A DNA stretch of 64,000 nucleotides, taken from Desulforamulus ruminis DSM 2154 (GTDB taxonomy: Bacteria; Bacillota; Desulfotomaculia; Desulfotomaculales; Desulfotomaculaceae). Location: contig NC_015589.1 in NCBI RefSeq assembly GCF_000215085.1, positions 3,484,120 to 3,548,119 on the forward strand, given 5' to 3'. The notes under the pieces were generated by a model. The model ran no database searches. It saw only the letters and a program-made list of their open reading frames with translations, and was not told the origin of the DNA. Made by a program: the position numbers and the translations under genes. Below, piece after piece: positions 1 through 64,000 of this stretch (positions within the stretch are counted from its first letter, which is position 1; each line of letters starts with the position of its first letter).

Positions 1-140
1 CATCCGGTGTCCACCTCGTTCCAGTTAAGCTGAGGCAGGGAATTATGCACCAGCATAATATCGTTGAAACCAGTGTAACCATTACTCTTGTTTTGTTCCA
101 GAGATAAACGAATGTGTTCCAGTTTCCTGTCCAATCGCAA
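1..140 (-). CDS. fni: Type 2 isopentenyl-diphosphate delta-isomerase, N-terminal part, cut by window edge
   Basis: About 46 N-terminal residues are visible; the rest lies left of the window. The translated start has the pattern RKLEHIRLSLEQ, then GFNDIMLVHNSLPQLNWNEVD, which matches the N-terminus of FMN-dependent type 2 IPP isomerases (basic start, HI..AL, G..DI..VH..LP, VD). The family interconverts IPP and DMAPP for isoprenoid synthesis. I chose a TTG start at 140 because AGGGGG lies about 8 bases upstream. The short visible part limits certainty. Confidence 0.72.
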   Translation of the reverse strand, partial: MRLDRKLEHIRLSLEQNKSNGYTGFNDIMLVHNSLPQLNWNEVDTG

Positions 141-290
141 CAGTTTGTCCCCCTAACATGGTTCCGGTTATTTTCTCGAAAAATATCTATAATTAATAGA
201 ATATCACCATTACAAAGGAACTATTTCTTCCGCCACGGGTGAATCCCCTTCTAAAGGTTGAATATATCTTACAGTTTAGGAAGAAATTTA

Positions 291-323
291 AAAAAGGTAG
301 TCTTTAATAAAGACTGCCTTTTT
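291..323 (-). terminator. Bidirectional intrinsic terminator after typA
   Basis: A 13-bp stem (AAGGNAGTCTTTA and its complement, one G-T pair) is flanked by A and T runs on both sides. It sits 32 bases downstream of the typA stop and can also act in the plus direction. Confidence 0.8.
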
Positions 324-354
324 AATAAACAAAATCATTTGATACACTTCCTGT

Positions 355-2184
355 TTAGGCCAAGTTGCTGTTCTTTTTAGCCCTGGCCCTCTCACTTTTG
401 TCCAATAGCCTTTTTCTGATTCTTAGGCTCTTGGGGGTTACTTCCAATAGTTCATCATCCCCCAGGTATTCAATGCATTCTTCCAGGCTCATGGTGCGGG
501 GCTCTTCCAGTTTTACAGTGGCCTCGGCGGTACTGGCACGGTGATTGGTCAACTGTTTTTTCTTACATACGTTGACTTCAATATCCTGATCCCTGGCGTG
601 CTCTCCCACCACCATTCCCTCATAGACCTTGGTTCCGGGAGTAACAAACAAAGTACCCCTTCCCTGGGCCCCCAACAAGCCGTACTGGGTGGCTTCCCCG
701 GATTCAAAGGCAATTAGCACGCCCTGATAACGGCGCTTGATCTCTCCTTTGAACGGTTCATAGCCCTGGAAGGTATGATTCATCACGGCATGGCCCCGGG
801 TTTCCGTCAGCAATTGAGAGCGGAAACCAATTAATCCCCGGGCCGGTACGATAAACTCCAGGCGCAGTTGACCCGGGCCGTTAGGACCCATGTTCACCAT
901 TTCGCCTCTCCGGTTGCCCAGGGTTTCCATCACCGAGCCCATTTTATCTTCAGGAATATCCACCAGCAGCAATTCCATGGGTTCCAGCAGTTGACCCTTG
1001 TCATCCTTTCGGCAGATTACTTCCGGCTTGGAAACTTGAAGCTCAAATCCTTCCCGGCGCATGGTTTCGATTAAAATGGAGAGATGCAGTTCACCCCGCC
1101 CGGCCACCTTAAAAATATCCGGGGAATCGGTATCCTGGACTCTCATGCTCACGTTTTTCTCCGCCTCTTTATAAAGCCGGGCCCGTAGTTTACGGGAGGT
1201 AACATGTTCGCCTTCCTGTCCGGCAAAGGGGCTGTCATTCACCATAAAGGTCATCTCCAGGGTGGGCTCGTCCACAACAATGGAGGGTAACGCTTCCGGT
1301 TGATCTTTATCGGTGATGGTGTCCCCAATCATAATGTCTTCTATTCCGGAAACCACGACAATTTCTCCACAGGAAGCCTGAGGAACTTCCACCCGCTCCA
1401 GCCCTTCAAAGGCATAAACCCGTCCAATGCGGTAATTCTTACGGCTCCCCTCCCGGTTAATGACCATAACCGTTTCTCCCCCGGAGATGCTTCCTCTGGC
1501 AATACGGCCGACGGCAATCCTGCCGATATAGGAATCATATTCGGTATTATTCACCAGCATCTGCAGAGGGGCATCCGCGTCCCCCACAGGCGCCGGAAAA
1601 TGACGGATAATGGTCTCAAAAAGGGGTTGCAGATCCTTTCCGGGCACAGCCGGGTCCAAGGTTGCGATACCCTGGCGGGCAATGGCATAAACCACCGGGA
1701 AATCCAACTGCTCGTCACTGGCTCCCAGCTCAAAGAACAACTCCAGTATTTCGTCCACCACTTCATCAATGCGGCTGTCCGGGCGGTCAATCTTATTGAT
1801 TACCACCACCGGAACCAGATTTAATTCCAATGCCTTACGCAGGACAAAGCGGGTCTGAGGCATCGGTCCCTCGGAGGCATCCACCAGCAGCAGCACTCCG
1901 TCTACCATTTTTAAGACCCGTTCCACTTCTCCGCCGAAATCCGAGTGTCCCGGCGTATCTACGATATTAATCTTAACACCTTCATAACGGATGGAGGTAT
2001 TCTTGGAAAGGATGGTGATGCCCCTTTCCTTTTCCAGGTCATTGGAGTCCATGACCCGTTCTTCTACAATCTGATTTGCACGAAAAATACCACTTTGCTT
2101 TAACATACCGTCAACCAGCGTCGTCTTTCCATGGTCAACGTGAGCGATAATGGCAATATTTCTTATGTCCATGCGGGATGTCAT
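355..2184 (-). CDS. typA: Translational GTPase TypA/BipA
   Basis: A 609-aa ribosome-associated GTPase of the EF-G-like family, involved in ribosome assembly and stress adaptation. The N-terminal G domain shows the P-loop AHVDHGKTT, the switch region with RGITI, DTPGH, and NKID. It is followed by EF-Tu domain 2-like, EF-G domain III/V-like and the TypA-specific C-terminal regions ([16 protein letters not shown] is typical). Two ATGs lie close together: the one at 2190 is only 2 bases from AGGAGG, while the one at 2184 has an 8-base spacer, so 2184 is preferred. Length and motifs are normal for the family. It appears to be transcribed alone. Confidence 0.95.
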
Positions 2185-2365
2185 TGTCATATCCTCCTCT
2201 AAGGGCTACATAAAGATTTTACCCAACCAGCTTATTATATAATACTTTTTATTAATGTAGTGGTAATATTTCTTTCTGCCCGGGTAAAAGCTTCCTTATA
2301 CATCAACCGGATGAGCCGGTATTAAAAGAATAAATGGCCGGCTGCCCTGGAAAAGGAGCCGAAGA

Positions 2366-2400
2366 AAAATAAAAAGGCAACCTTGGGTAAAGGTTGCTTT
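2366..2400 (-). terminator. Intrinsic terminator
   Basis: On the minus strand AAGCAACCTT pairs with AAGGTTGC(C), followed by TTTTTATTTTT. It starts directly after the stop codon of the 60-aa protein at 2401. Confidence 0.85.
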
Positions 2401-2583
2401 TCAACGAAAGAAATTTTGCTGATGATGATAGCAGTGACCCTGCCGACGTTCCCATGGCCGCAGCATCTCAATAGATACGCCTTCTTTGGAACCTTCATCA
2501 TAAAGCAGTTGGTAAATTCCATTGCCAATAAAAGTGAGGCCCAGATAAACAGCTCCCAGCAGAGGGAAAATAACCTTTTTCAT
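2401..2583 (-). CDS. Small hypothetical membrane protein
   Basis: A 60-aa protein. Residues 1-28 form one hydrophobic segment after MKK (FPLLGAVYLGLTFIGNGIYQLL), either a membrane anchor or an uncleaved signal. The rest is polar with a His-rich end (GHCYHHQQNFF). A GGGGAG motif lies 11 bases upstream of the ATG and a strong terminator follows the stop, both supporting a real gene. I do not recognise a family. Confidence 0.5.
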   Translation of the reverse strand: MKKVIFPLLGAVYLGLTFIGNGIYQLLYDEGSKEGVSIEMLRPWERRQGHCYHHQQNFFR

Positions 2584-2674
2584 TTGGACTTACACTCCCC
2601 GAATTACTTTCCTTCTACACTTTTCGCCATTCATTTCCAAATCCCTTCAGCTTCTCCAAAAATAATCAATTTTT

Positions 2675-3025
2675 TTAATTATCAATTTGGACTGATTTTA
2701 CAGTAATACAACCACCCTGCCCGGGTTTTTCCACAGTCAGTTCGTCTTCCGAGTCATTGTCCCAGGTCAGCCTTATGGTTAATGGAACTTCCAAGCCGCT
2801 GATATCCACCTTAGCCTGTCTCATCCAGTCATCGTTTAATCTTACAAAAATCAGTTCTGTCCGGCTGTTGCGAAACAGCTTCATCCTGGATTCTCCGACA
2901 ATTTTGTAAAAAACTGTGAATTCCTTAACCCCTTGATTAAAAAGTTCTTGCTCATGAATGGTAAATTCCAGTTTGCCGCGGACTTCCATCTCTTCGGTAA
3001 TCCGGTCTACAATTTCATCCGGCAT
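2675..3025 (-). CDS. Hypothetical protein
   Basis: A 116-aa soluble acidic protein, family not recognised. The ATG at 3025 is chosen over an upstream start at 3073 because GGGAGGGGG sits 6 bases before it. The C-terminal half looks beta-rich (VPLTIRLTWDNDSEDELTVE). It is the last of three small minus-strand genes (3464 to 2675) separated by an overlap and a 38-base gap, so they are probably one operon. I see no cysteines, signal or membrane segment in the part used. Confidence 0.6.
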   Translation of the reverse strand: MPDEIVDRITEEMEVRGKLEFTIHEQELFNQGVKEFTVFYKIVGESRMKLFRNSRTELIFVRLNDDWMRQAKVDISGLEVPLTIRLTWDNDSEDELTVEKPGQGGCITVKSVQIDN

Positions 3026-3063
3026 GGCTATCCCCCTCCCTTTGCCAAGCATCCCGGTTCCTT

Positions 3064-3273
3064 TTAACCGCACATTCCTTTTCTAAATTCACGAATGGTT
3101 AATTGGACATTGGGATTATTTAAAATTACCCGGTAAATGGAAACAACATCATAGGGTTCATTTTTTATGGTTTGTTGGGCGTATTCCAGGGCCGCTTCTT
3201 CCGTATCAAAGGCAGAAATTTCATCGCACTGGCCGCTAAGAATCTTGACCACCGGATAAATATTCAGGTTCAC
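3064..3273 (-). CDS. Hypothetical protein
   Basis: A 69-aa protein starting with GTG, which overlaps the stop of the gene before it (GTGA, 3270-3273). This suggests translational coupling, and GGAGG lies 10 bases upstream. The sequence (FDTEEAALEYAQQTI, YDVVSIYRV) reads as a small alpha/beta fold. Family not recognised. It is the middle gene of a three-gene operon. Confidence 0.6.
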   Translation of the reverse strand: MNLNIYPVVKILSGQCDEISAFDTEEAALEYAQQTIKNEPYDVVSIYRVILNNPNVQLTIREFRKGMCG

Positions 3274-3464
3274 CGGCCATCCACCTCCTCTATGATTTCA
3301 TAATCAGGGCAGTTCTTAACGTACTCGTGGAAAGATTTCAGGGCCATTTCAAGACCATCCGCAAAACCGTTATTGTATTCACTGGAAGACATTCCTTGAA
3401 TATAATGAAGATAAACAATGGTGTTTTTTTCCCATTCCTTAAGACATTGCTGTAAAGAAGTCAA
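3270..3464 (-). CDS. Hypothetical protein
   Basis: A 64-aa soluble, probably helical protein (LQQCLKEWEKN, GFADGLEMALKSFHEYVKN). It is the first gene of the three-gene set ending at 2675, and its stop codon overlaps the next start. AGGAGG lies upstream of the ATG. Family not recognised. Confidence 0.6.
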   Translation of the reverse strand: MTSLQQCLKEWEKNTIVYLHYIQGMSSSEYNNGFADGLEMALKSFHEYVKNCPDYEIIEEVDGR

Positions 3465-3546
3465 TGATCAGCCTCCTTTCCCGGATCTAAGATCTGCCAA
3501 ATTTATTGTTTCTATTTAATTTATTATTATCCTGCTAATTCTTTCA

Positions 3547-3576
3547 TTGACATAAAAACCCTGTACAATTTATGAT
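3547..3576 (+). promoter_or_regulatory. Sigma-A-type promoter
   Basis: TTGACA (3547-3552) and TATGAT (3571-3576) are separated by 18 bases, just upstream of the gene at 3595. Confidence 0.6.
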
Positions 3577-3594
3577 GGAACCGGAGGTGAAAAA

Positions 3595-3936
3595 ATGAGC
3601 TGGTTACTTAAATTATTGCTAAATAGCGCCGCATTGCTGGTTGCCGATTATGTTGTGCCCGGTATTGAAATTAAGGAATTTGCCTCCGCAGTCATTGCGG
3701 CCCTTTTACTGGGCTTTGTAAATACCTTTATTCGACCGGTCCTGGTATTTCTGACCTTTCCCCTGTCTGTGCTAACCCTCGGGCTATTTATTCTGGTGTT
3801 GAATGCCATCCTCTTTGCCTTGGTTTCCTGGTTTGTCCCCGGATTTAATGTGCTTACTTTTGGCGGTGCCTTCATGGGTGCACTGATTACTACCATCGTA
3901 AGCTGGCTGTTAAACATAATTTTAAATAGGGATTAG
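3595..3936 (+). CDS. YvlD-like membrane protein of the phage holin 4 superfamily
   Basis: A 113-aa very hydrophobic protein with four predicted membrane segments. The motifs LLGFVNTFIRPVLVFLTFPLSVLTLGLF and NAILFALVSWFVPGF are typical of the YvlD/holin 4-2 family, which is chromosomal in most Firmicutes and of unclear function. GGAGG lies before the ATG and a strong terminator follows, so it is a single-gene unit. There are no phage genes nearby, so a lysis role is unlikely. Confidence 0.8.
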   Translation: MSWLLKLLLNSAALLVADYVVPGIEIKEFASAVIAALLLGFVNTFIRPVLVFLTFPLSVLTLGLFILVLNAILFALVSWFVPGFNVLTFGGAFMGALITTIVSWLLNIILNRD

Positions 3937-3950
3937 AAAAGTCTGCTTTT

Positions 3951-3975
3951 ACCCTCCTGGCGGAGGGTTTTTTTA
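3951..3975 (+). terminator. Intrinsic terminator
   Basis: ACCCTCC-tggc-GGAGGGT followed by seven T, 14 bases after the YvlD-like stop. Confidence 0.9.
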
Positions 3976-4172
3976 TTTTCAGGGATCACCTTTTCCGCTT
4001 TAGTAAAACATCTACAAAATATACATCCAAATGTTTACTTTATTTTATATTATTTCAAGCAGCATAAAACTTCCTAATATACAAATAAAAATCCAGAATA
4101 ATTTTACTTAATTATCCAGTAATACATCTGGAAACAAAACCTTTTCTTATAACTACTGTCATAAATTATCTC

Positions 4173-4201
4173 GTATTATATAACTGTCTTTGTCCATAAT
4201 A
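4173..4201 (+). promoter_or_regulatory. Candidate sigma-G/F (forespore) promoter for the spore-protein gene
   Basis: GTATTA and CATAATA are separated by 16 bases, 50 bases before the start of the SASP gene. CATNNTA is the usual -10 of forespore sigma factors. The -35 match is partial. Confidence 0.4.
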
Positions 4202-4250
4202 ACATCAGAACCACAAATAAAGAAACAAAAATTCAAGGAGGGAATCAACA

Positions 4251-4514
4251 ATGACAAGCCGTAATACCAATCAGTCGGTAACCCCTGGTGCACAGAGTGC
4301 TTTGGATCAAATGAAATACGAAATCGCAGGCGAACTGGGTATCGCCAACTATCAGCAGTTGGACAAAGGCTCTCTGCCTAGCCGTGTTAACGGTTATGTA
4401 GGTGGCAACATGACCAAAAAACTGGTTGCTTATGCTGAACAGGCTCTTGCCAGCGGCAACAGCGCCCAAATCCTCCAGTCTGCTCCTACCGAACAAATCG
4501 GACAAAGGTCCTAA
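4251..4514 (+). CDS. Alpha/beta-type small acid-soluble spore protein
   Basis: An 87-aa DNA-binding protein that saturates and protects spore DNA in the forespore. The two family signatures are clear: ALDQMKYEIAGELGIANYQ, which contains the GPR protease cleavage context (EIAGELG), and GSLPSRVNGYVGGNMTKKLVAYAEQ. AAGGAGGGAA lies 7 bases before the ATG and a terminator follows. It indicates an endospore former. Confidence 0.95.
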   Translation: MTSRNTNQSVTPGAQSALDQMKYEIAGELGIANYQQLDKGSLPSRVNGYVGGNMTKKLVAYAEQALASGNSAQILQSAPTEQIGQRS

Positions 4515-4575
4515 TTAAACGGAAGGGCAACCGTCATATTCTCTTAGATTAGATGCCGGTTGAGCCCTCACCGCG

Positions 4576-4605
4576 AGGGGAGAGTGATCTTACACTCTCC
4601 CCTTG
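4576..4605 (+). terminator. Intrinsic terminator of the SASP gene
   Basis: GGGGAGAGTG-atctta-CACTCTCCCC followed by TTGTTAT. The stem is 10 bp. The 210 bases from here to the next gene show no other clear feature. Confidence 0.8.
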
Positions 4606-4815
4606 TTATATTGTTAATAAAGTAAATGCTCGAAGGCAATTATATCATCTTTATTATAAGAGGGGGACGTGATAAACATGCCTCCTCTTGCGCTGTATTA
4701 GAAAAAGGTTAAATGTTAATAATGATTTTGGATCAAAAAAATATCCCCCGGACGGTTAAAAAGGAAAACCCCGATGACCGCCGAATTATAAACATATCTG
4801 CTAAGGGGGAATCTT

Positions 4816-5049
4816 ATGCTGAAAAAATTTTGGTTTTTTATTCAAGCCTTGTTAAATCCTTTGGTTCCTTCCCGTTTAAAATATGAAGTAGCCGGATGCA
4901 TTGTTTATTTTATTAGTCCCATTGATTTTATACCGGACTTCATCCCTCTTTCCGGAAGAGCAGATGATCTGGTTGTCCTGCTCTGGGGCGTTAAACGCGG
5001 CTATGATCTGATTAAAGCCCATAAACAATCTCTGTCCAACAAAAAATAA
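4816..5049 (+). CDS. YkvA/DUF1232 family small membrane protein
   Basis: A 77-aa protein with the family's core motif SPIDFIPDFIPLSGRADDLVVL in the middle and basic ends. Function is unknown across the family; the core is thought to be membrane-associated. AAGGGGGAATCTT precedes the ATG. It stands alone between the SASP gene and a terminator. Confidence 0.8.
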   Translation: MLKKFWFFIQALLNPLVPSRLKYEVAGCIVYFISPIDFIPDFIPLSGRADDLVVLLWGVKRGYDLIKAHKQSLSNKK

Positions 5050-5083
5050 CCCTTGCTAAAGAGGCTAGTCCCAGCAAGCAATA

Positions 5084-5127
5084 ACCCCCGGCTCCACTTT
5101 ATTTCATGGTTCCGGAGGTTTATTTGT
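5084..5127. terminator. Hairpin terminator between convergent genes
   Basis: ACCCCCGGCTCCA pairs imperfectly with TGGTTCCGGAGGT (two internal mismatches), followed by TTATTTGTTAT on the plus strand. The T runs are short. Confidence 0.5.
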
Positions 5128-5172
5128 TATTTATTTATAAGCCATAGCGGCAGTCCATTTGTGTGGTTACGA

Positions 5173-5394
5173 TTAAAATAATTCCTTTAATATAAAGACT
5201 AAAAAGCACAGCCCAATAAAAATTCCTACATAGCGAAGGGTTTTATCCCGGTTTAAAGATATTTGTCTTTGGCGCTGCCGCTTTTCTCTAAGTTTTTTTT
5301 GTTCCGGATCCACATAGTCCAATTTTTTCAGTTTGGGTCTCTTACGAGGTGTAAATTCAATAACCTTGCCCCTAGTCCTCCCATTTTCTGTCAT
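5173..5394 (-). CDS. Small basic single-pass membrane protein
   Basis: A 73-aa protein with a highly basic N-terminal two thirds (RKRPKLKKLDYV, KKLREKRQRQRQ) and one C-terminal hydrophobic helix (YVGIFIGLCFLVFILKEL). This layout suggests a tail-anchored protein with a nucleic-acid- or lipid-binding arm. AAAGGGG lies 7 bases before the ATG. Family not recognised. Confidence 0.6.
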   Translation of the reverse strand: MTENGRTRGKVIEFTPRKRPKLKKLDYVDPEQKKLREKRQRQRQISLNRDKTLRYVGIFIGLCFLVFILKELF

Positions 5395-5442
5395 GTTGTT
5401 ACCCCTTTGATCCTCATTCTAAAAGTTCTATCCTATAATATC

Positions 5443-6039
5443 TTATTCAACTTCTTCTTTACCAATAGCATATCCCAAACTAAAAATATCTTTAAGTAAA
5501 TTATGTATCAATATCTCAGCCCACTGTACCACCTTGGGATTGGGTTTACTTTTATAAATTCTGGCCAATTCGTTGGATACCTCAGAAATCATTTCTCTGG
5601 AATCGTATTTTTCTTCAAATTCCGGTGAACAAAATATTTCCGCCCCCTCTTCAATGGAAGCGTTAAATTGGCTTTCCAGTCCACTGAAGTAACTCACAAT
5701 CTCATTTAATTCGCCCAATACCCCTTGTAAGGCCGATTCCATGCAGTAATCAAAAAATTGCTTCTTCTCCGCCTCTGGAAGACTCTCTAAAAGAGGTTTT
5801 CCTTCCTTATAATAATGCACCTGACAATTGGCCACATTCCCCTTTTCAAAGCCGGTTCCTTCAAAAAAATCCCTTAACCGTTTTTGGCCTAAGGAGCTAA
5901 CAACCCTTCCCTCCGTCAACCTGGCCATAATCTCCGGGGGACCCAGCTCGCACTTAACCCTCAGTACCTTAACTCCCTCAAGACTAAAAATATAATACTC
6001 TCCATATTTTTTCGTTTTAATTTTGTTCGGGTTCATCAT
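5443..6039 (-). CDS. Hypothetical protein
   Basis: A 198-aa soluble acidic protein, family not recognised. The N-terminal part looks beta-rich (KYGEYYIFSLEGVKVLRVKC). The rest is helical, ending in VVQWAEILIHNLLKDIFSLGYAIGKEEVE. AGAGGGGGG lies 5 bases before the first of two ATGs. The 48-base gap to the gene at 5394 allows cotranscription. Confidence 0.65.
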   Translation of the reverse strand: MMNPNKIKTKKYGEYYIFSLEGVKVLRVKCELGPPEIMARLTEGRVVSSLGQKRLRDFFEGTGFEKGNVANCQVHYYKEGKPLLESLPEAEKKQFFDYCMESALQGVLGELNEIVSYFSGLESQFNASIEEGAEIFCSPEFEEKYDSREMISEVSNELARIYKSKPNPKVVQWAEILIHNLLKDIFSLGYAIGKEEVE

Positions 6040-6851
6040 TAGAGCCCCCCTCTTAATCCCTATGATCTAATTCATTCTGTTCTATATGAAGGCTTGGATT
6101 GATCAATAGCTTGCTCATATCGAGCCTAAACACAAGCGCCGGATCCTTCTATTCCAAAATTTGCTTCTAAAAAACAAGCAAATCTATTGGCTAAATTCCC
6201 TATTCCCGCTGTAAAATCCTTCATAAGAAATGAAAAAACAGTCTACCCCTAAGAATACTATTATTTACTATGTGCAAAAAAATATTACATTAAATGAAGA
6301 TACCCCCTTGTGTTTAGAAAAACCGATGCTATAATAAAGTTAAGGTTAGTTAAAGTCAAATTATTAATAATTACTTCAATAATTTTCTTCCAAGTCCTCT
6401 ACAAAAATCGGCTATCGTGATTGATTTCACTTTAGCGAAACCACCCTGCACTAAATCGACAATTTTTCTTAAAATTTCTTCTACTTTTATGATTTAATAT
6501 ATTGAGCGAAAGTGTAAGTCATTGTAAAATTTAAATGTTGTTAATGTTCTTTCGCAAATTAAAAATTATTTTTATATTCTTATTAGTTGGGAATTATTAA
6601 ATCATTCTGAACATTGTTGCTAAACCATCTATTTCTTTTGGTAACCGGCTCTCAGTAATAAATTTCATATTATTTTTTAGTCTAAAAAAGAAGGTTTTTT
6701 TAAAATTGTGACAAATATGACAAATAGGACTTTTGTAGAAAAATCTGTCGAATGAATCAGGCAATTCGCTGACCAAACAAGGCTTAATTTTATTGGCTGG
6801 GTGGTTAGCATGCAAATGTATGACATTCTTTCAAGCAAAGGGGGAAAACCT
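6040..6851 (+). promoter_or_regulatory. Long AT-rich region upstream of the hydrogenase operon, with a sigma-A-like promoter
   Basis: No convincing gene is seen here. TTGTGT (6308-6313) and TATAAT (6330-6335) with 16 bases between them face the hydrogenase and would give a leader of about 510 bases. A Rex-like palindrome lies further down (6706-6723). A second, closer promoter may exist, but no good -35/-10 pair was found near the operator. Confidence 0.4.
6706..6723. promoter_or_regulatory. Candidate Rex (or FNR/CRP-type) operator
   Basis: TTGTGA-caaata-TGACAA matches the redox sensor Rex pattern TTGTGA-N6-TCACAA at 11 of 12 positions. The same stretch can also be read as a direct repeat of TGACAAATA. 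It lies 129 bases before the hydrogenase start. Confidence 0.45.
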
Positions 6852-8411
6852 ATGCAGAACCAAGCAGACAAAGAAAAAGAAAGGCAAGTTACTAGGCGGG
6901 GCTTCCTCAAAATGATGGGGGGCATTGGTTTAACAGGTATTACTGCAACCATTGCCGGATGCAGCACGGATCCTGCCGGTGGTAAGGGCTGGATGCCGCA
7001 GCAGTATCAGGTGGCCAGCACTTGGCCCGTTCAGGTAAAGGGCCGTATTCCCATCGATCCTACCAACCCATCCATTACCCGCGACGACCAAAAGTGCGTA
7101 TTGTGCGGCCAATGTATTGAGGTATGTCAGAGGGTGCAAACAGTTTTTGGCTATTACGAGCTTCCCATCAAGGACGATATCACCTGCGTGAACTGCGGAC
7201 AGTGCACCCTGTGGTGCCCTACAGCAGCCATCACCGAGCGGGATGACATCGATAAGGTGATTAAGGCCCTGGAAAACAAAGATATGCACGTGGTGGTTCA
7301 AACCGCTCCGGCTACCCGGGTTGGTTTAGGAGAAGAGTTCGGTATGGCGCCGGGAACCTTCGTAGAAGGCAAGCAGGTGGCTGCCTTGAAAAAGCTCGGA
7401 TTTGATGCCGTGTTTGATACCAACTTCTCTGCCGACCTGACCATTTTTGAAGAAGGTACCGAGTTAATTAAAAGAGTTACCGGCGAAATTAAAGAACCCC
7501 TGCCGCAGTTTACCTCCTGCAGCCCCGGTTGGGTTAAGTTCTGTGAATACTTCTACCCGGATCTGCTGGAGCACATGTCTACCTGTAAATCTCCCCAGCA
7601 GATGCTGGGCGCTATGATTAAGACTTATTACGCCAAGGAAAAGGGGATCAATCCCGAAAAGATCTTCTCGGTTTCCATCATGCCCTGTACGGCCAAAAAA
7701 TTTGAAGCTGCACGTCCGGAAATGAACAGTGCCGGTGAGTACGCCGGGAAACCTAATTTAAGAGACGTGGATGTGGTACTGACTACCCGGGAACTGGCTC
7801 GTCTCATTAAAATGAAAAACATTGATTTGAATACCCTTCCCGAGGCTAAATACGATTCCCTCATGGGCGAAAGCACCGGTGCCGGCCTCATCTTTGGTGC
7901 TACCGGCGGTGTTATGGAAGCAGCCATTCGTTCCGCCTATTTCCTGATTACCAAACAGGAGCCACCGGAAGCATTGTTGAATTTAACCCCGGTTCGTGGA
8001 CTGCCGGGTATTAAGGAGGCAGGCGTTGACATTCCCGGTGTTGGAACAGTGCGGGTGGCGGTTGCCCACGGTTTAAGCAACGCCCGGCCCATTTTGGAAG
8101 CGGTACGCAAGGGAGAGTCTCCCTACCACTTTATTGAATTCATGTGCTGCCCCGGCGGCTGCATCAGCGGCGGCGGACAGCCCAGAACCTCTCTGCCCCC
8201 TTCCGACGAAGTGCGTAAAGCTCGTATCGCCAGTCTTTATAATGCGGACGCTCATGTCTATGCTAAACGTAAGAGTCACGAAAACAAAGAGGTATTGGCC
8301 CTCTATGAAAAATTCCTGGAGCATCCCAACAGTCATTTAGCCCACGAGTTGCTGCACACTCACTATGAGGATCGTAGTAAACACCTGACTGTTAAGAAAC
8401 AAAACGCGTAA
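6852..8411 (+). CDS. Tat-exported [FeFe]-hydrogenase catalytic subunit
   Basis: A 519-aa H2-activating enzyme. Residues 12-37 form a twin-arginine signal (TRRGFLK), with a lipobox-like IAGC at Cys37, so the enzyme should act outside the membrane, possibly lipid-anchored. Two [4Fe-4S] motifs follow: C82..C85..C88..C92 and C112..C115..C118..C122. All three H-cluster signatures are present: TSCSPGW, MPCTAKKFEA and FMCCPGGCISGGGQP. The small-subunit domain is fused at the C-terminus. The ATG at 6852 has GGGGG 8 bases upstream; an in-frame ATG at 6801 has none. It is first in an operon with a ferredoxin subunit and an NrfD-type membrane subunit. HydE, F and G maturases are not in this window. Confidence 0.93.
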   Translation: MQNQADKEKERQVTRRGFLKMMGGIGLTGITATIAGCSTDPAGGKGWMPQQYQVASTWPVQVKGRIPIDPTNPSITRDDQKCVLCGQCIEVCQRVQTVFGYYELPIKDDITCVNCGQCTLWCPTAAITERDDIDKVIKALENKDMHVVVQTAPATRVGLGEEFGMAPGTFVEGKQVAALKKLGFDAVFDTNFSADLTIFEEGTELIKRVTGEIKEPLPQFTSCSPGWVKFCEYFYPDLLEHMSTCKSPQQMLGAMIKTYYAKEKGINPEKIFSVSIMPCTAKKFEAARPEMNSAGEYAGKPNLRDVDVVLTTRELARLIKMKNIDLNTLPEAKYDSLMGESTGAGLIFGATGGVMEAAIRSAYFLITKQEPPEALLNLTPVRGLPGIKEAGVDIPGVGTVRVAVAHGLSNARPILEAVRKGESPYHFIEFMCCPGGCISGGGQPRTSLPPSDEVRKARIASLYNADAHVYAKRKSHENKEVLALYEKFLEHPNSHLAHELLHTHYEDRSKHLTVKKQNA

Positions 8412-8438
8412 ATCCATACCTTCAGGAGGTGAAGATTC

Positions 8439-9224
8439 ATGTCAAAAGGTGTTTTAGTTGACCTGACCAAATGCGTAGGTTGCGGTAGCTGCACTGTGGC
8501 CTGCAAACTATGGAATGAAACCAAATGGGATGAAAAAAATCCTACCATTGGAGATAAAGCAAAATTAACGGATAAAAACTGGACTGTGGTTGATTTTAAA
8601 CAGGTTCAGGGAAAAGACGGCAAACCGGTATGGCGTTTCGTTAAGCATCAGTGCCTGCACTGCAAAGAACCCGCCTGTGCGTCCGCTTGTTTTGCCAAGG
8701 CCTTCCAGAAAACCGAAACAGGACCGGTTATCTATTATCCTCACCTGTGTGTTGGCTGTCGTTATTGCATGATTGCCTGTCCCTTCAATATTCCCAAATA
8801 CGAATGGGAAAAGGCTTTTCCCCTGGTAACCAAGTGCCAGATGTGTTCTACCAAGGTAGAAAAGGGTGAGGCTCCCGCCTGTGTATCCGTTTGTCCCGCC
8901 GGAGTATTTAAGTATGGGGATCGTGAAGAACTGTTACAGGAAGCAAAATCTACCATCGCCAAAGACTCCAAGTATATTCAGCATATCTTTGGTGAAAAAG
9001 AAGTGGGCGGTACCTCCTGGATGTATCTCTCCGATGTTCCCTTTGAGCAATTAGGCTTTAAAACCGATGTTACTACCCGGCCCCTGCCCAGCTATACAGC
9101 CAGCTTCATGCATGCAACACCTTATGTTGCAGTTACCTGGGGCGTTATTCTGACGGGTCTTTACCACTACACCAAGCGTCGCAACCAGATTTCCAAGGAA
9201 AATAACAAAAACTACAAGGCCTAA
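8439..9224 (+). CDS. HybA/DMSO reductase-type four-cluster ferredoxin subunit
   Basis: A 261-aa electron-transfer subunit. Four Cys groups for [4Fe-4S] clusters are visible: CVGCGSCTVACK, CLHCKEPACASACF, CVGCRYCMIACPF and CQMC...CVSVCP. A hydrophobic helix near the C-terminus (PYVAVTWGVILTGLY) would anchor it in the membrane. It has no Tat signal of its own, so it probably travels with the hydrogenase subunit (inference from HybA and PsrB-like systems). AGGAGGTG lies before the ATG, 27 bases after the hydrogenase stop. Confidence 0.9.
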   Translation: MSKGVLVDLTKCVGCGSCTVACKLWNETKWDEKNPTIGDKAKLTDKNWTVVDFKQVQGKDGKPVWRFVKHQCLHCKEPACASACFAKAFQKTETGPVIYYPHLCVGCRYCMIACPFNIPKYEWEKAFPLVTKCQMCSTKVEKGEAPACVSVCPAGVFKYGDREELLQEAKSTIAKDSKYIQHIFGEKEVGGTSWMYLSDVPFEQLGFKTDVTTRPLPSYTASFMHATPYVAVTWGVILTGLYHYTKRRNQISKENNKNYKA

Positions 9225-9261
9225 CTGAGGCAATCATATTTCATATCTAGGGGGGATATTC

Positions 9262-10404
9262 ATGGCGGCTCACGCCCAAGCCCAAAAGTGGAGCTTTAAA
9301 ATAACTCCTATTCGTGTACTATTAATGTTATTGGCCGCAGCCGGTATTGGTATAGCAATCTTTCGTCTGGTAACCGGCCTTGGTATTGTTACAAATTTAT
9401 CCGATGAGTGGCCCTGGGGCCTGTGGATCGGCTTTGACGTTCTTACCGGTGTTGCACTGGCCGGCGGCGGTTACGGCACGGCTCTTATCGTACACGTGCT
9501 GCACAGAGAGTATTTCCATCCCATCGCCCGCAGCGCTATGCTGACCTCTTTGTTAGGTTATTTGCTGGTCATGGCCGGACTGTTCCTTGATATTGGTCAG
9601 TGGTTCAACTTCTGGCGTCCCTTTGTTTCCTGGGGCCATCATTCCGTGCTCTTTGAAGTTTTCTGGTGTGTATCCTGCTATACCACGGTACAGATTTTAG
9701 AATTCACCGAAATTGCCACCGAGCGAGTTGGCACCAAGTTCCATGATATTGCTGTGAAAGCATTACCGGTTTTGATGATCGTTGGCATTATCTTCCCTAC
9801 CCTGCACCAATCTTCCCTGGGTGCTCTGTACCTGATTATGCCCGATAAGTTATATCCGTTGTGGTGGTCACCCATTATCTTCCTGTTCTTCTTAATGTCA
9901 TCTTTCTTTGTGGGTCCGGCCATGATCTGCGTAGAAACCACTCTGGCCGGAAAAGCATACGATCACTGGGTTCCCATTCCCATCCTGAAAAGCTTGATCA
10001 AGGTCTCGGGATATGCCATGATTATTTATCTGATATTAAAGATTTACGATCTAGTCAGCCGGGGAGTCTTTAATCTGGTCTTTGCAGGCAATTTGGAAGG
10101 CAACATGTTCTTGATTGAAATGGTTCTCGGTATTATCGTACCCATTATCATGTGCTTCACGAATATCACCACAACCCGTTCCGGATTGTTCATTTTCGGT
10201 CTACTGGTAAGCGGTGGCGTTATTCTAAACCGTATGAACGTTGTGATTATTGGTATGATTCGATCCACCGGTTCCGCCTATGTTCCTTCCGCTGCTGAAT
10301 TCCTGGTAAGTATCGGACTGGTAGCCCTTGGCGTACTGGCTTATTGCTTCATCGTAGAAAACTTCAGAATTCTGGATCATAGTGATCATGGCCATGCGGC
10401 CTAA
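9262..10404 (+). CDS. NrfD/HybB-type integral membrane subunit
   Basis: A 380-aa polytopic protein of the NrfD/PsrC/HybB family, with about ten hydrophobic segments. The N-terminal region has the family-typical WPWGLWIGFDVLTGVALAGGGY, and a later segment ends in EFLVSIGLVALGVLAYCFIVENF. Members pass electrons between a periplasmic ferredoxin subunit and the quinone pool and need no haem. GGGGGGATATTC precedes the ATG. With the two genes before it this forms a complete hydrogenase-to-menaquinone module; the terminator at 10441 ends the operon. Confidence 0.9.
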   Translation: MAAHAQAQKWSFKITPIRVLLMLLAAAGIGIAIFRLVTGLGIVTNLSDEWPWGLWIGFDVLTGVALAGGGYGTALIVHVLHREYFHPIARSAMLTSLLGYLLVMAGLFLDIGQWFNFWRPFVSWGHHSVLFEVFWCVSCYTTVQILEFTEIATERVGTKFHDIAVKALPVLMIVGIIFPTLHQSSLGALYLIMPDKLYPLWWSPIIFLFFLMSSFFVGPAMICVETTLAGKAYDHWVPIPILKSLIKVSGYAMIIYLILKIYDLVSRGVFNLVFAGNLEGNMFLIEMVLGIIVPIIMCFTNITTTRSGLFIFGLLVSGGVILNRMNVVIIGMIRSTGSAYVPSAAEFLVSIGLVALGVLAYCFIVENFRILDHSDHGHAA

Positions 10405-10440
10405 TCCTGCAAAAAAGTTTTGTAAATGCTAGCTAGGTAA

Positions 10441-10473
10441 GAAGGCGGTGCATACATCACCGCCTTCCTTTTC
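10441..10473 (+). terminator. Intrinsic terminator of the hydrogenase operon
   Basis: GAAGGCGGTG-catacat-CACCGCCTTC followed by CTTTT. The stem is 10 bp and perfect. Confidence 0.9.
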
Positions 10474-10519
10474 ATACCGGTGTTATAAACACCATCGCGC
10501 CTGTATTTTTCTTTCTTGT

Positions 10520-10549
10520 AACCCGATACCTAGTCGGGTTTTTTCTTTT
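10520..10549 (+). terminator. Second terminator-like hairpin
   Basis: AACCCGA-tacctag-TCGGGTT followed by TTTTCTTTT, 70 bases beyond the first terminator. It may be a back-up terminator or the end of an unannotated short transcript. The rest of 10550-10839 shows no gene. Confidence 0.6.
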
Positions 10550-10839
10550 GCCGGGGCAGCGGGTTATTAAATCCCTACCCTCGGAATGGCTAAATCCATT
10601 TTAAACTTCTCCGAAAGAAAGAACAATATTAAGCAACTTTAAAAAATTAAAAAATATTCAAACAATTGCCGAATCTTTCTTTGGTCTAGCAGGGCTGTTT
10701 TCCCTTGGATTTAATCCCAATGTTCCATTCATAATTCTCGAAAAAAGTTAATTAAATTAATTAAGTAACTTAAGTAAAATAAAAAATATAGCCTGGACTT
10801 CATCTTTAAACGAAAGAGTTTTTCTCAAGTTCCGGCCTA

Positions 10840-10876
10840 AAAATAAAATGGCTTGGGTTTATATCTTACCCCAGCC
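10840..10876 (-). terminator. Intrinsic terminator of the Cache-HTH regulator gene
   Basis: On the minus strand GGCTGGGGT pairs with ACCCAAGCC (one mismatch), followed by ATTTTATTTTT, 40 bases after the stop at 10917. Confidence 0.7.
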
Positions 10877-10916
10877 ACTTAGATAAAGAAAATCTTCTCC
10901 AATTACATATATTTTA

Positions 10917-12065
10917 TTATATGGGATCGCTTCTTACCAATGTATATAACTTCAACGGTCTGCCAACAGGTCCGTATTGCATATCCACTTTTACCATACC
11001 GCACTTTTCCAGGTAGTCCAGATAACGTCGGACCGTTACTTTGGTCAGTTTAATTTCTTCTGCGATTTCCGAAACAGATAAACTTCCATCATTATTCATT
11101 AAATAAGTTAATATTTGCTGCAGGGTAACTTCGTTCAGTCCTTTAGGCAGTTGTTCATCCCACGATCCTTTCAAAACGGCGACGCTCTTTTTTAGCAAAT
11201 TCTCTTGTTCCGGGATGATTTCTGTTTTCTGACCCGCTTCAACCCCAAAGTCCTTGGAGGTTTTACCGGTAGCAAGATTGATCTGATGACTTAAGGCCTG
11301 TACCCATTCCCCCATTTGGTTGATGGACTTGGCCAGTTCTACAATCTCATTTTTGCTTTCCTTCTCCACAGGCATGGACAGAGAGCAAAAATCCCCCTTG
11401 GCAAATTTTTGCGTTTCAGCCGTCAATATCTTCAGAGGCCCGATAATAACACGTTGGGAGAAGTAAAGGGTTCCTAAGAAAACCAGCGCGGTTAAAACCA
11501 CCCCTACAATAAGCAGACTTAAAAGAGAATCATAAAACATTTTGTCAAAAAACTTTTTCGATATTCCCACATAAAACATTCCAACGATATTGCCTTTTTC
11601 ATCATACAAAGGGTTATAAGCTGTTTGATATTTCTCTCCTACTACCTCTGCTTCTCCCCGGTATTCAGCTCCCTCGGATAAAACTTTTTTGGCCACCATG
11701 TCCGAGGAATGAGTTCCTATAGCCCTTTCACCGGTTTCCTTCATAATGGTTGTGGCAACTCTTGTATTTGCCATAAAGATGGTGCAGGTATCCCCGGTAA
11801 GGCTGCTGATAAAATCAACAATCTCATTATTGTTGTTCATCCTGACTTGACCCTTATATAAAAAATCATTCTCTACATGCCAGGAGCCGGGATATTTTGC
11901 ATCCAAAAGGGCCAGCCCCATGGCTATATCACTTTCCGCCTTGGTTACAGCGGCCAGTACAGCGGTTTTCTTAAACTGGATACCTGTTGCAACCATAAAA
12001 CTAATTGCCAGTATTAAAATGGTGGCAACCACGTGAATTGTCATTTTATGTTTAATGGAGAGCAC
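10917..12065 (-). CDS. Membrane-bound one-component regulator: sCache sensor, HAMP and CitB-type HTH
   Basis: A 382-aa protein. A first membrane helix (about 9-30) precedes an extracytoplasmic single-Cache domain (about 35-170; RVATTI, G.RAIGT, YNPLYDEKGNIVGMFYVGISK are typical of chemoreceptor and kinase sCache domains). A second membrane helix (about 181-202) and a HAMP domain (about 203-258) follow. The C-terminus (about 310-376) is a winged HTH (VSEIAEEIKLTKVTVRRYLDYLEKCGMV, then YGPVGRP), like the output domain of CitB/DcuR response regulators. No histidine kinase or receiver domain is present, so sensing and DNA binding are in one chain. GTG start with GAGGTGAT 8 bases upstream. Its targets are unknown; it lies 0.5 kb from the hydrogenase operon, convergently. 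Confidence 0.88.
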   Translation of the reverse strand: MLSIKHKMTIHVVATILILAISFMVATGIQFKKTAVLAAVTKAESDIAMGLALLDAKYPGSWHVENDFLYKGQVRMNNNNEIVDFISSLTGDTCTIFMANTRVATTIMKETGERAIGTHSSDMVAKKVLSEGAEYRGEAEVVGEKYQTAYNPLYDEKGNIVGMFYVGISKKFFDKMFYDSLLSLLIVGVVLTALVFLGTLYFSQRVIIGPLKILTAETQKFAKGDFCSLSMPVEKESKNEIVELAKSINQMGEWVQALSHQINLATGKTSKDFGVEAGQKTEIIPEQENLLKKSVAVLKGSWDEQLPKGLNEVTLQQILTYLMNNDGSLSVSEIAEEIKLTKVTVRRYLDYLEKCGMVKVDMQYGPVGRPLKLYTLVRSDPI

Positions 12066-12219
12066 TTAAAAAGATCACCTCTGCCCCACCTGCAATTTTC
12101 TTACTGACTCTTAGTAATAATTCTATATAAACTTAAATTAACCTCCATTAAATTGATTATACGGCGTATCAATGTTTTTAAATTCTTAACAATATGAAAA
12201 TTTTTGCAACATAGAGCTG

Positions 12220-12249
12220 AAAAAAGCCGTATCCTGGTGGATACGGCTT
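12220..12249 (-). terminator. Intrinsic terminator
   Basis: AAGCCGTATCC-acc-GGATACGGCTT on the minus strand followed by a T run. The stem is 11 bp, directly after the 93-aa gene. Confidence 0.9.
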
Positions 12250-12261
12250 AATATCTTTCAA

Positions 12262-12543
12262 TTAGGCATGGGATTCCGGAAAATTGTTGGGGTCTTCCAA
12301 AAAGTACAGGACGTAGGCCCTGGGAAAATCCTTGCGAATTTCTTCCATGATAGAGGGACCCACGGAAACTTCACCAATCAGATTGATATCTGAATCAACA
12401 TCAAACTCTTCATCCTCCATCGGCTTTAGGCATTCCACACCCGGATTGGGGTCTTTGGTTTTGATACCCAGTTGCAGATACTTTTCTTTGGCTTCTTCCG
12501 GAGAATCGGCAATAATAATTCTGGTGTTGGTGGGGTGCTGCAT
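12262..12543 (-). CDS. Hypothetical acidic protein
   Basis: A 93-aa soluble, strongly acidic protein (MEDEEFDVDSDINLIGE) with TRIIIADSPEEAKEKYLQLG near the start. GGAGG lies 8 bases before the ATG and a strong terminator follows the stop. Family not recognised. Confidence 0.65.
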   Translation of the reverse strand: MQHPTNTRIIIADSPEEAKEKYLQLGIKTKDPNPGVECLKPMEDEEFDVDSDINLIGEVSVGPSIMEEIRKDFPRAYVLYFLEDPNNFPESHA

Positions 12544-12574
12544 TATTCATACCTCCAAAAATCTTGTTATATTG

Positions 12575-12952
12575 TTAATCCATTTTCCTGGTTATCCAGT
12601 TTCCGGCCAACTTGTTAACCACAATGAGGCCAAGGCCAAGAACCGCCAGTGAAGCGGTTACTATTCCCAGGTGAATCCATGGATTAAGGTTTAAAGTAGC
12701 TAAATAGGCGCTTACCTTTTTGAAAACAGAGCTTGCAATTAGGACATAAATAATGAGAATGGCAAAAACAAAAAACCTTACTGTTTGATTTGGCAACGCC
12801 GCATGTTCCCTTCTGTATTGTTCTAAAGACAAACTTTTCGGAACTGGTTTTATTTTACTACAACGAACACAATTATTGTACCCCGAGTTACACCCGGAAA
12901 TAACTTTTTTGTCACTAAACCGAAAGAGGAATCCTGAATTTGTCATTTTCAC
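12575..12952 (-). CDS. Hypothetical two-helix membrane protein
   Basis: A 125-aa protein with two hydrophobic segments (VRFFVFAILIIYVLIASSVF and HLGIVTASLAVLGLGLIVV) and an N-terminal Cys group (GCNSGYNNCVRC). The GTG start lacks a clear Shine-Dalgarno, so the true N-terminus is uncertain. It precedes the 93-aa gene by 31 bases and may share its transcript. Family not recognised. Confidence 0.5.
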   Translation of the reverse strand: MKMTNSGFLFRFSDKKVISGCNSGYNNCVRCSKIKPVPKSLSLEQYRREHAALPNQTVRFFVFAILIIYVLIASSVFKKVSAYLATLNLNPWIHLGIVTASLAVLGLGLIVVNKLAGNWITRKMD

Positions 12953-12998
12953 GGTTCATTCTTTTTGATTAACAAATTCCTTTCGTCTTTGTAAAATG

Positions 12999-13034
12999 CA
13001 AAAGGCAACCGTCCTTTAAACTGTTGCCTTTTGC
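12999..13034 (-). terminator. Intrinsic terminator of spoIIR
   Basis: AAAAGGCAAC and GTTGCCTTTT pair on the minus strand around a central GT-rich loop, followed by GC and a short T run, 10 bases after the spoIIR stop. Confidence 0.75.
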
Positions 13035-13044
13035 TTGAATGGGA

Positions 13045-13623
13045 TCAGCTAAAAATTTTCAATATGTCCGCTGCACGCAGTCGAAATTCAACGTTATCCT
13101 TCTCAAATACTTTTACACCTTTAACCGCTTGCTTCTGGTCCACGGTTTTTACACTGTCTGTAAAGCAAAGGGGCGGAAACAAGACGCACCACCAGTTTTT
13201 CCCCTTGCCCTCACCAATCACAACTCGGACAGCGTGATAGTTGCCTGCGGGCAGTGTTAAATCGCCATAGCTTTTGGTGGGAAAATCATAATCCCCCATC
13301 ATCACGGCTACCTTGTAATTCTTACCTTCCCGTTGAATTTGCTGTCGGGCCAATTCCTCAATTTCCCCCATATTGTTTAGGACAATCTGTTCTGCCTGCT
13401 TCCGATTGTTGGCCTGACTAAAACGTTTTTTCATTTCCAGGACTATGGCATCCCGCACATGTAATTTTAAGGCTTGGTCCTGAAAACTATCACTGTTGGC
13501 TATCACATGAAAGCGGATTAATTGGCTGGCAAATTCATGCTGAACGTAAGTCCGATAGGAAAGAAAGGACAGGGCTAAAAGCAAACCGGTAAAAATCAAC
13601 ACCCATTTATATCGATTCATCAT
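13045..13623 (-). CDS. spoIIR: Stage II sporulation protein R
   Basis: A 192-aa forespore-secreted signalling protein that triggers SpoIIGA-dependent processing of pro-sigma-E in the mother cell. One N-terminal membrane helix or signal (VLIFTGLLLALSFLSY) is followed by the family hallmarks LIRFHVIANSDSFQDQALKLHVRDAI, LPAGNYHAVRVVIGEGKGKNWWCVLFPPLCF. The ATG at 13623 is preferred over an upstream TTG. It is transcribed alone and ends at a terminator. It confirms that the organism is a spore former. Confidence 0.95.
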   Translation of the reverse strand: MMNRYKWVLIFTGLLLALSFLSYRTYVQHEFASQLIRFHVIANSDSFQDQALKLHVRDAIVLEMKKRFSQANNRKQAEQIVLNNMGEIEELARQQIQREGKNYKVAVMMGDYDFPTKSYGDLTLPAGNYHAVRVVIGEGKGKNWWCVLFPPLCFTDSVKTVDQKQAVKGVKVFEKDNVEFRLRAADILKIFS

Positions 13624-13783
13624 GTAAACCAAGCCCCCATATACACTAATTAACTACTAAGTAGTATGGGCTTGCAGCTTGGCTTTTATACATGATTTGT
13701 CAAATTAACGCGGAAAACCCGATTGCTGCTGCTTAAGTCTTAAACCAGGGACAAAAGGGTTGAATTACTCAGCAGGCGGTATT

Positions 13784-14149
13784 TTAGTGCGGGCTGGTAT
13801 GGTGGCGGCACTGATCCTCCAGTTCAAGATAATCTTCAAACTGTTCACGTGAAAACAAATCCACCAAGGGGCGGGGACTTTCTATCTGCCACAGAATCAG
13901 CATACCGCTTTCATCATTGCGGATCATCTTTCCCCTGGTTCCCGGGGGAATTTGCCCCAATTGAACCTTCGCCTTCACTAGTATATCCCCTCTGCCGTTA
14001 TGAACGGCCAGCATTTGCCTTGCCTTGTCCAGGGTATGCCTCAACCCGTCAATGGTCTCCTCTACCTTTCCCTGGGTCAGCATTTCAATCCCTTCGCTGC
14101 AAAGTCTGATTACGGTGTCCAGTTTTACCTTAGGCTCCTCTCTTTTCAC
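13784..14149 (-). CDS. Hypothetical protein
   Basis: A 121-aa soluble protein. The N-terminal half is helical (VIRLCSEGIEMLTQGKVEETIDGLRHTLDKARQML). The C-terminal half, with VQLGQIPPGTRGKMIRNDESGMLILWQ, resembles a small beta-barrel like those in regulatory or carboxysome-associated proteins, but I cannot name a family. GTG start with GGAGG 7 bases upstream. It lies 19 bases after the gene with the in-frame TGA and could be cotranscribed. Confidence 0.65.
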   Translation of the reverse strand: MKREEPKVKLDTVIRLCSEGIEMLTQGKVEETIDGLRHTLDKARQMLAVHNGRGDILVKAKVQLGQIPPGTRGKMIRNDESGMLILWQIESPRPLVDLFSREQFEDYLELEDQCRHHTSPH

Positions 14150-14168
14150 CCAAAAACCTCCTTCACGC

Positions 14169-14615
14169 TTATCCCACCATAATATTGTAGTAAACCCTGT
14201 CCGATTTTTTTAAAAGATTTGATAGAGGTTCCCGGTTCCCCAGAGACAGTTCCTTCACTTCCAGCCAAACATTACAATACAGATGATAGGCCAGGGGTTT
14301 GGCGGCTCCCAGCATCAGCCGGTTCCACTCCCCGGCAAAGGTTTTAGTAAAGTGAAGCCCATAGGATTGCTCATCAGCATGGGAATCTGCGGGATAAAGG
14401 CCGGTACAATTGCCCACGGCAATTACTCTGCGGAGATTCTCTCAGCCGGTTTCGTAAAAATACAGAGGTATTCCCTTTCCTTTTGGCACAAGGTCAAATA
14501 ATGGTTGAAGTTTTTCTCCGTCCATGGTACCAAAAACCGCCCGGCCCTGTTGCTCTATAATGCTTTTTATTTCATAAACTTGTTGGCAGCCAATGGCTGC
14601 CAGAATTGCCTGCAC
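14169..14615 (-). CDS. Hypothetical protein interrupted by an in-frame TGA (candidate selenoprotein or pseudogene)
   Basis: A GTG at 14615 with GGGGGAG 8 bases upstream opens a 57-codon frame ending at TGA (14442-14444). The same frame stays open after the TGA for 90 more codons to TAA at 14169, giving 148 residues if the TGA is read. The part after the TGA (ENLRRVIAVGNCTGLYPADSH..., then AAKPLAYHLYCNVWLEVKEL) reads as normal protein. A GTG at 14417 could start it alone but has no clear Shine-Dalgarno. A 7-bp hairpin with loop GTG starts 17 bases after the TGA and its loop lies 24 bases after it, as in bacterial SECIS elements. The alternatives are two genes, or a gene broken by a point mutation. 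Family not recognised. Confidence 0.45.
14408..14424 (-). promoter_or_regulatory. SECIS-like hairpin after an in-frame TGA
   Basis: On the minus strand AATTGCC-GTG-GGCAATT forms a perfect 7-bp stem with a 3-base loop that begins with G. The loop is 24 bases downstream of the TGA, within the 16-37-base range described for bacterial SECIS elements. Confidence 0.35.
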
Positions 14616-14634
14616 GGGAAAGCTCCCCCCTACT

Positions 14635-14751
14635 TTAATAATGCGGCGGCTTATTCCTGACGGGACACTGGCTGCAGTAGCATTCTTCACAATCATCAAT
14701 GCAGGAGGTATCACACCGGCAGGGAACATCTTCGTAGATGCATTTCATCAT
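14635..14751 (-). CDS. Cys-rich mini-protein, 38 aa
   Basis: ATG at 14751 (or 14748) with GAGGGAGG 5 to 8 bases upstream opens a 38-codon frame ending in TAA. It contains eight Cys: C4, C11, C13, C17, C21, C24, C26 and C29, with CRCDTSC and CEECYCSQC. This suggests a metal-binding or disulfide-stapled peptide. It ends 19 bases before the gene with the in-frame TGA and is probably cotranscribed with it. Family not recognised. Confidence 0.6.
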   Translation of the reverse strand: MMKCIYEDVPCRCDTSCIDDCEECYCSQCPVRNKPPHY

Positions 14752-14877
14752 CAAGGCCTCCCTCTGGTGACGCTCATTTGTTTTATATTTCACCGTGAAA
14801 GTTCTTTTTCCTGGTATGTTTTTATTTTTACAAGGTTAGTCTAACAGTAAATGGAAATTTTTTAAGGAAGTGATGAA

Positions 14878-15180
14878 ATGAAACTCTCTCAGATCGCGGA
14901 CAGCATTCAATGGGATTTTACCCCAGAAAATGAATTTACACGGCCTAGCCGCAAAACCGGTTACAGCTTTGTGATTGACAGCCAGGATGCCAAACCGCTC
15001 CTGGTTCTGTATAGAATGGGCCCTTACAGCAGCCATACCAGCCCTTTGGATCGACAGCCTCCCCAGAAACTGATACAAAAGGCGCTCCGGTCTCATCGAG
15101 AGTCCCCTACCTGGGATGGACTATATCCCGTCAATGAGGAATTAAGAGATTGGATAAGAGCAAATTTGTTCAATGAATAA
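14878..15180 (+). CDS. Hypothetical protein
   Basis: A 100-aa soluble protein, family not recognised. It contains FTRPSRKTGYSFVIDSQDAKPLLVLYRM and a C-terminal helix rich in Arg and Glu. AAGGAAG lies 7 bases before the ATG. It is divergent from the Cys-rich mini-protein and ends at a bidirectional terminator. Confidence 0.65.
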   Translation: MKLSQIADSIQWDFTPENEFTRPSRKTGYSFVIDSQDAKPLLVLYRMGPYSSHTSPLDRQPPQKLIQKALRSHRESPTWDGLYPVNEELRDWIRANLFNE

Positions 15181-15249
15181 CCTCTACTTTAGGCCGCCGG
15201 TTGAACCCGCTGCGGGTGGGCCATTGGGGGGATAAGGATTCCTACATAA

Positions 15250-15293
15250 TAAAATCCCAGCAAGCAGCAGTGCTTCCGCTGGGATTTTATTTT
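15250..15293. terminator. Bidirectional intrinsic terminator
   Basis: AAAATCCCAGC pairs with GCTGGGATTTT around a 16-base loop, with A/T runs on both sides. It serves the convergent genes ending at 15180 and 15292. Confidence 0.85.
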
Positions 15294-15615
15294 ATCCGGT
15301 TTTTTCTTCTTCCGGACCCTCTTCCTTTTGAAACATTTTAAGAACATAATTGGTGGCATCATCCGTCTTATGCAGGATGATGCCAAAGGCCAGAGCGGTA
15401 ATAAGATACCTGCGAACCGCTTCGTGCAAATCCTCCACCGACAGCTCATTCTCTAAAAAGGGTAGTATAAAGCGCATGCAGATTTGGGCAGTCATCACAT
15501 GAATCAGGTTTTCCACACCGGGATAAGTACTGATAATTTCTTTGATGGATGGCGCATCCTTGAGCATCCGGAAATATTCTTCAGCCGCCTGTTCATCAAT
15601 GGGTTCAAATCTCAT
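15292..15615 (-). CDS. Hypothetical helical protein
   Basis: A 107-aa, mainly helical soluble protein (EQAAEEYFRMLKDAPSIKEII, SVEDLHEAVRRYLITALAFGIIL) with an acidic tail. AAGGGGG lies 8 bases before the ATG. Family not recognised. Confidence 0.65.
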   Translation of the reverse strand: MRFEPIDEQAAEEYFRMLKDAPSIKEIISTYPGVENLIHVMTAQICMRFILPFLENELSVEDLHEAVRRYLITALAFGIILHKTDDATNYVLKMFQKEEGPEEEKTG

Positions 15616-15717
15616 GGGGTTCCCCCTTCCTGTTTCTACACCTATTTCCTAGCATGCCACAACTCACCAGGGAATATCCCTTATGATGATAGGGGAAAAC
15701 AGTCCGGGAAAGATCCT

Positions 15718-15909
15718 TTAATCCACCGGTAGACCCATCTTACGCAATTCTTCCAGTACGGCGGGTTCTATATAAGATTTCCACTGGGGATATTTTTGTT
15801 TCATCTTTAACAATTGCTCCCGGTGCTTTTCAAATAGCTCTTTTAACTTGACCGGATTATCCTTGTTGGCTTGAAGTTCCAAAATCAACATAATTTCGCC
15901 AATAAACAT
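15718..15909 (-). CDS. Hypothetical small helical protein downstream of nifV
   Basis: A 63-aa protein starting MFIGEIMLILELQANKDNP, followed by a charged helix (KLKELFEKHREQLLKMKQKYP). The ATG at 15909 is chosen because GGAGGAGGG precedes it; an earlier start at 15933 has no such site. It lies 76 bases after nifV with no terminator between, so it may be the last gene of the nif operon. Family not recognised. Confidence 0.6.
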   Translation of the reverse strand: MFIGEIMLILELQANKDNPVKLKELFEKHREQLLKMKQKYPQWKSYIEPAVLEELRKMGLPVD

Positions 15910-15985
15910 GAAACCCTCCTCCTTATGACCCATCTGGATGATGGATATTCAGGAAAAGGGTCTGTTATTCGTAGTTATTTTCGTT

Positions 15986-16852
15986 TTAAGCTAAAGAAAT
16001 CTTCTCCACCCCTGCTTTCCGCAGTCCATGCATCTTTAGCGGTTTAACAGGCCAGTTGGCAGCCCCGGCCACAAAGCGGATCAGTTCCTCCAACTTCGTC
16101 TCATTCACAGGAAGGGGAATTCCTTCCACATATCTTAGCATCTCCACGACCTCTTCATAGGGGCTGTTGCCTGCCCGCTCACCCATGCCTAAAACCGTGG
16201 TGCTCAGATACCGGGCACCGGCTTTGTAGGCCGCCAGGGAGTTGGCCGTGGCCATACCAAAGTCATTATGCCCGTGCATCTCCACGTCAATGCCGGTCCG
16301 CCGGATAATTTGTTCCACCCTGTTCCGGGTAGTAAAGGGATCCATCACCCCCAGGGTATCGGCAAAACGCAGGTAAACCGCCCCTTCCTTCTTGGCCTCC
16401 CGGGCAAACTGCAGGAGAAACTCCATGTCCGCCCGGGAAGCGTCTTCCGCTCCCACGGTAACCGTAGCGCCGGCGTCCCTGGCGTAGGCCACCGCCCGCT
16501 TCATACAATCCAAAACCCATTCCCTGCTGCGGTTTAGCTTATACCGGATGTGAATATCGGAAACAGGGGCGGAGATGTGCAGATTCCTGGCTCCACAGTC
16601 TAAAGAAGCTTTTATATCGTCCAAATTGGTCCGGTTCCAGGTAGAAATTTTTGCTTTCAGATTCAGTGCCAATATGGAATAGATGGCCTCCATTTCTAAT
16701 TGACCCATAGCCGGTATCCCGGCCTCAATCTGGTAAACGCCCACTGCATCCAGCAGACCGGCGATATGAACCTTTTCCTTGGCGCTAAAGGCCACCCCCA
16801 CAGACTGTTCCCCATCCCGCAGGGTGGTATCCACAAATAATATTTTGTCCAT
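15986..16852 (-). CDS. nifV: Homocitrate synthase NifV, short form
   Basis: A 288-aa DRE-TIM metallolyase making homocitrate, the organic ligand of FeMo-co. It starts with the acetyl-CoA/metal motif DTTLRDGEQSVGVAFS and contains HGHNDFGMATANSLAAYKAGA and the metal-binding GMGERAGNSPYEEVV region. Most NifV proteins have about 380 residues; here the protein ends after the barrel, near WPVKPLKMHGLRKAG, and lacks the usual C-terminal accessory domain. Clostridium pasteurianum has a split NifV, but no second half is visible nearby. GGGGAGAGGAC precedes the ATG. Confidence 0.88.
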   Translation of the reverse strand: MDKILFVDTTLRDGEQSVGVAFSAKEKVHIAGLLDAVGVYQIEAGIPAMGQLEMEAIYSILALNLKAKISTWNRTNLDDIKASLDCGARNLHISAPVSDIHIRYKLNRSREWVLDCMKRAVAYARDAGATVTVGAEDASRADMEFLLQFAREAKKEGAVYLRFADTLGVMDPFTTRNRVEQIIRRTGIDVEMHGHNDFGMATANSLAAYKAGARYLSTTVLGMGERAGNSPYEEVVEMLRYVEGIPLPVNETKLEELIRFVAGAANWPVKPLKMHGLRKAGVEKISLA

Positions 16853-16921
16853 GTCCTCTCCCCCTGTAAAGGCAACGGTTCCCGCTTTTCACATGCTATT
16901 CCGGGAACCGTTTAAAAACTT

Positions 16922-17551
16922 CTATGTGCCGCAGCATTTTTTAGTGATGGTTAATTTGATTTCGTTTTTTCCCATCACTTCCGAACGGCCCTGCAGGCTG
17001 CCGATCTGAATCTCTGTTTCCAACCAGGGAGGGATATGGTTGCAAAGAACTTCCAGGGAGAAAAAGTTGCCCTTCCGGATAAAGGGAAGCAGCGCCTGTT
17101 TTGAAGTGAAGCCGGTATTTTGTTCCTGGATTTCTTTGAGAGAAATGCGGTAGCAACCATGAAAGGTTTCCACCGGGACAGGCAGAGTTACTACCTTTTG
17201 CTGTTCCCTTTGCAGTTGTTCCGCTTCTTCTTTCTCCATGATATAATCCAGAAACTCCAGCGGACTTCCTTGGTACTCCCAGATGCTGCAGTGGGCCTTT
17301 TCCAGCTCAAAGTAAGGGATTCCGGTTACGGATGAGCCCACCAGGGTTTTACAGGATTCCAGAAAAACAATCATGTCTTTCATTTTTTGACGCAAGTCCT
17401 TCATACCCAAATTTTCCTGCGGGCAGAAGTCTTTTTGCCTTATGATGTTCCATTGGCCCTGCCTTCTTTGGTAGACTGCCAGAGTTCCTTTTTCATAAAG
17501 GGATGTGGGTTTTCCATTGTCGCCCAGGTAGACAGCAATATCCATTGGCAT
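16922..17551 (-). CDS. AnfO-like nitrogenase accessory protein
   Basis: A 209-aa protein whose N-terminal half (MDIAVYLGDNGKPTSLYEKGTL, LESCKTLVGSSVTGIPYFELEKAHCSIWEYQGSPLEFLDYIM) matches the AnfO family, known from iron-only nitrogenase clusters. Its exact job is unknown. It ends with KKCCGT, a possible metal-binding tail. GGAGGAGG lies 8 bases before the ATG. It sits between the ferredoxin gene and nifV in what is otherwise a Mo-nitrogenase operon; no anfG or vnfG is present. Confidence 0.75.
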   Translation of the reverse strand: MPMDIAVYLGDNGKPTSLYEKGTLAVYQRRQGQWNIIRQKDFCPQENLGMKDLRQKMKDMIVFLESCKTLVGSSVTGIPYFELEKAHCSIWEYQGSPLEFLDYIMEKEEAEQLQREQQKVVTLPVPVETFHGCYRISLKEIQEQNTGFTSKQALLPFIRKGNFFSLEVLCNHIPPWLETEIQIGSLQGRSEVMGKNEIKLTITKKCCGT

Positions 17552-17578
17552 CTTTATTTCCTCCTCCCAGGGGAGCCG

Positions 17579-17887
17579 CTATAACTCCAGACGCTTAACA
17601 ACATTGCCCCCTTCAATATGTTCATCCATGATTTCCTCCACATCCCCGGGGGTAACCCCGCCATACCAAACATTGTCGGGATAAATTACTACTACCGGAC
17701 CCTTTTCACAGAGGGTAAAACAGCCGGTATTGGAAACAAACACTTCGGACCCCAGGTCCCGGTCTCGAATCTCTTCCATAAAATTGCCGATAATTTCCAC
17801 TGCCTCTTTGGAATGGCAAAACCCCTTTGGTTCTCCGTTTACCCTGGAACTGCTGCAAACAAAGATATGACGTTTTGGCTTAATCAT
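17579..17887 (-). CDS. Thioredoxin-like [2Fe-2S] ferredoxin
   Basis: A 102-aa ferredoxin of the type found in nif clusters of clostridia and Azotobacter (FeSII/Fd4-like fold). Cluster ligands are visible as IFVCSSSR...GFC near the start and NTGCFTLCEKGPVVVIYPDNVWYGGVTP later. It may carry electrons for nitrogenase or cofactor assembly. AAGGAG precedes the ATG; it lies 18 bases after nifB. Confidence 0.88.
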   Translation of the reverse strand: MIKPKRHIFVCSSSRVNGEPKGFCHSKEAVEIIGNFMEEIRDRDLGSEVFVSNTGCFTLCEKGPVVVIYPDNVWYGGVTPGDVEEIMDEHIEGGNVVKRLEL

Positions 17888-17905
17888 TTTTTCAACTCCT
17901 TGCCC

Positions 17906-18847
17906 TTAAACTGCTTTCTCTTTTAACTCTTTCCCGGCGCAGGTCCGCCCCTTCTCCACCGGGGAACGAAATTCCGGGGAACGGTCATCATAAAGCATGC
18001 CAATGGCATCGGCCCGGCACTGCTGGCAATGACGCATTTGCTGAAGTTCTTCCTGACACAGGTCTCTCATTTCGTTAAGCGCTTTAACGGGGGTTTGGGA
18101 AAAATTTTCAAAGACACTGCCCTGGGCGGGAATCAACGGCATAATGTTGGTTATAAAAGCGCCCAGTTCCTTAACCCTTTTAACCACTGCCTGAATATGG
18201 CCGTCATTCACCCCGATCATCATGACAATGTTTACCTTTACCAGTACTCCGTGCCGGGCTAAATAGGTGATTCCGGCCAGTTGGTTTTCCAGTAAAATCC
18301 GGGCCGCCTCAATGCCCTTATATTTTCGCCCTTGGTAGAAAACATGACGATAGATTTTTGACCCGATTTCCGGGTCCACACAATTGACGGTTACCGTCAC
18401 GTGTTTAATGCCTAGTTCAACAATTTCCGGAGCATAAGCGGGCAGCATCAGTCCATTGGTGGAAAGGCAGAAGACCACCTCCGGGTCCGAGGCCTGAATG
18501 AGTTCGATGGTTTTTCGGGTTTCGGGCCAGTTGGCCAAAGCATCTCCCGGTCCGGCAATCCCCACCACACTAAGATTGGGGATTTTCTCCCTAACCCGTA
18601 TAAATTTACTCCCTGCTGCCACCGGTGATAAAACTTCACTGGTTACCCCCGGCCTGCTTTCATTGGTGCAGTCATATTTGCGGTTACAGTAATTGCAACT
18701 GATGTTGCACTGGGGAGCCACCGGCAGGTGCATCCTGGCGAACTTGTGGTGAGCGCCGAAGGAATAGCAGGGGTGTCTCTCAGTCTTCTCCAGGGTCTCC
18801 CGAGGGATCTTTTTAGTGACTGGACTCTGGAAACACGAGCAAGGCAT
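17906..18847 (-). CDS. nifB: FeMo-cofactor biosynthesis radical SAM protein NifB
   Basis: A 313-aa radical SAM enzyme that builds the carbide-containing NifB-co (8Fe core). HPCYSFGAHHKFARMHLPVAPQCN leads into the radical SAM motif C-NISC-NYC, and the C-terminal CQQCRADAIGML is typical. The short length means it lacks the NifX-like C-terminal domain, as in archaeal and clostridial NifB. The frame is open further upstream, but the ATG at 18847 follows GGGGTGG and leaves a 35-base overlap with the end of nifN. Confidence 0.93.
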   Translation of the reverse strand: MPCSCFQSPVTKKIPRETLEKTERHPCYSFGAHHKFARMHLPVAPQCNISCNYCNRKYDCTNESRPGVTSEVLSPVAAGSKFIRVREKIPNLSVVGIAGPGDALANWPETRKTIELIQASDPEVVFCLSTNGLMLPAYAPEIVELGIKHVTVTVNCVDPEIGSKIYRHVFYQGRKYKGIEAARILLENQLAGITYLARHGVLVKVNIVMMIGVNDGHIQAVVKRVKELGAFITNIMPLIPAQGSVFENFSQTPVKALNEMRDLCQEELQQMRHCQQCRADAIGMLYDDRSPEFRSPVEKGRTCAGKELKEKAV

Positions 18848-20258
18848 GCTGATCACCACCCCTTTCTGTGCCATGCATTTCATTTTCACCGGGTATTTGG
18901 TAAAATTTTTCAAACATGGACTTACGATAATTTTTATGTTTATTTTCCAGTAAAGTATTGGTGATTCGGTCCAAAAATTGGGTTGTTCCGGCATAGCCAA
19001 CGGAAAGCAGCCGTTGGCCCCCGGTCCGGTCATGAATGGGAAAACCCATTCTTACCAGGGGAATGCCTTCCTTCTCGGTAAGATAACGCCCGTCCGAGTG
19101 ACCGATGGCAATGTTGGCCTGAAGTTCCCTGCTTTTATTCCGAACAGCGGTAAAGTCCGCTTCATTTAAGATTGCAACGGGCTCCGGCGAATCGGCAAAC
19201 AGTTCCTTCAGCAATTCTACCCATTTCGGATTCTTACTGCCGCTGGCCGCTACCACCGGATAAACTCCGTTTTCCATACAGGTTTTGGCCACCGCATAGA
19301 CATTTTCGGGCTCACCGAAAATCACGCTGCGACCTTGAAAATTATATTTATGCGAGTCAATCATACAATCCAGAAGCCGTCCCCGTTCCATCCCCAAGCT
19401 TTCCGGTATGCTGTTTCCCGTTAAAACACTTAATAAGTGGATAAACAAATCGGTACTTTCCACCCCCATGGGTATGGGCAGGTTGTAAAGGGGTACGCCA
19501 AATTGGTCCTGCAGGAACTTCCCCGGCGACACATTTTCCTCCACCGTCATACCCATTTGAATGGTGGCCCGGGCGCCCGGCATGGCGGCAATGTCCGCCA
19601 ACCGCGTCCCGCCCGGAGCCATCTTTTGATAAGGGCGTCTATAAGGCCGGTCCAGGGTATCGGAAAAATCCGGAAACAGCGTATATTCCACTCCCATTAA
19701 TTGAAGTAGTCTTTTGATTTCCCGGATATCCGCCGGACTGATATTGGGTATAATCACGTTAATCTTGTTTTGAGGCTCGCTCTTGCAGGCCAGTTTTTCA
19801 ACAATTTTTTTGGCGGTTACCCAATAACCCTCTGCATGGGTCCCACCATAACCGGGCGTGGACACCGGCACTACCGGAAAATCGGCGAGATCCCTTTCCT
19901 TCAAATAATCCTGGGCCATGCGGTCAATATCTTCCCCGATGGTTTCCGCCAGGCAGGTGGTCAAAACACCGATAAGCTCCGGCCGGTACGCCCTCATGAC
20001 ATTATCCAGCCCCTGCTTTAAATTCTTTTCTCCGCCGTAGATGGTTCCCTTTTCATTCAGGGAGGAGGAAGCCACATCAATGGGTTCGTTAAAATGCTCG
20101 GCCATGTGTCTTCGCATATAGGTGGCGCAGCCCTGGGAGCCATGAATGATGACCATGGCTTGTTCCACTCCCTTAAAGGGAAGAATCCCGCCCATGGGCA
20201 TACACATGTTACAAGGATTTTCGTTGACATTCACACAGCTTGCCGTATCCTTTTTCAT
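18813..20258 (-). CDS. nifN: FeMo-cofactor scaffold subunit NifN
   Basis: A 481-aa NifK-like partner of NifE in the NifEN scaffold, where NifB-co matures to FeMo-co. N-terminal cluster ligands appear in NPCNMCMPMGG and HGSQGCATYMRRH; TTCLAETIGED follows. The C-terminal MHGTERGGDQH stretch overlaps the nifB start, suggesting coupling. GGGAGGTGCACC precedes the ATG, 12 bases after nifE. Confidence 0.92.
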   Translation of the reverse strand: MKKDTASCVNVNENPCNMCMPMGGILPFKGVEQAMVIIHGSQGCATYMRRHMAEHFNEPIDVASSSLNEKGTIYGGEKNLKQGLDNVMRAYRPELIGVLTTCLAETIGEDIDRMAQDYLKERDLADFPVVPVSTPGYGGTHAEGYWVTAKKIVEKLACKSEPQNKINVIIPNISPADIREIKRLLQLMGVEYTLFPDFSDTLDRPYRRPYQKMAPGGTRLADIAAMPGARATIQMGMTVEENVSPGKFLQDQFGVPLYNLPIPMGVESTDLFIHLLSVLTGNSIPESLGMERGRLLDCMIDSHKYNFQGRSVIFGEPENVYAVAKTCMENGVYPVVAASGSKNPKWVELLKELFADSPEPVAILNEADFTAVRNKSRELQANIAIGHSDGRYLTEKEGIPLVRMGFPIHDRTGGQRLLSVGYAGTTQFLDRITNTLLENKHKNYRKSMFEKFYQIPGENEMHGTERGGDQHALLVFPESSH

Positions 20259-20270
20259 CGGTGCACCTCC

Positions 20271-21620
20271 CTAAACATATTTCCATACCGGGGAACAAAC
20301 GGTGGAATAAACTTCTTTGGCCAAATTTACCGCGCCGTCAAAGCCGCTGAGGGGATGCTTGCGGTCGTGGTTATGATCGATAAAGGCGATCCCCAGCTTG
20401 TAGGCCAAGGGGCGCTCCTTGACCCCGCCCACCAGCAGATTGGCGCCTTTTTCCATCATAAACCGTTCCAACTCCGTAGGGTTGGCGTCGTCCAGAATAA
20501 CCGTTCCCTCGTCCACCAACTCGTTAATGGTTTCATATTCTTCCTGCCGGCCGGTTTGAGTCCCGATCATCACCACATCAATGCCGATTTCCCGGAACTG
20601 TTTGATTAAAGAGATGGCCTTAAAGCCGCCGCCCACATAAATGGCGGCTTTTTTGCCCTGTAATTTTTCTCCGTACCATTGGATGCCGGGCTTTACCCGG
20701 GCCATTTCGGTCTCAATCAGCTTTTCCGCCCGCTCCATCATGGTCTTGTCGCCAAAATGAGCGGCGATTTTACGCAGGGAGTTCCCTGTATCTTCTAAGC
20801 CTAGAAAAGACACATTCAGATAAGGAAGGCCATAAAGCTCCCTCATTTGCTCGGCCAGATAGATCATGGAGCCGGCACACTGGATAATATTTAAGGAGGC
20901 GGAGGTTGCTTTTTTAATCTTTTCAAAACCGGAATCACCGGTAAAGGCAACGTTCATATCCACACCCATTTGTTTTAAATAGTTTCTGATAATCCAGACT
21001 TCACCGGCCAGATTAAAGTCTCCCAAATAGTTCAAGGTTCTTTCCGTTCTTTTTAAGGGAAGCGCCGGCTGAATCAGGCGCAGCAGCGCATCGCAGGCGG
21101 CCCGGTAGCCAGCGGCCTTGTTGCCGATAAAACCGCTGGACTGAACGGGAATCACCTCAATTCCGTTCCTTTGAGCCGCAGCTTTGCAAATGGCTTCCAG
21201 ATCGTCGCCAATTACACCCACAATGCAGGTGGAATAAACGAAAACCACCTTGGAAGGATATTTCTCTACCAGTTCATCAATGGCCCGGGCCAGTTTCCGT
21301 TCACCCCCGAAGATGACATCCTGTTCCTTAAGGTCGGTGGAAAAACTGTTACGGTACAGTTGGGAACCGCTGCTCAAACTGCCCCGGATATCCCAGGTAT
21401 AACTGGCGCAGCCAATGGGCCCATGAACCAGATGGATGGCGTCCGTAACCGGATTCAAGACAACCCTGGCACCACAGTACACGCAAGCCCGCTGGCTGAC
21501 ACAGCCTGCCACACTGTCGGTATCGCATTTTAACGCCTTCTTTTGCTTTCCCTTGGTGATAATGGATTCTTTACGTTCCTCAATGGTCGGGTCGGTCCGT
21601 AAGGCCTTTGGCACATCCAT
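20271..21620 (-). CDS. nifE: FeMo-cofactor scaffold subunit NifE
   Basis: A 449-aa NifD-like scaffold subunit. Ligand motifs are CVSQRACVYCGARVVLNP, HGPIGCASYTWDIRG and YSTCIVGVIGDD. It forms a heterotetramer with NifN encoded next. The ATG at 21620 follows AAAGGA closely; a GTG one codon upstream is possible. There are 39 bases between nifK and nifE. Confidence 0.93.
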   Translation of the reverse strand: MDVPKALRTDPTIEERKESIITKGKQKKALKCDTDSVAGCVSQRACVYCGARVVLNPVTDAIHLVHGPIGCASYTWDIRGSLSSGSQLYRNSFSTDLKEQDVIFGGERKLARAIDELVEKYPSKVVFVYSTCIVGVIGDDLEAICKAAAQRNGIEVIPVQSSGFIGNKAAGYRAACDALLRLIQPALPLKRTERTLNYLGDFNLAGEVWIIRNYLKQMGVDMNVAFTGDSGFEKIKKATSASLNIIQCAGSMIYLAEQMRELYGLPYLNVSFLGLEDTGNSLRKIAAHFGDKTMMERAEKLIETEMARVKPGIQWYGEKLQGKKAAIYVGGGFKAISLIKQFREIGIDVVMIGTQTGRQEEYETINELVDEGTVILDDANPTELERFMMEKGANLLVGGVKERPLAYKLGIAFIDHNHDRKHPLSGFDGAVNLAKEVYSTVCSPVWKYV

Positions 21621-21659
21621 CACATCCTTTTATTTAAAATCAAAATCAATGAGTGGTTA

Positions 21660-23054
21660 TTACATGACCAGTTCAAAATCTTCATCCTTGGCATCCCGGT
21701 CCGCCCGGTCCAGCAGGGCATTGCTGATCATTTCAACCAGCCTCATGGCACCCCGGTAACCCACAATGGGCATATAGGAATGAACGCTCCGGTCCAGCAC
21801 CGGGAAGCCTACCCGCAAAAAGGGAATATCCTCGGCCCGGGCGATGTATTTACCATAGGTATTCCCGATCAGCAGGTCCACGGGTTCATTTTTAATCCAC
21901 TGGTGCAGTTCAAAAAGATCACCGGCGGCCTTAACCCTTCCTTCCACGCCCCCCTGCTTCAGCAAATCCTTGATTTCGCCTTCAAAGTTCCCCACCATGG
22001 TGCCGATGGCGCCGCCGCTGCCCGGAGTCCCGGTCAATACATGAATGGGTTTCATGCCCAGACTGAGAACAAATTCCGTCAGTCCAATAACAATATCCGG
22101 GTCCCCAAAGATGGCCACTTTCTTGCCATGGAAATGAAAGTGGGTATCGGTCATGATGTCTACCAATTGTCCCCGTTCCTCTTCCAGTTCCGGGGGTACA
22201 TCCACGGTAAACTTATTCATCAAGGTCATCAGGAAATCGTCGGTGGCCTTTACTCCGATGGGTGTTTTCAAGATGACGGACGGCACCTGGCATTTTCTTT
22301 CCAATTGGTTGGCGGCGTCCGCCGAGGCATACGTTCCCAGAGCAATGGTAACCTTGGAGTTTCCGGTATCAATCAGATCCTCCACCCGGGTTCCTCCATT
22401 GGGGTACATATGAAATTCACCGGTGATGGGGGTATCTACCACCCCTGAAGTATCCGGGAAGAGAATGAAGGGCACGCCCATGAGGGTGGTCATTCTTTTC
22501 ATTTCTCTCATGTCTCCGGGATTGACAAAACCGGGAATGATGTTGGCCTGCTCCTTCTTGGTCTCCAGGGCGGCCTCGGCCAGATAATTGACCATGGCCT
22601 TGGTCATATTGGAGAAACCGGTGATGTGTGACCCCTGGTAGCTGGGGGTATTGGCGTGAATGACCCGCTTTCCTTCGGGAATTTCCGCCGATTTAATGAC
22701 GGTGGGCAGGTCATCTCCGATGGTTTCCGACAAGCAGGTGGTGTGCACGGCCATAACATCGGGATTGTAGATGCTGAACACATTTTTAATGGCGGTCTTC
22801 AAGTTGGCTCCGCCGCCAAAAACAGAAGCCCCCTCGGTAAAGGAACTGGTAGAAGCCATGATGGGATCACGAAAGTGCCTGGACAAATGCATCCGGTGAT
22901 AGGAGCAGCACCCCTGGGAACCATGGCTGTGGGGCAAGCACTTGTGAATACCCAGAGCCGCATACATGGCGCCGATGGGCTGGCAGGTTTTTGCCGGGTT
23001 AATCACCGTACCCCCGTTGCGGGCTTTTATTTCCTTGGGCGTACAATCTAGCAT
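21660..23054 (-). CDS. nifK: Nitrogenase MoFe protein beta subunit
   Basis: A 464-aa subunit sharing the P-cluster with NifD. P-cluster Cys motifs are KTCQPIGAMYA, HGSQGCCSYHRMHLSRHF and HTTCLSETIGDD; NTPSYQGSH carries the P-cluster Ser region. The N-terminal extension of proteobacterial NifK is missing, as in C. pasteurianum. The ATG at 23054 follows GGAGAG by about ten bases and overlaps the nifD stop by seven bases (ATGCTAG), so translation is coupled. Confidence 0.95.
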   Translation of the reverse strand: MLDCTPKEIKARNGGTVINPAKTCQPIGAMYAALGIHKCLPHSHGSQGCCSYHRMHLSRHFRDPIMASTSSFTEGASVFGGGANLKTAIKNVFSIYNPDVMAVHTTCLSETIGDDLPTVIKSAEIPEGKRVIHANTPSYQGSHITGFSNMTKAMVNYLAEAALETKKEQANIIPGFVNPGDMREMKRMTTLMGVPFILFPDTSGVVDTPITGEFHMYPNGGTRVEDLIDTGNSKVTIALGTYASADAANQLERKCQVPSVILKTPIGVKATDDFLMTLMNKFTVDVPPELEEERGQLVDIMTDTHFHFHGKKVAIFGDPDIVIGLTEFVLSLGMKPIHVLTGTPGSGGAIGTMVGNFEGEIKDLLKQGGVEGRVKAAGDLFELHQWIKNEPVDLLIGNTYGKYIARAEDIPFLRVGFPVLDRSVHSYMPIVGYRGAMRLVEMISNALLDRADRDAKDEDFELVM

Positions 23055-24667
23055 TTTGCGCACTCTCCTTCCTCAACGGTTCCCTCCAGGATGGGCTTGT
23101 TCTTCCAGGGAGGAGTAATAAAGTTCCAGGTGGGTGATACAAAACCCATGGCCACGTCTTCCGCAAATTTTATTGCGCCGTTGAACCCCGCATAAGGCCC
23201 ACTGTAGTCGTAGGAGTGAATCTGCTTGGCAGGAATGCCCATTTTTTGCACCACATATTTATCCTTAATGCCCGAAGCAAAGATATCCGGCTTTAAAATT
23301 TTGATAAACTCCTCGGTTTCATAGTGGTTCAGGTCATCCACAATGATATGGCCTTCCTTCATCTCCACATTCATCCCTTTATAGTAGCTGAGGGGGATTT
23401 TCTTTTTCAGTTCCTCCATGCGCTCGGGGGAAACCTTCAGCCGGAATCTTCTTTCATCCGGCTCCACATGCAATTCCGGAATATTTTTGGTGTCGGCATC
23501 CAGTTTAATGTCCGGAATAACCTCCCTGCCCTCGTAGTCATCCCGGTGGGCGAATTCGTAACCGGCTAAAACCGTTTCAATGCCCAGTTCGCCAAATAGC
23601 CCCTGGTAATGATGCCCCCGGGAACCTCCCACAAAGCAAAAGGCGGTTTTGCCCTGGCAAATTCTTTTATACTGTTCCATAATAGGCTCAATGCGGGCCA
23701 CTTCCCGGGCAATCACTTCTTCGGTCCTGCTGATTAACTCCGCATCCCCAAAATAAAGGGCCATATTTCTCAACGAGTCAATGGTGGCCTGAACACCGAT
23801 AAAATTTACCTTGAGCCAGGGGGTGCCGTATTTGACTTCCAGCATTTCAGCAATATAGTTGATGGAACGGTGGCACTGCACTAGATTCAGTTCGGCCACA
23901 TGGGCGTTCTTCAGTTCCTCGTAGGAGCCGTCGCCGGTCATCACCGCCAGGACGGTATAGCCAATGTCCTTGAGGATTCTCTCCACTTCCCAGCTATCTC
24001 CGCCAATGTTGTATTCACCCAGGATATTGATGGGATACTTGCCCGGGGCTTCTTCCAGGTCGCCGGAGCCGATGACTTGTTCCATTAATATGTTGTTGGC
24101 GATGTGGTGTCCGGCGGACTGGCTGACTCCTTTATATCCTTCACAGTTGAAGGCCATAATCTTGATGCCGTGTCTCTCCTGTGCAGCCCGAACCACTGCG
24201 TTCAGGTCGTCCCCAATCAGCCCCACAGGACAGGTGGCTGAAACTGAGATGGCCTTCGGTTTAAAAATCTCCATTACTTCGTCAATGGCTTTGGCCAGTT
24301 TTTTTTCACCGCCAAACACGATATCACTTTCCTGCATGTCGGTGGAAACACAATAACTAAGGAAGTTATTGGTAGGATCTTCGGACTTGGCTTTATTTCT
24401 GCGGGTTAACCAGGAGTAGTAACCACACCCGATGGGCCCGTGGGTAATATGAACCATGTCTTTTAAAGGCCCCAGTACAACCCCTTTGCAGCCGGCGTAA
24501 GCACAGCCGCGGTTAGTGATAATCCCCGGAATGGTCCGGGTATTGGCTTCAATTTCCTGCCGGGCCTGCTCAGGATCTCGTATAATAATGTGTTTTTTAC
24601 GGTTTCGCTTTACTTTCGCCGGATACTGATTCAGTATTTCTTCCAGCATTTTTTCATTGATAGCCAC
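23048..24667 (-). CDS. nifD: Nitrogenase MoFe protein alpha subunit
   Basis: A 539-aa subunit holding FeMo-co. P-cluster ligands lie in NRGCAYAGCKG, HGPIGCGYYSW and SATCPVGLIGDD. FeMo-co ligands are the Cys in LNLVQCHRS and the His in QIHSYDYSGPYAG; the substrate-channel region GVSQSAGHHIAN is intact. An insertion (about DIKLDADTKN to MKEGHIIVDD) is typical of clostridial NifD and accounts for the length. The GTG at 24667 has GGAGG 8 bases upstream; a GTG three codons earlier overlaps that site. This is a Mo-type enzyme, not Vnf or Anf. Confidence 0.95.
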   Translation of the reverse strand: MAINEKMLEEILNQYPAKVKRNRKKHIIIRDPEQARQEIEANTRTIPGIITNRGCAYAGCKGVVLGPLKDMVHITHGPIGCGYYSWLTRRNKAKSEDPTNNFLSYCVSTDMQESDIVFGGEKKLAKAIDEVMEIFKPKAISVSATCPVGLIGDDLNAVVRAAQERHGIKIMAFNCEGYKGVSQSAGHHIANNILMEQVIGSGDLEEAPGKYPINILGEYNIGGDSWEVERILKDIGYTVLAVMTGDGSYEELKNAHVAELNLVQCHRSINYIAEMLEVKYGTPWLKVNFIGVQATIDSLRNMALYFGDAELISRTEEVIAREVARIEPIMEQYKRICQGKTAFCFVGGSRGHHYQGLFGELGIETVLAGYEFAHRDDYEGREVIPDIKLDADTKNIPELHVEPDERRFRLKVSPERMEELKKKIPLSYYKGMNVEMKEGHIIVDDLNHYETEEFIKILKPDIFASGIKDKYVVQKMGIPAKQIHSYDYSGPYAGFNGAIKFAEDVAMGFVSPTWNFITPPWKNKPILEGTVEEGECAKC

Positions 24668-24694
24668 CTGTAACACCTCCTCGGATCATGCAAA

Positions 24695-25075
24695 TTAAAT
24701 AGCCGCCGTGCCCTTTTCTCCGGTCCGCACTCTTACTGCTTCCAGAACAGGACTTACAAAAATTTTACCGTCTCCTTTATGGCCTTCTTTATTGACTTTA
24801 ATCAGGGTCTCCACCACCTTATCTACCTCCTGATCCTGAACCAGGATGGTCAGCATGCGTTTGGGGATCAGTCTGGCCCCTGCTGACAGACCGTCCGCCA
24901 CCAGACCGCCGATTTCTTCCGACACCCCTAAATCCGTGAGGATGGAAAAATCCACCTTCATTTTGCCCCGTCCCATGACTTTCATGGCATGCAGACCGCA
25001 GATACCGATATCGGCCAAAGCCTTTTTGGTGGCATTCACCTTATTCATACGGATAATGGCTATAATTTCCTTCAT
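24695..25075 (-). CDS. nifI2: PII-like nitrogenase switch-off regulator NifI2
   Basis: A 126-aa PII family protein (MKEIIAIIRMNKVNATKKALADIG, GRGKMKVDF, GDGKIFVSPVLEAVRVRTGE). With NifI1 it forms a complex that inhibits nitrogenase when ammonium is present and is relieved by 2-oxoglutarate, as known from methanogens. Its T-loop is longer than in NifI1. GGGGGACGAACAG precedes the ATG. It lies between nifI1 and nifD, the standard place. Confidence 0.92.
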   Translation of the reverse strand: MKEIIAIIRMNKVNATKKALADIGICGLHAMKVMGRGKMKVDFSILTDLGVSEEIGGLVADGLSAGARLIPKRMLTILVQDQEVDKVVETLIKVNKEGHKGDGKIFVSPVLEAVRVRTGEKGTAAI

Positions 25076-25087
25076 CTGTTCGTCCCC

Positions 25088-25417
25088 CTACAGTTCTTTG
25101 GTTCCGCTGCTGATGGTATAGGCCTCCTCCACCGGGGTGACAAAGATTTTACCGTCCCCAAAGGCTCCTTTTTCGCCTGTTTTGGCATATTTAGCAACAA
25201 TGCTGACCACATCGTCCTTATCCTTTTCATCCGGTACTACCAGCAGCAACATTTCTTTGGGAATCTCATCATAGACTACCTCCCCCACCTTCACCCCTCT
25301 TTGCTTGCCACGGCCCACCACATCCATTTTGGTTACCGCAGGAAAGCCGGCGCTGTTTAGCTCGGCCAGAATAATATTGGTTTTTTCAGGCCGTACAATG
25401 GCTCGAATCATTAACAT
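25088..25417 (-). CDS. nifI1: PII-like nitrogenase switch-off regulator NifI1
   Basis: A 109-aa PII family protein (MIRAIVRPEKTNIILAELNSAGFPAVTKMDVVGRGKQRG, GAFGDGKIFVTPVEEAYTI). Partner of NifI2 in direct inhibition of the MoFe protein. The ATG at 25417 is chosen because GGAG lies 8 bases upstream; a GTG three codons earlier overlaps that site. It is 27 bases downstream of nifH. Confidence 0.92.
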   Translation of the reverse strand: MLMIRAIVRPEKTNIILAELNSAGFPAVTKMDVVGRGKQRGVKVGEVVYDEIPKEMLLLVVPDEKDKDDVVSIVAKYAKTGEKGAFGDGKIFVTPVEEAYTISSGTKEL

Positions 25418-25444
25418 ATCCTTCACTCCTTCTCTTTTTAGCTA

Positions 25445-26275
<831 letters not shown>

Positions 26276-26290
26276 TTAAGTTTCATTTTT

Positions 26291-26341
26291 GAAAAAGAAA
26301 AGGCCGACGGAAATCCCCCTTAAAGGAAATATCCGACGGCC
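26291..26341 (-). terminator. Intrinsic terminator inside the nif leader, upstream of nifH
   Basis: On the minus strand GGCCG-T-CGGA pairs with TCCG-T-CGGCC (one T-T mismatch), followed by TTTTCTTTTT. It lies between the nif promoter and nifH, so it must be bypassed for nif expression, unless it ends a different transcript. Confidence 0.75.
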
Positions 26342-26442
26342 TCAACGCCATAATGAATACTACAATGTAATGGCAAAGGGTTGCTACATCACTAAATAAA
26401 TAAGCGCCGGCTCATTCGCCGGCGCCTTCGCCCTGTAGTCTT

Positions 26443-26460
26443 GGATACATCAATGTATCC
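26443..26460. promoter_or_regulatory. Palindromic candidate operator of the nif operon
   Basis: GGATACAT-ca-ATGTATCC is a perfect 8-bp inverted repeat located at about +11 to +28 from the predicted start site, a typical repressor position. The regulator is unknown. Confidence 0.5.
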
Positions 26461-26476
26461 TTTTGAAGATGTTTTG

Positions 26477-26505
26477 ATTATAGCAGAAGAAAATCTTCGC
26501 TTCAA
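26477..26505 (-). promoter_or_regulatory. Sigma-A promoter of the nif operon
   Basis: On the minus strand TTGAAG (26505-26500) and TATAAT (26482-26477) are 17 bases apart. The start site would be near 26470. Confidence 0.65.
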
Positions 26506-26612
26506 CTATTTAAGGGAATGAATACAGTACACCGGTTATATTCGTAATTTTCAGGCAGTTATTTTGCATATAAAGACTATTTTACGGGCACCAGCCGGGT
26601 TTTCCCCTTTCA

Positions 26613-28232
26613 TTAGAATCTGGGTGCCAGGTGGGCGTAACGGGCTGCCTGTTTTTTCCTTTCTTCCTCCACTCGTTTTTTGCTAAGCAAAAACATTAAC
26701 GGCAGTACTAGGGCGATGATCACCGCACTGACCACGAAGGTATCATCCAAAGCGTTCATAAAGGAGTGCTGAGCCACCTGCCCGTAAAGAATTGACAAAG
26801 CGCCTTGATCGGCGGCTGCTCCGGTGATTCCCTGCCCGGCCAGCAGCCCTTTAATTTGGGCCAGAGCCATGGGGGTCACCGGCGATGCCAAGCTGACCGG
26901 CTCGCTGAGGGTAGCGGTGTGATAAACCTGCCGCTGCATCAAAACATAGGTTAAATAAGCAATGCCAATGGAGCCGGAGATCTGCCGGACGGTATTATTG
27001 AGGGCGGAAGCTCTGCCAACCAGATATTTGGGTATGGTATTCATGCCGGCGGTGGTCAGGGGCATGGTGGCCAGGCCCAAACCCACAGCCCGCAGGGACA
27101 GTACCACCTGCAGGTGCCTGTAGCTGGTATCCAGGCTCAGGGTATGCAGGTAGTAAGTAATCCCTACCACCAGGGACATGCCCACCATACCCAGCCAAAA
27201 GGCTCCGAATTTATCGAACAGTTTGCCGCTGATGGGCATCATAAAACCGGTTACCAGAGCCATGGGCATCATCATCAGACCGGTTTCCATAGGGCTGTAG
27301 CCCAGCAGGTTCTGGGCGTAGATAGGAATCAGAAAAACGGCGGAAAAGAGTCCGATGGTGGCCAGGCAGGTGGCCAGCAAACTGGCGGACAATACCGGAT
27401 TGCTTAAAAGGCGGATGTCAATTAAAGGATTTGAGGCCTCCAGCTCCCATAAAATAAAGAGCAGCAGGGTAAAAAAGGATATAATCAGCAGCGTTACAAT
27501 GTATTGAGAGGTCCAGCCTTTGTCTTGTCCCTCGCTGAGAGCCAGCAGCAGGGTGAAGCAGCCGATGCTGCTAAAAAAAACTCCGGGCAGGTCCGGCTTT
27601 AAATCCTTTTGTACCGGCGTTTCCTCCAGATAAGACAGGGAAAGCATGATGGCGGCAATACCAATGGGAATATTAATGGTAAAAATCCAGTGCCAACTGA
27701 AATGGTCCACCAGATAACCCCCCAGGGTGGGTCCCACAGCCGGGGCCATGATGGCCGCAATCCCCCAGATACCCAGGGCCATGCCAATTTTTTTCCGGGG
27801 AATAATCCGGTAAATCATGGCCATGCTGACAGGAATAATCATTCCACCCCCCAGAGCCTGGATCACCCGGAAGACGGTCAGGGATTGGGTGCTCCAGGCC
27901 AGGCCGCAGAGGAGCGATCCCAGGGTAAAGGCAGCCACCGACCAGATATACATGCGCTTATTGCCAAAGCGATCCCCCAGATAGCCGGTGATGGGCACCA
28001 CTACGCCGGAGGTAAGCATATAACCGGTTAATATCCACTGGATTTCATCGGCGGAAGAGCCAAAGAGGGTCATAAAACGCGGCAAGGCCACATTTACAAT
28101 ACTGCTGTCCAAGATAGCCATAAAGGCCCCAATCACCAGAATCATTAGGGGCCCCCAGGGTATACCCCTTTCAGGCCCGGTTTCCCCGGAACTCTTTTGG
28201 TCCCCGGGGGAAGGAGGCAGTTCTCTGGTCAC
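26613..28232 (-). CDS. DHA2-family MFS drug exporter (EmrB/QacA type)
   Basis: A 539-aa proton-driven exporter with 14 predicted membrane helices. DHA2 signatures are present: ILDSSIVNVALPRFM in helix 1, GDRFGNKRMYIWS after helix 2, and RVIQALGGGMIIPVSMAMIYRIIPRKK in helix 4. In Gram-positives with an adaptor it exports toxic compounds. GTG start after GGAGGTGGCAAA. It is the last gene of an operon with two adaptor proteins upstream. The end of the gene shows a weak GGCACC/GGTGCC hairpin without a T run. Confidence 0.92.
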   Translation of the reverse strand: MTRELPPSPGDQKSSGETGPERGIPWGPLMILVIGAFMAILDSSIVNVALPRFMTLFGSSADEIQWILTGYMLTSGVVVPITGYLGDRFGNKRMYIWSVAAFTLGSLLCGLAWSTQSLTVFRVIQALGGGMIIPVSMAMIYRIIPRKKIGMALGIWGIAAIMAPAVGPTLGGYLVDHFSWHWIFTINIPIGIAAIMLSLSYLEETPVQKDLKPDLPGVFFSSIGCFTLLLALSEGQDKGWTSQYIVTLLIISFFTLLLFILWELEASNPLIDIRLLSNPVLSASLLATCLATIGLFSAVFLIPIYAQNLLGYSPMETGLMMMPMALVTGFMMPISGKLFDKFGAFWLGMVGMSLVVGITYYLHTLSLDTSYRHLQVVLSLRAVGLGLATMPLTTAGMNTIPKYLVGRASALNNTVRQISGSIGIAYLTYVLMQRQVYHTATLSEPVSLASPVTPMALAQIKGLLAGQGITGAAADQGALSILYGQVAQHSFMNALDDTFVVSAVIIALVLPLMFLLSKKRVEEERKKQAARYAHLAPRF

Positions 28233-28243
28233 TTTGCCACCTC

Positions 28244-28897
28244 CTATTTTATGTGAATTTTCACTACAGCGCTCATGCCGGGGCGCAAATGCTGGTTATA
28301 ATAGTCCTCAATGCTGATTTTAACCGGAATTCTTTGGGTAATTTTGGTGAAAGAGTTTCCGCTACTTTGCTGGGGCAGCAGGGAAAATACCGAGTTGGCG
28401 GCATCCCCGATGGAGAGGACTTCACCCCGAAAAGTAACCTTGGGAATGCCGTCAATGGTATACTCCACCGCCTGGCCTACTTTTACCTTGGCCAACAGGT
28501 TTTCCTCAATATTGGCTGTAACGTGCAAACGATTTAAATCGGCCATCATCACCACCGGAGAGCCCGGGGAAGCGATTTCTCCCACATGGCCGATCTTTTT
28601 AATTACCGTGCCGCTGATGGGCGCTTTAATCATGGCTAAATCCAGATTGCTGCCGGGAGTCAGGGTTACATCGGACAAACGCCCAATAAAGTCATTCTCC
28701 TGCAAGTTCTGATTTTCTTCTACCGGCAACTCTACAATGCGGCCGGAGACCTGGGGACTAACCTTAATAATATCTCCATCGATCCTGGCATCTTCCGTAC
28801 TGACAAAATGGGTACTTTCATACCAGTAATAAAAGGATACCGCTCCCAGGATAACCACCATAGCAGCCAGAACCAAATAAATTCTTGTCTTTTTCAT
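28244..28897 (-). CDS. EmrA/HlyD-family adaptor protein
   Basis: A 217-aa membrane-fusion protein for the MFS exporter encoded next. One N-terminal membrane helix (IYLVLAAMVVILGAVSFYYW) is followed by a lipoyl-like domain (STEDARIDGDIIKVSPQVSGRIVELPVEENQ) and a beta-barrel (VGQAVEYTIDGIPKVTFRGEVLSIG). It is shorter than EmrA because the long coiled-coil hairpin is nearly absent, fitting a cell with no outer membrane. GGAGG precedes the ATG; 11 bases separate it from the exporter gene. Confidence 0.88.
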   Translation of the reverse strand: MKKTRIYLVLAAMVVILGAVSFYYWYESTHFVSTEDARIDGDIIKVSPQVSGRIVELPVEENQNLQENDFIGRLSDVTLTPGSNLDLAMIKAPISGTVIKKIGHVGEIASPGSPVVMMADLNRLHVTANIEENLLAKVKVGQAVEYTIDGIPKVTFRGEVLSIGDAANSVFSLLPQQSSGNSFTKITQRIPVKISIEDYYNQHLRPGMSAVVKIHIK

Positions 28898-28915
28898 GGG
28901 TGACCTCCGTGCATT

Positions 28916-29761
28916 TTATTTCACCGTTACCTCGGCAAACATTCCGGGTTTAAGAATATGGTCGGTATTGTCAACCTGAATCTTCACCGGGTAAGCTTTG
29001 GTCTGGGGGTCTGCCGCCAGGGCAATATTGGCAATTTTTCCGGTCAAGGGTTTTTCCGAAACGGCAGTGACTTTTACTTGAACTTCCTGACCCGCCTTGA
29101 TGCGGTTTATCTGCTCTTCCGTAATGCTGGCCCGGATAACCACTTGATTTAAATTTACCAGGGACAATAGGGTTGTTTGGGTGCCGGCCAGTTCTCCGGG
29201 GTTGATATTTCTGGCTGTAATGATTCCGTTAAAGGGCGCCTTTATGAGCATGTCGTTGTAGCTTACCTGAGCTCTTTTTAAGTTGGCCTGGGCGGAAGCC
29301 ATTCCGGCCTCGGCTTTTTTGAGGTTTCCTTCATAGTTATTTTCAAAATCCGCTTGTGCAATGGCCTGGGAATCGTATAATTCCTTACCCCGCTCATAAT
29401 TGCTTAAGGCCAGATCATAGGCCACCTGGGCCGTCTGCAGGGCTGCTTTACTCACCTCAATATCCGCTGCCTTGTCTTCAGCCGATAAGGTAATTAAAAC
29501 CTGTCCGGCTTTCACAGTGCTGCCAATATCCACCGATACCGTTTCCACCTTGCCGGCTATTTTACTGACTAAATTGGCCGATTGTACCGCTTCCACTTTA
29601 CCGGTTAAAGTAATGGTCTTTGAGGAATCTCCACGGGTGGGGGTGGCTGCTTCCGTTGATTTTGGCTTAACCGATGACTTCAGTTGATCTTCCGCTGCCC
29701 CGCAACCGTTCATAAATATAAGAAATAAGAACAAAAAACCCACCCACAATGTTTTTTTCAC
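28916..29761 (-). CDS. RND/HlyD-type periplasmic adaptor lipoprotein
   Basis: A 281-aa adaptor subunit. The N-terminal signal ends in the lipobox FMNGC, so it should be a lipoprotein. It has the usual order: lipoyl domain half (GKVETVSVDIGSTVKAGQVLITL), helical hairpin (about 110-170), second lipoyl half (MLIKAPFNGIITARNINPGELAG), and beta-barrel (IKAGQEVQVKVTAVSEKPLTGKI). GTG start with GGGGGC upstream. It is first in the efflux operon, 18 bases before the second adaptor. Two different adaptors for one MFS pump is uncommon. Confidence 0.88.
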   Translation of the reverse strand: MKKTLWVGFLFLFLIFMNGCGAAEDQLKSSVKPKSTEAATPTRGDSSKTITLTGKVEAVQSANLVSKIAGKVETVSVDIGSTVKAGQVLITLSAEDKAADIEVSKAALQTAQVAYDLALSNYERGKELYDSQAIAQADFENNYEGNLKKAEAGMASAQANLKRAQVSYNDMLIKAPFNGIITARNINPGELAGTQTTLLSLVNLNQVVIRASITEEQINRIKAGQEVQVKVTAVSEKPLTGKIANIALAADPQTKAYPVKIQVDNTDHILKPGMFAEVTVK

Positions 29762-29883
29762 TTTTAATGCCCCCTGTTCAATGAGTACTTTAACATTGCA
29801 ATTCTACTACTATTCGCTAAATAACTCCCTCTTCCTTCAAGCCGAAAAAAAATCATCAGCCTACAAATTAAAATTTAGAAACA

Positions 29884-29912
29884 TAAAAAAACCGCCCTTT
29901 TGGCGGATTTAT
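29884..29912 (-). terminator. Intrinsic terminator
   Basis: CCGCC-aaaag-GGCGG on the minus strand followed by seven T, 9 bases after the PAS-GGDEF-HD-GYP gene. Confidence 0.85.
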
Positions 29913-29920
29913 ACAGAGCT

Positions 29921-31729
29921 TTAGAGATTATCTGATCCTCCCTTTAAATTCATAATTTCCAGATACAAGATGAAGAGCGAAACCAGTTTGGGGTCAAACT
30001 GCGTCCCGGAGCAACGGTTTAGTTCTCTGATGGCCTCCTGGTGGGACATGGCCCTGCGGTAAGGCCGCTCATTGGTCATGGACTCATAAGCATCCACAAT
30101 GCCTAAAATACGGGACTCCAGCGGTATTTCTTCCTCCTTCAGCCCCAGGGGATAACCCTTGCCGTTCCACCATTCATGGTGTTTCAGGATACAATCGGCA
30201 ATGGGCATTAATTCCGGTACCGACAGGGCAATACGATGGCCAATTTCCGAATGGCGGTGTATCATCATCCGCTCTTCCGGTTCCAGACTTCCCTGCTTAA
30301 AGAGGATATGGTCCGGAACACCCACCTTCCCAATATCATGAAATTGGGCCAGCAAACGAAGATTTCTTACACTCCATTCCGGCAGCCCCATATAGGAAGC
30401 CAGCCCCTCCACCATCTGCTGCATGCGCAGAGCGTGCCCGTCACTGATAAAATCCCGGCCCTCCAAAGCCTTCTTTAAGGTTTGTACAATGGCATTTCGG
30501 GCACTCTGGCCATGATGGAGCTTTTGACGGTACATGTAATTATCCGCTTCCCGGTAAAGATCCGTCATGCTCTTATTTTGTCTCTTTTTAAGCGCATACC
30601 CCATGGATAGGCTCAAGGGAAGCTCCGGATTGACATTATTATAAGCGGCAACCGCCTGCTGTATCCGTTGAGCAACCCGTTGAACGCCCTCCTGATCCGT
30701 GGCGGGAAATAAGATCGAAAATTCATCCCCACCAATCCGGGCGACAATTTGACCGGGTTCTATCCCTGCGGTAATGACCTTGGCTGCGGCAATTAGCAAT
30801 TCATCGCCGCTTTCATGGCCCAGGGTGTCGTTAATTAGTTTAAGACCGTCCACATCACAAATTAAAACACCCGCCTGGTCGTCTCCTTCCAGCCAAGTCA
30901 TGGCCTGCTGAAAGTATCTGCGGTTATAAAGCCCGGTTACCGGATCGTGCAGGCTGAGATATTTAAGCTGCTCTTCGTTCTTCCTTCGCTCGGTAATATC
31001 TTCCGCCAACACCATGCAACCCGTTACTTTTTCTTCTTTGATAATGGGTGACACATTAATCTTTACATTGCGGTGACTGCCATCCTTGTGCAGCACGATA
31101 GTTTCATAATTTTCTGACTCTATATACTCCAACCGGGCTTTGATTCGTTCACGAATGCTGTTTTTGTAGGCTTCAGGTACGAATTCGCAAACATGCTTAC
31201 CCAAGAGTTCTTCTGCTTGGTATCCGATATTGGGCAGGGTCTTCTTATTGATAAAGTTAATTTCTCCTTTTGTATTATAGGTGAAAAAAACTTCATTCAT
31301 ATTTTCAATTAAATTATTCAGGTAAGTCACCCGGGCTTTCAGCCGGCTCTTATTTTTCTGAAGCTTTTGTTCCGCCTTTTTTTGTTCCGTTATATCCATC
31401 CATTGGACCAGTATAGCCGGGCGGCCCTGAAAGGTAATCCTGGTAAAAAAACCCCGCACCGTTCTTTCCTCTTCTTGTCGATTCCTAGCTCTAAACTCAT
31501 ATTGTGTTGATGCTGTTTCAGCTTCCAGCAGTTCCCTGTGAATTTTTATAATTTGCTCCCGATCCTCAGGATAAATCAGCTCGTCCGTTGGCATAGCCGA
31601 AAGTTCTTCCCTGGAAAACCCCGTCAATTCAACCATTTTGGGGTTGACCAGCTTAAAAGCATGATCCTGGTAAACATAGATGGGAAGAGGAGAAGAATCA
31701 AAAATTACTTCGTAATGACTGTCAGGCAT
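29921..31729 (-). CDS. PAS-PAS-GGDEF-HD-GYP c-di-GMP signalling protein
   Basis: A 602-aa cytoplasmic protein with no membrane segment. Two PAS domains (about 5-125 and 130-250) precede a GGDEF cyclase domain (about 255-400; active motif ARIGGDEFSILF intact) and a C-terminal HD-GYP phosphodiesterase domain (about 415-590; AQFHDIGKVGVPD, KHHEWWNGKGYPLGL). Both catalytic motifs look intact, so it may both make and degrade c-di-GMP, switched by its PAS ligand. GTAGGGAGAACCC precedes the ATG. Single-gene unit. Confidence 0.93.
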   Translation of the reverse strand: MPDSHYEVIFDSSPLPIYVYQDHAFKLVNPKMVELTGFSREELSAMPTDELIYPEDREQIIKIHRELLEAETASTQYEFRARNRQEEERTVRGFFTRITFQGRPAILVQWMDITEQKKAEQKLQKNKSRLKARVTYLNNLIENMNEVFFTYNTKGEINFINKKTLPNIGYQAEELLGKHVCEFVPEAYKNSIRERIKARLEYIESENYETIVLHKDGSHRNVKINVSPIIKEEKVTGCMVLAEDITERRKNEEQLKYLSLHDPVTGLYNRRYFQQAMTWLEGDDQAGVLICDVDGLKLINDTLGHESGDELLIAAAKVITAGIEPGQIVARIGGDEFSILFPATDQEGVQRVAQRIQQAVAAYNNVNPELPLSLSMGYALKKRQNKSMTDLYREADNYMYRQKLHHGQSARNAIVQTLKKALEGRDFISDGHALRMQQMVEGLASYMGLPEWSVRNLRLLAQFHDIGKVGVPDHILFKQGSLEPEERMMIHRHSEIGHRIALSVPELMPIADCILKHHEWWNGKGYPLGLKEEEIPLESRILGIVDAYESMTNERPYRRAMSHQEAIRELNRCSGTQFDPKLVSLFILYLEIMNLKGGSDNL

Positions 31730-32108
31730 GGGTTCTCCCTACTTTCACAGGTCTGAAACAGTAAATTTAGGCTATAAAAACAAGCTATATTGCTGTAATT
31801 GTATTGAAATATTTTGTTAATATGCTAAAAATATATATCTAATAGCTTAGAATATTACAAAAAAAGTAAATTGACAAGGGAAGCTATGGATTTAATGTTA
31901 ATTTTAATACTTCACCAACCCGGATCCGGGGAAGTGCGGTATGGCGAAACCTGAAAGATATGACAAAAAGTATCCACTTCTCATAAAATCTTCTGCCCCC
32001 TGGGGATAACTTTTTTATGCTAGGTAGTTGCAATCATTAAAGGAATTTGTTACTTTTGTGACAAACTTAAAGGTCAGTTAAAACGCAATATAAAAGGAGT
32101 GACCCATT
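31730..32108 (+). other. 379-base non-coding stretch before the RDD gene
   Basis: No gene is seen. It contains a perfect palindrome CCCGGATCCGGG (31919-31930), a TTGACA box at 31871, and the inverted repeat GCCCCC/GGGG near 31995. It may include an RNA leader for the RDD gene, but no known riboswitch core could be matched by eye. Confidence 0.3.
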
Positions 32109-32594
32109 ATGACTGAAATAAACCATGCCGCGCCCTTTGAACGCCTGATCGCCAGGATTATTGACAAGGTTGTCATCACACTTCCGGTTTTCCTGTGGTT
32201 TTCCGGTGAGCAACAAACCATGGAAGCCATTGGAGGAGGAATTTTGCTTGTTACCATTGTTTTGCTGAACTATTATTGGGATGGGCAAACCGTGGGCAAA
32301 AGAGTGATGAATATCCGCATTCATTCTTCTACCGGCGGCAAGCTGAACATGCTCCACTATCTCTGGCGGGAATTCGCCTTTACCCTCTATCCTTTCTATG
32401 TTTATTGGTTAAGCAACTCGGTATTTCGCTTCGGCTGGATGATTTGGATGTTAACCACCATCATCCTGGTTCTGATGTATGGCCGCGGCATCCACGACTT
32501 TTTAAGCGGAACGGTGGTGGTAAGAACCGAGGCCCATGCCATTCACCGGAAACCCCGGGAAAAGAATCAGCCTGTAGGTACCACGGTAAAATAA
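32109..32594 (+). CDS. RDD family membrane protein
   Basis: A 161-aa integral membrane protein. The family starts with FERLIARIIDKVV (RxxDxx in the first helix) and has the second conserved block GQTVGKRVMNIRI followed by YLWREFAF. About four membrane helices. Function is unclear; some RDD proteins are linked to ion transport. AAAGGAGTGACCC precedes the ATG. A strong terminator follows. Confidence 0.85.
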   Translation: MTEINHAAPFERLIARIIDKVVITLPVFLWFSGEQQTMEAIGGGILLVTIVLLNYYWDGQTVGKRVMNIRIHSSTGGKLNMLHYLWREFAFTLYPFYVYWLSNSVFRFGWMIWMLTTIILVLMYGRGIHDFLSGTVVVRTEAHAIHRKPREKNQPVGTTVK

Positions 32595-32613
32595 GGTGCA
32601 GAGAAGAAAATAA

Positions 32614-32657
32614 GACAGCCCTTCCTCGGTTTAATAAACCAGGGAAGGGCTGTTTTA
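32614..32657. terminator. Bidirectional intrinsic terminator
   Basis: ACAGCCCTTCC and GGAAGGGCTGT form an 11-bp stem with T/A runs on both sides, between the RDD gene and the convergent YaaR gene. Confidence 0.9.
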
Positions 32658-32666
32658 GACTGGGCA

Positions 32667-33110
32667 CTAACTGAAAACATCAATAATTAATCCGGCAATT
32701 TTATCCACCTCGGCTACAATATCAATATTTCCTTTTTCCTGGGCCAGCAGCCTTTGGGTCAGTTCTTCCACTTCCTGATTAATAATCTCCACTCTGGTGT
32801 AAACAGTACTGTAGTTTACACTGCGGTCATGCCGTAATTTATGAAAATTTCTCAATACGTAGGTTAAATATTCTTTAACCAAACCCTTGTATTCTTTAAT
32901 GTTTTGCTCGGTGGCCGCAGACTTTAATTTATTGCCGGCGGCTTTTATTTTTTCCACCATTTCCATCAATTCTTTCTGGGTATGGTCCCGGTCCGCAGTA
33001 TCCAGGGAACTGGAAAAAGTTTTTTTCACTTTTGCCCCTTCTGTTCCGGCAGAGGACATCCTTAGACGGGATGAGTTTTTATTTTGACCGGTGATGGTAG
33101 AAATTTTCAC
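32667..33110 (-). CDS. YaaR family (DUF327) protein
   Basis: A 147-aa helical cytoplasmic protein. The family's C-terminal pattern is clear: YKGLVKEYLTYVLRNFHKLRHDRSVNYSTVYTRVEIINQEVEELTQRLL. Its role is unknown; in bacilli yaaR lies in a cluster near tmk and holB, but here it is alone. The GTG at 33110 has an AGGTG upstream and is preferred over a TTG at 33131. Confidence 0.85.
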   Translation of the reverse strand: MKISTITGQNKNSSRLRMSSAGTEGAKVKKTFSSSLDTADRDHTQKELMEMVEKIKAAGNKLKSAATEQNIKEYKGLVKEYLTYVLRNFHKLRHDRSVNYSTVYTRVEIINQEVEELTQRLLAQEKGNIDIVAEVDKIAGLIIDVFS

Positions 33111-33316
33111 AAATAGCACCTGTCTTTCCAAAAGAAGTTAAAGATATAATTCGCTAAAAATTCCTTATTTCCTCTTCTCCGTTAAAAACAGGTATTATTT
33201 TACTTATACTGCTTATTCCGGGTATAAAAAACTTCTTGTAGTGACAACTTTTTGTTGGACATTATTTAATTTTTTTGATAAATTAGTTAGCAAGGTTAGT
33301 ATAAGGAGGGACAAAA

Positions 33317-33862
33317 ATGGCTTACATTGTTCCAATTAACACAAGAGAAGACATTTTCCCACAGTACTTAAACACACCCATCAGTGACTTAATTGAATAT
33401 CACAACTTTGACAAGCCTAACGACATAAAATACGATCATGCTAAAATCTTAGTTGCAATGTGCATGGATAACCGCAAACGTCTGAATATACCTGAAAAAT
33501 TTGCTTATATTATCCGAACCGGCGCCGGAAATTTGCGCACCTCTGAATTCAAAGTTTCCTATGCCGTCGCTGTGGGCGGCGTCCGGGCCATTGCCCTGAT
33601 TGGCCACAATAATTGTGGGATGGCCAATCTAAACGCCAAGGAAGAAAAGTTTATTAATGGGTTGGTTGATGTAGGTTGGGACAGAAAAGCCGCGGAAGAC
33701 CATTTTTATCATTTTGCCCCCATGTTTGAGATCGGTAATGAACTGGACTTTGTTCTGGCAGAGGCCAGGCGATTGCGACAACGGTATCCTCGGGTTTTGG
33801 TGGCCCCCTTAATGTATCAACTGGAAGATAACCGGCTTTACTTACTGGAAAACGACCAATAA
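33317..33862 (+). CDS. Beta-type carbonic anhydrase
   Basis: A 181-aa Zn enzyme family member for CO2/bicarbonate interconversion. The two zinc-ligand motifs are visible: MCMDNRKR (C-x-D-x-R) at about 49 and GHNNCG (H-x-x-C) at about 96. The first ligand is normally followed by SDSR; MDNR here is a variant. AAGGAGGGAC precedes the ATG. Stands alone between convergent genes. Confidence 0.82.
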   Translation: MAYIVPINTREDIFPQYLNTPISDLIEYHNFDKPNDIKYDHAKILVAMCMDNRKRLNIPEKFAYIIRTGAGNLRTSEFKVSYAVAVGGVRAIALIGHNNCGMANLNAKEEKFINGLVDVGWDRKAAEDHFYHFAPMFEIGNELDFVLAEARRLRQRYPRVLVAPLMYQLEDNRLYLLENDQ

Positions 33863-33917
33863 TGTAAGCTACCCGGCTAAGAGGACAAGGCATCCGCCTT
33901 GTTCTCTTTTCTAATGA

Positions 33918-34583
33918 TTACGCACTTTCTTTTTCCAGTGCCAGGGAGGATCTTCTGTTCCCCACTACCAGAATCAGCAGCAGCAGGATACCGGGTACCA
34001 ATAGGTCCGCCATTGGTATATGAGCCAAGCCTTTCTGAATCATTGGATCATGTACCATCATACTCCCGGAGGTCCAGGCTAAGATGCCCGCTCCCACCAA
34101 GCTCACCACTGGGTATCGGTCCATTAACTTTAACACCAGACCGCTGCCCCAGACGATAATAGGTATACTAATGGCTAAACCCAGCACAACCAGGACGATG
34201 TTCCCATGGGCTGCACCGGCAATGGCCACCACGTTGTCAACGCCCATGGCAATATCGGCAATGATAATAGTTTTAATCGCATCCCAGAGATTACAGCCGG
34301 ATTTTACATTGACTTGGCAGGGCTCCTGTTTTAGCAGTTTAAAAGCAATCCACAGCAATACCAACCCGCCAACAAATTGCAGCAGGGGTATTTTCAGCAG
34401 TTCCAGGGCCACAAAGGTCAGCGCCACCCTTACCGCCACCGCCCCCGCAGTTCCCCATAGGATAGCCTTTTTCCGTTGGGCAGGGGGCAGGTTCTTACTG
34501 GCCATGGCAATGATGATGGCGTTGTCTCCGCCCAGAACAATATCCAGGCAGATAATTGAGAGAAGGCCCACTACAAATTCCAT
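33918..34583 (-). CDS. TerC family membrane protein, probable Mn exporter
   Basis: A 221-aa protein of the TerC/YjbE group with about seven membrane helices. Conserved metal-site motifs occur twice: LDIVLGGDNAIIIAMA in helix 1 and ADIAMGVDNVVAIAGAA in helix 4. AAGGAGGAATAAA precedes the ATG at 34583. A yybP-ykoY riboswitch directly upstream indicates Mn-induced expression, which fits Mn efflux or metalation of exported enzymes. Confidence 0.9.
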   Translation of the reverse strand: MEFVVGLLSIICLDIVLGGDNAIIIAMASKNLPPAQRKKAILWGTAGAVAVRVALTFVALELLKIPLLQFVGGLVLLWIAFKLLKQEPCQVNVKSGCNLWDAIKTIIIADIAMGVDNVVAIAGAAHGNIVLVVLGLAISIPIIVWGSGLVLKLMDRYPVVSLVGAGILAWTSGSMMVHDPMIQKGLAHIPMADLLVPGILLLLILVVGNRRSSLALEKESA

Positions 34584-34604
34584 TTTATTCCTCCTTTTTA
34601 ACAC

Positions 34605-34718
34605 AAAAATAGACCTTGCCCGTGTTGGACAAGGTCTTGCTAACTTAACGTCCTTCAAGGCCGAGAGCGTTATGCTCCGAAGTGACGACCCTGAGGTTAA
34701 AGCTACTCCCCTTGAAAT
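34605..34718 (-). ncRNA. yybP-ykoY manganese riboswitch
   Basis: The minus strand shows the aptamer's conserved pieces: GGGGAGTAGC near the 5' side, GGGTCGTCA, a central stem with GGCCTTG, and a 3' GCAAGACCTTG. A terminator hairpin (AGACCTTG...CAAGGTCT then ATTTTT, 34605-34636) overlaps the 3' side, so Mn binding should prevent termination. It precedes the terC-like gene, a usual target. Confidence 0.88.
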
Positions 34719-34844
34719 TAATGTAATTTTATCATTTCCTTGTTCATAATTCAATAATCATTTTAAAAAATTCTTTTGTTTAAATTTAACAAAGATTAGA
34801 CAACCTAAAGGAGAAGAAAGCCTATATCACAGGGAGGTATAAAA

Positions 34845-35285
34845 ATGACGCAATCACTGAAGGACATCATGACCCAAAACGTCGCCACCATTGGCCCGGA
34901 CCAATCCGCCCAGGAGGCAGCCCGGCTAATGAGTCAACACAACGTGGGATCCATCCCTGTTGTTGAAAACGGCAAATGTGTGGGCATGATTACAGACAGG
35001 GACATTACTCTCCGGATAACATCTCAGGGACTGGACCCTCAATCCACCCAGGTGCAATCTATTATGACCACCGATGTAGTAACAGGAGCCCCTGAGATGG
35101 ATGTCCACCAAGCCGCCAATTTGATGGCAGAGCGTCAAATTCGCCGGCTGCCGGTGGTGGAAAACGGTCAGGTTACCGGGATGGTGGCTCTGGGCGACCT
35201 GGCGACAACGGATATTTACCAAAATGAGGCCGGCCAGGCCCTGTCCGGAATATCCACGCCTTCCCAACCCGGAAATCTATCTTAA
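34845..35285 (+). CDS. Tandem CBS-domain protein
   Basis: A 146-aa protein made only of two CBS motifs (about 5-60 and 70-128), each with the V..I...Q...EA..LM pattern and GMITDRDI or GMVALGDL ends. CBS pairs bind adenine nucleotides and act as energy sensors; stand-alone ones have no fixed partner. AGGGAGG precedes the ATG and a terminator follows. Confidence 0.9.
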   Translation: MTQSLKDIMTQNVATIGPDQSAQEAARLMSQHNVGSIPVVENGKCVGMITDRDITLRITSQGLDPQSTQVQSIMTTDVVTGAPEMDVHQAANLMAERQIRRLPVVENGQVTGMVALGDLATTDIYQNEAGQALSGISTPSQPGNLS

Positions 35286-35291
35286 ATTTAG

Positions 35292-35324
35292 AACAGCCCT
35301 CTGCCAAGGCAGAGGGCTGTTTTA
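35292..35324. terminator. Bidirectional intrinsic terminator
   Basis: AACAGCCCTCTGC-caag-GCAGAGGGCTGTT, a 13-bp perfect stem followed by TT, between convergent genes. Confidence 0.9.
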
Positions 35325-35331
35325 CACTGAT

Positions 35332-35631
35332 TTAGTAACGGCTGTTTCTGGAGAAGCAATCCCGGCAATAAACCGGACGATCGCCACTGGGACGGAAAGG
35401 TACTTCGGTTTCTACGCCACATGCGGCACAGGTAGCGGGGTACATTTCTCTTTGCGGGCGGGCGCTGCGACCAAAACCGCCGTTATTTCTTTGCTTGCGG
35501 GCTGCTCTGCATTGAGGGCAACGTCCGGGTTCGTTGGCGAAACCCTTTTCAGCGTAAAATTCTTGCTCGGAAGCAGAGAAAGTGAAGTCGGTCCCGCAAT
35601 CGCGGCAGGTCAAAGTTTTGTCTTGATACAT
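35332..35631 (-). CDS. Zinc-ribbon protein (CxxC-CxxC type)
   Basis: A 99-aa protein with two zinc ribbons: CRDCGTDFTFSASEQEFYAEKGF..PGRCPQCR at the N-terminus (zinc-ribbon type often annotated as zf-trcl) and CAACGVETEVPFRPSGDRPVYCRDCF at the C-terminus. The linker is basic and Gly-rich (RKQRNNGGFGRSARPQ), so RNA or DNA binding is possible. The ATG at 35631 follows GAGGAGGATTTCC. Confidence 0.85.
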   Translation of the reverse strand: MYQDKTLTCRDCGTDFTFSASEQEFYAEKGFANEPGRCPQCRAARKQRNNGGFGRSARPQREMYPATCAACGVETEVPFRPSGDRPVYCRDCFSRNSRY

Positions 35632-35809
35632 GGAAATCCTCCTCATAATAGGTTTGCCCAAAATGGTTTAGGGGATTCACTTATCTTTACCTCCCTTACC
35701 ATTAAAAAGCAAATGAGAAGGATAAATGAACTGGACCTCACTAGACCTTAAACTTGAGCTTTGATTTATTTTACCCCTTCTTGGAAAGAAAGTAAAACAT
35801 TTTTCAACT

Positions 35810-36268
35810 TTAAGACGATTCTTTTTGCGTTTCTTTTTCTTTATTTGCTTGCTCTACTTTTCGCCCGATAAAAATGGCAAAAAACACGCAGGCAACCACC
35901 AGTACCGCCAGATCATACATCCCTACTCCCAGGGCCATCCCAACGGCGGAGGTAACCCATAATTCGGCGGCCGTAGTTACCCCGTGTTTCATCCCGCCAC
36001 CTTTGCTGTTCCAGATTACACCGGCTCCCAAGAAGCCGATACCGCTAACAATCTGGGCGGCAATGCGAAAAGGGTCTTCTAAGGTTATGCCCATTTTTTC
36101 TGCTCCATAAACGGAAACCAGCATAATCAAGGTGGACCCTACACTAACTAACGAAAACGTTCTCATGCCGGCCGGTTTATTGTAAAGGGTTCTTTCATAA
36201 CCAATGATCAGGCCCATTAGCATAGACACGACAATTCTCAAATAAATCTCCGGTGGAAAAAGGGTCAT
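35810..36268 (-). CDS. MgtC/SapB family membrane protein
   Basis: A 152-aa protein with four to five membrane helices and the family motifs MLMGLIIGYERTLYNKPAGMRTFSLVSVGSTLIML and QIVSGIGFLGAGVIWN, GVTTAAELWVTSAVGMALG. It lacks the C-terminal ACT-like domain of Salmonella MgtC. Members affect Mg and membrane energetics. GAGGTGATGCT precedes the ATG. Confidence 0.88.
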   Translation of the reverse strand: MTLFPPEIYLRIVVSMLMGLIIGYERTLYNKPAGMRTFSLVSVGSTLIMLVSVYGAEKMGITLEDPFRIAAQIVSGIGFLGAGVIWNSKGGGMKHGVTTAAELWVTSAVGMALGVGMYDLAVLVVACVFFAIFIGRKVEQANKEKETQKESS

Positions 36269-36503
36269 AGCATCACCTCTAAATAAATCCCCTAATTATT
36301 GTGTAATTATATACCAAATACCACTTTTTTAAACAAATGCATAATTTCTTTAATAAATCAAGTTAAAAGGCATTATTGGCGTTCAGTTTAAAAAAGCTTA
36401 TAATAATAAAAGGCATCGGCCCGGCCAAAATTTAGCATAATCATGGGCCATAAAACGTAAAAAAATCCATTTTAACTTAAAACCTGTAAAGGATTGTGTA
36501 AAA

Positions 36504-37283
36504 TTGAAAATATTAAAAAAAGCAATGGTTCATGCCCTCTCCAGGGAATCCCTGGGCAAAATATTTCAGTGGGCCTGCGGCAGCCGGTATAGCCGGAAAT
36601 TGATTCGGCCTTACATCCGTTTGTACCAGGTGAATCCCGCGGAAATTAAACACCCCGACCAGTACAAAAGTCTTGCGGACTTTTTTAGCCGGGATATCTG
36701 CCCCTCCCTCCGTCCCGTGGATCCGGAAAAGGACGCCGTTGTGAGTCCTGTGGACGGTAAAATCGCGGACCTGGGCTTTGCCCGCGAGGACCAGCTTATC
36801 CTGGCTAAAAACAATTCCTACTCTATCTCCCAATTGCTGGGCCAAAGTGCTGCGGACGATTTTAGAGAAGGCTATTATTTTAATATCTACCTTAGCCCCA
36901 AAAATTATCACCGTATCCATATGCCCTTTGGCGCCAAGGTGATAAAACACAAAATCATTCCGGGAAAGGTTTTCCCCGTGAATGACCTGGGAGCCGCCAC
37001 CATTAAAGATTTATTTGCCCGGAATAAGCGCACCTGCACCTTTTTTGAAACGCCCGGGGGGCTAAAATTTGCCTTGGTTAAAGTGGGTGCCCTGGGAGTG
37101 GGCCAAATTGTATCCCACTTTACCGAAGGGCAATGGATTGACAAAGCGGCGGAAATCGGCCGATTTGAGTTTGGTTCCACCGTCATCCTGCTGTTTCAAC
37201 GGGAGATTTTTAAACCGGTCGAATCCATGCTGTCCGGCCAGGAAATTAAAATGGGCCAACGTATCGGAACTATGATCTATTAA
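36504..37283 (+). CDS. psd: Phosphatidylserine decarboxylase proenzyme
   Basis: A 259-aa membrane-associated, pyruvoyl-dependent enzyme making phosphatidylethanolamine. The self-cleavage site FGST (normally LGST) is near residue 225; VVSPVDGKIADLG and FNIYLSPKNYHRIHMPFGAKV carry the active-site His. Processing gives beta and alpha chains. TTG start at 36504 with AAAGGA about ten bases upstream; an ATG seven codons later is possible. No pssA is seen here. Terminator follows. Confidence 0.92.
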   Translation: MKILKKAMVHALSRESLGKIFQWACGSRYSRKLIRPYIRLYQVNPAEIKHPDQYKSLADFFSRDICPSLRPVDPEKDAVVSPVDGKIADLGFAREDQLILAKNNSYSISQLLGQSAADDFREGYYFNIYLSPKNYHRIHMPFGAKVIKHKIIPGKVFPVNDLGAATIKDLFARNKRTCTFFETPGGLKFALVKVGALGVGQIVSHFTEGQWIDKAAEIGRFEFGSTVILLFQREIFKPVESMLSGQEIKMGQRIGTMIY

Positions 37284-37284
37284 G

Positions 37285-37319
37285 CAGTTTTTATGGGGCT
37301 GACCGGCTCCATAAAAACC
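37285..37319 (+). terminator. Intrinsic terminator after psd
   Basis: GTTTTTATGG-GGCTGACCGGCT-CCATAAAAAC; the A/T-rich ends allow use in both directions. Confidence 0.65.
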
Positions 37320-37320
37320 T

Positions 37321-37662
37321 TTAGATAGAATCGCTTAATTCCTGCTCCGCCTTGGCGATTTCCTGCTTGCTCATGCCTTCCTTCATTAGTTTTAAAGTCA
37401 ATGCCTCGGCCCAAAGAGAAGATTTCTCCCGAATCTTTCTATATTTCTTGGCCAGTTTTTTGTCCTTTCTAGCCCGTTCATCGGCATTGGAAACCAGGAT
37501 GGACATCATAAAGCGGCCTTGAATGGACTCCTCGCGGTTAAAATCCTGGTAATTTTCATTAAAAAGTTTCATTACGTCCTGGAAGTAACCCTCAAATTCC
37601 TCGTAGGATATCTCCGTATCCATTCCCAGATACTCTTTCAACTTTGCAAAATGCTTTTCCAT
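37321..37662 (-). CDS. Hypothetical helical protein
   Basis: A 113-aa all-helical, highly charged soluble protein (ISYEEFEGYFQDVMKLFNENYQ, ERARKDKKLAKKYRKIREKSSLWAEALTLKLMKEGMSKQEI). AAAGGAG precedes the ATG at a long spacing. Family not recognised. Confidence 0.7.
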   Translation of the reverse strand: MEKHFAKLKEYLGMDTEISYEEFEGYFQDVMKLFNENYQDFNREESIQGRFMMSILVSNADERARKDKKLAKKYRKIREKSSLWAEALTLKLMKEGMSKQEIAKAEQELSDSI

Positions 37663-37806
37663 GCTCTTTTCGCTCCTTTAAAAGACTCTAGTCTCTATAT
37701 TGACACTCTTACTGCACATGTTAAATTTTATTATACATTTCTTCTCTTGACCATCTTCATTTAATATAAATTTTTTCCATTTAACCGGCATTGCAGGCCA
37801 TGAAGA

Positions 37807-37845
37807 AAACGCCCGCCTCCGGGGTTCCGGGTACGGGCGTTTTGA
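37807..37845 (-). terminator. Intrinsic terminator of the permease gene
   Basis: AACGCCCG on one arm pairs with CGGGCGTT on the other around an 18-base loop, with short T runs, 45 bases after the permease stop. Confidence 0.8.
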
Positions 37846-37889
37846 ACAAAAATAACGACGATTTTCCTCCGGGATACAGAGGAAAAAGG

Positions 37890-39305
37890 TTAGTTTTCAG
37901 TATGAACCGGCAACCCCTTTTCCCGTCTGGCCATAACGCTGTGGGTCCGGCCATATAGAGCATAAACAGCCACACCGATAACCAGCCAGACAACAAACAT
38001 TTTCCAGGTAATAGCCGGCAGGCTGATCATCAGGTAACCGCAGAAAAACACGGCCAGAACCGGCACCAGGGGAACCCAGGGTACACGGAAGGCCCGGGAT
38101 ACGTTGGGATGCGTCTTCCGTAAAATCAGGACCGAAATGGAAACCAGCACAAAAGCAGCCAAGGTTCCGATATTTACCAGATGGGCCAGGGTGCCCAAGG
38201 GGACCAAAGCGGAAATACAAGCACAGGCTAAGCCGGTGATCCAAGTACTGCTGTAGGGTGTTTTATAAGTGGAATGAACTTTGGAAAACATGGAAGGAAT
38301 TAATCCGTCACGGCTCATGGCAAAGAACAAACGGATCTGTCCATAGAGCATCACCAGCAGAACCGTTGTCATACCGCAGATGGCTCCCAGGGAGATTAAT
38401 CCTGCAAACCAGTTCTGTCCAATAAAATTCATGGCAAAGGCCACCGGTGCCGCCACATCCAATTGGTTGTAAGGGACAATCCCGGTTAGGATACCGGATA
38501 CAACAATGTAAAGAACCGTACAGATGGTTAAGGAGGCAATAATACCAACAGGTAAATCTTTCTTGGGGTTTTTCACTTCTTCCGCAGCCGTAGCCACCGC
38601 ATCAAAACCAAGATAGGCAAAGAAAATGGTGGCAGCGCCGGTCATGACACCGCTAAAACCAAAGGGCATAAAAGGAGTCCAGTTGGCAGGCTTAACATAC
38701 CAGATCCCTACCGCGATGAAAACCAATACCACGGCAACCTTGATGACAACCATAATATTGTTCACCTTGGCGCTTTCGCGAATGCCACGGGATAACAGCC
38801 AGGTGATCAGCAGGATCATAACAAAGGCCGGCAGATTAAATACCGCGCCGGGAGCACTGCCCGGGGCACCGGTTAAGGCCGCCGGCAGATGGATACCAAA
38901 ACCGGCAATCAGGTTCTGAAAGTAACCGGACCAGCCTACACCAACCGCAGAAACGGCTAACCCATACTCAAGAATTAAATCCCAACCAATTAACCAAGCA
39001 ACAACTTCACCAAGAGTAAAATAACTGTAAGAATAAACACTACCGGCAATGGGAACGGTGGAAGCAAACTCGGCGTAACACAAAGCAGCAAACACACAGG
39101 CTAAACCCGCAATCACAAAGGATAAGACCAAAGCGGGCCCGGCATGCTGCGCCGCAGCCACACCCGTAAGTACAAAAATTCCGGTACCAATAATTGCCCC
39201 AATTCCCAGCAGCGTTAAATCAAAAGAACTTAAGCAGCGGTTTAAGGCATGCCTTTTTGATGAACCCAGCAGTTCATCCAGTGACTTTTTCCGAAATAGA
39301 CTCAT
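37890..39305 (-). CDS. APC-superfamily amino acid permease (YhdG/CAT-like)
   Basis: A 471-aa transporter with about 12 membrane helices. The first substrate-binding helix has IGAIIGTGIFVLTGVAAAQHAGPALVLSFVIAGLACVFAALCYAEFAS, and FFAYLGFDAVATAAEEVKNPKKDLPVGI is the typical helix 6 region of cationic-type amino acid transporters. GGGAGGATTGGT precedes the ATG. Own promoter and terminator. Confidence 0.9.
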   Translation of the reverse strand: MSLFRKKSLDELLGSSKRHALNRCLSSFDLTLLGIGAIIGTGIFVLTGVAAAQHAGPALVLSFVIAGLACVFAALCYAEFASTVPIAGSVYSYSYFTLGEVVAWLIGWDLILEYGLAVSAVGVGWSGYFQNLIAGFGIHLPAALTGAPGSAPGAVFNLPAFVMILLITWLLSRGIRESAKVNNIMVVIKVAVVLVFIAVGIWYVKPANWTPFMPFGFSGVMTGAATIFFAYLGFDAVATAAEEVKNPKKDLPVGIIASLTICTVLYIVVSGILTGIVPYNQLDVAAPVAFAMNFIGQNWFAGLISLGAICGMTTVLLVMLYGQIRLFFAMSRDGLIPSMFSKVHSTYKTPYSSTWITGLACACISALVPLGTLAHLVNIGTLAAFVLVSISVLILRKTHPNVSRAFRVPWVPLVPVLAVFFCGYLMISLPAITWKMFVVWLVIGVAVYALYGRTHSVMARREKGLPVHTEN

Positions 39306-39350
39306 ACCAATCCTCCCAGGTTAAAATTATTATGACAATTCTCATAACCA

Positions 39351-39379
39351 ATTGTACAACCCGTTTCGACAATAGTCAA
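39351..39379 (-). promoter_or_regulatory. Sigma-A promoter of the permease gene
   Basis: On the minus strand TTGACT (39379-39374), 17 bases, TACAAT (39356-39351), 46 bases before the permease ATG. The rest of 39380-39582 shows only AT-rich sequence. Confidence 0.65.
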
Positions 39380-39582
39380 AAGAATTCTTGACCAAATGAC
39401 AGTTTTTTAATTTCATTCCAAAAGGAATTATATGTTCAAAAACTAAACACATACCATACACAAGGGACATTTGTCTTCCTAAAAAACCATGCTTTTCTTG
39501 GAATCAGCCCCACTACAACATAAGGAAATCGGACAGATAAATATGTATAAATTCCATCTATTTATATGTCATATTTTTAAAC

Positions 39583-39617
39583 ACAACAAGCGGGTTCCCA
39601 TTAGAACCCGCTTGTTA
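39583..39617 (-). terminator. Intrinsic terminator after the phosphorylase gene
   Basis: ACAAGCGGGTTC-taatgg-GAACCCGCTTGT, 12-bp perfect stem. The T run on the minus side is weak. Confidence 0.7.
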
Positions 39618-39649
39618 TATGGCTTTATTCAGATCAATATCCGCAAAAT

Positions 39650-42202
39650 TTAGGTTGAAAAACTCATGTTATCTCCCCATTTAATTAAGGGCAGCTCGAA
39701 GGGATATTCAAAATTCGGACTGTAGGGTCGTACCCGCAGGGTATAGCCGGAGGTTCCCTGAAGAAGGACCAGATTCGTTTCGTAGCGGTACAAATCCTGT
39801 CCCACCGGCTCTTTTAAATTCATGGGCATCAACATGACATCCACCAGCGCCTTATCGCCCACTTTCCCATAAACCACCTCCACAATCACATCCTGTGGTT
39901 TAATGGACCCCAGGCACACGTCGGCCTGAATAAAAATATTCTGTCCTACCTTCAGGGTCTTGGGCTGATCAACCCGGATCGACTGGAAATGAACATGGTG
40001 CCAGTTTTCCTGCATGTACCGCTTATGCTCCTGCATTTGTTGAGCCACTTTATATTCCTGGGCCATATACCGCCGGCCCTTCATGGCTGCCGGCAGGTAA
40101 AATCTCTGGGTATACTCCTTTACCATGCGTTCAGTGCTGAACCGCCAGGGTATGGTGGCCAAGGAATTCTTCATCCGGCGCACCCACTCCCGGGGAATCC
40201 CATTCACCCTGCGGTAATAATAGGGAACAATGGTCTGTTCTAAAAGGTCAAAGAGGGAATTGGCATCTTCTCTGTCTTGAATTTCCTCGTTGTCATACTC
40301 CAGTTCGGAACCAATGGCAAAGCCGTTCTCCCCGTTATAAGCCTCCGGCCACCAGCCATCCATGATACTGCAGTTGATAATACCGCTTACAGCCGCCTTT
40401 TGACCGCTGGTGCCGCTGGCCTCCAGAGGACGCCTGGGCGTGTTCAGCCAAACATCCACTCCCTGAAGTAAATGCCGGGACACATTGATATCGTAATTTT
40501 CTACAAAAACAATTTTTCCACGGAACCGCTCCTCTTCGGCCAGATCCAAAAGTTGTTTAATAATCTCCTGTCCGGGCCGGTCTGCCGGATGGGCCTTACC
40601 GGAAAAAATAATCTGCACCGGTCTTTCGGGGTTATTCAGCAGCCGGGCCAAACGGTCTTTGTTGCGGAGGAGTAAATTAGCCCTTTTATAGGTGGCAAAG
40701 CGCCGGGCAAAACCGATGGTGAGAACATCTTTACTTAAATACCCGGCATTCTCCCGGATTAATTCAATGGGTTCAAAATTCCGCTCCATACGCCGGCACA
40801 AATTATGCTGTACAAACTGAATCATTCTTTCCTTTAATAGCATGTGTACCTGCCAGAGCTCCTCATCGGAAATATCGTAAACCCGTTGCCACTGTTCCTG
40901 ATTTGAAATGTTCTCCATCCAATTCATGCCGATATATTTTTCAAACAGTTGTTTCATTTCACGATCGGCCCAGGTCTCGGTGTGGACACCGTTGGTCACA
41001 TAATAAATTGGAATTTCTTCCATGGGAATACCGGTATATTGGTAAGCAAACATTTTTTTGGTAACTTCCCCGTGCAGTTTGCTCACTCCGTTGGTAAAGA
41101 CCGAGTGGTTCATGGCCAGCTTGGTCATATTAAAACCCTGACGCCGGTCATCCCAGCCCATGCCCATAAAAACATCCCGGCTGACATGCAATTTATCATA
41201 AAAATAGCTTAGGTACTGGTCAATCATTTCCGGGCTGAATACATCGTGTCCGGCAGGAACCGGCGTATGGGTGGTAAAAATGGTGCATGAACGGACCGCC
41301 TCACTGGCAACCGCAAAGGGAATTTCTTTTTCAACCAGTTCCCGGATCCGTTCTACTATACTGAAGGACGCGTGGCCTTCGTTGATATGCCAGGCCGTGG
41401 GCGAGATACCCAGCTCCCGCAGGGCCTTTACCCCGCCGATGCCCAGGATGATTTCCTGGGAAATGCGGGTAGCCTGGTCTCCCCCATACAAGGTAGAGGT
41501 CAGCAACCGGTCTTCCATACGGTTTTGAGCCAAATCCGCATCCAAGAAATAAATGGTTATTCGTCCCACCTGAAGCTCCCATACTTTAACAAAAAGGTCC
41601 CGGCCCGGCAGAGGAACCGTAACAATCACGTCTCCACCATTCTTGGAGGCCGGAGTAACGGTCATCTCGTTAAAATCCATAAAGGAGTAGTGGGCCTCCT
41701 GCCAGCCTTCCCGGTTAATTCTCTGATAGAAATAGCCCTGCTTATATAAAATGCCCACTCCCACAAAGGGTAATCCTAGATCGCTGGCAGATTTGCAATG
41801 ATCTCCGGCCAATAAACCCAGACCTCCGCTATAGACCGGGTTGGACTCGTGCACTCCAAATTCGGCGGAAAAGTAAGCAATTAATTGATTAGCTTGATCA
41901 GGAAATTTCTTTTGATACCAAGTTTCTTTCTTCATATATTCATCCAGATAGCCCATCATCAAATCATACATGTACAAATAATTTGGATCGTCGGCTGCTT
42001 TTTCCAGTTTGCCTTTATCTACATGCAGCAAAAATTTAACCGGATTGTGATTAACCTCTTCCCATAACACCCTGTCAATTTTGCTGAAAAGTTGTTGTGA
42101 TCTAGGGCGCCAACTGAACCAGAGGTTCCGGGCCAGTTCGGTTAACCGGCTAATTCTTTCAGGCATTTCAGGCATAACTGAAATTGTACGAAAAGAATAC
42201 AT
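39650..42202 (-). CDS. glgP: Alpha-glucan phosphorylase (GT35)
   Basis: An 850-aa enzyme releasing glucose-1-phosphate from glycogen or maltodextrin. It belongs to the archaeal/clostridial type with an N-terminal DUF3417 region (LTELARNLWFSWRPRSQQLFSKID). Catalytic and PLP regions include FSAEFGVHESNPVYSGGLGLLAGDH, INEGHASF, TTHTPVPAGHDVF, and EASGTSGQKAAVSGIINCSIMDGWWPEAY with the PLP Lys. The ATG at 42202 follows GGGGGGATAAA; a TTG at 42223 is less likely. No other glycogen genes are adjacent. Confidence 0.92.
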   Translation of the reverse strand: MYSFRTISVMPEMPERISRLTELARNLWFSWRPRSQQLFSKIDRVLWEEVNHNPVKFLLHVDKGKLEKAADDPNYLYMYDLMMGYLDEYMKKETWYQKKFPDQANQLIAYFSAEFGVHESNPVYSGGLGLLAGDHCKSASDLGLPFVGVGILYKQGYFYQRINREGWQEAHYSFMDFNEMTVTPASKNGGDVIVTVPLPGRDLFVKVWELQVGRITIYFLDADLAQNRMEDRLLTSTLYGGDQATRISQEIILGIGGVKALRELGISPTAWHINEGHASFSIVERIRELVEKEIPFAVASEAVRSCTIFTTHTPVPAGHDVFSPEMIDQYLSYFYDKLHVSRDVFMGMGWDDRRQGFNMTKLAMNHSVFTNGVSKLHGEVTKKMFAYQYTGIPMEEIPIYYVTNGVHTETWADREMKQLFEKYIGMNWMENISNQEQWQRVYDISDEELWQVHMLLKERMIQFVQHNLCRRMERNFEPIELIRENAGYLSKDVLTIGFARRFATYKRANLLLRNKDRLARLLNNPERPVQIIFSGKAHPADRPGQEIIKQLLDLAEEERFRGKIVFVENYDINVSRHLLQGVDVWLNTPRRPLEASGTSGQKAAVSGIINCSIMDGWWPEAYNGENGFAIGSELEYDNEEIQDREDANSLFDLLEQTIVPYYYRRVNGIPREWVRRMKNSLATIPWRFSTERMVKEYTQRFYLPAAMKGRRYMAQEYKVAQQMQEHKRYMQENWHHVHFQSIRVDQPKTLKVGQNIFIQADVCLGSIKPQDVIVEVVYGKVGDKALVDVMLMPMNLKEPVGQDLYRYETNLVLLQGTSGYTLRVRPYSPNFEYPFELPLIKWGDNMSFST

Positions 42203-42327
42203 TTTATCCCCCCATGTGTTCAAAAATAGGTTGTCGCTACCATATTACGGCTTGTCAAAGATTCTAGCACAATTATATTATTTTTATTAGTTCTTATGGT
42301 AATTTTATCTTTAATTTTTTAAAAATA

Positions 42328-42354
42328 AAAAAAGCGAGGCATTAACCTCGCTTA
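42328..42354 (-). terminator. Intrinsic terminator overlapping the end of the EamA gene
   Basis: AAGCGAGG-ttaatg-CCTCGCTT then TTTTTATTTTT on the minus strand; the stop codon TAA lies in the loop. Confidence 0.85.
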
Positions 42355-43256
42355 ATTACAACACTGCTGATTTCTTTCGGAGCCGGTTCCGGTCTATGGG
42401 ACAGTACCACCAGCACCGCCCCCGCCAAAACCCCCACCCCTCCAATCAGTTGGCTGACCGTTAATTTATCATGAAATAAAATAACGGAAAGGCCAATGGT
42501 AATTAGGGGCTCAACCATGCTTAGGATGGCGGTTTTAGTGGAACCAACCAGTTCCAGCCCGCGAAAATAGGTAAACATGGAGACCACCGTAGAAAGGACG
42601 GCAATGACGGCAATGGCCACCCAGGCCTGAAGCTCCAGATCCAGTTCCAGTTCATGGCGGGCCAAACCCATAATTAGCAGGGAAACCGTAGCAAATAAAG
42701 AAACAAAGGCACTGGTAATCACAGCCGGTAATTGTTTAACCACCCGGCTGCCCAGCACCGTATAACCGGAATATACCAGAGCAGCCCCTACAGCCAGCAG
42801 TACCCCTAGATGATTAATGGCGTTAAAGGATGTTCCCACCACCATGGAGAGACCGATAATGGATAAGAGGATGGAGAAAATAATTTGACGGTTCAATTTT
42901 TCCTTATCCACCCAATAGGACAGCAGAACCACATAAATGGGATAGGTGTAAAAAATCAGCACCGCCAGGGACGCCGGTATGTACTGAACCGATGAAAAAT
43001 AAAACAGCGATTGCAGGGTGTAAAAAATACCGCCCAGAATAAACAGGAAAAGAAAATGTTTTGCTTTAATGGCAAAGGCTTCTCTTTTAATTAAAATATA
43101 AAGAAAAAACAGCACGGTGGCGATGCTAAAACGCATTAGCAGCAGGGTATTCACACTGGCGCCGCCTTCATAGGCATACAAAGCAAAAATAGGCATAATG
43201 CCAAAAAAAACAGCCGATAGTAGGACCAGCACAACCCCAATTTGATATGGATTCAA
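42342..43256 (-). CDS. EamA/DMT superfamily transporter
   Basis: A 304-aa protein with ten predicted membrane helices in two EamA repeats (about 7-140 and 150-292). Typical end motifs are LAVLIFYTYPIYVVLLSYWVDKEKLNRQ in repeat 1 and TAILSMVEPLITIGLSVILFHDKLTVSQLIGGVGVLAGAVLV in repeat 2. The substrate is unknown, probably a metabolite or amino acid exporter. The start is uncertain: TTG at 43256 has only a weak GGTGAG upstream. Confidence 0.88.
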   Translation of the reverse strand: MNPYQIGVVLVLLSAVFFGIMPIFALYAYEGGASVNTLLLMRFSIATVLFFLYILIKREAFAIKAKHFLFLFILGGIFYTLQSLFYFSSVQYIPASLAVLIFYTYPIYVVLLSYWVDKEKLNRQIIFSILLSIIGLSMVVGTSFNAINHLGVLLAVGAALVYSGYTVLGSRVVKQLPAVITSAFVSLFATVSLLIMGLARHELELDLELQAWVAIAVIAVLSTVVSMFTYFRGLELVGSTKTAILSMVEPLITIGLSVILFHDKLTVSQLIGGVGVLAGAVLVVLSHRPEPAPKEISSVVIKRG

Positions 43257-43468
43257 GATTTCTCACCCGCTCATCGGTATTTTCTTTTTGACGTCGAAGA
43301 TCAATCATGGTCCCGCGGGTGACTTTCCTTGCCATTTCCAATGGGAACTGTTTGCCTGGGTCATCCATAAGATGGGAATTTTCTTAATGTAGATTTAACA
43401 TCGCAATCTAAATATCTTTCTATCTTCCCATAACTATTTCCTGCAGGACTAAAGCAAGGAAACTAATT

Positions 43469-44755
43469 TTAATTGCCTGCAGCGGAAGCAACCCGGTTCC
43501 TGCCTTCCGATTTGGCCCGGTAAAGGGCTTCATCCGCTTCATTAATTAATTCACTAATGGTTTTCTCGGTCTCTTTATCCAGAAAAGAGACGCCAAAACT
43601 TGCGGTTATTCGAATGGATGCCGAGCTCCCCGGCAAATCAAAGGACTGGTTTTCCACAGCCTGACGCATACGTTCGGCAATGGTCAAAGCCTCTTTCGGA
43701 GCGGTCTCCGGAAGGCAAACAATAAATTCCTCACCGCCATAGCGCCCCAAAATATCGTAGAGCCTGCAGGTCTTGGTTAAACACAGGGCAAACTGGTGAA
43801 GAATAAAATCCCCGGCCGAATGACCATAGGTATCGTTTACCCTTTTGAAACGATCGATGTCCCCCAGGATAATGCTCAGGGAATCTCCCTGCCGCTGGGT
43901 CCGGTTATATTCATCCTCCAGGCGATCCATAAAGGCCCTGCGGTTAAGCAGTCCGGTCAGGGGATCGGTTGCCGCAAGGCATTCGGCACGCTCACGGTCC
44001 TTTTCAGCCTGGATTTTTGCCCTTCTTAGTTCATCCTCCAGTTTTTTCCGCTCGGTAATATCCCGGACAATTCCCTCTACAGCCAACGGCCGGCCCTCTT
44101 GATCCGGCAGTTGCACCCTCCGGAATTCCAACCAGATGATTCTGCCGTCGGGACGTACCAGACGTGCCGTATCAACGGTCTGGCCGTCTCCGGCGAAAAT
44201 TTCCGCCAGATCCTGGGGATCCTCAGGATGGGATAACAAAGTAAGAATATCAAAGTTGCGATACAACACTTCCGGTCTGCATCCCATAATTTTCGCCGTT
44301 GCCGGGCTTAAATACTCAAAATGGGGTTCCGGCAGCAGTTTCAAACGGTAAATGATGTCGGGAGCGTTCTCCGCCAAACGGCGGAACCGTTCCTCGCTGG
44401 CAATTAACGCCGCCTCCACCTTTTTTCGCTGAGAAATATCCCTTACAACGCTTAATATTACGGTTTTTTCCGAAAGAGACTCATACTGGGAGCTAACCTC
44501 CACCTGCAGGATGCTCCCATCTTTACAACGGTGTCGGGTTTCAAAAATCCCACCCGGTTTCTCTCCTACCAGGGGTATATCGCTGTCTACACACAAGTCC
44601 TTCATTTTTAGGGACAGCAGTTCTTCCCGGCTATAGCCGTAGGTCCATACAGCCGCATCATTAGCCCTTATAATCCGGCCGTCCTCACTTTGCAGAACCA
44701 GCATAATGTCCCGGTTATATTTGAAAAAAATATGATTGAGCAAAATTGCCAACAT
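43469..44755 (-). CDS. PAS-PAS-GGDEF diguanylate cyclase
   Basis: A 428-aa cytoplasmic protein: PAS (about 10-115), PAS (about 118-238), a short coiled coil (KLEDELRRAKIQAEKDRERAE), then a GGDEF domain (about 260-425) with intact active motif YGGEEFIVCLPE. It makes c-di-GMP on PAS-sensed input. The start is unclear because AAAAGG abuts the ATG at 44755. Single gene, 130 bases upstream end to the chemoreceptor terminator. Confidence 0.9.
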   Translation of the reverse strand: MLAILLNHIFFKYNRDIMLVLQSEDGRIIRANDAAVWTYGYSREELLSLKMKDLCVDSDIPLVGEKPGGIFETRHRCKDGSILQVEVSSQYESLSEKTVILSVVRDISQRKKVEAALIASEERFRRLAENAPDIIYRLKLLPEPHFEYLSPATAKIMGCRPEVLYRNFDILTLLSHPEDPQDLAEIFAGDGQTVDTARLVRPDGRIIWLEFRRVQLPDQEGRPLAVEGIVRDITERKKLEDELRRAKIQAEKDRERAECLAATDPLTGLLNRRAFMDRLEDEYNRTQRQGDSLSIILGDIDRFKRVNDTYGHSAGDFILHQFALCLTKTCRLYDILGRYGGEEFIVCLPETAPKEALTIAERMRQAVENQSFDLPGSSASIRITASFGVSFLDKETEKTISELINEADEALYRAKSEGRNRVASAAGN

Positions 44756-44836
44756 CCTTTTATATCATATACCTATTCTATCATTATCGGTAACTGAACA
44801 AGGTTTGTTTAGAAAAATCAGTAAATGTATCCGAAA

Positions 44837-44880
44837 CAAAAAATTACCCAAACACCAAGGCAAGACCGTGTTTGGGTAAT
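44837..44880 (-). terminator. Intrinsic terminator of the chemoreceptor gene
   Basis: ATTACCCAAACAC pairs with GTGTTTGGGTAAT (13 bp) around a loop, then TTTTTTG on the minus strand. Confidence 0.9.
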
Positions 44881-44885
44881 CCGGA

Positions 44886-46484
44886 TTATACTTTAAATTT
44901 AACCACTAGGGAATTGAGGTTTTCCGCCAAATGGGTCAGATTTTCCGTTGCAGCGGACACTTCCTCCATGGCCGCCGTTTGTTCCTCGGTGGTGGCTGCC
45001 ACATTCTGCACCCCGGCGGTTATTTGCTGGGCTGAAGCGGCAACGTTTTGCACCTGACTGCCCAAGCTCTTAACCGCTTCAATGATTTCATGAAAGGAAC
45101 GGCCCACTTCAGACACAACACGGTTTCCTACCTGCACCTTTTCATTGCCCAAAGCCATGGCCTGCAAAGCCTGCCGGGATTGCTCATCAATATCCTGAAT
45201 CAATTGTTTTATCTGGCGGGTGGATTGGGCGGACTGTTCCGCCAGCTTTCTAACCTCATCGGCTACCACCGCAAAGCCTTTACCCGCTTCCCCGGCCCGC
45301 GCCGCCTCAATGGCTGCGTTTAAAGCCAGCAGGTTGGTTTGATCGGCAATGTTGGTAATCACTTCTACAAACTGACCAATCCTTTGAATGGCACTGTTCA
45401 GCGCCTCGATGGACCGGTTTACCTGGCTGGTGGCGGCGGATATATCCTCCATCTGACCGGTTACCAGTTCAACGTCCTGCTGGCCTTTATCTGCATGTAT
45501 GGACGCCGCTTCAGCCTGTCTGGCCACTTCCTGGGTATCATCGGCCATATTCTCCACGGTGCTGGACATCTGGTTCATGGTAGCCGCCGTTTCCGTAGCT
45601 CCGGCCGAGGTCTGCTGGGCCTGGGCCGTCAGTTGTTTGGAGTCCTCACTCAACTGCTCCGCCGAGTGCTTGATTTCTTGAATGATTTCCCGGAAATTCC
45701 CCTGCATTTTATTCAGTGCATCCGCCAATTCGCCCAATTCGTCCCTGGACTGACTTTGCACGGTCTCCCTGAAATCCCCCGCAGCATATTGATTGGCTGC
45801 AGTCACCATATGGATAATCGGATTGCGAATCATTCTAGTTAATGCAATGCTTAAAACGATTCCTACTAAGACGGCAACGATACTGACGATTAAGGCGGTT
45901 CGAATGATCCCCTTTTGCTCTTTAATGGCCGAAGCCGTCATTTCCTTCATTATCTTGTCATTTTCCAGGACCAGCTCATGCAAGGTTTTTGATATCTGAT
46001 CCGTCATGGGAATCAGTTCCTTAGCAATACCAATGACCTTCCCTCTTAACTGGTTGGATTTTTCAACATTGCCATCGGCCAAGGCCTGGTGATATTCCCT
46101 GGTAACAGGAGCTAATACGTTTAATAACCCGTTTTTATACTGTTCGGTGACGGATATCAGGTTTTGAACTTCCGGTTTGTTCCCCTGATATTTTTTTTGT
46201 AGAAGGTCCTTTTCTCCCTGGATAATTTCATTCAGGGTCTCCTCCACCTGCTGGTAATACTTTTCGTCACCATAGGCAATGTACCCGCGAATGGCGGCTG
46301 CGGCGCTGGAAAATTGGTTTTCAAGCTGCATTTCCAGAATTAATCGTTGATTCGCCTGTTCAATTCCTTCCACCTGTTTTTCGGATTTGCTGAGGGATAA
46401 AAAAGCATTGCCACTTAACAAGATAACCAGAATAAGCATAAATGCAAAACCCAGACTAACTTTTACCCCAATTTTTAAATTCAT
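44886..46484 (-). CDS. Methyl-accepting chemotaxis protein
   Basis: A 532-aa chemoreceptor. Membrane helix 1 ([19 protein letters not shown]), a helical-bundle (CHASE3/4HB-like) extracytoplasmic domain about 30-185, membrane helix 2 ([19 protein letters not shown]), HAMP about 208-262, and a signalling domain whose hairpin tip is intact: [43 protein letters not shown]. The ATG at 46484 follows GGAGGGG; a start 10 codons earlier lacks such a site. No che genes are in the window. Confidence 0.93.
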
Positions 46485-46673
46485 ATCCTTGCCCCTCCCT
46501 GAAACATTAATCATACTGCAATGGTATCACGACATTTTTTTCTTCTCGTTAAAACGGTGCAAAGTTAGGAAAATTGTAGTATTCTTGTTATATTTAAAGG
46601 TATTGTCCTCAGGGGCAGGGCAATGATTTTTCTTTTTTCTTTGTTATTTCGACATATTTTTATTACAAAATCC

Positions 46674-46856
46674 TTAACTGCTCATGCTTTTGTGCAGCAT
46701 TTCAATATACTCAATTTGTAATTGGATCAACTCCCTCTTCCTTCTCTCCAACTGTGCCTTTACCTGGGGATCGGTGGTTTTATCCAGTTGTTCATAAATG
46801 TCCAAAATCACATCCAGCTCCCTTTGAAAGGCTTCACGAATTTCTTGACGGTCCAT
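46674..46856 (-). CDS. Small coiled-coil protein under a c-di-GMP riboswitch
   Basis: A 60-aa highly charged helix (EIREAFQRELDVILDIYEQLDK, then VKAQLERRKRELIQLQIEYIEMLHKSM), probably a coiled coil. The ATG at 46856 has GGAGGACGAAGG before it. A c-di-GMP-I riboswitch ends 75 bases upstream on the same strand, so expression should follow c-di-GMP. A reading frame that extends upstream merely reads through the riboswitch and is not real. Family not recognised. Confidence 0.75.
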   Translation of the reverse strand: MDRQEIREAFQRELDVILDIYEQLDKTTDPQVKAQLERRKRELIQLQIEYIEMLHKSMSS

Positions 46857-46930
46857 CCTTCGTCCTCCTTTTTTAAATGAATTAAAAAATGAAAAACGCA
46901 GAGACTCCCGCCCTGTGTGATAAAACAGTT

Positions 46931-47010
46931 TTGGCAGCCTGGCAACCGTTCCCTTCGGGATTAGGCCCATGGCTTTGCGTCCTTACCTTTCGATAAGTTT
47001 GCCTTTATCG
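46931..47010 (-). ncRNA. c-di-GMP-I (GEMM) riboswitch
   Basis: The minus strand has the class I consensus in order: GGCAAACT, a GAAA tetraloop in the first stem, GGACGCAAAGCCATGGGCCTAA, then CCGAAGGG and GGTTGCCAGGCTGCC. The expression platform between it and the 60-aa gene includes CAGGG/CTCTG followed by TTTTTCATTTTTT, a possible weak terminator. Confidence 0.92.
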
Positions 47011-47194
47011 TCTCTTTATTTTATAGGTAAAAAGTCCCATAGACAGGACTATTTTCCTACTCATTCTATCCTTTTTTTACATCTTTTTCAATATCCATGC
47101 CCTTTCTTTCCCCTGAAAAAATTAAAGGAGCTGTCAAAATGAACACAGTTGGTTCCTTTTGTCCAGCCTCCTATTGACTAAAATAAAAAGAATA

Positions 47195-47287
47195 GAACAC
47201 GGATTTTACGGATTTCCACGGATCCCACGGATTAAATAATATTTTAAAAATCCGCGCAAATCCGTATAATCCGTTAAATTCGTGTTC
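47195..47287. repeat. Imperfect inverted repeat built of ACGGATT units
   Basis: GAACACGGATTTTACGGATT at the left pairs with AATCCGTTAAATTCGTGTTC at the right; arms of about 38 bases surround an AT loop. The motif ACGGAT occurs several times in each arm. There is no gene inside. It looks like a dispersed, MITE- or REP-like intergenic element. The flanks (47011-47194 and 47288-47377) hold nothing else recognisable. Confidence 0.65.
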
Positions 47288-47377
47288 CATTTCTTTAGTC
47301 TGTTGTTCGTTGTTATTTGCCCGTTCTCTGGCGTCTTTTTTAATCGTAGTTTTACGATTAATCTGGCTTGCGCATTT

Positions 47378-48124
47378 TTAATACGGCGTCACGTCCTCTA
47401 TATCCTCCGGGAGCAGCCTGTCCGAGTTTCCGCCCTGCATAATCCTGGAAGCGGCATTACGGTAGGCCCTGTCTATCAGATTTTTAGCATACCGGGCATT
47501 GCCCAATTGTCCGATCCGATCTTTTTTTTGTACCAGCAACTGAAGAAGTTTTTCTCTGGCTCCGGCAGTCATGGTTAACTGGTATTCATCCGCCATTTTC
47601 TCAGCCACCTGTACCAGCTCATCCGGGGTAAAATCGGGGAAATACAGTGTCCGGGCCACCTCTGAAGCGCACCCCGCCTTCTCCAGCAGCAGGTCCATTT
47701 CTTCCTTGCTGCCGGATAGCACCACCCGGACTTCTGTCTGCTCCATCATTTGCTCAAACTTTTTCCCGGTCAACCGGTAAACTTCCGGGGCGTCATCAAC
47801 GAAAAGAATGCCTCCCTTTGCCTTTTCCATAGCCAACGCTAATTTATGCAGGGCTTCCTCCTGAGATAACCCGGCCATGTCATCCCTGTCCAGTTCAACA
47901 AAAAGACCCCTTTGGGCAATTCCCATTCTCCCCAATACTCTTCCCATCATCCGGGCCACCGCAACCTTCCCCCTGCCGGGATTCCCTACAAAGGCGTAAT
48001 GCACCGGCCTTCTTGATATAGAAAGATCCCTGGCCATTTCCCGGAGAGTTTCTTTATAGGGTGCCAGTCCCACCAGATCATCCATTCCCTTGAGAATATC
48101 TTCAATGTTGATGCTTTGTAACAT
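47378..48124 (-). CDS. AAA+ protein related to SpoVK/CbbX, with altered Walker motifs
   Basis: A 248-aa single AAA+ domain: DDLVGLAPYKETLREMARDL, Walker A GNPGRGKVAVAR, Walker B GGILFVDDAPEVY, and a C-terminal lid (FTPDELVQVAEKMADEYQLTM, then NARYAKNLIDRAYRNAASRI). Active SpoVK/CbbX proteins have GTGKT and IDEA. Here the P-loop Thr is Val and the catalytic Glu is Asp, so ATP turnover may be lost or reduced. The ATG at 48124 has AAGGGGT upstream. Role unknown. Confidence 0.82.
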   Translation of the reverse strand: MLQSINIEDILKGMDDLVGLAPYKETLREMARDLSISRRPVHYAFVGNPGRGKVAVARMMGRVLGRMGIAQRGLFVELDRDDMAGLSQEEALHKLALAMEKAKGGILFVDDAPEVYRLTGKKFEQMMEQTEVRVVLSGSKEEMDLLLEKAGCASEVARTLYFPDFTPDELVQVAEKMADEYQLTMTAGAREKLLQLLVQKKDRIGQLGNARYAKNLIDRAYRNAASRIMQGGNSDRLLPEDIEDVTPY

Positions 48125-48171
48125 GTTCACACCCCTTGTTATTTTTTACTCCTCTTTCCGCTGATGGATTT

Positions 48172-48209
48172 TTATAAAAAGGGACTCCATGATGGATCAT
48201 GCAGTCCCT
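48172..48209 (-). terminator. Intrinsic terminator
   Basis: AGGGACTGCATGATCC and a near-complement ending AGTCCCT, then TTTTTAT on the minus strand, 45 bases after the DUF5362 gene. Confidence 0.85.
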
Positions 48210-48253
48210 GCAGTTATTTAAATTATAGTCTTCCCCGCTGACTTAAACAATCT

Positions 48254-48604
48254 CTAAAGGGAATTTAGCAGGGCCAACCCCGCAAACATTCCGGTAAGCA
48301 TTCCCAGCAAGGAAAGAGCCAATACAATGATAATTAAAATACCCTGGATTTTAAAATAGGAATTTAAACTGGCAAAAAGCATATTCAGCTTGGCCTCATC
48401 TTGTTCCGATGCCAGAAACTCATCGGCATACTTTTTCGCATTCCGGAGTTTTATCCCCAGCACAATGGTAATAATACCAGGAATCGCGCCGATAATGAAA
48501 GCAAAAACACCGGCCAGGGCCGATAAAGCCCCGAATATAATGGTCATAAGTCCTACAAAGCCTGCCCACTTACTCATTTGTTCCAGATATTCCCGACCGA
48601 CCAA
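48254..48604 (-). CDS. DUF5362-like membrane protein
   Basis: A 116-aa protein with three membrane helices (two close together at about 12-50 and one at about 86-114). The loop KLRNAKKYADEFLASEQDEAKLNMLFASLNSYFKIQGI matches my memory of DUF5362. The TTG start has GGGGGTG 7 bases upstream; an ATG ten codons later is an alternative. Function unknown. Confidence 0.7.
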   Translation of the reverse strand: MVGREYLEQMSKWAGFVGLMTIIFGALSALAGVFAFIIGAIPGIITIVLGIKLRNAKKYADEFLASEQDEAKLNMLFASLNSYFKIQGILIIIVLALSLLGMLTGMFAGLALLNSL

Positions 48605-48789
48605 AAAAACACCCCCTTGATAGCATTTTACTTCAGTCTATTCTTGGGGGATTGTCCTTGATACCAATTCATTACAAGACTCAAGCAGCACTCCTTTTGC
48701 CGTTTTCCTGTCAAATATAAAAAACGCCCTTCCCGGTCCCAGGGAAAGACCGGATTATGTTTTTCCGCATATCTCTACACTTTTCTACT

Positions 48790-48840
48790 TTATCCACATG
48801 TTTCTGATTTATCCACAGAGTTATACACAATTTATCCCCG
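48790..48840 (+). promoter_or_regulatory. Cluster of DnaA boxes
   Basis: Perfect or near-perfect DnaA boxes on one strand: TTATCCACA (48790 and 48809), TTATACACA (48821) and a weaker TTATCCCCG (48832), spaced 19, 12 and 11 bases. No dnaA, dnaN or other origin gene is nearby. Upstream, 48733-48755 has a CCGGTC/GACCGG inverted repeat. The stretch 48605-48953 holds no gene. Confidence 0.65.
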
Positions 48841-48953
48841 AAAGTTATTAAACCACTGAGACTTCCGCACTAAGACCGCTGAAAAACAATGGTTCCCCGT
48901 CCTATTTCCTTATAAACACCGGGGTCCCCACCATGTCTTAGACGCTGTTAGAA

Positions 48954-49658
48954 TTAAATGACCGGTACCATACTCATGCTATGGTTCGCCATTTCGCTAA
49001 AATAAGCCCGGCGGGAATTATCAATATGTTCCCTGGCAACCCGCTCTGCCAGCACACCGTCCTTTCTTTTAATCGCTTCCAGCAGTTGCCGGTGCTCCCG
49101 GGTGGCTTCTTCAAGACGTCCGGGATGGCAGTAACCAACCCGGGTATACCTGGTTATATAGTCAATTAATGAGATAATCATCTCATATAACCGAGGGCTG
49201 CAGGCAGCCTGGTAAATCACCTTATGGAATTCCAGGTGCACCCCTTCCAGTTCTCCCAGCCTTTTTTTCAGGGCCAGTTGTTCAATGGCTTCCAGCCGCC
49301 CGGTTAAAGCATTCATTTCTTCCGGTTTAATCTTCTCCGCGGCCATGCGGGCCGCCAGACCCTCCAGCACAGCCCGGATGCGGTAGACCTCCATAACCTC
49401 CGTATCCGTTACCTGAGCCACCACAGCGCCAACTCTGGGAAGATTAACCACCAGACCCTCGGACTCCAGAATGCGGATGGCTTCCCGAACCGGAGTCCGG
49501 CTGACTCCCAGCAGTTGGGCAAACTTCCGTTCAATCAGCCGCTCCCCTGGCTTTAACCGGCCTTCTACAATGGCTTGCCGCAAGCGTTTATAAACCTTAT
49601 CCCGCACCTGGGGCTGGATTTCAATTTCCACCGGTGTAAGTCCGAATTCTTCAGGCAC
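48954..49658 (-). CDS. GntR-family regulator, FCD (FadR) subfamily
   Basis: A 234-aa transcription factor. The N-terminal winged HTH (about 17-85) has LRQAIVEGRLKPGERLIERKFAQLLGVSRTPVREAIRILESEGLV. The C-terminal FCD ligand domain (about 95-225) shows the metal-binding His pattern (FHKVIYQAA, REHRQLLEAI, REHIDNSRR). GTG start with AAGGGGG upstream. A palindrome just before the gene suggests autoregulation. Its effector and targets are not apparent from the neighbours. Confidence 0.92.
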   Translation of the reverse strand: MPEEFGLTPVEIEIQPQVRDKVYKRLRQAIVEGRLKPGERLIERKFAQLLGVSRTPVREAIRILESEGLVVNLPRVGAVVAQVTDTEVMEVYRIRAVLEGLAARMAAEKIKPEEMNALTGRLEAIEQLALKKRLGELEGVHLEFHKVIYQAACSPRLYEMIISLIDYITRYTRVGYCHPGRLEEATREHRQLLEAIKRKDGVLAERVAREHIDNSRRAYFSEMANHSMSMVPVI

Positions 49659-49671
49659 TTTTTAACCCCCT

Positions 49672-49690
49672 TTGGTATACCACATACCAA
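49672..49690. promoter_or_regulatory. Candidate operator of the GntR-FCD regulator
   Basis: TTGGTAT-accac-ATACCAA is a perfect 7-bp inverted repeat 14 bases before the regulator's start. TTGGTATACC resembles FadR-subfamily sites (T.GT....AC.A). Confidence 0.6.
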
Positions 49691-49821
49691 TCTTGAACCT
49701 ATACTACCCATTCCCGGAGATTAAAGCAATGGACGCTGCTCGTTGTATTGGCTTTATTTCTCTAAATAATCACTTATTATGAAGCCTATCTTGCAATTAC
49801 CTCCACTTTGACAGGGTATTG

Positions 49822-50568
49822 CTATATTTCTGTCAGAATAACCGGGCCTTCCGCAGTCACCGCCAAGGTATGCTCATACTGCACGCAAATGGAACCGTCC
49901 ACAGTTCTGGCGGTCCAACCGTCTTTATCCAATACCGCCTTCCATTTGCCCAGAGTGATCATGGGTTCGATGGCCAGGGTCATGCCGGCCTTAATCAAAG
50001 GGCCGGTGTTTGCTCTGCCAAAGTGAGGAATTTGCGGACTTTCCCACAAATTTTGCCCTACTCCGTGGCCGCAAAACTCCCGAACAACCCCATAACGGTA
50101 TTTCTCCGCATAGGTCTGGATGGCTGCTCCAATATCGCCAATGCGGTTTCCCGGTTGAGCCAGTTCAATCCCCAGGTATAGAGATTTCCGCCCTACCTCC
50201 ATCAACTGCCGGATCTCTTCCGAGACCTCCCCTACCGCATAGGTCCAAGCCGAATCCCCATGATACCCTTTATAAAAGGCCCCCACGTCAATGGTTACCA
50301 CATCCCCCTTTTGTAGAGGTTCCGGCCCGGGAAAACCATGGCAAATGACATCATTCAGGGCCACACAGATGGCGGCGGGAAACCCCTGATGCCCTTTAAA
50401 ACTGGGTGTGGCTCCCCTTTGACGAATATGCTTCTCCACAGTCTGATCCAACTCCAGGGTAGTTATCCCGGGTTTTATCCGTTCTGCCAGTATCCGGTGG
50501 CACTCCGCAACGATCCGGCCGGCCTCTCTCATAATCTCAATTTCCCGGGCCGATTTTAAGATAATCAA
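49822..50568 (-). CDS. map: Type I methionine aminopeptidase
   Basis: A 248-aa metalloenzyme removing N-terminal Met from new proteins. Dimetal ligands are visible: Asp in VTIDVGAFYKGYHGDSAW, His in EFCGHGVGQNLWE, Glu in TLAIEPMI and Glu in VQYEHTLAVT. CHGFPG is the usual substrate-pocket motif. TTG start with GGGGGATCC upstream. This copy is not next to secY or infA as the main map usually is, so it may be a second paralogue. Confidence 0.94.
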   Translation of the reverse strand: MIILKSAREIEIMREAGRIVAECHRILAERIKPGITTLELDQTVEKHIRQRGATPSFKGHQGFPAAICVALNDVICHGFPGPEPLQKGDVVTIDVGAFYKGYHGDSAWTYAVGEVSEEIRQLMEVGRKSLYLGIELAQPGNRIGDIGAAIQTYAEKYRYGVVREFCGHGVGQNLWESPQIPHFGRANTGPLIKAGMTLAIEPMITLGKWKAVLDKDGWTARTVDGSICVQYEHTLAVTAEGPVILTEI

Positions 50569-50739
50569 TTTGGATCCCCCTAGTATAAATTTACTTTTTT
50601 GTTATTTACTTTATTTTAACGTTTGATATGATTATTTTGACAGCTTTTTCCCCAAAAGGGTTCATAAATTATGTATTTTTATTTTCCTTATGAAAGAATC
50701 ATGATTCGTCCTTAGCTTAAAGAAAGGGGGTGAGACGTT

Positions 50740-51114
50740 ATGAACACTGAAAAAAATCCCGTTGTGGAAAGAAGGCAGGGACCGGACCTCTGGGTCAAGT
50801 TTTTAAAAGCCGCTGCCATTCTTGTTTGGTTGGCCATGCTGGTCATTCTTCTAATTATTGATCAGGCCAAACCGGAGTTTGAAAATTTCTTCAGCCGGTT
50901 GTTCAACGTTACTTTAAGACAGGACTGGGATACGGATATTTTGGCCTATGCCTTTTATTTAAGTGTACTGATGCTTATCTTCTCGATCTTTACTCTGCTG
51001 GTGAACCGAAAGCGCCACCGCCGGAAGAGCGACCGTTACAGCCGCTCGGTGATTATCATGATTTTCTTTTCCACGGCTGTTATTCTCTTCTATTTTATAA
51101 AAACCTATTTATAA
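50740..51114 (+). CDS. Hypothetical three-helix membrane protein
   Basis: A 124-aa protein with three membrane helices (AAAILVWLAMLVILLII, YAFYLSVLMLIFSIFTLLV and VIIMIFFSTAVILFYFI) and a basic loop RKRHRRKSDRYSR. AAAGGGGGTGAG precedes the ATG. Family not recognised. Confidence 0.75.
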   Translation: MNTEKNPVVERRQGPDLWVKFLKAAAILVWLAMLVILLIIDQAKPEFENFFSRLFNVTLRQDWDTDILAYAFYLSVLMLIFSIFTLLVNRKRHRRKSDRYSRSVIIMIFFSTAVILFYFIKTYL

Positions 51115-51228
51115 ATATAAAAAGAGGCCGGAGCATTTTTCATCACCTTTGTATAAGACTAAAAAGGAAGAAATGCCGGGATCGATCTAAATGCCAACCA
51201 ATCATCTTAATATTCCAGCTAAAAATCA

Positions 51229-51426
51229 TCATGTTCCCTCTTCTTTTGTATTACAAGTATCTACGATTTTACGGACCAAAATCTCCATCTCACCAACTTC
51301 CCTTAAAATTAAAGGAGAATAATCTACTTTCTTCCGCTCAATGTTTAATAGAAGATATCCTTTGATAATGGTAATCTTATCAAACATTTCACTGCAAATT
51401 TCGGCAACGGCCTTTTCCCTGCTCAT
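51229..51426 (-). CDS. Small protein resembling a degenerate histidine-kinase DHp helix pair
   Basis: A 65-aa protein. AEICSEMFDKITIIKGYLLLN followed by YSPLILREVGEMEILVRKIVD resembles the HisKA two-helix hairpin (A..I.HE..N.LT...GYL.L ... I..E......I..), but the phospho-accepting His is absent. AAAGGA lies 8 bases before the ATG at 51426. It could be a stand-alone dimer or a phosphotransfer decoy; this is tentative. Confidence 0.55.
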   Translation of the reverse strand: MSREKAVAEICSEMFDKITIIKGYLLLNIERKKVDYSPLILREVGEMEILVRKIVDTCNTKEEGT

Positions 51427-51551
51427 TAAAAGTATCCTTTCAAAAATCAAGGATTTATATCTATCATATGATCTGTAATGTAATCTCTAATAAACTTGTT
51501 CTATTTTATATAGAAAATCCCCCGAATAAAAGAAACATTTAAGCAGAAAAG

Positions 51552-51592
51552 TGAAAGGCCGTAAATTTCTTGCATCCAGAAATTTACGGCTC
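51552..51592 (-). terminator. Intrinsic terminator after the 43-aa gene
   Basis: GCCGTAAATTTCT-ggatgca-AGAAATTTACGGC (13 bp) then CTTTCACTTTT on the minus strand. Confidence 0.85.
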
Positions 51593-51615
51593 AAGTCTTA
51601 CGAAACCTATCTTTT

Positions 51616-51747
51616 TCATATTTTTTGTAGCTTGGTATTAACCTCAATCTCCAACTGTTTTATTTGTTGTTCAAGATCCTCTCCGTTGATAATGCCTAAA
51701 TTTGTCATTTCCTGGTGGAGGGATTCCCACTCGGATTGATTCTTCAA
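51616..51747 (-). CDS. 43-aa small helical protein
   Basis: TTG start at 51747 with GGAGGGG 6 bases upstream. The product is KNQSEWESLHQEMTNLG, then INGEDLEQQIKQLEIEVNTKLQKI, an amphipathic coiled coil. The size recalls Spo0E-type phosphatases, but their SQELD motif is absent, so it is left unassigned. A strong terminator follows the stop. Confidence 0.55.
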   Translation of the reverse strand: MKNQSEWESLHQEMTNLGIINGEDLEQQIKQLEIEVNTKLQKI

Positions 51748-51860
51748 ACTTAACCCCTCCGTCTCTTTTATTTTTCTCATAATATTTTTTTACTAGAAGG
51801 AACTCTATACTTTTTGTTGAATTAAACAAAATGAATGTTTTAAATTAGGATGTGTGATTG

Positions 51861-51902
51861 TTGACGTTTGACTGTTGCCGCAGTCAAACGTCAATTTTTA
51901 TT
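51861..51902 (+). terminator. Strong orphan hairpin near the prophage edge
   Basis: TTGACGTTTGACTG-ttgccg-CAGTCAAACGTCAA is a perfect 14-bp stem followed by TTTTTATT. No plus-strand gene lies directly upstream. The remaining non-coding sequence to 52172 is AT-rich with nothing recognisable; the prophage border may lie here. Confidence 0.6.
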
Positions 51903-52172
51903 CTCGGTTTTCTGCCGCACCCCCTTAAGCTTAATTTTAATTTATGAGATTTTTTAAAGAGGATTATTCTAGCAATGGGATTTAAAATCCTGTATTTTTT
52001 TACATAAATAGTAAAATTTTTCAAGTTAGTCTGTATTATTGCAAAATTTTACTATTAATATTTATTATTATTTTTAAGATTAGCATCTTTAGAAACCATC
52101 CTTTGGAAATGTTTGTTAAGCACTTCTTATTTTAAACCAAACATTTGTTCTGTGCAACCTTTAAAAAATGAT

Positions 52173-52493
52173 TTATCTCAGGGTAATCTTCTGCGGTTTT
52201 TCGTCCTTCCACTCCAGTCCTTTAATTTTTCCCAGTTCCCAGGCCGCCACAGCATAACCTCCCAGGGTTAAACCCGTCGGCACCGCCTCCCGCCAAGGCA
52301 TTTGCAGGAACAGGAAAGCTGCAGCCAGCCCCCAGACCAAAGCTAAAAGAGGCGCCACACCCTTAAGACTTGGCAGCAACCGATAAGTAACCCAAACTAA
52401 AATCAGAATAACCGGTACAAAAGGAATTGCTTTAGCAGGCACAAATACCTGCAGCAGTCCGCCAAAATTCTCAAAAATAACACTAATATCCAT
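52173..52493 (-). CDS. Putative holin
   Basis: A 106-aa hydrophobic protein with three membrane helices (IPFVPVILILVWVTYRLL, VAPLLALVWGLAAAFLFL, LTLGGYAVAAWELG) and a charged C-terminus, typical of phage holins. Its ATG overlaps the stop of the amidase gene (TAATG). Last gene of the lysis module. Holin families vary strongly, so the call rests on context. Confidence 0.75.
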   Translation of the reverse strand: MDISVIFENFGGLLQVFVPAKAIPFVPVILILVWVTYRLLPSLKGVAPLLALVWGLAAAFLFLQMPWREAVPTGLTLGGYAVAAWELGKIKGLEWKDEKPQKITLR

Positions 52494-53071
52494 TATGCTT
52501 CTCCTTCCAATGACAGAGTCACCATCAACCCGTAAGCAATTTCATTGGCTAAGCCGTCTAAAAAATCATGGTTTTTCAGCAATTGGGCATCGCCAGTATG
52601 ATCCATAAACAGGCATTCCAAAAGAACCGCCGGCATATGGGTCAGGCGAAGAACCGCAAAATCGGCATATTTACACCCGCGATCTTTCACCTTATGCCGG
52701 GCCAGATACTGCATAATCTGACTGTGCAGCCGGTTCCTCAAAGCATCCGCCGGTTTATTTTTAGCAGCCGGGTGAACAAAACTTTCAAAGCCTTCACCGC
52801 CACCGGCGTTCACATGAAGGGATAAATAAAAATCCGCCTTTAGGCGGTTGGCTTCCTGGGGCGGCTTGTATAATTCATCTCGGGCAGTGCTTTTAGGGTT
52901 GCTCAGAGAGGGTTGCACGATGATAATCTCCGCATTCCTTCCGGCTAACTTCTCCTTCACCCTTTGAGCCAGTTCCCAGACAATAAACTTTTCCACCAGC
53001 CCGTTGGCAACCGCTCCGGGGTCCTGGCCCCCATGCCCCGGGTCCAGAACAATGATTTTTTTATTCTTCAC
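52493..53071 (-). CDS. Phage N-acetylmuramoyl-L-alanine amidase (amidase 3)
   Basis: A 192-aa Zn-dependent endolysin. Zn-site motifs: VLDPGHGGQDPGAV, VEKFIVWELAQRV with the second ligand Glu nearby, SLHVNAGGGEGFESFVH, and the catalytic Glu in PAVLLECLFMDHTGDAQLL. There is no cell-wall-binding domain. The GTG at 53071 follows GGAGAGG; an earlier in-frame start is unlikely. It lies between the XhlA-like gene and the holin. Confidence 0.9.
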   Translation of the reverse strand: MKNKKIIVLDPGHGGQDPGAVANGLVEKFIVWELAQRVKEKLAGRNAEIIIVQPSLSNPKSTARDELYKPPQEANRLKADFYLSLHVNAGGGEGFESFVHPAAKNKPADALRNRLHSQIMQYLARHKVKDRGCKYADFAVLRLTHMPAVLLECLFMDHTGDAQLLKNHDFLDGLANEIAYGLMVTLSLEGEA

Positions 53072-53085
53072 CCCAACCTCTCCTT

Positions 53086-53403
53086 TTACTGTGGCCAATA
53101 TTTCAGCACCAGCCCAATGCCCACGCCGATACCGCCCCATTTGGCCAATTGCAGCATCAGGGTGGTGATTTTATCATCCTGTTTCTCATTCCGGGACTCC
53201 TGCCTGCTGCAACACTTCTCCCGGTACCGCTCGCACTCCTGACGGTTCACGGCGTCCCGCTGGTGGTCCAGGCGCTCATAGATCTGTTTAATTTCCTCCC
53301 GGGTCTCTTCCCGCTGCTTGGTCAGAGCCACCTCAATCTTCTCTAACCATTTCACCACATTACTCAGTTCATTTTTCAATACGTTGATATCCTCCGGCGG
53401 CAC
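53086..53403 (-). CDS. XhlA-like haemolysin/holin-associated protein
   Basis: A 105-aa protein: a long coiled coil (about 10-75; NELSNVVKWLEKIEVALTKQREETREEIKQIYERLDH) with Cys residues (QECERYREKCCSRQ) and one C-terminal membrane helix (LAKWGGIGVGIGLVLKYW). This is the XhlA layout of PBSX, which works with the holin in lysis. The GTG at 53403 follows GGGGGTGG; a start at 53427 lacks a site. Confidence 0.8.
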   Translation of the reverse strand: MPPEDINVLKNELSNVVKWLEKIEVALTKQREETREEIKQIYERLDHQRDAVNRQECERYREKCCSRQESRNEKQDDKITTLMLQLAKWGGIGVGIGLVLKYWPQ

Positions 53404-53522
53404 AAGCCCACCCCCTATGTCATTCACTTGCTAGTAATCAATACCGGTACTGCATCTCTAAATTGTTAATGATGGGCTGCCCCGTTATCCGTTAAATGAA
53501 TCTTGCCCGTTGTCTCAACAGT

Positions 53523-53846
53523 CTAACGGCTCTTTCCGGCGTTCAAAAAATTCAGCAGCTTCCGAATACCATTCTTCGTCCGCCCTCTTTGCATCTGCTT
53601 TATCATTTCTTCCTGCTCCATAATCCGCCTCTGCCGGTCCTGTTCCCTCAGGAAATCAATGAACTGCATGTACTCCTCCGGACTGATTTCCTGTAACTCC
53701 GCATGATCCGGCAGTTCCACCTGATCCTCCAGCGGAAAAACCACCTCGGATTCCCCTTCATAGCCGATAACAAAATGGACCGGCAGATTACCATACTGCA
53801 CGGTCCCGTCTTCCCTCACCTGCTTTTGTGTTTTAAAATACCGCAT
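53523..53846 (-). CDS. Phage tail-region hypothetical protein
   Basis: A 107-aa protein, beta-rich at first (TQKQVREDGTVQYGNLPVHFVIGYEGESEVVFPLED) and then a charged helix. Many Firmicute prophages have such a gene between fibre and lysis genes. GGAGGGGAAGC precedes the ATG. Function unknown. Confidence 0.7.
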   Translation of the reverse strand: MRYFKTQKQVREDGTVQYGNLPVHFVIGYEGESEVVFPLEDQVELPDHAELQEISPEEYMQFIDFLREQDRQRRIMEQEEMIKQMQRGRTKNGIRKLLNFLNAGKSR

Positions 53847-53856
53847 GCTTCCCCTC

Positions 53857-55929
53857 CTATTCCACCTGATTAAGAATACCGCTTAAAGACAGCGGTCCGC
53901 TGTACCCGCCGGGCTTCAGATCATTCAGGCAGCCAAAATCCGTCCCCGGATACCCCAAGGCCGCCAGCACTTCCCGCACCCCTTTCTGGGACAGCGCAGC
54001 CGAACTGGAGCCGGAAGCCTTGTTTCTTAAAGTAAAGGTCCGAACCGCTTGACCGCCCTTGTTGTCCTTTACCAATACCTGGCAGACATTATTGCCCAGC
54101 AGCAAACCCGCAAAAGTATACTCAAAGGCCGTCCCGCCGGTACAAGCGGTCCAGTCCACCTTAGTAACCTCGCCCTGGATCATCTTATACTGCAGCGTGT
54201 CCCCCGTATCTGCATCACCGGGAGTGACACGCAGGGTAAAACGATCCTCGGCAACCGATACCGCCTGTCCTTCAGCCAGAGTTTGATTGGCGGCAGGAGA
54301 GAAAAGCACCATAAAGGGTGCTTTGTTTACTGTGAAATTCACCGTCTGCTGCGCCTGGTTCCCGGCCTTGTCCACCGCCGTCACCACAAGGGTCTTGCTC
54401 CCCCCGGAAGTAATGGTAGTCCCGGATGTGTAAGCCAAACCGTTCAGCGTCGCCGTTACCGAGGCCAATCCCGATCCCCCCGCATCCGTAGCGGAAAAAG
54501 TAGGCGACACTGAATTCTGATAAGTCTGCCCGTTTGCCACCCCGGAAAGGCTAATCACCGGGACAGTGCGGTCCACCGTCAATGTATAGCCCATGGTGGT
54601 CGTAGCGACGCCCCCGTTGCCGTCATCCGCAGTGACCACAATATTGCTGTAGCTTCCCTGTGAAATATTATCAGCGGCCACATCCCAGGTTAAAGACCAG
54701 CTTTTTTCTGTGGAAGTGCCGCTGATAACCGTACCTTTTGTTTTTCCGCCAATGGTTGCGCTGACCGTAACGTTGTCATTGTCTACGTCACTGACCGTGC
54801 CGGAAAGAGTAATGATTTTTCTTTCGTAGACGGTAGAGAAGGATTGATTGGTGGTTGGGAAGGTTAATATCATTTGAGGCATGCTATTTAGTTGAGTCAT
54901 AGCACTAGTAAAATAAACGTAATTATCGCGTTCACTACCAACTGTCGGTCTATTACTATTGAAAGCTGAAAAATCGGTAAAGCCTGATACTAAGGTCTTA
55001 GCTCCTGTATTAACGTCAACGTCGTAGGCCTTCCATGTATTATTATTGTCATTTGTTATAACCCGAAGTTTTCCATTACCTATATATGACATTGTACTTG
55101 TAAAGTAAACATACGAATCACGTTCACTACCAACTGTCGGTCTATTACTATTAAAAGCTGAGAAATCGGTAAAGCCTGATACTAAGGTCTTAGCTCCTGT
55201 ATTAACGTCAACGTCGTAGGCCTTCCATGTATTATTATTGTCATTTGTTATAACTCGAAGTTTTCCATTACCTATATATGACATTGTACTTGTAAAGTAA
55301 ACATACGAATCACGTTCACTACCAACTGTCGGTCTATTACTATTAAAAGCTGAGAAATCGGTAAAGCCTGATACTAAGGTCTTAGCTCCTGTATTAACGT
55401 CAACGTCGTAAGCCTTCCATGTATTATTATTGTCATTTGTTATAACCCGAAGTTTTCCATTACCTATATATGACATTGTACTTGTAAAGTAAACATATTT
55501 ATCAGCTTCACCAAAACCTGTCGGTCTATTACCATTAAAAGCTGAAAAATCGGTAAAGCCTGATACTAAGGTCTTAGCTCCTGTATTAATGTCAACATCA
55601 TAGACTTTCCAAACATTATTTGAATCTAATCCAATTACTCTTAATTTTTCATAAGTTGCCTCTGCAGACTGTAATAAATAGGAGCTTGGTAGACAATGTA
55701 TTTTTTTGATTTTACCTAAAATTACAACATCAAAAATATTAAATTTTGTACTAATATTATTATCCCCAACTAGCTTATCTCCAACCACTCGTTTGACGAC
55801 CGTTTTAGAACCCACCCGGGCAACGACAATATCTCCATCTTGCCAGCGGCGGTCTACGATCTCAATAACATCCCCGTCAGCTAATGTCGGCATCATAGAA
55901 CACCCGGAAACCTGATATAAATGATCCAT
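53857..55929 (-). CDS. Tail-associated fusion protein: S24/S26 peptidase-like domain, four 64-aa repeats and Ig-like domains
   Basis: A 690-aa chimera. Residues 1-80 resemble LexA/signal-peptidase domains: GCSMMPTLADGD with candidate catalytic Ser11, then DIVVARVGSKTVVKRVVGDKLVGDNN with candidate catalytic Lys46. Residues 92-347 are four 64-aa repeats (KLRVITNDNNNTWKAYDVDVNTGAK...YVYFTSTMSYI); repeats 2-4 are nearly identical. Residues about 350-640 are three Ig-like domains (TLTVDRTVPVISLSGVANGQTY is a typical linker). The C-terminus has KGVREVLAALGYPG. No signal peptide or membrane segment. AGGTGATAAT precedes the ATG. It is inside the fibre cassette, so a tail-tip or host-recognition role is inferred; the purpose of a peptidase domain is unknown. 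Confidence 0.8.
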   Translation of the reverse strand: MDHLYQVSGCSMMPTLADGDVIEIVDRRWQDGDIVVARVGSKTVVKRVVGDKLVGDNNISTKFNIFDVVILGKIKKIHCLPSSYLLQSAEATYEKLRVIGLDSNNVWKVYDVDINTGAKTLVSGFTDFSAFNGNRPTGFGEADKYVYFTSTMSYIGNGKLRVITNDNNNTWKAYDVDVNTGAKTLVSGFTDFSAFNSNRPTVGSERDSYVYFTSTMSYIGNGKLRVITNDNNNTWKAYDVDVNTGAKTLVSGFTDFSAFNSNRPTVGSERDSYVYFTSTMSYIGNGKLRVITNDNNNTWKAYDVDVNTGAKTLVSGFTDFSAFNSNRPTVGSERDNYVYFTSAMTQLNSMPQMILTFPTTNQSFSTVYERKIITLSGTVSDVDNDNVTVSATIGGKTKGTVISGTSTEKSWSLTWDVAADNISQGSYSNIVVTADDGNGGVATTTMGYTLTVDRTVPVISLSGVANGQTYQNSVSPTFSATDAGGSGLASVTATLNGLAYTSGTTITSGGSKTLVVTAVDKAGNQAQQTVNFTVNKAPFMVLFSPAANQTLAEGQAVSVAEDRFTLRVTPGDADTGDTLQYKMIQGEVTKVDWTACTGGTAFEYTFAGLLLGNNVCQVLVKDNKGGQAVRTFTLRNKASGSSSAALSQKGVREVLAALGYPGTDFGCLNDLKPGGYSGPLSLSGILNQVE
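54889..55656 (-). repeat. Four tandem 192-bp coding repeats
   Basis: Four in-frame copies of a 192-bp unit encode 64-aa repeats. Units 2-4 are almost identical in DNA as well as protein. Unit 1 (55465-55656) has diverged (LDSNNVWKVYDVDIN). The near identity suggests recent expansion by slippage or recombination. Confidence 0.92.
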
Positions 55930-55937
55930 ATTATCAC

Positions 55938-56300
55938 CTACCAGAACACAACATATTTAAACGATGTGGTTGCCGTCCCCGAACATTTCACGGAAAAACT
56001 ATTGGCCCCCTGCTCCACCCAAACCTCGCCCAAATATCCGGCAGGGTTTGCAACCGGAGTTACCTCTACATAATAATTGGCATCTCCCTTTGTATGAGCT
56101 ATCACCGTTCCAACCGCACCGTTAAAATTGGCGTTTCCCGCTAATCTAGGATGTATAACCTGTGCCATATGTGTGGTAAAATCGGTTTTTTTAGCAGCAT
56201 TTTGGTCTATGAGTTCCAGATTTTCAACATATGCCTGTCTGCTGACAAATTCATTCCCCAGTGGTTTATTCAGCCCCAAATTAGGTGTAACGTTAGGCAT
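55938..56300 (-). CDS. Phage tail fibre-like protein
   Basis: A 120-aa protein. The first 45 residues (NLGLNKPLGNEFVSRQAYVENLELIDQNAAKKTDF) are paralogous to the protein at 58670-58912 and act as a common attachment end in Firmicute tail fibres. The rest is a beta domain (TKGDANYYVEVTPVANPAGYLGEVWVEQGANSFSVKCSG) with an aromatic C-terminus. GGGAGGTGGCTG precedes the ATG. The 277 bases up to 56577 are AT-rich and empty. Confidence 0.75.
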   Translation of the reverse strand: MPNVTPNLGLNKPLGNEFVSRQAYVENLELIDQNAAKKTDFTTHMAQVIHPRLAGNANFNGAVGTVIAHTKGDANYYVEVTPVANPAGYLGEVWVEQGANSFSVKCSGTATTSFKYVVFW

Positions 56301-56577
56301 TCAGCCACCTCCCTATTCCCATTCAAACTAAACCTTTAATCTTATAGAAAACAACTCTCAATAATTATTGAAAAGCAGGAGTTAGATTGACAATTACTTG
56401 TACTATATTCATATTTTAAGTGTATAAAATAATATTTGCTCTTGAGATTATTAAATTTTTGTGTAATTCAAATTATATTCTCATGCACCTCAATATTTAT
56501 CTAATAATTACACAGCAATTATTTTCTTCACTTTCAATAAAACAAACCAAAACTGAATCCAATAACGTCAACTCCTT

Positions 56578-57351
56578 TTATTTTAAACATAGCCATTCAA
56601 CATTAAGTATACCGGTCTCTCTATATGCTTCAATCTTTAAGGAATTTTTAAATTGAATTTCAGCATTTCTACCAGAAACAGTTCCGTCATTACTTATAAG
56701 ATTAAATAACATACTTCCGTTATTTGCCAAATAAAATCCGGCTATTGGATAACAATATGCGTTAGCTGCACAAGCTGTAGGCCCGCAACTCCCTTGCGCT
56801 AAAACATAGCCATCGACAGTTATCCGAATACCTGCACCATCTACAGAATTTGAAATGCTGGAACTAACTCTAATACTATGCAATAAACCTGGGCCAGATA
56901 TATCTAATACGGTAATGTATGAATCTGATGTTACAGCAGAAGAACCACTTGCACCTATAGGTCCTTTAGTAGAAGCTAGCGAACTAATATTAGCTTTAAT
57001 ATCTTTTAATTTTCCATGAATACTACCAGTAGCACTGGATACATCAGCATTAGAACCTACATTTGTATTGATTGTATCTGCCGTGGTTTGAGCAGCACGA
57101 CTTGAAATATTTGCATCTATCCTATCTTTATGGGTTGTAGTTGCTCCCCAGTTAGCCTGACGGCTTGAGACTGTAGTGTCCATGTTATCAATTTTTGACG
57201 CTCTGGAACTGCTTAAATTAGTCGTTAAGTAATCGTATATCTGTTTCAAACGGGCAAAAAGCGTTGTAATACCAGCGGGATCGGTGTTTTGTCCAATTCT
57301 TGTTTTTATTGTTTCTTGGTTTTCCTCAGTTCCAATACCTTTCCAAGTCAC
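56578..57351 (-). CDS. Phage tail fibre-like protein, AT-rich
   Basis: A 257-aa protein. The N-terminal half has heptad-like Ser/Ala/Asn repeats (SSSRASKIDNMDTTVSSRQANWGATTTHKDRIDANISSRAAQT), a stalk pattern. The C-terminal half is a beta-rich globular domain (SYITVLDISGPGLLHSIRVSSS...) ending in CLK. GTG start overlapping the previous stop by one base (TAGTG). The sequence is clearly more AT-rich than the Xkd genes upstream, suggesting later acquisition. Confidence 0.7.
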   Translation of the reverse strand: MTWKGIGTEENQETIKTRIGQNTDPAGITTLFARLKQIYDYLTTNLSSSRASKIDNMDTTVSSRQANWGATTTHKDRIDANISSRAAQTTADTINTNVGSNADVSSATGSIHGKLKDIKANISSLASTKGPIGASGSSAVTSDSYITVLDISGPGLLHSIRVSSSISNSVDGAGIRITVDGYVLAQGSCGPTACAANAYCYPIAGFYLANNGSMLFNLISNDGTVSGRNAEIQFKNSLKIEAYRETGILNVEWLCLK

Positions 57352-57641
57352 TATGCCCCACCTCCACTAAACCAGTATAGTTTCCCTTCGTCCGTTCGGA
57401 AAAACAGCATCGGTTTTCCCTCTGGATTCGAAGGGAAGGCTGTGCCCGACGGTATAGGTAACACTTGATGCACTCCATTGGACAAATGCGCAGTTAACTG
57501 CGCCTGGTCCACAATTTGCACATTTCCCTCACTTGCTCCTATAAATAATTCTTTAGTATCTGTGCAGAATCCCGGCTCGCCTACGCTTAAAGAAGGCAAA
57601 TTCGCTTTTGTTCCTCGCTTAAATTGTATTTTGTTAGCCAC
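57351..57641 (-). CDS. Fibre adaptor with Mtd/hyaluronidase-type N-terminal motif
   Basis: A 96-aa protein starting NKIQFKRGTKANLPSLSVGEPGFCTDTKELFIG, a motif common at the N-terminus of phage receptor-binding proteins (major tropism determinant and phage hyaluronidase). It ends with a short domain (LPIPSGTAFPSNPEGKPMLFFRTDEGKLYWFSGGG). It is translationally coupled to the 257-aa fibre protein after it. Confidence 0.75.
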   Translation of the reverse strand: MANKIQFKRGTKANLPSLSVGEPGFCTDTKELFIGASEGNVQIVDQAQLTAHLSNGVHQVLPIPSGTAFPSNPEGKPMLFFRTDEGKLYWFSGGGA

Positions 57642-57656
57642 TTTTGACCCCTCCCC

Positions 57657-58652
57657 TTAAAATGTTCCGCCATCAACGACTGAACCGGAGCTTAAATAAC
57701 CTTGGGCTTTCACGAAAGCCGTTGTTGCAACCTGAGTGGTATTGGTTGCCGCTGCTGCCGTTGGAGCTGTGGGGATGCCAGTCAATGCCGCACTAGCAAA
57801 CAGAGTGGTTTTACTCTCATTCGTCACATTACCCAGTCCCACGTCAGCAGCCGTAAGAGTCACCGCTCCGGTCTTCCCGGCTACGCTTTGTACCGGGCTT
57901 GTGGGTGAAAGCAGTTCTTGCCAGTTAGCCAGCGTTGACGCACCGGCGGTTCTTAGGATATAAGATTTGTTTTGGTCCGTCCGAACCGCAATATCGCCCA
58001 CTTCCGCAGTAAGCCCCAGCATGGCCGTTTGACTTGCCACCACAAAGGTATCGGAGATGGCAATGGCCGGTACAACAGCGGCATCCAACTTGCCGTTAGC
58101 ATCCAGCACCGGAATGTTCCCCCCGGCAGTGCCGGTATTTTTGGATGCCGCCGTGCCGGCGTCTGTAATCTTTGCCAAGGTTAGGCCGGGTATATCGGCA
58201 GCACTTAAGTTTGTAGCGCTTGTAACTCTTCCTTTAGCGTCTACCGTTACTTTGGTGTACGTACCGGCAGTGACCCCGCTATTAGCCAAGAGAATCTCTA
58301 TCTCTTTATTGGCGCTCCCGTCAAAGCTGGTGGAACCGGATGCATCGCCTGACAGGGATAGGGTCCGGGCTGTTTTTAGTTTGCTTGCACTGGCGGCATT
58401 GGCAGGTAGTTCTGAACTGGCATTCAATTTCAGAATTTTATTTGCTGCTGCGGTGGTTACTACATCCGATAAAGGTACCGCCCCGATCTCCTCAGGACTT
58501 ATGGAAGCCGGATCCGGGTTGATCAGGACTTTATCCGTACCATTGCCTAAATATAATTTACCTGTATCTAAAACAAAGGCCGGTTCGCCTGCTTCCAGGC
58601 TTAAACCGGATAAATTTACGTTGTTGCCCCTTTTAAGTTTTATTGTAACCAT
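57657..58652 (-). CDS. Phage tail fibre protein
   Basis: A 331-aa protein. N-terminal TIKLKRGNNVNLSGLSLEAGEPAFVLDTGKLYLGNG is the same attachment motif as in the 96-aa protein next to it. The middle and C-terminal parts have typical trimeric fibre repeats (SGDASGSTSFDGSANKEIEI, YTKVTVDAKGRVTSATNLSAADIPGL, VQSVAGKTGAVTLTAADVGLGNV, ATTAFVKAQGYL). GAGGAGC precedes the ATG. Ends at a short fibre tip. Confidence 0.85.
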   Translation of the reverse strand: MVTIKLKRGNNVNLSGLSLEAGEPAFVLDTGKLYLGNGTDKVLINPDPASISPEEIGAVPLSDVVTTAAANKILKLNASSELPANAASASKLKTARTLSLSGDASGSTSFDGSANKEIEILLANSGVTAGTYTKVTVDAKGRVTSATNLSAADIPGLTLAKITDAGTAASKNTGTAGGNIPVLDANGKLDAAVVPAIAISDTFVVASQTAMLGLTAEVGDIAVRTDQNKSYILRTAGASTLANWQELLSPTSPVQSVAGKTGAVTLTAADVGLGNVTNESKTTLFASAALTGIPTAPTAAAATNTTQVATTAFVKAQGYLSSGSVVDGGTF

Positions 58653-58669
58653 ATTTTCTGCTCCTCTCT

Positions 58670-58912
58670 TTAATATTCCCCGCCATCCACCGTGAGGCCC
58701 GTAGGTTCATTCCCATCAAAATCCCCTCCGTTAATGGGCATATAATTTAAAAAATCTTTCAACTGCTGAAACTCGGTCAAATGTACGGCAAGATCGGTTT
58801 TTGTAGCAACATTTTGGTCAATCAAATCCAGATTTTCGTTATAAGCTTGCCGGGTAACCGTTTCATTCCCCAGTGGTTTTTTAAGTCCCAAATTGGATGT
58901 TGTCGTAGGCAT
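58670..58912 (-). CDS. Short tail fibre-like protein
   Basis: An 80-aa protein. TTSNLGLKKPLGNETVTRQAYNENLDLIDQNVATKTDLAVHL is paralogous to the start of the protein at 55938-56300; the C-terminus (PINGGDFDGNEPTGLTVDGGEY) is short. It may be a remnant or a fibre adaptor. GGAGGGAGCC precedes the ATG. Confidence 0.7.
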   Translation of the reverse strand: MPTTTSNLGLKKPLGNETVTRQAYNENLDLIDQNVATKTDLAVHLTEFQQLKDFLNYMPINGGDFDGNEPTGLTVDGGEY

Positions 58913-58929
58913 AGGCTCCCTCCTCGTTG

Positions 58930-58955
58930 TTTTAAAAGCACCCTAACGGGTGCTT
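58930..58955 (-). terminator. Intrinsic terminator between baseplate and fibre genes
   Basis: AAGCACCC-gtta-GGGTGCTT then TTAAAA on the minus strand, just after the XkdX stop. It may reduce or separate fibre expression. Confidence 0.75.
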
Positions 58956-58958
58956 ACG

Positions 58959-59090
58959 CTAATAAACTTCGCCGGTAATCTCTTCAAATTCGGCACCGGT
59001 AATCATATTGAACTGTACATACTTACGGACCTGATCCACACCGGCCCACCTTTTTTCAAAATAATATTTTACCCGCTCAAAGTGACTCAT
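58959..59090 (-). CDS. XkdX family phage protein
   Basis: A 43-aa protein: FERVKYYFEKRWAGVDQVRKYV followed by the C-terminal EFEEITGEVY, which matches the XkdX pattern (I...Y..G.W....V...V..G.IT..EY.EITG..Y). ATG at 59090 with AGGAGGATGT upstream. In PBSX-like phages it lies between tail fibre and baseplate genes, as here. Function unknown. Confidence 0.8.
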   Translation of the reverse strand: MSHFERVKYYFEKRWAGVDQVRKYVQFNMITGAEFEEITGEVY

Positions 59091-59121
59091 ACATCCTCCT
59101 CCACTCCTCTAAGATGTAAGG

Positions 59122-59709
59122 TTAATCCGCTAACCAACCCCCGGTTTCAAATTCATCCCAGGTTAAATTCCTGGCGTCCAACTGGTCCCAGGTTAAGTTT
59201 TTGGCATCCAGTTCATCCCAAATCAGGTATCTGAATTCATATTTAATGGTTAAATGGGCCGGTTTAATTTCTTCCAGGGCTGACTTCAAATCCTCAATAT
59301 TGGGCGGTATGCCCCGGGTGTCGATAAATTTTACCGTGAACTGGTAAAGGGAAGGTTGTTCCGTCACCTCTACCGTGCCGCCGTCGTAGGACTCGGCAAC
59401 GTTCTTGATGAGGCTGATGGTTACCGTCCCAATGCCGCGAATCCGGGATTTTATAACCGACCTGCGCTGGTCGTTCGGCTTGCCCGCCGTGGACATAATA
59501 TTTAATTCCTGCTCCCAGCGGTCCAGTCCCCAGGTGGCGGTATTTACAAAAAACTGGTTCAGGACTTCATCCATGGCCTTCCGAAGGCGGTCCAGTTCCA
59601 TGCCTTCGGCCTCCAGCAGGCTTCTTGTCATCCTGGAAGTTTCGTAAAAACGGGGCAGGTAGGTTAACATCTCCTGCCCCCGAACACTGTTGATGGGGTA
59701 AACGTTCAT
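59122..59709 (-). CDS. Baseplate protein XkdU/YmfQ-like (DUF2313)
   Basis: A 195-aa baseplate component encoded after the J protein. Typical start (LTYLPRFYETSRMTRSLLEAEGMELDRLRKAMDEVLNQFFVNTATWGLDRWEQEL) and GKPNDQRRSVIKSRIRG. The C-terminus carries three copies of a short WD[EQ] motif (IWDELDAKNL, TWDQLDARNL, TWDEFETGG). Its ATG overlaps the stop of the J-like gene by four bases. Confidence 0.88.
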   Translation of the reverse strand: MNVYPINSVRGQEMLTYLPRFYETSRMTRSLLEAEGMELDRLRKAMDEVLNQFFVNTATWGLDRWEQELNIMSTAGKPNDQRRSVIKSRIRGIGTVTISLIKNVAESYDGGTVEVTEQPSLYQFTVKFIDTRGIPPNIEDLKSALEEIKPAHLTIKYEFRYLIWDELDAKNLTWDQLDARNLTWDEFETGGWLAD

Positions 59710-60818
59710 GCCAGCGTCACCGTCCCTTTTACAGCCACCTGGCCTTGATCGATTGCCACATTGGCGGTTCCCTCGTTCACCGTCATGCCGGTATAATCCT
59801 GAACCCCTTCGGTGTCCAGCAGCAGGGATCCGATTCGTACATAACGGGCCGTGGGATCCGCCGCAAAAGCAATGCTTCCGAGGTATTCATCCAAAGACTT
59901 CTCAAAGGAAGCCTGCACCTCCGCCAGGGTTTTGGCACCCGTAAGGATGACGGTGGCGGATACATGCACATCGACGGGTTCTGCAGAAACCACGGTTACT
60001 TTTGCCCCAATAGGAGCTTTGCCTTCGCCCCCTCCCGGTGAGGGTGATATATAATCCTGCACTTTGCTGACAATTGGTTCCACGGCAGGCTTTTTATCGG
60101 TACCCAGCAGTACCACCTTCACCGTTCCCGCCCCGTCCGCCAGGGGAAGGACCTGTACTCCGCCAACCCCCGGCACTTCCAGTGCCCAGTTGACATAATC
60201 GGCTTTGTTGCCGCTGGTGCCCGGCGTACGGACTTTGGCGTAGAACCGGGATAACAGGGTGGCGTCATCCTCCTCATCGGCCCCGCCGGTCAGGGCCTGG
60301 TTATTCAGTACCGCCGAGATACCACCCACCGGCGTAATCATGATGTTAATGGTTCCCGCACCTACGTTGCCGTCCTTTCCGGCCTGCACGGCTTCAAGAT
60401 CGGCATACCCGACGCCGGTTGAGTCAATAACCTCTTCGGAAACGGTGATAAACTCCGTAGAAGGGTTATTGGTGGCCGGATCGGCCGGCGTGGCCACCAC
60501 GGTTCCGGCAGGGACGACGGTGCCCGCCGTTCCGTTAAATTTGATTTGCCCGGTGGCCTTTACCGCCTGCCGCCGGGTAATGCCGTGTTCGTCGCAGCGC
60601 AAATCCAGGTAGGGCCCAAAGGTGGTGCCCGCAAAGCCCCTTTGCAAAACCTCCTGTCCCCAGAGAGCAGCCAGGGCCAGCTCGATGGCGGCCGGCGACA
60701 GGGCGTCCCAAATAAAGCTTCCCTCGGATTTATCCATATCCGCAGGTACGTTTTCCAGCATGCGCTGCCGGATGGCGTCTAGGGTTTGATCGTTTAAATA
60801 ATCCGGTAATGTTGTCAC
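59706..60818 (-). CDS. Baseplate J-like protein (XkdT)
   Basis: A 370-aa baseplate wedge protein, homologous to P2 gpJ and T4 gp6. It shows LDLRCDEHGITRRQAVKATGQIKFNGTAGTVVPAGTVVATPA and GGADEEDDATLLSRFYAKVRTPGTSGNKADYVNWALEVPGVGGVQVLPL, both diagnostic. GTG start after GGAGGTGAAAAT; it overlaps the preceding stop (GTGA). Confidence 0.93.
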   Translation of the reverse strand: MTTLPDYLNDQTLDAIRQRMLENVPADMDKSEGSFIWDALSPAAIELALAALWGQEVLQRGFAGTTFGPYLDLRCDEHGITRRQAVKATGQIKFNGTAGTVVPAGTVVATPADPATNNPSTEFITVSEEVIDSTGVGYADLEAVQAGKDGNVGAGTINIMITPVGGISAVLNNQALTGGADEEDDATLLSRFYAKVRTPGTSGNKADYVNWALEVPGVGGVQVLPLADGAGTVKVVLLGTDKKPAVEPIVSKVQDYISPSPGGGEGKAPIGAKVTVVSAEPVDVHVSATVILTGAKTLAEVQASFEKSLDEYLGSIAFAADPTARYVRIGSLLLDTEGVQDYTGMTVNEGTANVAIDQGQVAVKGTVTLA

Positions 60819-61264
60819 ATTTTCACCTCCCCGTTAATTTGACCTGTTTCTCCCCGTACGCTGACTACTTCACAGGTAAAATACACCCGGTCCTCTTCCC
60901 ATTTAAAGGCAAAGGCCTGCACACTGGCGGTTCTCGGGTCAACCATTAGGCACTCGGTAGTCATCCGGATCATTTCACTTTCATTTCCCTCCCGAGTTAA
61001 ATGGCGGCCAATGAGCTCGTCATATTCCTGTCCGTAGTTTCTGCTGTACACTAAATACCGGTAGCGCTGGGTGTTCAGGGCCTTTTGACACCATTCCATC
61101 CAGGCTTCGGTATCGGTGCTCCCGGCTATTTTCCCGGTGGGGGTCATAATGAACTCTCCCCGGTCATAATCGAATCGCACGCTTCGGCCAAAGGCCACCG
61201 GTTTTTGATTCAGCTCGTTAACCGGCAGAGGCTCTGTTGGCACCGTTGGAAAAATACTGGGCAT
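60815..61264 (-). CDS. XkdS-like protein (DUF2634, gp25-like)
   Basis: A 149-aa baseplate protein. The pattern FDYDRGEFIMTPTGKIAGSTDTEAWMEWCQKALNTQRYRYLVYSRNYGQEYDELIG is typical of DUF2634, the Firmicute counterpart of gp25/W proteins that nucleate sheath assembly. It overlaps the J-like start by four bases. Confidence 0.9.
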   Translation of the reverse strand: MPSIFPTVPTEPLPVNELNQKPVAFGRSVRFDYDRGEFIMTPTGKIAGSTDTEAWMEWCQKALNTQRYRYLVYSRNYGQEYDELIGRHLTREGNESEMIRMTTECLMVDPRTASVQAFAFKWEEDRVYFTCEVVSVRGETGQINGEVKM

Positions 61265-61672
61265 TTATATCACCACCTTCGCCATAATTACGGCTTCCTG
61301 GCCGTTGTTGACGGGAACGGCCAGGACCCGGTCCCCCGGTTTCAGTCCCGGCTTTAATTCCAGCCGCACATCGTCAATTTCCCGCTTGGAAAAGTCATAC
61401 CGGGTCAACTGGGAAGTGCTTGCCCCCGGTAAATCCTCGCCCGTATCCTTCACCGGGCTGGTAGCGGTACCCACCAGGGAAAAGGCCGGAAGATAGATTT
61501 TAACCAGCCAATCGGCAATTAGGTAATCCTTAATTTCATGCTTAAAGGTATCCAGCTTCAACCCGGTGGCCGTCATGGTGCCCAGTTCCCCGGGCATGCC
61601 GGATCCGGATTGCTTGGTATGGCCTTGAATGCGCAGATCCAGCAGGGCGGCCAGTTCTTTATAGGGATCCAT
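61265..61672 (-). CDS. XkdR-like protein (DUF2577)
   Basis: A 135-aa tail protein of the DUF2577 family (start MDPYKELAALLDLRIQGHTKQ; end LKPGDRVLAVPVNNGQEAVIMAKVV). It probably corresponds to the spike region with an OB-like fold. It overlaps the end of the XkdQ gene by 14 bases. Confidence 0.85.
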   Translation of the reverse strand: MDPYKELAALLDLRIQGHTKQSGSGMPGELGTMTATGLKLDTFKHEIKDYLIADWLVKIYLPAFSLVGTATSPVKDTGEDLPGASTSQLTRYDFSKREIDDVRLELKPGLKPGDRVLAVPVNNGQEAVIMAKVVI

Positions 61673-62663
61673 AGTACCGCCTCCTTACATCCTGCGGAGA
61701 GGCCAGTTGCAGGGACATTTGGCCCGGATTGCCCAGTTCGTGCTTGACCGAAGTAACCAGCAGCTCCATGCCGCTGAACTGAACTTTGTCTCCGGCCCGG
61801 ATGGTATTGATGTCGATGCCGGTCACGTCGAAGGTTTCCTCCAAGCCGGCCAGATGTTTCTCCCCTTTGCCTTTGGCCTCTCCCGCATTGGTAATGGTAC
61901 TCTCGGTAATAATTTTTTGCAGGGTGCCGTATTTTTCGGTTTCCCCCTTCACAATGGCCAGTACGGGGCTCCGCCGGTCCTCCGGGGCGTTGCCCAGGAC
62001 TTTTACCTGAGTTACGGCCTTATCAATGCTGCGCCGCTGGGTCACATCCTTAACATTTTGCTCCGGTTCCAGCACCCATACCTCTTGATTGCCGCCCAGC
62101 TTAAACAATTCCAGTCCATTGGGAGTCATGCGGGGCCGGTACATCTCCCCGCCCTTCTCCACCGTTTCTTTAAGGTCGGACATGATCATGTTATAGATGG
62201 TATTATTCCGGTACCGGCTGCCGGTTTTTGCTAAAGGAACCGCAGTTTCGGGCACGTTGGCCAGGGTAATGCCCCAGTCGGCGGCATACTGCCGGAGTCT
62301 CTGGCTGGCGGTCTGCCCGGCGGGAAACAAATAATCCTCGTAGGATTTGGCCAGGTAAATGGTGCGATCATAAACCGTCACCGAAAGGTGCTTAACGCCG
62401 CTGTTGCTGCTCTCCACCTCCCATACCACCCCGGGCTGAAGCAGGTAAACCCGGCTGGTGCCCCCAAAGGGAACGCCGGAGACCCTGATTTCCTGGCCCG
62501 GTTGAATGCCGGGGAAATCCGCGGTCACCACCATTTTAACTTCAGCGCTGTAGGCCATTTCGTCCAGGGACTCCTTCAAGGTAATGCTTTCCACAATCTC
62601 CCGCAGGAAATGCTGGTTAGCCAGCACCACCTCGTAAAAATTAAGACCGGGGTTTACCATCAT
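61659..62663 (-). CDS. XkdQ-like tail protein (YqbQ)
   Basis: A 334-aa hub protein, counterpart of late control D/gp27. It has LKESLDEMAYSAEVKMV near the start, then TASQRLRQYAADWGI, KTGSRYRNNTIYNMIMSDLKETVEKGGEMYRPRMTPNGLELFKLG and a C-terminal INTIRAGDKVQFSGMELLVTSVKHELG. It starts at an ATG ATG pair that overlaps the end of the LysM gene. Confidence 0.88.
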   Translation of the reverse strand: MMVNPGLNFYEVVLANQHFLREIVESITLKESLDEMAYSAEVKMVVTADFPGIQPGQEIRVSGVPFGGTSRVYLLQPGVVWEVESSNSGVKHLSVTVYDRTIYLAKSYEDYLFPAGQTASQRLRQYAADWGITLANVPETAVPLAKTGSRYRNNTIYNMIMSDLKETVEKGGEMYRPRMTPNGLELFKLGGNQEVWVLEPEQNVKDVTQRRSIDKAVTQVKVLGNAPEDRRSPVLAIVKGETEKYGTLQKIITESTITNAGEAKGKGEKHLAGLEETFDVTGIDINTIRAGDKVQFSGMELLVTSVKHELGNPGQMSLQLASPQDVRRRYYGSL

Positions 62664-63304
62664 GGCATGATCAGCTCCATTCCCGGGTGAATGAGATTTT
62701 TATCTTTACCGATGATTCCTTGATTGATTTCATAGATGTCATTTAGCTTTGCGGCATTGCCGTACTGCATTTGGGCAATCTTCCACAAGCTGTCTCCGGG
62801 CTTTACGGTATATTTTTTAGGCACCGGTTTTTCATCGGGCCGGTTGCTTGTTGGAGCGGCTGCCCCGGAATACAAAAGGGGCCCTGCGGCGGTTTTCACT
62901 TTAATGTCGCGCCAGGTGCGGCAGGTGAGATCAAAGTAAATGTCCCCCGGCTCGCCGCCCTTAAAGGTACCGTTGTAAGCCGATACCAGGACCTGGCCGT
63001 TGATGGGCGTCCCTGTAATTAACAGCCGGATGGGGCTGCCGCCGGTGGTCCAGGCCATAAGCTGGGCCATGGCCTGGCCGGGGTCCGGAATATTCGTGTA
63101 GCGGCAAAAGGATGAATCGTATTCTTTGGGAAAAAAAGAAGAGAAAGTAATTTCCTTTACCTTCTCCTGGCTGGGGAGATCAATCTCGCCCAGTTGAATA
63201 ATGTTTACTGTTTCCAACTGTTTTTCAGTTCTAATTTGTATTTCCTCCGGGTTTACCGGAAAGTGCAGTTCCCCGCCGGCGGGATCGGTCAGGAATATAT
63301 CCAT
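62660..63304 (-). CDS. LysM-domain tail protein (XkdP-like)
   Basis: A 214-aa protein. The N-terminal part (GGELHFPVNPEEIQIRTEKQLETVNIIQLGEIDLP, KEITFSSFFP) matches XkdP/YqbP. The C-terminal LysM domain (about 165-213; YTVKPGDSLWKIAQMQYGNAAKLNDIYEINQ) binds peptidoglycan. GGGAGGTGACG precedes the ATG. It lies between the tape measure gene and the hub gene, its usual place. Confidence 0.92.
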   Translation of the reverse strand: MDIFLTDPAGGELHFPVNPEEIQIRTEKQLETVNIIQLGEIDLPSQEKVKEITFSSFFPKEYDSSFCRYTNIPDPGQAMAQLMAWTTGGSPIRLLITGTPINGQVLVSAYNGTFKGGEPGDIYFDLTCRTWRDIKVKTAAGPLLYSGAAAPTSNRPDEKPVPKKYTVKPGDSLWKIAQMQYGNAAKLNDIYEINQGIIGKDKNLIHPGMELIMP

Positions 63305-63327
63305 GGTGCGTCACCTCCCACGCAGTG

Positions 63328-64000
63328 CTAGCCAACCGCCTTGTTCTCCAGTGCGTTTTTAATGCTTCTGGCGATTTTCCAGCCCACCTCGTTTTTAATA
63401 TTTTCATAGTCTATATTTTCACTGCCGACCTGCAGGTTTACATTTACGGGAACGGTAATCTGAGTTTCCCCCCCGCCGGCCACGGCGGGAACCGGCATAA
63501 CCCCGGCAAAACCGCCGGCGGCATAGGGCCGCACGCCCAGATATTGCCCCGCCTGCTGCCAAAGGGCCAAGGCCCGGCCGCGCATCCGTGCAGACAGGGG
63601 AATAACGGCCTCTGGACCGGCTTCAGCCACCAGCCCCAGATGGGGTTTGCTTAAAATACCGCCGGTGGCGTGGTTCTCGTAACCCTTTATTGAATGAAAT
63701 TCCTCACGACTGTTCCCGGCGGTCCCACTGTTTGGCAGGATAGATGGTAAATACTGAACACCGGAAAAAGCGATCAGCTTGGCGCTGGCAAAATCCAAGG
63801 CTTGGGCCAGAGTGGTAAAGGCCTGCATAAGATTGTTTTGGCTGTTGACCACAAAACCATTGGAAGTAACGATATTGTTCTGACTGTCCAGATACACCTG
63901 TCCGGTAGATGCCATGCGTTTCTGCTGCTCGGAAACCGCTTTGCCGCTTTCCGCAAGCTGCGTTGTAGTTGAAGTGCTATTCTCCTCTGTTGCAGCGCTT
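63328..64000 (-). CDS. Phage tail tape measure protein, C-terminal part, cut by window edge
   Basis: The frame is open from 64000 to the stop at 63328 (224 residues visible); the N-terminal bulk is to the right of the window. GLVAEAGPEAVIPLSARMRGRALALWQQAG is the standard C-terminal block of tape measure proteins, followed by a Gly/Ala-rich stretch and ENIDYENIKNEVGWKIARSIKNALENK. The internal ATG at 63915 is not the start. Tape measure proteins set tail length and aid DNA ejection. Confidence 0.9.
   Translation of the reverse strand, partial: SAATEENSTSTTTQLAESGKAVSEQQKRMASTGQVYLDSQNNIVTSNGFVVNSQNNLMQAFTTLAQALDFASAKLIAFSGVQYLPSILPNSGTAGNSREEFHSIKGYENHATGGILSKPHLGLVAEAGPEAVIPLSARMRGRALALWQQAGQYLGVRPYAAGGFAGVMPVPAVAGGGETQITVPVNVNLQVGSENIDYENIKNEVGWKIARSIKNALENKAVG

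Follow-up and report, generated by a model that had tools for sequence, protein, structure and literature searches.

The fusion gene and its contractile-tail cluster

The window, a stretch of 64,000 nucleotides from Desulforamulus ruminis DSM 2154, carries on its minus strand an open reading frame that runs from an ATG at 55929 to a stop codon at 53857 and encodes a protein of 690 amino acids. The first-pass annotation had located this gene correctly at 53857-55929 and had described it as a peptidase-like domain joined to repeats and Ig domains. The fusion gene is present in a single copy in the D. ruminis genome (one contig, 3,969,014 bp), and its Shine-Dalgarno sequence, TAGGTGATAATATG, is a good match that overlaps the stop codon of the 120-aa gene upstream. 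From its N-terminus, the product comprises:

55699..55929, minus strand: predicted signal-peptidase-like Ser/Lys domain, residues 1-77 (about), from Pfam S24/S26 matches above cut-off, alignment to LexA and signal peptidase (SPase) structures, and core elements as in PMC12984324
55897..55899, minus strand: Ser11, predicted nucleophile, in GCSMMP; aligns with the catalytic Ser of LexA and SPase and is invariant in five tail copies, the Ser codon having been part of the DNA search pattern that found two of the five
55792..55794, minus strand: Lys46, predicted general base, in VVKR (VKRV); aligns with the catalytic Lys and does not vary across the five tail copies or the two from Rossellomorea
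55759..55767, minus strand: GDN, residues 55-57, signal-peptidase-type Omega motif, from comparison with the PMC12984324 core list and a five-copy alignment
55657..55665, minus strand: AEA, residues 89-91, at the domain junction, a candidate processing site kept in the three Desulforamulus-group copies only
54904..55611, minus strand: 192-bp tandem array encoding 64-aa repeats, about residues 107-342, from a repeat search
54010..54880, minus strand: Ig-like region, residues about 350-640, with Big_3_3 and OmpL47-type Ig matches
53857..54009, minus strand: C-terminal segment, residues 641-690, conserved (L361 similarity) and predicted helical, with helices in a low-confidence AlphaFold model

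The tandem array (3.7 copies of the 192-bp unit, 94%) reads as four 64-aa repeats, and profile searches place the Ig-like matches at residues 411-465 and 471-534; both bear out the proposed fusion to extracellular-type repeats and Ig domains. Matches of the repeats to PSI_PsaF and similar Pfam families were set aside, as no single stretch passes alone. The Ig-like region is homologous to a region of the protein on viral-type contig L361, and one homologous Ig domain occurs in a Rossellomorea protein (see below). The fusion protein has no match among tail-fibre family profiles, and its assignment as a fibre or adhesin comes from its Ig domains and position. AlphaFold models built on alignments of 3-4 sequences had mean pLDDT values of 38 and 50, with the peptidase domain below 50 and its active site unreadable; Foldseek comparisons of these poor models were used for the 'Ig-like' label only. 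Orthologues with the same fusion in two other genomes rule out an assembly or frame artefact.

The genes surrounding the fusion gene are those of a phage tail and a lysis cassette:

52173..52493, minus strand: holin (phrog_1299 holin, 7e-5)
52493..53140, minus strand: N-acetylmuramoyl-L-alanine amidase (Amidase_3, 6e-37)
53086..53427, minus strand: 113-aa gene in the XhlA position, so placed by position and with no profile support
53523..53846, minus strand: 107-aa gene directly downstream of the fusion gene, found among 113 genomes only in the three with the fusion
55938..56300, minus strand: 120-aa mini-fibre gene just upstream of the fusion gene, 80-82% identical in two orthologous clusters and with 46% identity to its positional counterpart in L361
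57657..58652, minus strand: tail fibre with an Mtd_N domain (Mtd_N, 1.3e-12; phrog_7389 tail fiber, 9e-35)
59122..59709, minus strand: Mu gp48/XkdU-like baseplate protein (Phage_Mu_Gp48, 1e-38)
59706..60818, minus strand: baseplate J/XkdT-like protein (Baseplate_J, 2.6e-68)

The N-terminus of the mini-fibre is an attachment-type module common to many long fibre-like ORFs. Upstream of its gene lies a gap of about 280 bp (56301-56577; 26% GC) that is present but poorly sequence-conserved in the orthologous clusters; this AT-rich segment is possibly a separate promoter.

Read from the holin (52173), the cluster proceeds through the amidase, the fusion cassette and variable fibres to XkdU, XkdT, XkdS, XkdR and XkdQ, the last three of which, lacking profile matches, are named from gene order. 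Beyond XkdQ follow a LysM protein, a short (500 aa) tape measure, tube, sheath, a regulator and a divergent HTH+S24 repressor, which lies past the window end at 69644-70306 in window numbering (L178:13764-14426); outward of the repressor are an IS-type transposase and then host genes. Inspection, together with profiles of the main genes, recognised no terminase, portal, capsid or integrase between the repressor and the host genes, and likewise no head or integration genes were recognised on the upstream side of the Desulforamulus aeronauticus cluster. Because no head, packaging or integration genes were seen, we classify the cluster, known here from its genes, as a predicted headless contractile tail of the tailocin (PBSX-like) type rather than a complete prophage; the 'phage fibre cassette' of the first-pass annotation thus holds as a tail gene cluster and fails as a complete prophage. 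The gene content matches tailocins of the PBSX and diffocin kind, with which the cluster shares the order sheath, tube, tape measure, LysM protein, XkdQ-U, fibres and lysis genes, as well as the lack of a head. We know of no peptidase-domain adhesin in clusters of the PBSX/diffocin type.

Two more contractile-tail-type clusters in the D. ruminis genome (G000:C1:1758000-1777000 and 1340000-1358000; L193, L194) are without the fusion, and a same-genus genome (L191; G002:C62) has a related tail cluster in which the baseplate region is broken and partly duplicated, with no peptidase fusion. In the HTH+S24 repressor of the D. ruminis cluster, Ala occupies the nucleophile position (TDNAMSD), whereas the D. 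aeronauticus orthologue has Ser there (NNSMSD), the Lys being kept; judged by this substitution, the D. ruminis repressor may be unable to self-cleave.

Family assignment of the N-terminal domain

The whole protein exceeds the cut-offs of both Pfam families of the superfamily, scoring 27.2 bits against Peptidase_S24 (PF00717; cut-off 23.3) and 23.4 bits against Peptidase_S26 (PF10502; cut-off 22.9). The isolated domain scores higher (31.3 and 27.7 bits, respectively), with the Pfam match spanning residues 4-50, and PF00717 is also matched by the copies in L361, L366/L451 and Rossellomorea. These searches substantiate the S24/S26-superfamily domain proposed for the N-terminus. Against structures of LexA and signal peptidase, a profile built from the three orthologues gives matches in which Ser11 and Lys46 fall on the catalytic residues of both, just as had been suggested from GCSMMP and VKRV.

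Within 76 residues, the domain contains the complete catalytic core listed for the superfamily (PMC12984324): the nucleophile peptide, VIEI, IVVA, VVKR, LV, GDN and GKIKK. According to that 2026 study, the Omega segment splits signal peptidases (GDN type) from LexA proteins (Pro/aromatic type). All five tail copies are of the GDN type and lack the proline and aromatic residue of the LexA family in this motif. The Omega pattern GDNxxxS(xD) is found in relatives as GDNTEVS, GDNIKVS and GDNRALSAD; the window copy, GDNNIS, is one residue shorter, and GDNRALSAD, from the L366 tail copy, is close to the GDNRDNSAD of E. coli SPase. In a 36-sequence tree, a short alignment whose bootstrap is not settled, the tail and Rossellomorea domains group with signal peptidases, and a 100/98 branch separates them from repressors and LexA.

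Because of the GDN Omega motif and the tree placement, we assign the domain to the signal-peptidase rather than the LexA type. The likeness to type I signal peptidases (MEROPS S26; TIGR02227, PF10502) extends to the GxSMxPTL nucleophile peptide, the VKR base strand, the GDN motif and the nearest tree branch, and for each of the three Desulforamulus-group copies the top NCBIfam match is TIGR02227. Unlike these enzymes, the window domain misses the TIGR02227 equivalog cut-off (27.7 vs 47 bits), is without a transmembrane anchor (no strongly hydrophobic 19-residue stretch at the N-terminus; maximum about 1.1) and the large box D-E insertion, and is fused to repeats and Ig domains. By these features it is a predicted minimal soluble signal-peptidase-like (S26) domain and not a type I signal peptidase proper.

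With the LexA/UmuD/CI autoproteases (MEROPS S24, PF00717), the domain shares the superfamily, a Ser/Lys spacing of 35 and a score above the Pfam S24 cut-off, whereas it differs in its tree placement, in the GDN that replaces the Pro/aromatic Omega motif, and in having neither an upstream cleavage-site region nor a DNA-binding domain. Of the LexA/UmuD/signal-peptidase character first ascribed to it, the superfamily and the signal-peptidase likeness therefore stand, and the LexA likeness is ruled out by the Omega motif and the tree. LexA-style cis cleavage upstream of the domain is likewise impossible, since the domain starts at Met1 and nothing precedes it. An origin from the S24 domain of the cluster's own repressor was also considered and rejected, no similarity between the two being detectable.

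Recurrence of the fusion in tail clusters and secreted proteins

The fusion occurs in three of ten genomes of the family: those of D. ruminis, D. aeronauticus DSM 10349 and a Desulfotomaculum MAG. The neighbours are identical in the orthologous loci, with the 120-aa gene upstream and the 107-aa gene, a small gene, the amidase and the holin downstream. In the MAG, an unrelated stretch replaces the middle repeats, with the N-terminal domain and Ig/C-terminal part retained on either side, which on alignment is the usual picture of module exchange; the D. aeronauticus orthologue is split at the repeats by an assembly break, and both halves are present on two contigs.

Most of the wider surveys yielded nothing but repressors, LexA and signal peptidases, encoded in frames of about 100-335 aa, and MPSQIPLGISMTPTF matches in L258, L260, L279, L284 and L286 proved to be chance motifs inside unrelated large proteins. 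When the search used a DNA pattern built around the GGTG ribosome-binding site, it recovered the D. ruminis and D. aeronauticus contigs as positive controls and revealed relatives that the early surveys had missed, with at least two new lineages (L361 and L366) among the matches listed. The L361 protein (547 aa) is 48% identical to the window protein in the domain and 39% identical over residues 529-687. Because its gene, too, is preceded by a mini-fibre gene (46% identical), the two-gene cassette of mini-fibre and fusion is conserved. The L366/L554 protein (601 aa) is 54% identical in the domain, has Ig-type repeats and carries the canonical Omega motif noted above. Both fusions are embedded in baseplate and fibre genes, and what comes directly after them is a second baseplate/fibre set rather than lysis genes; no head genes were seen on either viral-type contig.

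A search of 50,697 phage records gave no match beyond weak matches to repressors, and the plasmid records held one strong match, in Rossellomorea sp. AcN35-11. There, WJV32323 and WJV32324 are tandem giant secreted proteins of 1833 and 1846 aa, annotated as S24 family peptidase, in which the peptidase domain begins about two residues after an apparent Sec signal peptide. Their domain is 46% identical to that of the window protein, and one Ig domain is homologous to the window Ig; among the matches listed, sequence comparison makes these two proteins the closest non-tail relatives. They share with the window protein the same domain at the mature N-terminus, but differ from it in the signal peptide, in their RCC1 repeats, in having GEN and GAN in place of GDN (the Lys is kept in both), and in their neighbourhood, where they close a run of type IV pilus-type genes (PilT, GspE, GspF and prepilins). 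Their locus (L531:6255-17421; CP128836.1) is on a 628-kb megaplasmid that also has a flagellar gene set.

The orthologues, the other tail clusters and the Rossellomorea match rule out a fusion unique to the D. ruminis genome. The survey proposed at the outset thus yields two orthologues, two unrelated viral-type tail clusters and the Rossellomorea secreted proteins, and the literature searched contains no described counterpart, in keeping with the first reading. From this distribution, the domain would be a recurring N-terminal module of tail adhesins and, probably, of pilus adhesins as well.

Elsewhere in the order, the mini-fibre homologue precedes proteins of at least about 360 aa (L339:2130-3228, L341:2097-3204, L343:2101-3204, L344:2148-3228; phrog_2889 for one; Rcc01698_C-like), which look like a conserved receptor-binding family. 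A further viral-type contig, L481 (IMGVR_UViG_3300044799_000914), encodes a roughly 285-aa archaeal-type signal-peptidase-like protein with His for Lys and a hydrophobic segment.

Possible roles of the domain in adhesin assembly

Lys46 and the GDN motif, both outside the search patterns used to find relatives, are invariant in the five tail copies, which fall to about 40-46% identity with the window copy. With 15 of 69 columns outside the motif invariant, the hypergeometric p for invariance of the Lys, Gly, Asp and Asn is about 0.0016, a rough value, the sequences being related. Ratios of pN/pS are 0.15-0.21 for residues 1-56, 0.46-0.78 for residues 57-91 and 0.18-0.25 for the Ig and C-terminal parts, such that residues 1-56 form one of the protein's most tightly constrained regions and the second half of the domain is weakly constrained. 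The invariant base and GDN favour a working active site.

We tentatively propose, at slightly less than an even chance, that the protein is a tailocin adhesin whose active signal-peptidase-type N-terminal domain performs one processing or attachment step in assembly. The fusion protein would be a receptor-binding or tip component of the headless contractile tail, made with the mini-fibre from coupled genes; its N-terminal domain would encounter a second chain, be it the mini-fibre, a baseplate protein or an adjacent copy of itself, and a single Ser/Lys-catalysed step, either a cut or an acyl transfer, would mature or fix the adhesin. The same front-end would serve the giant secreted proteins beside the type IV pilus cluster. 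In support of a role in assembly, the domain opens the tail proteins at residue 1 and, in Rossellomorea, comes just after the signal peptide, and the baseplate, fibre and mini-fibre genes upstream of the fusion gene support a role in the tail. Active processing is disfavoured by the absence of the junction AxA outside Desulforamulus, by the weak constraint on residues 57-91 and by the GEN and GAN of Rossellomorea.

A close rival, somewhat less probable but a serious one, is that the fold has been reused as a docking domain without catalytic function, one that would bind a partner peptide and tether the adhesin to the baseplate or pilus. The precedent is SipA of Streptococcus pyogenes, a signal-peptidase fold that works in the assembly of a surface filament, lacks peptidase activity although its peptide-binding cleft is retained, and is indispensable to pilus polymerisation (PMC4049620). 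The domain's location at the mature N-terminus of both tail and secreted adhesins, and the altered GDN of the Rossellomorea copies, would suit such a role. SipA, however, is a separate protein that has lost the Ser, Lys and GDN, whereas the window adhesin keeps all three within its own chain, as the tail copies do throughout. Because the Lys and GDN are invariant in the tail copies and are exactly what SipA lost, we prefer an active domain, and these alignments favour a one-time processing or attachment role over pure scaffold reuse.

That the protein is not a fibre at all but a lysis-cassette product, exported during lysis, appears unlikely. The fusion gene occupies the slot of PBSX xepA, before an XhlA-slot gene, amidase and holin, and the xepA product is exported and absent from particles (PMC6834076), which counts against a location on the particle; the 280-bp gap before the mini-fibre gene also means that the cassette may be its own unit. 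Against this, the L361 and L366 fusions lie among baseplate and fibre genes with a second such set next to them, and elsewhere in the order large tail-type proteins come after the mini-fibre.

Slightly less likely still is self-removal, in which the domain would cut its own C-terminal junction at LLxSAEA and be released from the mature adhesin in the manner of a pro-domain. The protein has no AxA other than AEA (residues 89-91), which lies where homology ends, fits signal-peptidase specificity and is kept in three copies, but an AxA is expected by chance in that stretch at about 0.065 (6.5% of composition-preserving shuffles), and we demoted this site once L361 and L366 proved to be without it. 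A regulatory function, in which the domain answers to RecA or targets the cluster's HTH+S24 repressor in trans (with its Ala nucleophile position in D. ruminis) and so ties late tail synthesis to induction, is very improbable, as the domain is of the signal-peptidase type, D. aeronauticus has the fusion together with a Ser-bearing repressor, and the secreted relatives have no way of encountering RecA or a repressor.

If the domain is active, as in the assembly role that we prefer, tail-adhesin assembly would gain a processing or attachment step that is N-terminal and uses Ser/Lys chemistry. The comparable known system is Peptidase S74, the intramolecular chaperone of phage tail fibres (T5 pb1, K1F; PMC4690869), which likewise brings Ser/Lys chemistry to a tail fibre and is self-processing; S74 differs in being a C-terminal trimeric chaperone of another fold, whereas the window domain is N-terminal and unrelated in sequence. 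Activity would also mean that tailocin fibres and Gram-positive surface adhesins are connected by one common module. In its broadest form, a previously undescribed general adhesin front-end that is common to tailocin fibres and the secreted giants of type IV pilus clusters, and whose task in assembly is to process the adhesin or attach it covalently, the proposal is more speculative, though a real possibility. Ser11 offers a simple residue for testing activity, and the presence of the domain accounts for the 'S24 family peptidase' labels on giant surface or tail proteins in databases.
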